Notes under the pieces: generated by a model
The model's database searches: none
Seen by the model: only the letters and a program-made list of their open reading frames with translations
What the model was told of the DNA's origin: nothing
Translations under genes and position numbers: made by a program
Source of the DNA: a virus
Length of the DNA stretch: 31,924 nt
Direction: 5' to 3' (one strand)
IMG/VR virus record: IMGVR_UViG_3300032282_005345
Span: 1-31,924 of that record
Part shown: positions 1-31,924 of the stretch, one piece after another
How positions within the stretch are numbered: position 1 is the first letter of the stretch
Layout: every line of letters begins with the position of its first letter

Positions 1-3000
1 AGTTGGTGTAATAGTACTAGTTGGAGTTTGTGTTGGTGTGTCGGTTATAGTTGGTGTAATAGTGTTAGTTGGTGTATTAGATGGTGTTGGTGTGTTTGTA
101 GGAGTTTGTGTTGTTGTTGGTGTAGGTGTTGGTAATGGATTTGGTGTAAATGGTTCATATAATGAAGTGGTTACCCCTCCAACATTAGTGACAGTTAAAT
201 TATTATCAGAACTATCATTCAAGAAATAAATTCCATAATTAGTATTTAATAATAACGCAGTTCCTCCTGTGATTGCCGCGGATGGGTTACCATTTGAATT
301 CGCACTTTGTGTTTTAGTAAGTGCTCGAGTTGGTGGTGTAAATGCTGTGGTATAAACCGCAGTTCCTTGTACAATACGGAAATTTGAAATATATCCATAA
401 AAAAGTTCACCAGAATAATAAATATGTTCACCAATAGTTAAGTTATTTGTACCTGTTGCACTTCCTCCTCCAGATTTAGTTCCCTGCAAAATACCATTAA
501 TAAACAATCTTGTTGTAGTTCCATCAAATGACAACGCAATATGATACCAAGTATTAGTACTAATAGTATCCACAGAATTAAATATAAAACCATTTTGTTT
601 ACTAAAAGAAAGAGTAATGTAATAAGAAGAATTTAAGGTAAGAACTAAAAAATTAGTGTCATCAAACATTGACCATAAACTTTGATAAGTTTGTCCCGCC
701 GAAAATCCTGAAAAATAATAAAACCCTTCATACGTAAATGCCACATTTTGATTAAATCCGGTATTATATGGTACCGTTAAATATCCACCATTGTATTGTG
801 CACTACCACTTAATATTGGTGATGTTACAGTTGGTGTTGCAGTATTTGATGGGGTTATTGTATTTGTAGGTGTATTTGATGGTGTTTTAGTTGGAGTTTT
901 AGTGTTTGTTGGTGTTTTAGTCGGAGTTTTTGTTGGTGTTCTACTTGCAGTTACTGAAGATGTTGGTGTTGGTGATAATCCAGGTGTTGGTGTTATAGTT
1001 GGAGTTTGAGTACTTGTTGGTGTTGGACTTGGTAATGGATTTGGTGTAAATGGTTCATATAATGAAGTTACAACACTACCTACATTAGTTGCGGTGAAAT
1101 TATTATCAGATCTATCTTGTAAGAAATTAACACCATAATAAGTGTTTAATAATAATGCGGTTCCTCCTGTGATTGCCGCGGATGGGTTACCGTTTGAATT
1201 TGCACTTTGTGTTTTAGTAAGTGCCTGAGTTGGTGGTGTAAAGGCTGTGGTATAAACCGCAGTCCCTCTAACAATACGGAAGTTTGAAATATTTCCCGTT
1301 ATATTATTAAAAAACACATCATAATCAGCCCCTATCACTAATGGTAAACCATTTGTTCCAACACTTCCTCCACCGGCTCTTGATCCCTGTAAAGATCCAT
1401 TAACAAATAATCTGGTTGTCGTACCATCATATGTTAACGCAACGTGATACCAAGTTTGATAATCAAATGTGTTTGTTGATGTTATCACAATTCCCCCCGT
1501 ATATGCCTGATCAACATAGAATCTTTTACTACCAACACCTCCACTAATACTTCCGTTCCAAGTAACTCTCATAAACCCTGATTGGTTCATTCCCCACAAA
1601 TATCCATAAGTTCCGGTATTATTAAAATAATACCACCCTTCATAAGTAAATGCAATATCTTGATCAAATCCTGAATTGTAAGCGTATGATAAATAATTAG
1701 AACCATTAAATTGAGCACTTCCACTTATTAATGGTAATGTAGGTGTAATTGTACTTGTTTGTGTTGGTGTTATTGTAGAAGAAGCCGTTGGTGTTGGGCT
1801 ACCTATACTTGGAGTTATAGATGGTGTGTTAGTTGGTGTATCTGTAATAGTTGGTGTTGGTGTATTAGTTGGAGTATCAGTAATAGTTGGTGTTATAGTA
1901 TTTGTAGGTGTATTAGTTGGTGTATTTGTAGGTGTGTTTGTGGGAGTATCTGTAATAGTTGGTGTATTTGTCGGTGTTTTAGTATTAGTTGGTGTTATTG
2001 TATTAGTTGGAGTACTTGTTGGTGTATCAGTAATTGTAGGTGTATTACTAGACGTATTTGTTGGTGTAATAGTATTTGTTGGTGTATTAGTTGAGGTTTT
2101 GGTATTCGTAGGTGTATTTGTATTTGTTGGTGTTTGTGTTGGAGTATCTGTTATTGTTGGTGTTGGTGTTTTAGTTCCTTCTGTCTGTGTTATTGTACTT
2201 GTTGTTGTTGGTGTAATAGTATTTGTTGGTGTAATAGTATTTGTCGGTGTTTGTGTTGGTGTATCTGTTATTGTTGGTGTTATTGTTGGAGTTTTAGTAT
2301 TTGTTGGTGTATTAGTTGAGGTTTTGGTATTCGTAGGTGTAATAGTATTTGTTGGGGTATTAGTTGGTGTGTCGGTAATTGTAGGTGTTGGTGTTTTAGT
2401 TCCTTCGGTTGGTGTTTGAGTACTTGTTGTTGTTGGTGTTTTTGTGTTTGTTGGTGTAATAGTATTTGTCGGAGTTTGTGTTGGAGTATCAGTTATTGTT
2501 GGTGTGTTTGTTGGTGTTATAGTATTGGTTGGAGTTACACTTGGTGTTTGTGTGTTTGTTGGTGTGTTTGATGGTGTTTTAGTTTGTGTTCTAGTTACCG
2601 TTGATGTTACAGTATTTGAAGGTGTTGGTGTTGGTGATAATCCCGGAGTTGGTGTAGCTGTCGGTGTTGCTGTGGTTGTCGGTGTTGGACTTGGTAATGG
2701 GTTTGGTGTAAATGGTTCGTACAATGAAGTTATTACACCTCCTACATTGGTAACAGTAAAGTTATTATCAGAATTATCTTGTAAGAAATTAGATCCGTAA
2801 AAAGTATTCAATAACAATTGAGTTCCTCCTGTGATTGCTGCAGATGGGTTACCATTTATATTTGCACTTTGTGTTTTAGTAAATGACTGAGTTGGTGGTG
2901 TAAATGTGGTTGTATAAACCGCAGTGCCTCTAACAATACGGAAATTAGAAATATTTCCAGTTATATCATTAAAAAATGCATCAAAATCGGCACCTATTAT

Positions 3001-6000
3001 TAATGGTAAACCATTTGTCCCAATGCTTCCTCCCACATTTGCCGACCCCTGTAAAGAACCATTGATAAATAATCTTGTAGTTGTACCATCATACGTTAAT
3101 GCAACGTGATACCAAGTTTCATAATCAAACGTGTTTGTTGAAGTTATTATAACTCCTCCTGTATATGCCTGATCAACAAAGAATCTCTTACTTCCAACCC
3201 CTCCACCATAATTCCCGTTCCAAGTAACTCTCATAAATCCTGCCTGATCCATTCCCCACAAATAACCTTTAGTACCTGTATTAAAATAAAACCACCCCTC
3301 ATATGTAAATGCAATGTCTTGATCAAAACCTGAATTGTAATTAAGTGATAAATAATTACTACCATCAAATTGAGCACTTCCACTAATTATTTGTAATGTA
3401 GGTGTAGGTGTTACAGATGTTTGAGTATTTGTTGGTGTTTGTGTGTTGGTTTCAGTATTTGTAGGAGTTGTTGTATTCGTTGGTGTATTTGAAGGTGTTT
3501 GTGTGTTTGTAGGTGTGTTTGTTGGTGTTTTTGTTGGTGTCTGTGTTCCTGAAGTTCGTGTATTAGTCTGAGTATTTGTTGGAGTAGCAGTATTGGTTGG
3601 TGTTTCTGAAGGTGTTGTCGTATTTGTTGGTGTTTCCGTTGGTGTTATAGTATTTGTCGGTGTAATTGAAATAGTTGGTGTAACTGAAGGTGTTACTGTT
3701 TGTGTTGCGGTATTAGTTGGTGTTTCAGTATTAGTTGGTGTGTTTGAAGGCGTTTCAGTATTAGTTGGAGTAACAGATGGTGTTGCGGTATTAGTTGGAC
3801 TAACAGATGGTGTTGCAGTATTGGTTTTAGTATTTGTCGGTGTTTTAGTAGGTGTAGGTGTTACTTGTAATCCTCCGTCAGTTATATTCCATAAATAAGT
3901 TCCTGTTAATATGTTTCTACCAACAAGTCCTGTTAACGAATATTGTATTGATCCAAAATTAGCGGTAACACCTGTTTTTACAATTTGTGAACTCCAACCA
4001 TTCAATAAATTATCATAATTAGTTATTGAATAATCCGCACTTGTTTTACCCGCCATGAAATTTGTCAAATCAGTAACTCCTGTAACAACCCAATTACTTA
4101 TATCTGAATTGAACTGAGTAGAATTTTGAAACATTCCACTCATATTTGTAACATTGGACACATCCCATGTACCAATACTTGGTGAATTAGGACTATTATA
4201 AATGAAACACCCTGAGAACATTTCTCTTAGGTTAGTTGTACCTGAAAAATTTGGTGAGTCACTCGCAGGGATTTGAACATTCGTACACCCTTTAAAATAC
4301 CCCCCATTATTTCCAAAATTAACATTTCCCCATTGATTTACATATAAAATTTTTGTTTTTAACGTTGAGCTATAATTTTCAAAATTCCATCCAATTAAAG
4401 TTCCGTTTATAATAATCGTATAAGTTCCATTAGTCGTATATATGTGTGTTTGTTCAGGTTGATTATAACTTGTTATAATATCTGAGGTTCCGTCACCCCA
4501 ATAAACTCTAAAATCATACGTTCCTGTTAAGTCCAAAGGTAATGTAACCACATTTGTGGTAACATTCCAAGTTGTAATAAAAGAAGAATTAAAAATATTA
4601 TTTGTTGGTGTAATACTTGGCGTTAATGAAATTGTTGGTGTTTGTGTTGGTGTATCCGAAATCGTAGGTGTAATAGATGGTGTTTGTGTACTTGTTTTAG
4701 TATTAGTGGGTGTTTGTGTATTTGTTTTTGTGTTAGTCTGCGTTTGTGTACTTGTTTTAGTATTAGTTGGTGTTAATGTATTAGTTGGTGTTAATGTATT
4801 AGTCGGAGTATTAGTTGGTGTGTTTGTTGGGGTATCAGTTATTGTTGGGGTTGTTGTTGGTGTGTTAGTAGGTGTATTTGTTGGGGTTGGTGATCCCGAA
4901 GTTTGAGTATTTGTTGGTGTAGTTGTTTGAGTTGGAGTATTTGTAGGTGTATCAGTTATAGTAGGGGTATTCGTAGGTGTATCGGTTATAGTAGGAGTTA
5001 CGGTTGGTGTTTTTGTATTTGTTGGTGTATTAGTAGGTGTATCAGTTATTGTAGGAGTAATGGTTGGCGTTTTAGTATTAGTTGGAGTATTAGTTGATGT
5101 TTTAGTATTAGTCGGTGTTTGTGTGCTTGTTTTAGTGTTAGTCGGTGTTATAGTATTAGTTGGGGTATTTGTTGGGGTTTCTGTTATTGTTGGAGTTATT
5201 GTTGGGGTATTTGTTGGGGTTTCTGTTATTGTTGGTGTGTTTGATAACGTTAAAAATGGTGTCAATGTACTTGTTTTAGTAACAGTATTTGTTGGTGTAT
5301 TTGTAGGTGTATCACTTATGGTTGGTGTTTGTGTTTTGGTTGGTGTATTACTTGGAGTTGTTGTATTAGTAGGTGTTTGTGTTTTTGTATTAGTTGGGGT
5401 TTTTGTATTAGAGGGTGTATTAGTTGACGTTTTTGTATTAGAAGGGGTATTAGTTTGGGTTTGAGTATTTGTTGGTGTTTGTGTTGGTGTGTCAGTTATT
5501 GTAGGGGTATTTGAAGGTGTAAGACCAGGAGTCCATGTTGGAGTTTGAGTATTTGTTGGTGTTGGTGTATTAGTTGGTGTATCAGTAATCGTTGGTGTGT
5601 TTGTTGGGGTATCTGTTATTGTTGGAGTTTGTGTTTTAGTAGATGTGTTAGAAGGAGTATTAGTTGGTGTTTTAGTGTTTGTTGGGGTTATCGTTGATGT
5701 TGCAGTTGTAGTTCTAGTTGGTGTAATGGTTGGTTGTGGTGTTAACCCTATTGTACATGTTGGTGTTCTAGTAGGACTAGGTGTAACATTAGGACACTCT
5801 CCGGGTAATGAATATAACATACTTGCTGACCATGGTGTTGATCTAATTGGAAGAGTATATTGTTTATCTTCATTATCTTCCGGTCTTAGTCCACCTAATA
5901 CAACACCATCAACACCACTTAATTGAGTTTTCCAAAACCAAACATTGTAAGTTGGTGTATAGAAAACATATGTATCTCCACCAGTTGTTGGAAGAATAAA

Positions 6001-9000
6001 ATAATACCTCCCGTTAAATGTTCCTTGAGCATTTGCCGTGATTGTATATGTTAAATTACCATAAAAATATGCACCATTCCAATCCAAATATTTAAAACAC
6101 ATTGTTTGTAAATTAGGTGTATGTGTTGGTGTTTTTGTTAAAGATAATGTTGGAGTATTGGTTGGTGTATCAGTATTTGTAGGTGTAACACTTGAAGTTA
6201 ACGAAATGGTTGGTGTAAGACTTAATGTTAATGAAATTGTAGGTGTGTTAGAAGGTGTCTTAGTGTTTGTTGGGGTATTGGTTGGTGTTTTGGTTGGTGT
6301 TTTAGTTTGAGTTGGTGTTACTGTTGGTGTTAGTCCAGGAGTTACTGTTGGTGTTGATTGCGGATTTAATCCTCCGTCATAAATTGTCCATCCATACCCT
6401 CCCAACGAAATTGGGTTAGTTAATATGTCTCTCGCCATTACACCATCAATAGTATATTTAACGAATCCATTATTTATACTAATACCTGTTTTTACATTTT
6501 GACTTGCCCATCTTTGTAACAAATAATCATAATATGTTGGGGAATAATTACCATCATCTTTATTGTTAAAAAAGTTACCATAAACATTTACGTTCGTAAA
6601 ATCCCAAGTACTAATATTTTGATTGAAATTTAACGCAGTATCAAATATATTATCCATGGTATTAACATAATATGTCGCCCAATTACCAATATATTGATTA
6701 AATGATTTCGCATTTCTGAACATGTTATTCATGTTCTGAACATATGTTACATCCCAACCTGAAATAGGTTGATTAAAGTTTTCAGCACCATCAAATAACG
6801 AATCCATGTTTGTCACACTTCTTGTCATCCAATTTGTTATTCCACTAAACCCACCATTGTTGAAATTTTTTGCGTTTCTAAACACCGCAATCATTGTACC
6901 CACAATTTGTAACTTATTGTACCAGTTACTTAAATCTTGATTAAAAGATGTCGCATCTTGAAACATGTAATCTAAGTTGGTGACTCTACTTATTTCCCAA
7001 CCACTTAATGGTTGATTAAAATTTGATGCCCCGGCAAAAGTTGCCGTCATATTAGTAACCCCTGACACATTCCACGTGTTAATATTTTGATTAAAAAAAG
7101 TTGCACCACTAAAGGTAGAATTTAAAGTGGTGACTTTTGAAATATCCCAATTATCAATTGGTTGATTAAAATATATCGCACCATTAAATGTGTTTTTTAA
7201 ACTTGTTACTTTTTTTAAAGATGAATAATCCGGTGATGTTCTTTCCCAATTACTTAACGGTTGATCAAAGTTAACCGCATTGTAAAAAACATTTTCCATC
7301 GAAGTCACTCCACTGACACAAAAATTAGAAATATCCCCATTAAAATTTGTGGCACCATTAAACATATCTGTTATGTATAATAATTTTGGTGTTGTCCACG
7401 AAGACAAACTTTGATTAAATGATGATGCATTTTGAAATGCTAATCTCATGTCAGTAACTCCGGTTACTATCCAATTATCTATTGGTTGATTAAAAGACGT
7501 TGCACCATTAAATGTGAATAATAAACTTTTTATGCTTGAAGTATTCCAAGAATTAACTTTACCATTAAATGCTTTAGCATCCCAAAACAGTTTCTCAAAC
7601 CCATAAACTTTAGAAACATCCCAATTATCTAAATCCTGATTAAATAATTGAGTCTGTTCAAACATATTATCAACTTGTCGAAGTGATGTGGTATTCCAAC
7701 TATTAAGAGGTTGATTAAAATTAACGGCATGACTAAACATGAACCCCATAGTCACAACTTTAGAAACATTCCAACTGTTAAGTGGTTGGTTAAATGAATT
7801 TGCAGCATAAAACTTAGCATACATCGTTTCAACATTAGAAACATCCCAGTTATTAAGTGGTTGATTGAAATCAGATGCATAACAGAACATATACCCACTT
7901 TGGGTTACTTTAGACATATCCCAAGTACTAACATCTCCGTTAAATTTTCTAGCGTCATAAAAACAATATGATGTGTTAACCACATTAGATGTGTTCCAAT
8001 TAGAAAGTGGTTGATTAAAAACACGAGCACTTGAAAACGTACGTACTAAAGTAGTAACACTTGATGTATTCCAATCCCCTATCGGTTGATTGAACTCATA
8101 ATTATCTCTAAACGTTTCATTAAGATTTGTAACATTTGAAACATCCCAAGTTGTAATATCAGAATTAAAGTTTACACAACCTAAAAAGGTTCCTCCCATA
8201 TGTAGTATTGTAGAGGTATTCCAATATTCACCATTATTTATTGTTGTTAACGATGTACAATTTCTAAAACCATACGTTAGATAGTTAGTTTCACTTAAAT
8301 CAGGAACGTCTAAACAATCACTTAAACTCAAATTAGTACACCCATCAAAATAATTCCCCCCATTCCCCATTTTCATAGAACCCCACTGTAACACTTTTCT
8401 TATTAGAAGTTTAGAACCAGCATTTGCGAATCTCCACCCAACTAATGTTCCTGTTATTTTTACCACATAAGTTCCGGATGCAACGTATGTATGTGTTTTT
8501 TGTGTTTGATTCCACCCTGTAATTGTGTTAGTATTTCCGTCACCCCAATCAACAACAAAGTCATATGTACCATTGGATTGTAATGGTAATGTTATTGAAA
8601 ATGAACCAGCCGTTAACGGTCCATTTAATGACAATGTCTGTGTTCCCCAAACAGTAACGAAAGCGTCAAGTGGGTATGGTGTCTGTGTTGGTGTCGCAGT
8701 ATTCGTTGGGGTTTGAGTATTTGTTGGTGTTGGAGTAGGACTTAATCCTGAAGTAATAGTATTTGTTGGTGTTGCCGTATTAGAAGGGGTTTGAGTCTTT
8801 GTGTGTGTTGGAGTTTTTGTTATTGAAGGAGTATTGGTTGCCGTCTTAGTATTTGATGGGGTATTAGTTGGGGTTTTAGTGTTAGTCGGGGTTAAAGGTG
8901 GTGTTTCCGTATTTGTTGGAGTATTTGGAGGAGTAGATGTTTTAGTTGGGGTATGAGTTGATGTGAAAGATACTGTTAAAGATATTGTTGGGGTAATTGA

Positions 9001-9327
9001 GGGTGTTTGAGTTGGTGTGTCGGTAATAGTTGGGGTTATTGTTGGAGTTCTAGTATTAGAAGGTGTTTGAGTCGGCGTTTGAGTTGGTGGTGGGGTACAA
9101 TCAATTATTTTAATTTTTTCACACCCTAAAGAATCAACAAATATTACCATTACTTGTTGTATCGAATCAAAAATTGTAGATAAATAAAAATAGTCTATTG
9201 GTGGTACGGGTACGGGACCTTCACCATTTATTTGCCCAACATATTGTCTATTGTTTCCGTTTATATCCGCAACATAGACATCTATCGGTGTTTCTCCACT
9301 CGCATTGGTTATTATTATCTCTGTCAT
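1..9327 (-). CDS. Giant multidomain Thr/Pro-linker fibre or adhesin protein (3' end outside window)
   Basis: One frame stays open from an ATG at 9327 to the window edge, giving 3109 codons with no stop seen. The ATG overlaps the TGA of the upstream gene (ATGA), which implies translational coupling. Order by residue: N-domain 1-77; TP linker 78-219; PKD-like domain (WGDG at 261) followed by about 21 BspA/DUF285 units to about 989; linker; unknown domain about 1073-1182 with Cys near both ends; the longest linker to about 1576; a second PKD-like (WGDG at 1610) plus short DUF285 module to about 1820; linker; LamG-like domains at about 1978-2211, 2531-2765 and 2838-3062, separated by linkers. No signal peptide is visible. 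LamG and BspA modules are known binding folds on adhesins. With its place after baseplate genes, I infer a long tail fibre or receptor-binding protein. Exact function and length are unknown. Confidence 0.93.
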   Translation of the reverse strand, partial: MTEIIITNASGETPIDVYVADINGNNRQYVGQINGEGPVPVPPIDYFYLSTIFDSIQQVMVIFVDSLGCEKIKIIDCTPPPTQTPTQTPSNTRTPTITPTITDTPTQTPSITPTISLTVSFTSTHTPTKTSTPPNTPTNTETPPLTPTNTKTPTNTPSNTKTATNTPSITKTPTHTKTQTPSNTATPTNTITSGLSPTPTPTNTQTPTNTATPTQTPYPLDAFVTVWGTQTLSLNGPLTAGSFSITLPLQSNGTYDFVVDWGDGNTNTITGWNQTQKTHTYVASGTYVVKITGTLVGWRFANAGSKLLIRKVLQWGSMKMGNGGNYFDGCTNLSLSDCLDVPDLSETNYLTYGFRNCTSLTTINNGEYWNTSTILHMGGTFLGCVNFNSDITTWDVSNVTNLNETFRDNYEFNQPIGDWNTSSVTTLVRTFSSARVFNQPLSNWNTSNVVNTSYCFYDARKFNGDVSTWDMSKVTQSGYMFCYASDFNQPLNNWDVSNVETMYAKFYAANSFNQPLNSWNVSKVVTMGFMFSHAVNFNQPLNSWNTTSLRQVDNMFEQTQLFNQDLDNWDVSKVYGFEKLFWDAKAFNGKVNSWNTSSIKSLLFTFNGATSFNQPIDNWIVTGVTDMRLAFQNASSFNQSLSSWTTPKLLYITDMFNGATNFNGDISNFCVSGVTSMENVFYNAVNFDQPLSNWERTSPDYSSLKKVTSLKNTFNGAIYFNQPIDNWDISKVTTLNSTFSGATFFNQNINTWNVSGVTNMTATFAGASNFNQPLSGWEISRVTNLDYMFQDATSFNQDLSNWYNKLQIVGTMIAVFRNAKNFNNGGFSGITNWMTRSVTNMDSLFDGAENFNQPISGWDVTYVQNMNNMFRNAKSFNQYIGNWATYYVNTMDNIFDTALNFNQNISTWDFTNVNVYGNFFNNKDDGNYSPTYYDYLLQRWASQNVKTGISINNGFVKYTIDGVMARDILTNPISLGGYGWTIYDGGLNPQSTPTVTPGLTPTVTPTQTKTPTKTPTNTPTNTKTPSNTPTISLTLSLTPTISLTSSVTPTNTDTPTNTPTLSLTKTPTHTPNLQTMCFKYLDWNGAYFYGNLTYTITANAQGTFNGRYYFILPTTGGDTYVFYTPTYNVWFWKTQLSGVDGVVLGGLRPEDNEDKQYTLPIRSTPWSASMLYSLPGECPNVTPSPTRTPTCTIGLTPQPTITPTRTTTATSTITPTNTKTPTNTPSNTSTKTQTPTITDTPTNTPTITDTPTNTPTPTNTQTPTWTPGLTPSNTPTITDTPTQTPTNTQTQTNTPSNTKTSTNTPSNTKTPTNTKTQTPTNTTTPSNTPTKTQTPTISDTPTNTPTNTVTKTSTLTPFLTLSNTPTITETPTNTPTITPTITETPTNTPTNTITPTNTKTSTQTPTNTKTSTNTPTNTKTPTITPTITDTPTNTPTNTKTPTVTPTITDTPTNTPTITDTPTNTPTQTTTPTNTQTSGSPTPTNTPTNTPTTTPTITDTPTNTPTNTPTNTLTPTNTLTPTNTKTSTQTQTNTKTNTQTPTNTKTSTQTPSITPTISDTPTQTPTISLTPSITPTNNIFNSSFITTWNVTTNVVTLPLDLTGTYDFRVYWGDGTSDIITSYNQPEQTHIYTTNGTYTIIINGTLIGWNFENYSSTLKTKILYVNQWGNVNFGNNGGYFKGCTNVQIPASDSPNFSGTTNLREMFSGCFIYNSPNSPSIGTWDVSNVTNMSGMFQNSTQFNSDISNWVVTGVTDLTNFMAGKTSADYSITNYDNLLNGWSSQIVKTGVTANFGSIQYSLTGLVGRNILTGTYLWNITDGGLQVTPTPTKTPTNTKTNTATPSVSPTNTATPSVTPTNTETPSNTPTNTETPTNTATQTVTPSVTPTISITPTNTITPTETPTNTTTPSETPTNTATPTNTQTNTRTSGTQTPTKTPTNTPTNTQTPSNTPTNTTTPTNTETNTQTPTNTQTSVTPTPTLQIISGSAQFDGSNYLSLNYNSGFDQDIAFTYEGWFYFNTGTKGYLWGMDQAGFMRVTWNGNYGGGVGSKRFFVDQAYTGGVIITSTNTFDYETWYHVALTYDGTTTRLFINGSLQGSANVGGSIGTNGLPLIIGADFDAFFNDITGNISNFRIVRGTAVYTTTFTPPTQSFTKTQSANINGNPSAAITGGTQLLLNTFYGSNFLQDNSDNNFTVTNVGGVITSLYEPFTPNPLPSPTPTTTATPTATPTPGLSPTPTPSNTVTSTVTRTQTKTPSNTPTNTQTPSVTPTNTITPTNTPTITDTPTQTPTNTITPTNTKTPTTTSTQTPTEGTKTPTPTITDTPTNTPTNTITPTNTKTSTNTPTNTKTPTITPTITDTPTQTPTNTITPTNTITPTTTSTITQTEGTKTPTPTITDTPTQTPTNTNTPTNTKTSTNTPTNTITPTNTSSNTPTITDTPTSTPTNTITPTNTKTPTNTPTITDTPTNTPTNTPTNTPTNTITPTITDTPTNTPTPTITDTPTNTPSITPSIGSPTPTASSTITPTQTSTITPTLPLISGSAQFNGSNYLSYAYNSGFDQDIAFTYEGWYYFNNTGTYGYLWGMNQSGFMRVTWNGSISGGVGSKRFYVDQAYTGGIVITSTNTFDYQTWYHVALTYDGTTTRLFVNGSLQGSRAGGGSVGTNGLPLVIGADYDVFFNNITGNISNFRIVRGTAVYTTAFTPPTQALTKTQSANSNGNPSAAITGGTALLLNTYYGVNFLQDRSDNNFTATNVGSVVTSLYEPFTPNPLPSPTPTSTQTPTITPTPGLSPTPTSSVTASRTPTKTPTKTPTNTKTPTKTPSNTPTNTITPSNTATPTVTSPILSGSAQYNGGYLTVPYNTGFNQNVAFTYEGFYYFSGFSAGQTYQSLWSMFDDTNFLVLTLNSSYYITLSFSKQNGFIFNSVDTISTNTWYHIALSFDGTTTRLFINGILQGTKSGGGSATGTNNLTIGEHIYYSGELFYGYISNFRIVQGTAVYTTAFTPPTRALTKTQSANSNGNPSAAITGGTALLLNTNYGIYFLNDSSDNNLTVTNVGGVTTSLYEPFTPNPLPTPTPTTTQTPTNTPTPSNTPTNTITPTITDTPTQTPTSTITPT
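145..816 (-). repeat. LamG-like (concanavalin-type jelly roll) domain, copy 3
   Basis: This is the third of three homologous domains in the giant protein, at residues about 2838-3062. It opens with SGSAQYNG and has WYHIALSFDGTTTRLFING, then FRIVQGTAVYTTAFTPPT, and ends with LYEPFTPNPLP. These are hallmarks of LamG-like domains found in phage tail proteins. It is the most divergent copy in its first half, while its last third is nearly the same as copy 2. LamG folds commonly bind glycans, so sugar or surface binding is the inferred role. Confidence 0.85.
1033..1735 (-). repeat. LamG-like domain, copy 2
   Basis: This domain covers residues about 2531-2765 of the giant protein. It contains SGSAQFNGSNYLS, FTYEGWYYF, a GFMRVTWNG strand, WYHVALTYDGTTTRLFVNG and FRIVRGTAVYTTAFTPPT. 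It aligns with copy 1 along its whole length with scattered substitutions, which points to a fairly recent duplication of a domain-plus-linker module. Both copies run into a linker carrying the phrase TPGLSPTPT. Confidence 0.87.
2086..2535 (-). repeat. 225-bp tandem duplication inside a Thr/Pro linker
   Basis: The block 2086-2310 repeats as 2311-2535 at an exact 225-bp (75-codon) offset. Two rare markers keep the same spacing: the ttgaggttttggtattcg stretch at 2091 and 2316, and ttagttccttc at 2171 and 2396. The encoded phrase TEGTKTPTPTITDTPT occurs twice. Divergence between the copies is mostly synonymous or at the variable x position of TPTx. This shows linker growth by in-frame segment duplication. 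Confidence 0.8.
2695..3396 (-). repeat. LamG-like domain, copy 1
   Basis: This domain covers residues about 1978-2211 of the giant protein. It shares with copy 2 the SGSAQF(D/N)GSNYLS opening, the FDQDIAFTYEGW strand, VDQAYTGG, WYHVALTYDGTTTRLF and the closing LYEPFTPNPLPSPTPT. The family is a LamG/ConA-like jelly roll, typical of phage fibres and bacterial adhesins. The ligand cannot be read from the sequence. Confidence 0.87.
3866..4599 (-). repeat. PKD-like plus short BspA/DUF285 module
   Basis: Residues about 1577-1820 of the giant protein. It starts with a beta-rich domain containing YWGDGTSD and HIYTTNGTYTI, followed by about three DUF285-type units (MFSGC, WDVSNVTNMSGMFQN, FNSDISNW). 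It closes with a cap: YDNLLNGW, then VKTG, then ITDGGL. The same head and cap bracket the long array at 6361-8669, so the two are paralogous modules that differ mainly in repeat number. Confidence 0.82.
4600..5780 (-). repeat. Longest Thr/Pro TPTx linker array (12-bp period)
   Basis: About 393 codons of TPTx units (x mostly N, I, K, S, Q or D) with no globular interruption. On the plus strand it is a nearly pure T/G tract with a 12-base period around ttggtgt. Thr codons depend on position: ACA before Pro and mostly ACT after it. The encoded chain should be extended and flexible, acting as a spacer. Related arrays lie at about 1-141, 820-1032, 1740-2694, 3400-3865, 6114-6360 and 8672-9096. Confidence 0.9.
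5780..6111 (-). other. Unidentified Cys-bounded globular domain between linkers
   Basis: Residues about 1073-1182 of the giant protein, between TP linkers. It begins with CFKYLDWNG, has an aromatic-rich core (FYGNLTYTI, GRYYFILP, VFYTP, VWFWKTQL) and ends with LPGEC, so a terminal disulfide is possible. I do not recognise the family. The beta-rich, aromatic composition suggests another small binding module. Confidence 0.7.
6361..8669 (-). repeat. PKD-like head plus about 21 BspA/DUF285 leucine-rich-type repeats
   Basis: Residues about 220-989 of the giant protein. The head has VDWGDGNTN and THTYVASGTYVV, PKD-like. About 21 units of roughly 25 residues follow, with the pattern FNQPLxxWxxSxVxxMxxMFxxAxx; variants include FNGDVSTW, FNQDLDNW and FDQPLSNW. 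This is the DUF285/BspA-type repeat of bacterial surface proteins. The array ends with a cap (YDYLLQRW, VKTG, IYDGGL). Units differ in sequence but hardly in length, forming one solenoid likely used for surface or protein binding. Confidence 0.88.
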
Positions 9328-11462
9328 GAACTACACTTAATATCATAGTCAATTACCAAATCTGCCTTAATATTTTCGTAGGTCAAATTAGTGTTATTTT
9401 TATTCGATAAAATTGTTATTTTATTATCTATCTCATCTATAATTACTTCATCTATACCAATTATTCCTAATAATAATTGTCTTAATGAGTCGTACCATAA
9501 ATTATCTGTTGGTACTACGGTAAGTGATGTTGTTGTGAAAAATTCTTCAGAAACTTCTATACCAACAGGTATAATACTAACCTTAGCGGTAAACGTTGCG
9601 GATACAAGTTCACAACCACTATTTTCAGTTATTAATTCTTGATACCCATCATTTAACATTTCAAGTAAACCAAACTTATTTTCTTTTTGTACATCAAATG
9701 AATTGTAATCCATTATAAATGTTTCATATGAAACATAATTTTTATTTCCGGTTAAAGTTACTTCTCCACTATATGAAGAATTGTTATTATCAACTACCGT
9801 TAATGAGTATGTACCTGCAGTTAATCCTGTAACCGTAATACTTTGAGGGTTTCCCGATATATTATCCGACCAATAAAACTGAAATGGTGCAATTCCGGAA
9901 GTAATAAATGCGGTAATTTGTCCTTCATTACTACTAACTTTTTCACTACTCATAAGTGAAAAAACTACTGGTTCCACATAATCAAGAAAAACATTTTTTG
10001 ATTGACTACATCCAAAATTGTCAACAACTTTAACTACATGTAATCCTTCAGATATATTTGTAAATGTAAATGCAGTTAAAACCGTATTTGTTAACACATT
10101 AATATCATCTATAATATAATTAAAAGGTGATTCACCTCCCTCAGACATAACAACATTAATAATACCATTGTTTTGTCCAAATGTTGTACCTGTTGTTTGT
10201 ACATCAATGGTAAATTTATCTTCAGTAATTAAAATAATTTCCTCAATGTATGAACAACCATTTTCATTTTGAACTGCAACTGAATATGTTCCCGCAGATA
10301 AATTAGAAAAAACATAAATATTACTTGGTAAGGTAACAACAGATGAGGTGGAATCAGGATATATTAAAGTATATGTATAAAGATTATTACTACCATTAAC
10401 GTTAATGGTTATTGAACCGTCTGTACTTGAACATGTCGAATTTTTTGCGAGGACACTTACCGAATATATTCCGCCGGGTTGTTGTAAATTTGTTGATACA
10501 TTTAATCTACATAGTGCAGCATCTGTTACATTAAACGAATAAATACCACTACTTAACCCTGAATAAACTAATGTTCTTAAATATGAAATTTCATTATATC
10601 CTGTTGATGCTGAATAATAAAATGGTGGAGTTCCTCCTGTTATCTCTAAGATTATTTCCCCATTATTTGACAAACAACTTGGTTGTGTTAATATAAAATT
10701 ACCAAAACCTAACAATTCAACATCAGTAATAACCGCATCTTTAGTTAACGAACAATTTAAATTATCAATAACATTTACGGAATAAGCACCGGTTGTTAAC
10801 CCTGTTATAGTGTTTCCTGTTTCTCCATTACTCCAAAGATAAGTATATGGTGGTGAGCCGGTAATTCCGGTAATATAAATTTTACCTAAATTTGTATTAC
10901 CGCAAGAAGAGTTTGGTACAACCCATAACCCAAAATCAAGAGGTACTGTTTGTTCAATTAAAAAATTTTCACTTCTACCACTACAACCGGAATCGTCTCT
11001 TACAATTGAATAATATGTACCAGCACTTAAACTATCGTATATATAGGTTTGAGATGCTGTGGTAGAACTACTAACTAAACTATCATTTGAATCATATATA
11101 TAAAAATTATTTGTTAAATAATTTGAATTAGTCGAAACACTAACAATTCCATTATTCAACCCACAAGTTGTTGCACTAATTGAATCAATATTACAACATG
11201 TTTGATATGGAACATAAGCTAAAACAGGTACTGATTGATTTGGTGTTGAACTATCTATAATAGATATTGTATAGTTACCGGTGTATAAATTTTCTCTTAA
11301 AGATGTTTCTCCCGATGTTACTATGTAATCAGAACCTAAATTGGGTTCCAGCCATTGTATTATAAATGGTGGTTCTCCGTCAGTCGGATAAACACTAACT
11401 TTACCCGAACCCGTTTGAGAACAATCTCCCGTTATTGATAATACGTAATTTATAGTTGCCAT
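9324..11462 (-). CDS. SprB-like repeat virion protein, probable fibre adaptor
   Basis: 712 aa. Residues 1 to about 585 form about seven repeats of 75-90 residues. Each has a Cys near the start, an N(N/D)G turn, PPYTYLWSNG-like strands, a LTTGAYSVNVID-like strand and a closing Cys (for example around SCGNTNLGKIYI and PSCLSNNGEIIL). This is the SprB repeat pattern, best known from Bacteroidota surface adhesins. Repeats 6 and 7 lose some cysteines. Residues about 590-712 are a different C-terminal domain. The start lies 3 bases from the preceding gene, and the TGA overlaps the ATG of the giant gene, so the two products are probably made together. I infer a rod-like link between baseplate and giant fibre; an independent adhesin is possible. 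Confidence 0.85.
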   Translation of the reverse strand: MATINYVLSITGDCSQTGSGKVSVYPTDGEPPFIIQWLEPNLGSDYIVTSGETSLRENLYTGNYTISIIDSSTPNQSVPVLAYVPYQTCCNIDSISATTCGLNNGIVSVSTNSNYLTNNFYIYDSNDSLVSSSTTASQTYIYDSLSAGTYYSIVRDDSGCSGRSENFLIEQTVPLDFGLWVVPNSSCGNTNLGKIYITGITGSPPYTYLWSNGETGNTITGLTTGAYSVNVIDNLNCSLTKDAVITDVELLGFGNFILTQPSCLSNNGEIILEITGGTPPFYYSASTGYNEISYLRTLVYSGLSSGIYSFNVTDAALCRLNVSTNLQQPGGIYSVSVLAKNSTCSSTDGSITINVNGSNNLYTYTLIYPDSTSSVVTLPSNIYVFSNLSAGTYSVAVQNENGCSYIEEIILITEDKFTIDVQTTGTTFGQNNGIINVVMSEGGESPFNYIIDDINVLTNTVLTAFTFTNISEGLHVVKVVDNFGCSQSKNVFLDYVEPVVFSLMSSEKVSSNEGQITAFITSGIAPFQFYWSDNISGNPQSITVTGLTAGTYSLTVVDNNNSSYSGEVTLTGNKNYVSYETFIMDYNSFDVQKENKFGLLEMLNDGYQELITENSGCELVSATFTAKVSIIPVGIEVSEEFFTTTSLTVVPTDNLWYDSLRQLLLGIIGIDEVIIDEIDNKITILSNKNNTNLTYENIKADLVIDYDIKCSS

Positions 11463-11465
11463 TTA

Positions 11466-14438
11466 TTAAATTGAATTTACATTTAACTGTATTCCAACAT
11501 TAAGTGTTAAATTTTGATTTAAATTTTGTCCACTTGATGCTAATGTTGTAATTGTTAAATTATCACCATTTAGGAAATAATTTAAATTATATTGAATAAT
11601 ACTTGGTAAATTATTATTTAAAGCAACCCTCCAATCATTATTAGTTGGGACATCGTTAGGTCCGTGCCCCGTATAGAATAATGCTTGAATTAATATTTGG
11701 TTACCCAACCTTAAATCCACATACCATTTTGACTCAAGTGAATTATAATTCAATTGATTGTTTAAAATTTGGTTAGTGGTTGCTAACGCATTTAACCTAT
11801 TATTCAATATCCCACTGAAACTTGTAACACCCACATTATTATTCCAAGGAAAAATGTTAAGTGAAACACGTCTCGAATTTTGAGAATTTATAAAAATTGT
11901 TGATGTTATACTACATGGTGTTGCTGGTGTAACATTTGACAATACTTGACATCCTCTTTGTCTTCTATATGGGAATTTTTGTTTGTGTAAAACTGAATTC
12001 TCATATTTAATTCCCCCTTGCCAAATTGTTGTTGCCGGAATCATCTGATCAACCAACTTCATCCAAGAAGGATTTATACCTAAAGAATAATCAATTAATT
12101 TTTGATATGTATACTTATTATTAGGTAATCCTTCCTCAACTTCAGATAAAATATATTTCCACCATAAAGATTGTAATGTAGGATATCCTCCGGTTTTACC
12201 ATCCGTAATATATAAACGATTTCTTACGTTTATCATATTTTGCCAAAAAGTTTGAGAAAATTCAAAAAAAGTTTTTTTGTTTGGTTCGGGATTAATAAAT
12301 GTTGAATCAACTCCTCCAGGTTGTGGGTAATTTATTGTTAATCCGCTATTGGGTATAGGATAGTTATATTTAACCGATTCATCCCAAACGTCATAAACCA
12401 AACCTTGTCCGGGATTAATAAATAAATCAACATTTTTTACATTGATTACTAATTTCTCATCTTCAACAAAATAATAAGCATTATAATTACCTTGTGTTGA
12501 AACTCTAAGTTTATTATCTGTTGATAACCAAGATTTATTATTATCAATTATTTTTTCAATATTAAACCCATGATCCATGTAAGGAAATTTGGTGTAAATG
12601 TCCAAATAATCCTGTCCATAAGTAAATGGTTTCAATTGTGTTTGTATTGAATAGTTTTGATTTACGTATACGTTTCCTGTTATTTGTACTTGTTCAGGAC
12701 TTCTGTGAGATGGTGTTGATTCGTACCACCCAGCACCTTTTTGGAAAAACATTGAATTAGTTTCTATTGGAGATTTTGGATAACCTTCCAAATCAATCGG
12801 ATAATTTGATAAACTTACCGAAACATCTTCATATATTGATTGATTAGTAATTCCTGTGTATGTTTTACCCTTTAATCTAAAAATATTACCCGGATCATAT
12901 TGAGGAACTTCATCCACATATGTTCCACCGGAAATCTTTGAAAAAGAATTATAAAATTTTTCAATATCAATTTTATTATCCGCAATGTATATGTGTTCAT
13001 TATATTCAAGAATAGATTCCGGTATACCAATTAAATTTAAAACAAATTCAACAGATCTTCTTGTACCTTTAGATTTAAAAATATACGCAGAATTTAATAT
13101 TAAATTTCTATAAAACGCATAGTTTAATTCTGTCGGTGTTAATGCCTTTGCATAACCGGGATATACATTTTTTGCACCATTACCAAAAATGGTTGATAAG
13201 TAATCTTCATTAACAATAGGAGAGAAATTAGAGTTCCACCCTAACGTCTGTGCTAAATTTACTAATAATTCGTTTGGTATATCATTTTCAGGGTTATAGT
13301 TAACCGAATTAATGTACGCCAACCCATCAATATATTTTTTTATTTCATCAAAACTTCTACCATATAATTGTAATACCTTTTCAACCTTTCTACCTAAAGT
13401 GTCAAAATCTTTTAAAGAATCAGATGTCAAAAATCTTGAAATTAAATTTGTTTTAAATGAATCTAAATTTTCTGCAATATCTTGTAATGATTGTAGATAA
13501 TCATCAAATTGTTGTGATCTAATGTCTAAATTCCACACACCATCTTTTTGCCACGTTACCGGTAAATATTGAGTGTAAAATTGTCCGTATTCATTTTGTT
13601 GTGGTACTTGGAATACTGCAGTATAAATTGGTTGTATTAATCGATTTAAAAGAAATTGTTCTATTTCATCAAAATTTTCAGTAAACACTTTATCAACAAC
13701 ATAATCGTTAGGTCTAATGTTAAAATCAACGTTTGATGTTGTTGCCGTTGTACCAAATGGAGTACCTGAAACATAAAAAGAAATATACCCACTTGTTAAG
13801 GTATCTGATGGTTTAAACGATAAAACTTTGTACTCGTTTTCACCGATTACAATTGCATAATCCGAATATGTGTTAAAAAGATTTCTATACTTTGAAACTT
13901 CATTATCACTAACATTTTGATTAGTTGTCGCACTTAATGAATAATCAATACCAAATGGGTTATTAATTCTATTAACATTTACCTCAAAATATGTTTCATT
14001 TTCAACTTGATCGTATGAAATATTTACCGCAGTATCTCCTGTGGTAAAATCCGTCATAGTAAATAAAACATCAATTGATGCTGGAAAATAATTAATTATT
14101 TTTGTTACAGACACACTCAACCTTTTCGCAAAAGAACCATACATTGAAAAATTTAAAGGTTGTGAAATATCATATTGTGGGTATACTCTAAATTGTTCCG
14201 ATAAAACACTACTCTGAACTAAATTATCAATATTTAAATCCTCTAAATTTACTGGTTCAGCAAACTCACCAACGTTGAACTTCCTATTAACTTTTTCAAC
14301 AATTCCGGTTCTAAACTCAAAGTTCGCTTGCGTAAGTCCTCCACCATCTACGATTTGTAGTCCTACAATGTTGTCCGAAAAAGTTCCAGCACCATTTCCA
14401 GGTCTTGGTGGGTAAAAATATTTTTTAATTGTTGCCAT
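11466..14438 (-). CDS. Baseplate or tail protein with tail-protein-I-like core
   Basis: 990 aa. The N-terminal 300 residues look beta-rich (MATIKKYFYPPRPGNGAGTF, then a FEFRTGIVEKVNRKF segment). The central region has helices typical of P2 gpI-like tail proteins: TQYLPVTWQ, IRSQQFDDYLQSLQDIAENL, LLVNLAQTLGW and FKSKGTRRSVEFVLNLIGIP. The KGT plus short hydrophobic helix is the most family-like motif. The C-terminal third is beta-rich. Its start shares one base with the stop of the 302-aa gene (TAATG). In the family, such proteins join the wedge to fibres; that fits its position just before the SprB-repeat and giant fibre genes. The assignment to Tail_P2_I is by motif only. Confidence 0.65.
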   Translation of the reverse strand: MATIKKYFYPPRPGNGAGTFSDNIVGLQIVDGGGLTQANFEFRTGIVEKVNRKFNVGEFAEPVNLEDLNIDNLVQSSVLSEQFRVYPQYDISQPLNFSMYGSFAKRLSVSVTKIINYFPASIDVLFTMTDFTTGDTAVNISYDQVENETYFEVNVNRINNPFGIDYSLSATTNQNVSDNEVSKYRNLFNTYSDYAIVIGENEYKVLSFKPSDTLTSGYISFYVSGTPFGTTATTSNVDFNIRPNDYVVDKVFTENFDEIEQFLLNRLIQPIYTAVFQVPQQNEYGQFYTQYLPVTWQKDGVWNLDIRSQQFDDYLQSLQDIAENLDSFKTNLISRFLTSDSLKDFDTLGRKVEKVLQLYGRSFDEIKKYIDGLAYINSVNYNPENDIPNELLVNLAQTLGWNSNFSPIVNEDYLSTIFGNGAKNVYPGYAKALTPTELNYAFYRNLILNSAYIFKSKGTRRSVEFVLNLIGIPESILEYNEHIYIADNKIDIEKFYNSFSKISGGTYVDEVPQYDPGNIFRLKGKTYTGITNQSIYEDVSVSLSNYPIDLEGYPKSPIETNSMFFQKGAGWYESTPSHRSPEQVQITGNVYVNQNYSIQTQLKPFTYGQDYLDIYTKFPYMDHGFNIEKIIDNNKSWLSTDNKLRVSTQGNYNAYYFVEDEKLVINVKNVDLFINPGQGLVYDVWDESVKYNYPIPNSGLTINYPQPGGVDSTFINPEPNKKTFFEFSQTFWQNMINVRNRLYITDGKTGGYPTLQSLWWKYILSEVEEGLPNNKYTYQKLIDYSLGINPSWMKLVDQMIPATTIWQGGIKYENSVLHKQKFPYRRQRGCQVLSNVTPATPCSITSTIFINSQNSRRVSLNIFPWNNNVGVTSFSGILNNRLNALATTNQILNNQLNYNSLESKWYVDLRLGNQILIQALFYTGHGPNDVPTNNDWRVALNNNLPSIIQYNLNYFLNGDNLTITTLASSGQNLNQNLTLNVGIQLNVNSI

Positions 14439-15346
14439 TAACTTACGATGTTATTAAAGTTTTTACTAAAGTCTATGTTATTATTTCTATCTTGTCTAAC
14501 TTCATACAATAATGAATTAAACTGATCTCTAATTTCAAATAAGTTATATTGTTTAAATATGTTATTATTTGAATCATAAAGTGTGTAAATTCCATCATCA
14601 ATTGATTTAGTTTGGTTACCTAATAATGCAATCGCAAGTGAAGATGTATCATACTCAACCATTTCAATATCAACTGTTATTGGATTAAAAAAAGTATTTG
14701 ATATTACAATACTCTGATCCGGTTGTCCAATAAATGGAGTTGAGTTTGGTTTATTAGTTGGAGATGAAGATGGAGACAATGTTAAAAACATCAAATTTGA
14801 ATTTCCATCGACATATCTATATCTTATAGATTTTTGAGTTGTATTTGTTTGGTTTGTCACCACAGGTTCACAAAAAAAACATGATGTAACAATTCTAAAA
14901 AAATTGGTTATTTTTGAACCATCATTGTTTAAATATTCAATTCTAAACCCAACCAACCCTTGTGGAACAAACTTATTAATATATTGAGAAGGTACGTTTG
15001 ATAAATCAATTACAATACCTTTAACATTTGGTAAAGCACTTAACACACCACAATCAGTTATTTTAGTTCTTATTTCAGCAGGTCTTATATATAAAGTATA
15101 AAATCCGATCGCATTAAATTCATTTGCGGGTAATGTTAAATTATATAACCCACCCAAAATCTCAACCCCCGAGTTACCTCCGGTTTGACTATTATTAAAA
15201 TAAGGTTTTAATATTGTGGGTGCATCCAACTTTTTTAACACGAAATCACTCGTCACATCCCTTGTAGGGGTATAATTCATTATTATTTCAACATCTTCAG
15301 GACTAACATCCGCACTCCTTAAAGTACCATAAGTTCCAATTGCCAT
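14438..15346 (-). CDS. Virion (baseplate-region) protein, function unknown
   Basis: 302 aa. It begins MAIGTYGTLRSADVSPEDVEI with a NYTPTRD segment nearby. Most of the chain is beta-rich with many Asn, Thr and Ser residues, and SCFFCEP is a possible metal or disulfide site near the middle. No transmembrane or signal segment is seen. A start codon at 15346 is preceded by an A/T leader without Shine-Dalgarno sequence. The gene lies in the tight late run between the 362-aa and 990-aa genes, so a structural role in the tail tip is inferred. I cannot name a family. Confidence 0.8.
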   Translation of the reverse strand: MAIGTYGTLRSADVSPEDVEIIMNYTPTRDVTSDFVLKKLDAPTILKPYFNNSQTGGNSGVEILGGLYNLTLPANEFNAIGFYTLYIRPAEIRTKITDCGVLSALPNVKGIVIDLSNVPSQYINKFVPQGLVGFRIEYLNNDGSKITNFFRIVTSCFFCEPVVTNQTNTTQKSIRYRYVDGNSNLMFLTLSPSSSPTNKPNSTPFIGQPDQSIVISNTFFNPITVDIEMVEYDTSSLAIALLGNQTKSIDDGIYTLYDSNNNIFKQYNLFEIRDQFNSLLYEVRQDRNNNIDFSKNFNNIVS

Positions 15347-15369
15347 AATTTCATTTTATTATAAATAGT

Positions 15370-16458
15370 TTATCCTTTTTTTTCCACACCAAAAAATCCA
15401 TAACCATACTCAATTAAATCTCCCAAATTATCAATTTCCCCAAGTCTTTGAACTCTTTCATATGCAGAGTTCTTACCCCTTTCAATATATACATTACTTT
15501 GTATTTGTGGCTGATCGACAACATTAATTAATAATTCTTGTTTTGTTATTGGTTCTGCGGTAATATTATCCTCCGTAAATCCGGAAGATTTAACAAAATA
15601 CAACGTACTTCCATCCGAATAATCGTAATAATCAACATCTAGTATTGTATATCCTGTATAATTTGTTGCAATTGAATTAACCACACCATATATCTGTTGT
15701 TCCTTTATTACAGGTACCCCAACACGATATTGTGGACTCCCATAGAACTGAAGTTCTGTTAATTTTGAATTACAAATTCCTGAAATGGTAAAAGGTACCG
15801 AAACATAATTGTTAGATGTTTGAGCACTTACCACATTAACCGCATCCCCTGAAAAAATAAAATCATAACTTACAGGTGTTCCCGACCAATTACCATAATT
15901 TGATGTAAAATATGCGGTACCATTTGGATTATAGTTTTGTTGAATAATATATGGTGTAGTAACCGTTTTAACCACTTTAGTTAATCCCCATGGATTTGTT
16001 TGTTCTAACGTAATTTGATATTGTTTTGGTGTTGAATTGGTAGGGTATGTGTGTGAAATATAATTTGGTGTAAATGCGGTTATTTGTTGTACTTGTGACC
16101 CGTCACCCCAATCAACAATAAATGAAGACAAATCCAAAAATTTTTGGAATTCATTACTTGTATTAAAAATTTGATACGTATAAGGATTCGATGTTGTTGA
16201 TGAAAATAAAAAATTTGTTACAACATCTTTTTGATATATCGCACCATCAAATGGTGTATAATATCCCATATCATTGATTGTTTCTCTCAATAATATTGGT
16301 ATTGTTAATCCGGTTAGAGATGAATTACCATTAGTACCTCCGGTTAAAACCGCACTCATACCCGAGTAAATTCCTACACTATATCCACTATACTGAACCG
16401 AACCTAAATCACCCCTTATTGTCTCAGGGGAAATTGTTATTTTATAATTGTCTTGCAT
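15370..16458 (-). CDS. Virion protein with PKD-like WGDG domain
   Basis: 362 aa. Residues about 105-165 hold FIVDWGDGSQ (WGDG at 117-120) followed by ISHTYPTNSTPKQYQITL, the strand pattern of a PKD-like immunoglobulin fold. The same kind of domain occurs twice in the giant fibre protein. The rest is beta-rich and unidentified; the C-terminus (ERGKNSAYERVQRLGEI, YGYGFFGVEKKG) looks like a conserved tail used in docking. Five bases separate it from the upstream gene. A baseplate-associated structural protein is the best guess. Confidence 0.78.
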   Translation of the reverse strand: MQDNYKITISPETIRGDLGSVQYSGYSVGIYSGMSAVLTGGTNGNSSLTGLTIPILLRETINDMGYYTPFDGAIYQKDVVTNFLFSSTTSNPYTYQIFNTSNEFQKFLDLSSFIVDWGDGSQVQQITAFTPNYISHTYPTNSTPKQYQITLEQTNPWGLTKVVKTVTTPYIIQQNYNPNGTAYFTSNYGNWSGTPVSYDFIFSGDAVNVVSAQTSNNYVSVPFTISGICNSKLTELQFYGSPQYRVGVPVIKEQQIYGVVNSIATNYTGYTILDVDYYDYSDGSTLYFVKSSGFTEDNITAEPITKQELLINVVDQPQIQSNVYIERGKNSAYERVQRLGEIDNLGDLIEYGYGFFGVEKKG

Positions 16459-16463
16459 TTATA

Positions 16464-17255
16464 TTAAGGATTAACATATTCATACCACTTTATCGGGGTG
16501 GTTGTCCCAACCCTATTTCCACTCACTATATCGTTTATTTGATAAGATTGATTAATATAATCAAAAACCACTCTATAATAAAAATATTTTGTTGCGTCAA
16601 AGGAATATTTATCACCCGGTATAACAGATTGGGGGTTATTCATCATTTTAACAAAAATCCCCTTTTTAGCATCATAAAATTTTGCCGTCATGTAAAATGT
16701 GTTTATAGGGATAAACTGTAAATCTTTTAACCAATAAATAAAAAACCCTTCTTTATCTCCAACATAATCTAAACTAAACTTTGGTTTTCGTATCTGAACA
16801 TTATTATTCATTAAAATTGCCGGTTCAAAAAAACCTTGTTGTGTTGGTAAAATAACTGTTATATAGTTAGTTTGTCGTTTATCATCAACCGTATCATAAA
16901 AATCTAATTTAAAAAAAGATTTTGAAAAATTGTTTTCTGAATAATACACATTATCAACACTAAACCCTTCACTGAGATAACTAACATTCCAACTTGTACT
17001 TGAACTTACAGAACCACCACTGAAAAAATAAAACTCATAATTAATATTAGTCTTTTCTTCATTACCATACGGAGCGTGGGGGAATCTATTAAGTTCAAAA
17101 TCATATCCATCACCAATAACTTTCCTAATCACTTCTTGTTCATACCCATCTATCTCCATATCATTTCCGTTGAAGTCCCATTTAACTTCAACAGGTACAT
17201 TGATTTGCATATCGGTTACCCCATTCTGTCTTAAAATATATTTATTCACATCCAT
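16464..17255 (-). CDS. Virion protein, function unknown
   Basis: 263 aa, beginning MDVNKYILRQNGVTDMQINV. It is rich in aromatic residues and Asn, with segments such as EFYFFSGGSVSSSTSWNVSY and YYRVVFDYINQSYQINDI, which suggest beta sandwich structure. No known motif is recognised. Its start overlaps the end of the 564-aa gene by 14 bases, so it is translated from the same message. The position between baseplate genes is the only clue to its role. Confidence 0.78.
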   Translation of the reverse strand: MDVNKYILRQNGVTDMQINVPVEVKWDFNGNDMEIDGYEQEVIRKVIGDGYDFELNRFPHAPYGNEEKTNINYEFYFFSGGSVSSSTSWNVSYLSEGFSVDNVYYSENNFSKSFFKLDFYDTVDDKRQTNYITVILPTQQGFFEPAILMNNNVQIRKPKFSLDYVGDKEGFFIYWLKDLQFIPINTFYMTAKFYDAKKGIFVKMMNNPQSVIPGDKYSFDATKYFYYRVVFDYINQSYQINDIVSGNRVGTTTPIKWYEYVNP

Positions 17256-18936
17256 CTATAAGAGGTTTTACTGGTGTATCAGTACCAAAAGATACTTCAT
17301 TTATGTTTGTTCCTTCCGGAACTAACCTAAAAATCACGTTTTTAAAAGGATAGTGAGATTTATTTAAATAAGGATAATCCACCCCTACTCCCGCAGCGTC
17401 AATAAACCCATAACTATATAAATCCCTCCATCTAAATTCCTGATCTGAAACCGAAAAATAAGACCATCCCGGTACTTGATCAGTATTACTAATATTACCC
17501 GTTTCAATTGAACTCGAAAAAGTTCTTAAAGTAACCGGATGATGCGGTTGATAATAAAATCCTTCACTATTTGTTGTCGCACTTTGTGTTATAAAAATAC
17601 TTTGATTATATTTTAACTTATGATTACATTTAGATATAACTCTTTCTACTTGTTCATAATCATTCCACTCACAAAAATCACCATCAATAATATCACCCTT
17701 CTTTAAATCATCATTATAATAAAAAGTCCAAGAAACACCATTAACATTTTTAACATATGAATTTGTTAATATTGATGTTCTTGAATCTACATTATTATCG
17801 TCCCACCAAAAATTTGTTGTCGAAGTTAAATTAAACTCCCAACCTCTTTTAATTGCAACCCCATTTATCGGTTTGTTAAAATACCCACTATACCCTTTAT
17901 TAATTAGAGTTAGAAAAATTTCAGTTATTGGTCTTTTTTGATTATCTAATAAATCAGAAATATCTATATCATGTTTTGTTGTAACTGTATAAGATGCACT
18001 TCCGTGTCTCTGAGATATTCTTGAAATATTATTTGGAGTTAAAGAACTAAGTTCATATCTTTTATTATCAGGAAACGGATTGTTTTCAAAACCTGTTCTT
18101 GTCACAATAATATCATCCGTGTTTGTTAATATTTTATGTTTTTTTATATAATATTTTGATTTGGTTTCCGTAACATTTTCTGAATTAATAACCCTCTTAA
18201 ATGTTCCTTTATTACCCGATAAAAACGTATTTCCAGTATATCCAACATTATATATGTTAAACACATTACTTTCACTTTGATATAAATCATTACCCAATGA
18301 ATATACTTGGAATATATTATGTCCACCATATGATATTGATAGTTCAACAAATTCACCAACCGATAATCCATGTGGAGAAATACATTCAAAACTTACCAAT
18401 TCATCCCCATTTTGTGTTAAAGAATTTAAAACAAATGGAATACCATCTTTTGCAATCCAATTAAATTGAGTCGTATTAAAAATACATCCCATTTTAGTTT
18501 CATAATTATTTTCATATGGATAACTTAAATAATAAGTCCAATTGTATGTATAAGCACTTTTTGAGACATAATTAATATGTGATGGTAAAACATCTAACCT
18601 TAAAAAATCAAATTCATAATACTGTGGAAATCCTACCCATACTGAATTATAAACCGAATCTATTGGGTTAACATAATACATGTTATCTCTAAATGGGGGA
18701 TAATTTGTTGTCCCTGTATAAGCATTAAAGTAAATGTTTGTAACTTTAAATGTAGGTCTAAATACAGTACTTAATTGTCTTTCATCATCATAAACTTGAA
18801 CCAAATCAACAGTAAAAGTTCTGTCATACTCATTGAGTTGTTTAGATGTATTATCAAGCGAAACCGAAACTCTTTGATTGATGTTTGGTGCCGACTTATA
18901 TTCATATTTACTAGGTATAATTTTATAATCAGACAT
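17242..18936 (-). CDS. Virion protein, function unknown (564 aa)
   Basis: 564 aa, starting MSDYKIIPSKYEYKSAPNIN. It is a soluble-looking, beta-rich protein with many Tyr and Asn residues. A segment reading SFECISPHGLSVGEFVELS resembles a small beta-barrel turn often seen in tail proteins, but I do not recognise a family. The start overlaps the end of the 1621-aa gene by 8 bases and its own end overlaps the next gene by 14 bases. Such overlaps indicate one tightly coupled late transcript for tail assembly. Confidence 0.78.
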   Translation of the reverse strand: MSDYKIIPSKYEYKSAPNINQRVSVSLDNTSKQLNEYDRTFTVDLVQVYDDERQLSTVFRPTFKVTNIYFNAYTGTTNYPPFRDNMYYVNPIDSVYNSVWVGFPQYYEFDFLRLDVLPSHINYVSKSAYTYNWTYYLSYPYENNYETKMGCIFNTTQFNWIAKDGIPFVLNSLTQNGDELVSFECISPHGLSVGEFVELSISYGGHNIFQVYSLGNDLYQSESNVFNIYNVGYTGNTFLSGNKGTFKRVINSENVTETKSKYYIKKHKILTNTDDIIVTRTGFENNPFPDNKRYELSSLTPNNISRISQRHGSASYTVTTKHDIDISDLLDNQKRPITEIFLTLINKGYSGYFNKPINGVAIKRGWEFNLTSTTNFWWDDNNVDSRTSILTNSYVKNVNGVSWTFYYNDDLKKGDIIDGDFCEWNDYEQVERVISKCNHKLKYNQSIFITQSATTNSEGFYYQPHHPVTLRTFSSSIETGNISNTDQVPGWSYFSVSDQEFRWRDLYSYGFIDAAGVGVDYPYLNKSHYPFKNVIFRLVPEGTNINEVSFGTDTPVKPLIDGCE

Positions 18937-21900
18937 CTAATGAATATTTTGTTTTAAATTTATCAAGAGCGGTTTGTCCTTTAATTAAACCAAAATAGAA
19001 ATGAAATGGTGCTCCAACAATAAATTGAGATGGAAACGTACCTGAATTATTTGAATAATTTCCGGTTGTATCTACATTGAATATATAACCTCTTTCATAT
19101 ATGTCATTCAATAAACTATTTGTACCAACAAAATAAGTTGGGGTGACTCTATTTCTTCTATCTAAAGATTGATATTTTTGAGGAACAATGTCAGATATAT
19201 CAGTCCTCCAATCATTTTTTTCATCACCAAATATTGATGATCCATTATTTAAACCCCATTGATATAATGGTATTTCTTGGGATTTAATCCCATAATAAAA
19301 TGTTATAGCGTTCGTTGTTGGGTTTGGTCTAAAATCAATAATACCGGGAGTTAAAAAATCTTTATATTGTAAATTATCGGTTGTTGATGAAAAGAAAATA
19401 CCCATAGTTGGGTTATTTACAGAACCTAATATTTCCACAGGATCCCCTATATTTCCTGTAGCGTAATAATATTCTGGTGAGAAAGGTATTACACCAAACT
19501 CTGAATTAATTGACATGCTTTGTGCTAAATCGCCGTCAATTCTTTTTTCAGGTCTTGAAAATAATTGATTAAGATTACTATTGCTATTCAGTCCCGCTAA
19601 TAAATTCATAAAATTTTGATTAGCAATTCTTGATATAACAAATAAATTAACTAAGTCTGATGTATCCGAATAACTTGTTGGATTCAGTTCATTTACCACA
19701 TACCCACTTGTTGCCGGATCAAATATAATTTCATCATAAAAAGATCCTTTCATACCTAAATTCATTATTGTCGTAGGAAACAATATATTACGTTTATTAA
19801 CCGCTTTAGTTAATGACGATGAGGGAAACCCAACAAAATAATTTGTACCTCCTGTTATATATGGTGAACTTCTATAGTAGAAATTATTTGTTTTATCATC
19901 AAAATACACAAGTTTTTTTGGGAAAATTGGTGGTTTTGGTTTATTTTTATTATCATAAAAAGTATCTACTTGTATTGGAAACATATATAACGAACCATTA
20001 ATCCAATTATTCACAAATGATTGTGATAACACTCCTCTACATAACCCATAAAAAAATCTAAATCTATATCCCCATTGTGCGAAAGATTTTATATCTTTAC
20101 CTAAAGTTACAAAAGGTTTTTCAACTAACACATAACACCCATTTTGAATACTATCAGTACTAGAACAGTTTGTATCTACACCAAAATTAGTACCATTACC
20201 GGAATAACAGGTTAAAGAAACCATAGAAGCACAATCACCCAACGTACTTAATACATTAGTTGCCGCAATTTGTCCCTCAATGTCAGGTGATACTGTATCC
20301 GCACCACTACCAAAAGATGTTGTTTGAGCCAAACCACCACCAGTAGTTACTGAATACGCAGCAAACCCTAAATTTTGTTGTAACAAACACGCTTGTTGTG
20401 ACCAAGAGACTCCATCCAAATAATCAGAAGATGGTAATCTATCAACCCTCATAATGTTGAAATTTTTATTTGTAACAGGCATTGGGTTACTATTAAAATA
20501 ATCCACATTTGTAGGTGATGTGTAGTAGGTATCACTATACGAAAACGCAACATAACTACCTGTAGGACCATAAAGGAATGTTGCTGGAATTATATATTGA
20601 ATTATTGAAAATCCCCTTCCAAGATCCATATGTTCCCAATAAAATCCAGCACCTGATATATCTCTTTGATCATAATAATAAGGTGTTGCAACTTGATTAA
20701 CCCTAAAATCATTAGTATTTTTTGATATTAAAATATTTGAATAATAATTTGTCGTTGTTAACTCATTATTCAAATGTTGTGCATCCAAAGTACCATAATA
20801 ACCAACAATAGAACTGGTAAATGCAGAAAATTGATTTCCGGGTTGGAAAAATTTTGACGTATAAAAATTATTTAATTGTGATGTTTGAGAAACTGATGAA
20901 CTATTTGATAGTATCTTCTGTACCGGTACATTGATTCTAGTTTTAGCTTTAATTTTTACATCATCATAATTAGGTTTTCCAAAAATTCTACCTAACCCGT
21001 ATTCGTTCTCATAAATCGGTGAATAAGGATCAACACCTCTTTGTATTATTGTTATATACTGATTATCAAAATTTTCGAAATAATCTGCCGGTCTTAAATA
21101 ATGATTATCTAACTCATATCCCGTTCGTGGATATCTTCTTTTTCCTCCGGAAATAACTGTTTCTCCCATTATAACACTAGGAAATCCATCACTTTGATTC
21201 CAAAATTGTTTTGCTTGTGTAACCGTTATTGCTGTAACTACTTGATAATATTCAATATCTAAAGGATATATATAATTTTCAATTGTTGATCCGGAGGTTA
21301 ATAAATATCTTTGTGTTAAATTTGAAAATTGACTGTTAGGATTTGCATAATTAATATCAACAGTTGTATTAGGTAAGTGTAAGGATGTACCTGAAATTCC
21401 GTTTGTTATTCCACTACTTGTTTGACCACTAAACAAATAATTAGGATCTTTACTTTTTTCTAAATCAACAAATGTCAATAAAGTTCCACTTTCTAATTTC
21501 TGATTTAATAAAACAGTTAAAGTGTTATCATAGTGAGACTTACCTACATTTACATTCGAATCAAAAGAAACCTTTATTATGTTATTATTTTTAAAGTATT
21601 CTATTTTAGAGTTAAATAGATTAACTCTTTCCCCTATTGGTAATGCCGATGAAAAAAACCTATAACTTTTACCACTCGTAGGCCAAATTATCTTCTTAGA
21701 CCACGTTACTTTATATTTATGTATGTCAGTATTATCTGAATTATCACCTCCAATACATTGTGAAAATTGTATTGCAGAAATAGGAATTGTGTCCGCACCA
21801 TCCTGATCATTAGGATCTAAACCAAATTCATTTTGAACATAATTTTGTAATTTTGTATAATATAACGCATTACTACTAACTTGTGTCATAATAGATGATG

Positions 21901-23794
21901 GAACAGATCCCAAACCATCAGATAACCCATCTGTCTGACATTCACAAGTATTACAGTCCGGATATGTTATCATTGCAAGATTAATTCTATTGAATTTTTT
22001 TGAGACAATATCTCTAAACTTAGCAGTTAAAATAATAGATAATACTAAATACGCAACAGATTGTATCGCAAATTTTACAATTAACCCAACAGCCGGATAT
22101 GCAACCGCAGCCGAAATTCCAAAATCAATTGATAACTTAACTAAAAACCCTATTAAAAATACTAAAATAGGTACCGCAAAATTATTCCATAAAAATGCAA
22201 CAATATGTAAAATTATAACAATTGGTGTACCAAATAATTGTATTATTTGAAATAAAAAAGAAACTATAAAAAATAATAAATCAAAATTCCTAAAACCATC
22301 ATTTACCGGAAATTTATTTACTGTACTTTCACAAGTTCTATCATCAATTTCTTTAACACCAATAAATCTACCTCTACCACTTCCGTTTTTAAATTCATCA
22401 ATAAAACTTGAAACCGTATAAACTCTATTATAATTAAACTCATAAAAAGTATCTTCACAATTTATTGCAGCTGTTGGATTTGTATAACCAGACCAATCTA
22501 ACCCAAAATAATACGATCCCGATAATTCTTGTTTAATTTGCGGATTAGTACTATTATATGGATCAGACCCAGAACTAACCCACCCATATTCTTTAATATT
22601 TGGTATTAAAAAATGTGGTCTTCTAACTTGTTCTGTTAATGTTTTTGGTTGTTTCCATTTTACTTTAAACCTATATTTTGATTTTGTAGGTATACCTACT
22701 TTTGGATTTTTTGATAATACTTTTTCACCAAATTCATTTGTTATAACATAATCTAAATTCATTGGTAATTCCGTCATCCAAGCACCGTTACCATCAATTA
22801 TATTACCGTTTTCTTCTATTTTATATTCTTCTAATATTGGATTTCCGTTACTACCTTGAAATATTGTTTGTCTAATCGCCAAGATTTGTCCGGGACCTGT
22901 TGTCAATGAACATAAGTTACCCATATCATCTTTAGGTTTAGTACCTGAAGAAACCAATATATTTCCTGGTGCATACACCGGTCCTTTTACTCTATATTTA
23001 TCTTCAGTAGAAAATATAGAACCCATAAAGGTTGCTGTTGGGTTAATCTCAATATTCAAATCATCTCTTAAATCAAAATCTATTCTATTAATCGCTATTT
23101 GACAAATACTTGGTTCACCCCATAATGGTTTGACATCAACATCTTTTTGAATTGAAACTATCTGTGGTAAAGAATTTAAATTACTTGAACTTTTAAATCT
23201 AACCCCATCCATTTGAGCCTCAGTCCCTCTTCCCATTCTAATTATATCTTGCGGTGATAATGAAAATTCACCCATATCAGATAAATCTAAATCCATGAAA
23301 ATAATGTGAGGACCGGTTGGTACCCCCATTATCATATAATCACCACTGTCATTAGTTTTAACAGTATATTTATAATACTTATCATAAACTTCAATGGCGG
23401 TAGAATTAGTTAAAGCGTCTTTTCTCGATGGAAATGTACCTGTTGGTGTGTGATTTGAGTATGATTGTTCGTGTGGTAATAGATTATATCTATACCCATC
23501 CTCATTTTTATCACTCGGTGATTTGTATGGATAAATTGAAGTTATTAATGGATTATCTAAATCTTCATTTTGAATTGGTACAAAAATAGATATTTTTGCA
23601 TTTGGTAATCCGTACCCACTATTCGCACTTACCCTACCAACAATTGTACCGTAATCTGAACAAGATCTGGTATAAACCTCAGATTGTTGAATTTTTAAAG
23701 ATAAAATCTCCAAAAAATCAAATTCTTGTTCTAAATTAACATTAATTGTTTTGTTAATACCTAATTCGGTTTTTATTCTTTGAAATTTTCCCAT
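18929..23794 (-). CDS. Very large baseplate-region protein with internal hydrophobic segment
   Basis: 1621 aa. Residues 47-172 look like a carboxypeptidase-regulatory-type beta sandwich (YGTIVGRVSANSGYGLPNAK, then NDSGDYMIMGVPTGPHIIF). Residues 504-591 are strongly hydrophobic, enough for about three to four membrane helices (for example FDLLFFIVSFLFQIIQLF and AYLVLSIILTAKF), and a Cys cluster (DCNTCECQ) follows at about 610-618. The remaining 1000 residues are beta-rich. It comes directly after the gp6-like gene, where T4-type phages often keep the large wedge protein gp7, but I see no sequence proof of gp7 homology. A membrane-active part used during DNA delivery is possible. A start at 23794 is supported by AAAGGG about 5 bases upstream. 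Confidence 0.82.
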   Translation of the reverse strand: MGKFQRIKTELGINKTINVNLEQEFDFLEILSLKIQQSEVYTRSCSDYGTIVGRVSANSGYGLPNAKISIFVPIQNEDLDNPLITSIYPYKSPSDKNEDGYRYNLLPHEQSYSNHTPTGTFPSRKDALTNSTAIEVYDKYYKYTVKTNDSGDYMIMGVPTGPHIIFMDLDLSDMGEFSLSPQDIIRMGRGTEAQMDGVRFKSSSNLNSLPQIVSIQKDVDVKPLWGEPSICQIAINRIDFDLRDDLNIEINPTATFMGSIFSTEDKYRVKGPVYAPGNILVSSGTKPKDDMGNLCSLTTGPGQILAIRQTIFQGSNGNPILEEYKIEENGNIIDGNGAWMTELPMNLDYVITNEFGEKVLSKNPKVGIPTKSKYRFKVKWKQPKTLTEQVRRPHFLIPNIKEYGWVSSGSDPYNSTNPQIKQELSGSYYFGLDWSGYTNPTAAINCEDTFYEFNYNRVYTVSSFIDEFKNGSGRGRFIGVKEIDDRTCESTVNKFPVNDGFRNFDLLFFIVSFLFQIIQLFGTPIVIILHIVAFLWNNFAVPILVFLIGFLVKLSIDFGISAAVAYPAVGLIVKFAIQSVAYLVLSIILTAKFRDIVSKKFNRINLAMITYPDCNTCECQTDGLSDGLGSVPSSIMTQVSSNALYYTKLQNYVQNEFGLDPNDQDGADTIPISAIQFSQCIGGDNSDNTDIHKYKVTWSKKIIWPTSGKSYRFFSSALPIGERVNLFNSKIEYFKNNNIIKVSFDSNVNVGKSHYDNTLTVLLNQKLESGTLLTFVDLEKSKDPNYLFSGQTSSGITNGISGTSLHLPNTTVDINYANPNSQFSNLTQRYLLTSGSTIENYIYPLDIEYYQVVTAITVTQAKQFWNQSDGFPSVIMGETVISGGKRRYPRTGYELDNHYLRPADYFENFDNQYITIIQRGVDPYSPIYENEYGLGRIFGKPNYDDVKIKAKTRINVPVQKILSNSSSVSQTSQLNNFYTSKFFQPGNQFSAFTSSIVGYYGTLDAQHLNNELTTTNYYSNILISKNTNDFRVNQVATPYYYDQRDISGAGFYWEHMDLGRGFSIIQYIIPATFLYGPTGSYVAFSYSDTYYTSPTNVDYFNSNPMPVTNKNFNIMRVDRLPSSDYLDGVSWSQQACLLQQNLGFAAYSVTTGGGLAQTTSFGSGADTVSPDIEGQIAATNVLSTLGDCASMVSLTCYSGNGTNFGVDTNCSSTDSIQNGCYVLVEKPFVTLGKDIKSFAQWGYRFRFFYGLCRGVLSQSFVNNWINGSLYMFPIQVDTFYDNKNKPKPPIFPKKLVYFDDKTNNFYYRSSPYITGGTNYFVGFPSSSLTKAVNKRNILFPTTIMNLGMKGSFYDEIIFDPATSGYVVNELNPTSYSDTSDLVNLFVISRIANQNFMNLLAGLNSNSNLNQLFSRPEKRIDGDLAQSMSINSEFGVIPFSPEYYYATGNIGDPVEILGSVNNPTMGIFFSSTTDNLQYKDFLTPGIIDFRPNPTTNAITFYYGIKSQEIPLYQWGLNNGSSIFGDEKNDWRTDISDIVPQKYQSLDRRNRVTPTYFVGTNSLLNDIYERGYIFNVDTTGNYSNNSGTFPSQFIVGAPFHFYFGLIKGQTALDKFKTKYSLDV

Positions 23795-23817
23795 TTAACC
23801 CTTTAGTAAATAAATAG

Positions 23818-23854
23818 TTTAGGGTGATCTTTTATAGATGTCACCAAACCTAAA
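23818..23854 (-). terminator. Hairpin between gp6-like gene and 1621-aa gene
   Basis: The 91-base gap can fold: TTTAGG at 23818 pairs with CCTAAA at 23849-23854, and GGTGATC at 23823-23829 pairs with GA plus TCACC at 23837-23845 across a 2-base bulge. On the coding strand it is followed by CTATTTATTTA rather than a clean T run. It may be a weak terminator, a processing site or an RNA element between two late genes. Confidence 0.4.
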
Positions 23855-23885
23855 AAATAAGAAGAACTTTGAATAAATAAACCGG

Positions 23886-25724
23886 TTATGAGAATGTTAC
23901 AGATTGGAAATTTTTAACAGAAACTCTAATATCTTTAGCTGGGTATCTTACTTGATACACCTGACTTGGTTCCGCAAAAATTGTATCGTCAATTGGTTGT
24001 ATTTTTTTTGTGGCAGGATCAGCATACTCCATTGAAGTTTCCGATGATGAATATTGTCCACCCACATTATTATAAACGTCTAATCCTGTTATAGTTATGA
24101 CACCATTTTGTGTTTGGATTAAACTTTTTAATTCAGATAAATAAACATTTTGTCCTAATTGTCTTTTAATTGGATTAAAATATTCAGAAACAATGTTAAT
24201 CACATTTGAAATGATTTGTCCTGAGTTTTGAGTCGCCTCAAGTACAACAGAAATTTCAACAGATAAGTCAATTACATTTGCAGTTGTAACCGAAATATAA
24301 TCATTCATCATTCTATAGTTAGATAAATAATTTGCCAAGTTTTGCATTAAAGTATTAGATACTATCGGTGTAAGTTTACCCGATGTATCATATGATAATA
24401 CTTGAATATTAATTTTATTATCTATTTCAGTTATTGATACTTTTGCCGGAGCCCCAAATTGTGCCGGCATATTTCTTATAATTGACTCATAATCTTGTAC
24501 CGTTACCGCTCTTTTTTGTGCCGAGAAGTTAAATGACACAAAACTTCTAACCTCTTCTGTTGTTGGAACATTAGCACCACCAATAGCGGCAATTGAGTTT
24601 GTACATCTTAAAGATGATATTACAGAATTATTTGTTACTTCTGAAGGACCATTCACAAAAAATGAAACAGTACCAACTTGATTAATAACACTAACACCCA
24701 AGTTAGTTGCCAATCCTCCCCCTATTCTATATTGAATAAACAATGTTGAATTTGGAACCAAAGTAGAACCTAACGCAAAATTGTTTGAATAGTGTTGTAT
24801 ATTCAAAGGAACCGACATATTAGTAAATTGATTCAATTGATCTTGTGCAGAATTAACTCCTCCACCAAATATAATTTTCTTAAACCCTTCAGGTGTAAAT
24901 TCAGATATAAATCTATTATCAGTTTTAATATATTTTCCAACTTTAATTCCGGGTTGATCTGAAACCTTTGTTGGATCTTCAACAAATACCCTATCTTCTG
25001 CTAACGCATCTACTTCATACCATCTATTGGCACTACCAAGAAACTCTGAAGATGTTGGTATGTTAGTATATTCTGTACCATTTTTAAGTAAAACACTTGT
25101 AATACCAAGAACATTTTTTTCAGGTAAAAATAATTCATAAAATGGTTTTACCTCATTTGCTGTTATAACCTTTTTGAAAACTTTTGTTACACCATTAACA
25201 ACAACTTCTCTTTTTGTTATAGTATAATTAACTATAATACCATTAGCATTAAAGTTAGGTATCTTAGTTCTATTTAAATTTCCTTGAGAATCATATGGAG
25301 ATGCGAAATCAATATCATTAACGTTTTCAAAAACCTGTCCTCCTCCAATAAACTGAGAACCTCTAAGTAAGATACCTAAGTATCTTTCATCTTCTTTATC
25401 ACCAAAAACAGGGACTGTTATTGAAATATCTAATAAAGATACTGAAGGTCTTTGTCCCGGTATTTTTAAACCATATGTTCTAGCAATATTATATATTGAC
25501 GATCTTTGTTGAGCATACAATAAAACAGTTTCTTGAATACTTCTATCAATGTGATAATGTAAGTTATCCGCAATAGCTGCGTTTAAATCCAAAAATACAG
25601 AGAATACTGACGCATCATTAAAATCTTGAATAAGTTCAGGATAATATGTTTTTACGTAATTTGCTAACTCTACTCGTATAGCATCGTAATCTCTAACTGT
25701 GTATGATATTTTATTGCTTGCCAT
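23886..25724 (-). CDS. Baseplate wedge protein, gp6 / baseplate-J-like
   Basis: 612 aa, near the 660 aa of T4 gp6. The N-terminus matches the family: YTVRDYDAIRVELANYVKTY, then a DFNDASVFSVFLDLNAAIADNLHYHIDR stretch (residues about 35-65) and QRSSIYNIARTYGLKIPGQRP. Later come the FGGGVNS region, RAVTVQDYESIIRNMP (about residues 410-425) and a C-terminal PIKRQLGQNVYLSEL segment typical of the J-like fold. In T4 the gp6 dimer forms the iris around the baseplate hub and binds gp25, whose homologue lies 5 bases upstream here. This pairing makes the call strong. Confidence 0.9.
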   Translation of the reverse strand: MASNKISYTVRDYDAIRVELANYVKTYYPELIQDFNDASVFSVFLDLNAAIADNLHYHIDRSIQETVLLYAQQRSSIYNIARTYGLKIPGQRPSVSLLDISITVPVFGDKEDERYLGILLRGSQFIGGGQVFENVNDIDFASPYDSQGNLNRTKIPNFNANGIIVNYTITKREVVVNGVTKVFKKVITANEVKPFYELFLPEKNVLGITSVLLKNGTEYTNIPTSSEFLGSANRWYEVDALAEDRVFVEDPTKVSDQPGIKVGKYIKTDNRFISEFTPEGFKKIIFGGGVNSAQDQLNQFTNMSVPLNIQHYSNNFALGSTLVPNSTLFIQYRIGGGLATNLGVSVINQVGTVSFFVNGPSEVTNNSVISSLRCTNSIAAIGGANVPTTEEVRSFVSFNFSAQKRAVTVQDYESIIRNMPAQFGAPAKVSITEIDNKINIQVLSYDTSGKLTPIVSNTLMQNLANYLSNYRMMNDYISVTTANVIDLSVEISVVLEATQNSGQIISNVINIVSEYFNPIKRQLGQNVYLSELKSLIQTQNGVITITGLDVYNNVGGQYSSSETSMEYADPATKKIQPIDDTIFAEPSQVYQVRYPAKDIRVSVKNFQSVTFS

Positions 25725-25729
25725 TTAAT

Positions 25730-26197
25730 TTAAATATTAATTATTACAAAATCACTCTGAGAAAATGTTGCTCCGGCGGTTGAGTATTCTATTTTTACCT
25801 TAGCAGTATAATCCGCAGTTCCTTTACCCGGAACACGAAAAATACTTGAAACATCATCAACTGATGGTGAACCAATTCCCGGATTAGTTTCTTCTGATTG
25901 ATCGAGTGGTGTTATTGATATATTATTGACTATAAGGTTTGGCATATATTTTGTTATTGCATCCCTAATATCCGATTCAATTGCATTAAATGTTAAACCG
26001 TCAAATGGTTCAAAAATAAATTCATATAACCTTGTACCAAAATCAGGTAAAAAATATCTTGAACCTTTTCTTGTTAAAAGAAGATGTATTAAGTCTGCTC
26101 TAATTTCACTAGATTGAAATTCAGTTAATTGAAGATAATCTCCTTTATTTGAATCTCTAAAAGGAAAATTTATACCATATGTTATACCATCTGCCAT
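25730..26197 (-). CDS. Baseplate wedge protein, gp25-like (GPW_gp25 family)
   Basis: 155 aa, slightly longer than T4 gp25 (132 aa). The family core is clear: residues about 40-65 read LLLTRKGSRYFLPDFGTRLY followed by EFIFEPFDGLTF, then IESDIRDAITKYMPNLIVNNI. An insert after about residue 100 (SEETNPGIGSPSVDDVS) explains the extra length. gp25 nucleates the wedge and sits between gp6 and the sheath. It precedes the gp6-like gene by 5 bases. The ATG at 26197 has no Shine-Dalgarno sequence, only an A/T leader. Confidence 0.93.
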   Translation of the reverse strand: MADGITYGINFPFRDSNKGDYLQLTEFQSSEIRADLIHLLLTRKGSRYFLPDFGTRLYEFIFEPFDGLTFNAIESDIRDAITKYMPNLIVNNISITPLDQSEETNPGIGSPSVDDVSSIFRVPGKGTADYTAKVKIEYSTAGATFSQSDFVIINI

Positions 26198-26217
26198 ATG
26201 TAATAAATATACTTATA

Positions 26218-26397
26218 TTATTTTTTTATTGTAGTATTACCTCTTTGTCCAACGGGTTCAAAAGGACAATGTTTGCATTTGTTACCGCAACAGTGTCCCC
26301 TGTCTATGTGATACTGTTCTGTGAACACTAATCGTGTTCCATCCATATAATAATGAGAAGGGAGAAGTTTAGGTAGTTTCTTTTCATTTTCTTTCAT
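26218..26397 (-). CDS. Small Cys-rich DUF5522-type protein
   Basis: 59 aa, encoded between the HNH and gp25-like genes. The chain has SHYYMDGTRLVFTEQYHIDR followed by GHCCGNKCKHCPF (Cys 36, 37, 41 and 44, His 43). This is the pattern I know from DUF5522 proteins, VFT...HL.RG.CCG..C.HCP. The cysteines suggest metal binding; the function of the family is unknown. The start at ATG 26397 lies inside the HNH gene and overlaps it by 14 bases. A second ATG at 26387 overlaps the HNH stop (ATGA) but opens a frame that soon ends, so it is not used here. Likely cotranscribed with the HNH gene. Confidence 0.8.
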   Translation of the reverse strand: MKENEKKLPKLLPSHYYMDGTRLVFTEQYHIDRGHCCGNKCKHCPFEPVGQRGNTTIKK

Positions 26398-26950
26398 TTG
26401 TTATTTTTTCACATATATCTAAAAAGTAATCTTGATTGAAATAATTTTTCATTAAGTTAATGTCTTTATGAATCCATTGTATATTACCAACAACATACCC
26501 TTCATTTGAATCTATCCTATCTATGGATGCGGTTGCCCCATAATTATCTTTTTTTGAATGTGAAAAATAGATTGGAAGTTTACTTAAATTACATTTAAAA
26601 TCTTGGTCAACTAAAACTTGATTAATATATTCAATTGTTATGTCAAATATTATATTTCTTTTGATTGCATTTCTTTTTATCCTACCATAATATTTTCCAC
26701 TTATGTTTTTAAATCCTCCCCACAAAGGATTAGTTTCACCAGGTCTTGAATTATTACATTCTAAACATCCTTTGGATTTTCCATTTAATAAAGTCCAACA
26801 AGAAACATAATTTTCTACGCCACATTCACATAAACACAAAATTTGTGCCTCTCTTTTTAATTCTATATTTCCATTTATAATAGTATATTTACCAAATTTT
26901 TGACCCTCCATAAACTTTCCAAAATATTTTGATGTTCCTTTTTTTCCCAT
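26384..26950 (-). CDS. Free-standing HNH endonuclease (homing type)
   Basis: 188 aa. The N-terminal part has a probable zinc site: CLCECG (Cys 39, 41, 43) and CLEC (Cys 62, 65), the treble-clef pattern of many phage HNH proteins. The C-terminal nuclease motif reads ASIDRIDSNEGYVVGNIQWI (residues 141-160) followed by HKDINLMK, with Cys 120 before it. This is the common phage HNH layout in which D144-N156-H161 lie around the metal. It sits alone between the reductase terminator and the DUF5522 gene, as mobile homing genes often do. DNA target is unknown; a recent insertion beside the reductase gene is an inference. Confidence 0.87.
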   Translation of the reverse strand: MGKKGTSKYFGKFMEGQKFGKYTIINGNIELKREAQILCLCECGVENYVSCWTLLNGKSKGCLECNNSRPGETNPLWGGFKNISGKYYGRIKRNAIKRNIIFDITIEYINQVLVDQDFKCNLSKLPIYFSHSKKDNYGATASIDRIDSNEGYVVGNIQWIHKDINLMKNYFNQDYFLDICEKITNERK

Positions 26951-26964
26951 ATTAATAAATATAC

Positions 26965-26998
26965 AAAAGGTGTGTGAAAATCAAATCACACACCTTTT
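26965..26998 (-). terminator. Rho-independent-type terminator after the reductase gene
   Basis: A perfect 13-bp inverted repeat, AAAAGGTGTGTGA and TCACACACCTTTT, with an 8-base loop lies 20 bases after the reductase stop. On the coding strand the stem ends with CCTTTTGTATATTT, giving a short U run. The stem is symmetric and could also act from the plus strand. The HNH gene starts only 15 bases further on. Confidence 0.75.
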
Positions 26999-27018
26999 AA
27001 TAATAGATTTTTTATTTA

Positions 27019-28872
27019 TCATACAATTTCGCAAGCACCGGAGGCACAAGCCGCTTCACCTTTTAAATCTGTATCATCATCCATTTCTACAATCTTAGAT
27101 AAGTCAACATCGTGTAATGTTTCCATCAATTTATCATAATCTTCTTTTGTACAATCCTCAAAAGGGGCTTGCTTATAACTATGATTAGAATAAGGTAAAA
27201 CTGATAAGCCATTGTAGTGTTCCCTTTCGGTCCACATCCACTCTCCAACTGCCGGCCATTCATGTTCTCTTACTGAAATAGTTGCGGAAACATTATGTGA
27301 ATTACTTCCACCTCTGTGTCCTGGTTTAATCCATTCCATATGAACTTTTTTAACCCTTTCTAACAATTGGATTGGTGATTCATTTCTCAAAATTGAACCT
27401 TCTGGTGCTTTTTGTGGAATACCAATAACCGCAGTATCGTGTGGACGAAAATATTCATCTTCAACTAACTCAGGGTGATTATCTCTCAAATAACTATAAA
27501 TAGCCTCATTTTTACCGACACGTATTCTTCTAATATAATAGTCATTGTGCCAAGCATGAATACCTGATGACGTACCAAGTGTTAATGATGTTGTTCCCGC
27601 TGGTTTAACTGTAGTTGTTCTTGCTGCTTTATTAATACCTAATAGATTTGCAACTCTTTCATTTTCAACTTTAACAATCTTAGCCGCAGATTTCATATCC
27701 AAACCTAAAACCGCACCTGAACCAATACCTGTCATTGAAATACCAATCAAGGCATCCTTTTCAGTTGTTCTTTGCCATATAGGCCTTAGGTAATGGAAAT
27801 TTGTGTATCCCGCTTGTAATGTTCCAACAAATGTTGCTGCCTTTACTCTTGCCTCATAATCTTCTTGATTAACAACATTTGAAACATTAATTTCGGTTAG
27901 GTTGCAAAATTGAAATGGACGAAGTGCAATCTCACAACAAGGGTTTGTTCCCCAATCTTTATCATTTGTGAAATAGATTCCGGGTTCCCCCGCTCCACTT
28001 GCCTCAATTCTTTTCCAAAGGTCCATAAAGTAATCTTTGGTAATTTTGTGTCTTAATATTGCCGCTGAGTTGTTTGCTCTTCCTCTTTGTGGGTTTTTTT
28101 CCCACCAAGCACCTGACTTACAACTAATCATTTCATCATCTGTTGCTGAGAACAAACTTATGAGAGCTGCGCGTCGGATTCCTCCTGTCAATACGGCGTC
28201 AGCAATATGACAAATCATATCATGAGCTTCAATTGGTTTTAATTTTTCGCCGTCTTGTTTAGATTCAAATATACCTTCCATTTTAATTAAACATTCCTTA
28301 AGTGGTTGAGGTCCGGGTGCCTTACCTCCCGATGTTATTAATCTTGCACCTTTTGGTCTAATATCACTGAAATCAAATTCAATCTTTGAACCACCAAAGA
28401 AATATGATTTAACTAAAACTTTAACCGCATCTGCCCAACCTTCAATTGAATCAGCAACCAACCATCTTCTTGTTCTTTCATTTGGTTTTCTGATTTCAGG
28501 TAATTCTTCTACGTGATGTTTTTGAACTGAGTATCCAACACCTGTACCACCCAATAAAAGGAACATAATCTCCGAAAACACTCTCCAATCATCAACCGGT
28601 GCATAAGCACAGTTATAAATTCTATTCGGGGAAATTTCAATCGGTTTTCCTGCAAATTGCATTGACCTCATAGATGGTAATACTTGCTTATTATAGACAA
28701 ACTGATAGTTGTCTCTTATCTCTTGCTCTAAATGGGGATACGATTTAATGTGCATCTCCATGTTTCTTGTTACTAATTCGTACCAAGTTTCTCTTCTTTT
28801 TAATTCAGGTAAGTACTTTGAATATTTCATATATACCGTTACTTCGCTGAGAATTCTGTTTGAAATTTCCAT
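27019..28872 (-). CDS. nrdJ: Class II adenosylcobalamin-dependent ribonucleoside-triphosphate reductase (monomeric)
   Basis: 617 aa, shorter than the about 739 aa of the Lactobacillus leichmannii enzyme. It reduces ribonucleoside triphosphates to deoxy forms for phage DNA synthesis, using a B12-derived radical. Visible active-site elements: Cys 88 in IYNCAYAP; NPCCEI with Asn 310, Cys 312 (thiyl radical position) and Glu 314; and Cys 323 in QFCNL, exactly 11 residues after Cys 312, as in the Lactobacillus enzyme (C408/C419). The C-terminus ACASGACEIV keeps the shuttle pair Cys 609 and Cys 614, spaced as C731/C736. LLLGGTGVGYSVQ and KPAGTTSLTLGTSSGIHAWH are family landmarks. No small subunit gene is near, as expected for class II. 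No Shine-Dalgarno sequence precedes the ATG. Confidence 0.92.
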   Translation of the reverse strand: MEISNRILSEVTVYMKYSKYLPELKRRETWYELVTRNMEMHIKSYPHLEQEIRDNYQFVYNKQVLPSMRSMQFAGKPIEISPNRIYNCAYAPVDDWRVFSEIMFLLLGGTGVGYSVQKHHVEELPEIRKPNERTRRWLVADSIEGWADAVKVLVKSYFFGGSKIEFDFSDIRPKGARLITSGGKAPGPQPLKECLIKMEGIFESKQDGEKLKPIEAHDMICHIADAVLTGGIRRAALISLFSATDDEMISCKSGAWWEKNPQRGRANNSAAILRHKITKDYFMDLWKRIEASGAGEPGIYFTNDKDWGTNPCCEIALRPFQFCNLTEINVSNVVNQEDYEARVKAATFVGTLQAGYTNFHYLRPIWQRTTEKDALIGISMTGIGSGAVLGLDMKSAAKIVKVENERVANLLGINKAARTTTVKPAGTTSLTLGTSSGIHAWHNDYYIRRIRVGKNEAIYSYLRDNHPELVEDEYFRPHDTAVIGIPQKAPEGSILRNESPIQLLERVKKVHMEWIKPGHRGGSNSHNVSATISVREHEWPAVGEWMWTEREHYNGLSVLPYSNHSYKQAPFEDCTKEDYDKLMETLHDVDLSKIVEMDDDTDLKGEAACASGACEIV

Positions 28873-28926
28873 TTTATTGTTTTTTTGTTTTTTATAAAAA
28901 ATCAGTGATTTTAATATTAAATATAA

Positions 28927-28945
28927 GGTTGCTATAAAAGCAACC
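28927..28945 (-). terminator. Hairpin after helicase gene
   Basis: GGTTGCT and AGCAACC form a perfect 7-bp stem with a 5-base loop in the 128-base gap between helicase and reductase. On the coding strand it is followed by TTATATTTAATATT. This suggests a weak terminator or attenuator before the reductase gene. The rest of the gap (28873-29000) is very AT-rich, with no other clear signal. Confidence 0.55.
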
Positions 28946-29000
28946 CATAATTTTAATAAAAAAAAGTAAGTTTTTTTGTGAAAAAGTAGATATTTATATT

Positions 29001-30383
29001 TTAATTATTTTGAGCGTTTTGCTCTCTTTGTTTTCTTTTTTCCAAGAGTTCTTTAACTCTATCTTTTTTTCTTTCTTCTTGTTGTTCTTCAAATCCAAGG
29101 AATGTAACTGAAGATTCTATATCTATTTCAAGTAGTTCGTTGTTAAACTTACAATTCTCAAATACTACCCCATCTTTACCCAACCTTGACTTTGTAATTG
29201 CAATTGTCGCTAGATTTAATTCTTTTTGTTGTAATGTTTTTGCTATTGATATGATAACGTGTCCAACTTGTGCTTTCTTAATTGAACCACCCATTTGGTC
29301 TGTAGTTACAACTTCAGATGAAATTGAACTTCTATTACCTTGAGTTGCTGTCCATCCAACTAAATTAAGTTCGTGACACATCGCTTCAAATCCTCTCATT
29401 ACCGAACCTTCTGCCTTCCATTCATCTTTACTTGTTGATTCCGGTGTAACACAATCAATATAATCTAACATAACCAAATCAATCTTCATACCATCGGCAA
29501 TCATCTTTCTAACCATATTCTTAATGTTAGACATATTGTATGTATCTGATGCCAATTTAATTAACTTTAATTCATTTGTCATTGTGTTCTTAATCTCTTC
29601 AACTTTTGAGATAACTGTTTCTCTGTGTAGATTAAGATTATCCGGTTCAATACCTGTCCAAAGGGTAAAGTGTTTTCTTTGTACAATCTTTGGATTATCC
29701 TCAAAAAATATTTGAAGAACGTTATAACCAAGATTAAATGCTGTGTTTGCAATTTTGGTTAAGATAGTTGTCTTACCAACCCCCGTGGGAGCTAATATAA
29801 CTCCTATCTCACCCTTTGCAAGTCCTCCCTTGAGTAATTTATCAATTCCGGGGATACCCATTGGTATTGGGTGTCTATAGTCCTCATTCAAAACTTCATC
29901 CAATCCGGAAAATATATCAGTGACTCCTGTTTGATGTTCTCCTACTTGTAACGCTTCTCTAACCAATCCTTCAACCTTATCATAAGATTCAAAATCTCCG
30001 TCTGTTATTATCTTCTGAGCCCTTTCCATAGCTTTCTGTAATTCTTGTTGTTTACAGAACTTCAACGCTTTTTCTTGGACAAACACACTACCTTCAAAAG
30101 GTGCGTCTTTTATTTGTTTTAAGGTATCAATAACAATCTTTAAAACTAACTCTTGAGTTATCTCTGACTTTATTAGTTGTTCCAAAGTATCAAAAGAAGG
30201 AGTTGATTCATACTTCTTATAATATTCTTTAGTTAGTTGAATGATGATTTTAAAATATTTGTTATCAAAGTAGTTGGGATCTAAAACATCCATTATGGAG
30301 TTTGAAAATGTTTTATCTACAATCAATTGATTTATTAATTGAATCTGAAATGTGTTTCCTAAGTAATCAAAATTTTTTTTCAT
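29001..30383 (-). CDS. Replicative DNA helicase, DnaB / T4 gp41 family
   Basis: 460 aa. The N-terminal about 150 residues match the DnaB N-domain style (helical, LGNTFQIQLINQLIVDKTFS, LDPNYFDNKYFKIIIQL). The RecA-like core has Walker A APTGVGKT (198-205), a FFED motif near 226-229, Walker B LVMLDYID (303-310), a TATQGNR motif (345-351) and a GSIKKAQVGHVIISI segment. It should unwind DNA ahead of the phage fork as a hexamer. The C-terminus is a charged coil. It sits with the exonuclease and reductase genes in a replication cluster. A primase is not seen in the window. Confidence 0.9.
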   Translation of the reverse strand: MKKNFDYLGNTFQIQLINQLIVDKTFSNSIMDVLDPNYFDNKYFKIIIQLTKEYYKKYESTPSFDTLEQLIKSEITQELVLKIVIDTLKQIKDAPFEGSVFVQEKALKFCKQQELQKAMERAQKIITDGDFESYDKVEGLVREALQVGEHQTGVTDIFSGLDEVLNEDYRHPIPMGIPGIDKLLKGGLAKGEIGVILAPTGVGKTTILTKIANTAFNLGYNVLQIFFEDNPKIVQRKHFTLWTGIEPDNLNLHRETVISKVEEIKNTMTNELKLIKLASDTYNMSNIKNMVRKMIADGMKIDLVMLDYIDCVTPESTSKDEWKAEGSVMRGFEAMCHELNLVGWTATQGNRSSISSEVVTTDQMGGSIKKAQVGHVIISIAKTLQQKELNLATIAITKSRLGKDGVVFENCKFNNELLEIDIESSVTFLGFEEQQEERKKDRVKELLEKRKQREQNAQNN

Positions 30384-30417
30384 AATGTGTGGTATCCCCT
30401 TTATTGATAAATATCTT

Positions 30418-30867
30418 TTAAGCTAACTGATAATCTAAATATTCGTAAGATAATTCGTAATCTGAAAAGATGTCAGTCAATCCTCTCAAGATTTCTTTTA
30501 AGAATGGTCTTACGTCAACCGTATAACGAACTTTTGGTGGAAACATTTTTCCGTCAAAAATTCTATGACAAATTGTCTGTTCCCCAACCTTAACATAAAT
30601 GTTAAAGTATTCCGCATCTTCTGTGTAAGAAGTACTCATAACCGATGGGTCGTGAATGATTGCGTCTTTGTTATCCATCATATAGATAACTGTCTTCATC
30701 TTCAAGTCATAGGTTAAACTATCCTTGATGCTCTTTACGAATTCATACAATTCGTTAGAGTTTTTTGCGTTAGGATTAAATCCTCTCACATTAAAGAATC
30801 TCTGAACAATGATGTTGTCATTCAATGTTAACAGAAACTCTAGTTTAGTGCTGTCTTGCTCTTTCAT
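30418..30867 (-). CDS. Unidentified protein of the replication cluster
   Basis: 149 aa. I do not recognise the family. The sequence is acidic to neutral with alternating strands and helices (KLEFLLTLNDNIIVQRFFNV, ELYEFVKSIKDSL, EYFNIYVKVGEQTICHRIFD) and a helical C-terminus (FLKEILRGLTDIFSDYELSY). No membrane segment and only one Cys is present. It starts 7 bases after the exonuclease gene and ends 34 bases before the helicase gene, so it is probably co-expressed with replication proteins. A small accessory replication or nucleic-acid protein is possible. Confidence 0.8.
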   Translation of the reverse strand: MKEQDSTKLEFLLTLNDNIIVQRFFNVRGFNPNAKNSNELYEFVKSIKDSLTYDLKMKTVIYMMDNKDAIIHDPSVMSTSYTEDAEYFNIYVKVGEQTICHRIFDGKMFPPKVRYTVDVRPFLKEILRGLTDIFSDYELSYEYLDYQLA

Positions 30868-30874
30868 TTGTTTT

Positions 30875-31876
30875 CTATTTTTGTTTGATTATTCTTTTTT
30901 CTTTTCTTGATAGTTTTAAAAATGGTTGTATAAACTTAACCCAAGCGTTATCATCTTTTGGTAGATACTTGAAGAGTCCATCGTCCATCATCATCTTCAT
31001 TAGATTTTTATACCCCCTATCTGTAGGGTCCATATTTTCTGTGTAAACTATATTCACAAGTTTCTCTGCTTCCTCTGTAATAAGTGGATTACCTAAATCC
31101 ACAATCTTTAAATTTGTCTTGTAAAACTTCTCTCCAAGTATACCATTTTTTGACTGTCCTGTCAAAATTTTTTCAATAATTTTTGGAACTTTTTTTTCTT
31201 TCCCAATAATTTTGGCACTATCCAAAATTTCATTTATAGTACAAGTTTTCTTTTGTAACTCAGGAAATAATTTAACCAATGTCTTTTCTCCCAATCCTTC
31301 TATTCCGGATATGTTATCTGACTTATCACCAACAAATACTTTTGTTAATAATACATTTTGGTGGGGGATGTCAACTTTGTTAAGCGATATCTTATCACCA
31401 TATTTGTAGTGTTCTTTTTTTATTGGAGAATATACACTAACATTTTTTGATATGAGTTGTGTGAAATCTTTGTCTGATGACAATATGGTAATTTTCTCAT
31501 TGGTTGCAATTTTACAATATTGTCCAATTAAATCGTCCGCTTCATTGTTTGGGACTTCTATTTGTCTTACGAATATTTCTTCTAAATATTGTTTAACTCT
31601 GTTCTTCTGATATAAATAAGATTCATATTCCTCCTCATTCATTTCATTCTTTCTGTGTGCCTTATATTCCGGATAAAGTTTTTTTCTGACACTTGTATTG
31701 GTTTCACTATCCCAACATACAATTACTTTGTCGTAATTATGTTCATCTAAAAAATAACGAATTGTATTAATAAAATGATAAATTCCTCCGATATGTTCAT
31801 TTCCTGAGAATAAATCCCTGATTCCATTATAACCTATCATATATAGGTTATTTCCATCTACTAAAAGTGTTTTCAC
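30875..31876 (-). CDS. 5'-3' exonuclease / flap endonuclease (T4 RNase H-like)
   Basis: 333 aa. It removes RNA primers and 5' flaps during replication. Metal-binding acidic residues appear in family order: Asp 7 (LLVDGNN), Asp 56 (CWDSE), Glu 112 with Asp 114 and 115 (NEADDLIG), Asp 135 and 137 (SSDKDF), and Asp 184 and 187 (GDKSDN). SGIEGLGEKT (190-199) is the helix-3-turn-helix DNA-binding part. The start is GTG at 31876: the codon before it in frame is TGA, and an internal ATG would cut off Asp 7. The GTG seems to overlap the stop of a preceding gene (GTGA). Confidence 0.92.
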   Translation of the reverse strand: MKTLLVDGNNLYMIGYNGIRDLFSGNEHIGGIYHFINTIRYFLDEHNYDKVIVCWDSETNTSVRKKLYPEYKAHRKNEMNEEEYESYLYQKNRVKQYLEEIFVRQIEVPNNEADDLIGQYCKIATNEKITILSSDKDFTQLISKNVSVYSPIKKEHYKYGDKISLNKVDIPHQNVLLTKVFVGDKSDNISGIEGLGEKTLVKLFPELQKKTCTINEILDSAKIIGKEKKVPKIIEKILTGQSKNGILGEKFYKTNLKIVDLGNPLITEEAEKLVNIVYTENMDPTDRGYKNLMKMMMDDGLFKYLPKDDNAWVKFIQPFLKLSRKEKRIIKQK

Positions 31877-31924
31877 TCATTTGAGTTTGAGGTGATAAAA
31901 TATTGTTTCTTAACTAAATATAGA
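31873..31924 (-). CDS. Possible C-terminus of an upstream gene (partial)
   Basis: One minus-strand frame is open from the window edge to a TGA at 31875-31873, encoding LYLVKKQYFITSNSNE. This TGA overlaps the GTG start of the exonuclease gene as GTGA, the same coupling style as ATGA at 9324-9327. Sixteen residues are too few to identify anything, and chance is possible. Confidence 0.35.
   Translation of the reverse strand, partial: LYLVKKQYFITSNSNE

Follow-up and report, generated by a model that had tools for sequence, protein, structure and literature searches.

A reading frame of more than 3000 codons at one end of a viral contig, beaded with Thr/Pro-rich linkers, raises the question of what such a protein does for the phage that carries it. 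The window analysed here, 31,924 bases long, comprises an entire IMG/VR virus record, which is probably a genome fragment of an uncultured virus. We consider it likely that the frame encodes a modular, multivalent fibre for host recognition, attached to the baseplate of an uncultured T4-type phage with a contractile tail.

A giant modular frame at the contig edge

From an ATG at position 9327, a single minus-strand frame runs for 3109 codons without a stop to the contig edge at position 1, and is the sole large frame over this region. The first-pass annotation had given a frame of more than 3109 codons with these coordinates, seven linkers and the same main domains, all of which were borne out here. 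Its claim that an antisense VGV shadow keeps to a single phase also held, with 163 VGV in one plus-strand frame and 0 in the other two, though the shadow extends from 2 to 9071 rather than from 38 to 8716. The linkers had been put at about 39 percent of the protein; the seven that we counted come to 1279 residues (41%). The gene is incomplete, and because the contig edge falls within linker 7, at least one further module is likely to lie beyond it. As a check for leftward extension, the left edge was probed with an exact 31-base sequence, which found no overlapping contig in IMG/VR, and a contig of the same phage (L009, 100% identical) stops short of the giant gene, so the length and integrity of the frame rest on a single contig.

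The protein comprises an N-terminal domain, six modules (two PKD plus DUF285, one unknown and three LamG-like) and the seven Thr/Pro linkers (Table 1). DUF285 (E=3e-176, 7 stretches) and Laminin_G_3 (E=2e-42, three stretches) matched above the Pfam cut-off, and the PKD matches (E 0.009-0.017) fell below it. In the AlphaFold model of module A, a cap rich in beta-strands occupies the place of the PKD and is followed by about one short strand per 25 residues, a predicted pattern matching BspA-type viral proteins. Compared with the PDB, module A gave weak alignments to leucine-rich-repeat receptors that superposed poorly (TM about 0.12-0.17), and its leucine-rich-repeat likeness is therefore one of fold class only. 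Module B had no Pfam match even at E<=5, and none in annotated phages or in the relatives' loci searched. The region before the first linker required a correction to the first-pass annotation, as it is itself a conserved domain with orthologues; a fold search with it returned no PDB match below E 0.001. The N-terminus, MTEIIITNASGETP, is not signal-peptide-like by inspection.

Among the LamG-like modules, E is 62% identical to F. An alignment search with LamG found three distant loci only, and LamG relatives in cyanophages are annotated as virion structural proteins. At the DNA level, module F (172-807) is 92-93% identical to module E (1051-1716) in the C-terminal third and 39% identical in the middle; this unevenness suggests either recombination between modules or unequal constraint.

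Table 1. Features of the giant gene and of neighbouring genes in the window.
Feature	Residues	Position	Strand	Remarks
Giant modular gene, putative fibre	at least 3109 codons	1..9327	-	open at contig edge
N-terminal domain	1-77	9097..9327	-	putative attachment domain; AlphaFold pLDDT 75, beta-strand fold
Linker 1	78-225	8653..9096	-	[T/S]-x alternation
Module A	226-986	6370..8652	-	PKD-like cap and long DUF285/BspA solenoid; 25-residue period, AlphaFold pLDDT 89
Linker 2	987-1077	6097..6369	-	
Module B	1078-1180	5788..6096	-	103 aa; no relative found
Linker 3	1181-1578	4594..5787	-	
Module C	1579-1813	3889..4593	-	short PKD-like and DUF285; paralogue of A
Linker 4	1814-1983	3379..3888	-	
Module D	1984-2203	2719..3378	-	LamG/concanavalin-like
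Linker 5	2204-2537	1717..2718	-	
Tandem duplication, 225 bp		2058..2507	-	within linker 5
Module E	2538-2759	1051..1716	-	LamG-like; 84% identical to D
Linker 6	2760-2840	808..1050	-	
Module F	2841-3052	172..807	-	LamG-like; N-terminal half diverged
Linker 7	3053-3109	1..171	-	runs off contig
712-aa Ig/SprB-repeat protein	712	9324..11462	-	synteny conserved
990-aa conserved fibre-operon protein	990	11466..14438	-	56-69% identical in relatives, L009 apart
gp6-like baseplate wedge		23886..25724	-	PHROG match
gp25-like baseplate wedge		25730..26197	-	PHROG match

Alternating Thr/Ser spacers

Within the linkers, at least 80% Thr on one parity was found in 936 of 1146 segments of 20 residues, compared with a mean of 49 and a maximum of 100 in 200 shuffles. 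Positions with Thr at -4, -2, +2 and +4 were themselves Thr or Ser in 349 of 352 cases (99%) in the window, and in 99.5% of 2416 positions in 30 related proteins, a test that is biased toward the rule by its conditioning on flanking Thr and yet leaves the middle residue unforced. The intervening x positions are variable (P, N, Q, E, A, V, I, K, D, S), with proline making up 34-39% of them. All four Thr codons are used in the linkers. Between the two 225-bp tandem copies, 16 codon differences are synonymous and 6 non-synonymous, the latter all at x. From the Thr/Ser parity and the synonymous bias of changes between the tandem copies, selection appears to maintain Thr/Ser on every second residue. 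Simple DNA slippage as the sole cause of the alternation is disfavoured, since all four Thr codons occur and the amino acid substitutions between duplicate copies lie at x positions. Nine short T/P-rich stretches from bacteria, a small control set with few true linkers, showed no alternation (0/116 segments vs 9058/10637). Elsewhere, a protein with a different N-terminus (L115:4146-6575) carries DUF285 and [T/S]-x linkers, with T or S at all 77 positions tested, indicating that the [T/S]-x spacer is not limited to the N-domain of this clade.

The first-pass annotation proposed a flexible fibre, but the strict alternation under apparent purifying selection suits a random coil no better than it does a shaft that is extended or structured. 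One reading is that the [T/S]-x segments form a folded shaft, such as strands of an oligomeric beta-rod that presents a hydroxyl face, or a rod made stiff by dense O-glycosylation. In its favour are the constancy of Thr/Ser at T-phase positions while x varies, in the window and in relatives alike, the use of all four Thr codons together with the distribution of changes between the tandem copies, and the lack of alternation in the bacterial stretches, but that control is small and does not consist of true linkers, and the share of proline at x disfavours regular beta hydrogen bonding. The Bacteroidota O-glycosylation motif is D[ST][AILMVT], and its absence from the seven linkers speaks against a glycosylated rod. 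We regard a folded or glycosylated shaft as less likely than not; it would be compatible with the host-recognition fibre that we favour and bears only on how the spacer works. At 0.34 nm per residue, the spacers of one chain, if fully extended, would by themselves reach a maximum of about 430 nm; their actual length depends on spacer structure. No description of Thr-Pro or [T/S]-x linkers in phage fibres was found in the open-access literature searched, which is not proof of novelty. We put forward, as a tentative proposal, that the [Thr/Ser]-x polymer may be a defined, selectively maintained and new phage fibre shaft, its length tuned by in-frame tandem duplication, which spaces interchangeable binding modules across a large uncultured T4-type lineage.

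Operon, lineage and relatives

The flanking genes are all co-oriented and include 5'-3' exonuclease, DnaB-type helicase, ribonucleotide reductase, HNH endonuclease, gp25 and gp6 types. Downstream of the gp25- and gp6-type wedges (PHROG E 5e-18 and 3e-17, respectively) are seven large genes without PHROG matches and then, in last place, the giant gene, which overlaps the upstream 712-aa gene by 4 bases at its start. None of the large genes separating gp6 from the fibre gave a PHROG match, no homologues of T4 fibre or gp10/11/12 proteins were found, and protein P0001 matched families of unknown function only, save for a weak tape-measure match. Between gp25 and the ribonucleotide reductase, an HNH/endonuclease VII-like gene (26384-26950) is possibly a homing endonuclease. 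The gp6 protein shares 28% identity with the Flavobacterium phage immuto baseplate wedge, and as much with a protein of a Microcystis phage; both phages have a comparable order of gp25, gp6 and large genes. Profile comparison detected no orthology between the 990- and 712-aa proteins and the proteins at syntenic positions in the Microcystis phage. Two of the large fibre-operon proteins matched none of 50,697 annotated phage records. The gp23 capsid family PF07068 was found in five of six related records (E about 1e-63), the window fragment itself being without gp23. Given the gp25/gp6 operon, the comparable gene orders and gp23 in related records, the phage is, on sequence grounds, of T4-type (gp23 lineage) ancestry.

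Relatives were collected as 80 contigs retrieved with the neighbouring 990-aa protein, and those whose contigs reach far enough share a common gene order. N-domain orthologues, identified within these retrieved loci, form in most relatives a separate ORF of about 80-130 aa in the same place (38-53% identical), with invariant residues I6, P14, V17, D21, I33, P42, F53, C69 and C77. Downstream of it, most relatives have a second ORF, whose product starts with an N-terminus of its own and continues with a Thr/Pro linker and a tip domain; in many, the ORF after that is large and collagen-like with TSG/SSG repeats. Such ORFs run to the locus edge in L033:16563-22970, L063:18108-22955 and L078:17455-21499; that of L033 matches tail-fibre PHROGs, with scores to which its low-complexity collagen-like repeats contribute. 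The N-domain is fused to a linker, as in the window, in L044 and L046-L049, and sits on a DUF285 protein in L103 and L106. The best full counterpart, L118, encodes proteins of 990 and 711 aa, a 78-aa N-domain ORF and a 1444-aa Thr/Pro-linked protein ending in PKD-DUF285, beyond which lie further N-domain and linker ORFs. Since the parts occur both as separate ORFs and as fusions, the window gene is a fused, enlarged form of a cassette found widely in the lineage: a single chain exceeding 3109 residues unites parts that are separate in most relatives. Further Thr/Pro-beaded proteins are encoded at a second locus of related genomes (L154:4245-9179 and 10446-14027, minus strand; L155:3114-8982), one of which, in L154, has 1644 aa and ten linkers.

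Close relatives differ in spacer and tip. The 990-aa proteins of L041 and L042 are 99% identical and the N-termini of their linked proteins 100% identical, with tips at 46% and linkers of 210 vs 307 residues. Likewise, L035/L038 (990-aa proteins 98% identical) have tips 46% identical and linkers of 132 vs 234, and L011/L014 (98%) have tips 52% identical and linkers of 256 vs 499. Across pairs with 98-99% identical 990-aa proteins the N-termini were 91-100% identical; these values come from relatives of the window phage, in which the linked protein mostly has another N-terminus (that of the second ORF) and other tips. Linker length is unchanged in the equally close pairs L047/L048 and L058/L062, so that length change is frequent, not universal. 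Phage receptor-binding proteins are commonly built with a conserved N-terminus and an exchangeable tip, and the combination of conserved N-terminus and variable tip in these comparisons is the pattern that one expects of a receptor-recognition protein.

As to the host, about 59 of the 80 best-scoring bacterial/archaeal loci related to module A belong to Bacteroidota (counted by title), although DUF285 has a wider distribution that includes archaea, Campylobacter and Brachyspira among others. SprB repeats (Pfam) are present in the upstream 712-aa protein. The DUF285 relatives and SprB repeats are a hint, and no more, that the probable host is a Bacteroidota bacterium. A profile of the 990-aa protein found no relative in 84,980 GTDB genomes.

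Proposed function and known fibres

The suggestion in the first-pass annotation of a multivalent binding fibre is strongly backed by the position of the gene at the fibre end of a baseplate operon, by its module content and by the pattern of conserved N-terminus and variable tip in relatives. In the mechanism that we propose, the 77-residue N-terminal domain would dock the chain to the 712- and/or 990-aa fibre-operon proteins, a step that we infer, since the domain has no significant PDB match. The long [Thr/Ser]-x spacers may keep the modules apart and set their reach, and their length may shift fast by in-frame tandem duplication or loss; length change was seen in relatives, and in-frame duplication once, in the window. 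The PKD-capped DUF285 solenoids and LamG/concanavalin-like domains would be the modules that bind the ligands, in all likelihood glycans or glycoproteins of the cell surface, so that several weak contacts per chain could together catch the cell by avidity. LamG and DUF285 domains can also have non-binding roles. The [T/S]-x rule, visible in the sequence, is linked to recognition machinery that evolves fast, in a T4-type lineage that is widespread and apparently uncultured. Should reach or flexibility be set by the spacer, host contact may adapt by spacer length as well as by tip identity, and the clade offers a natural series of close phages that differ in both.

A different role for the protein would be that of a virion-borne accessory adhesin for an environmental matrix (algal polysaccharide, mucilage or particles) or for many kinds of surface glycan, while the infection receptor is bound by a different fibre of the cassette, for instance the product of the collagen-like ORF. 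Modules of the LamG/concanavalin and PKD types bind carbohydrate or matrix in a generic way, several Thr/Pro-linked proteins occur at more than one locus in related genomes (L154), and many relatives have a distinct collagen-like tail-fibre gene next in order, all of which would suit such an adhesin. We nevertheless think it unlikely, as the linked protein of relatives sits in the baseplate operon and contrasts strongly in its conserved N-terminus and variable tip. There is very little chance that the gene is instead a moron encoding a non-virion protein, that is, a secreted or host-surface adhesin expressed during infection: module A is indeed common in bacterial genomes, mainly those of Flavobacteriia, but the N-terminus does not resemble a signal peptide, the start overlaps the upstream operon gene, and the N-domain is conserved within the baseplate/fibre operon in dozens of contigs. 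An assembly artefact, in which a chimera or mis-joined repeats merged two or more genes, could be suspected from the 225-bp tandem copies, the contig end within a linker and the lack of an independent contig spanning the gene. It is highly improbable given that the frame is unbroken over seven linkers, that the LamG copies are only 62-84% identical and hence not assembly duplicates, that the fusion of N-domain and linker recurs in five other contigs, and that multi-linker proteins of 1074-1644 aa are found in others.

The host-recognition fibre that we favour has counterparts among known phages. In the T4-like baseplate operon of Synechococcus phage syn9, the gene immediately behind gp6 is gp101 (6076 aa, annotated as 'virion structural protein, putative fiber'); it is likewise a giant fibre gene and has a LamG stretch matching module E, over which homology was compared. 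In contrast, the same scan found no Thr/Pro linkers in gp101, its gene order is different and syn9 is a marine cyanophage. Proteomics of S-PM2 and Syn9 gave structural proteins of unknown function that may be the missing tail-fibre proteins, as reviewed previously (PMC2984593). Very long DUF285 genes are known from jumbo phages, for example ORF200 of Vibrio phage pir03 at 19,254 nt (PMC7765460). This gene, those of Aeromonas phage D3 and gp103 of Sphingomonas phage PAU encode a DUF285 solenoid of the same family, but lie outside a gp25-gp6 operon as far as examined, and the stretch of PAU gp103 that was read has no Thr/Pro spacers. Given gp101 and the jumbo-phage genes, giant modular phage fibres were already known; as far as the literature was searched, what is new here is the [T/S]-x spacer, its rapid change in length and the fusion of modules into one chain. 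The N-terminus and tip pattern of receptor-binding proteins is reproduced in the relatives, here with a hypervariable [T/S]-x spacer in between.

The likeness to cellulosomal scaffoldins drawn in the first-pass annotation, which had set the protein apart from classical T4 fibres, did not stand: scaffoldins also carry beads on Thr/Pro-rich linkers, an analogy only, but the window protein has no cohesin, dockerin or CBM match in Pfam, and giant fibres with LamG already occur in T4-like phages. Among BspA-like/PKD surface proteins of Flavobacteriia, the module of PKD cap and DUF285 is common, with best segments mostly 33-42% identical, whereas the window gene is phage-encoded, lies in a baseplate operon and combines this module with others.
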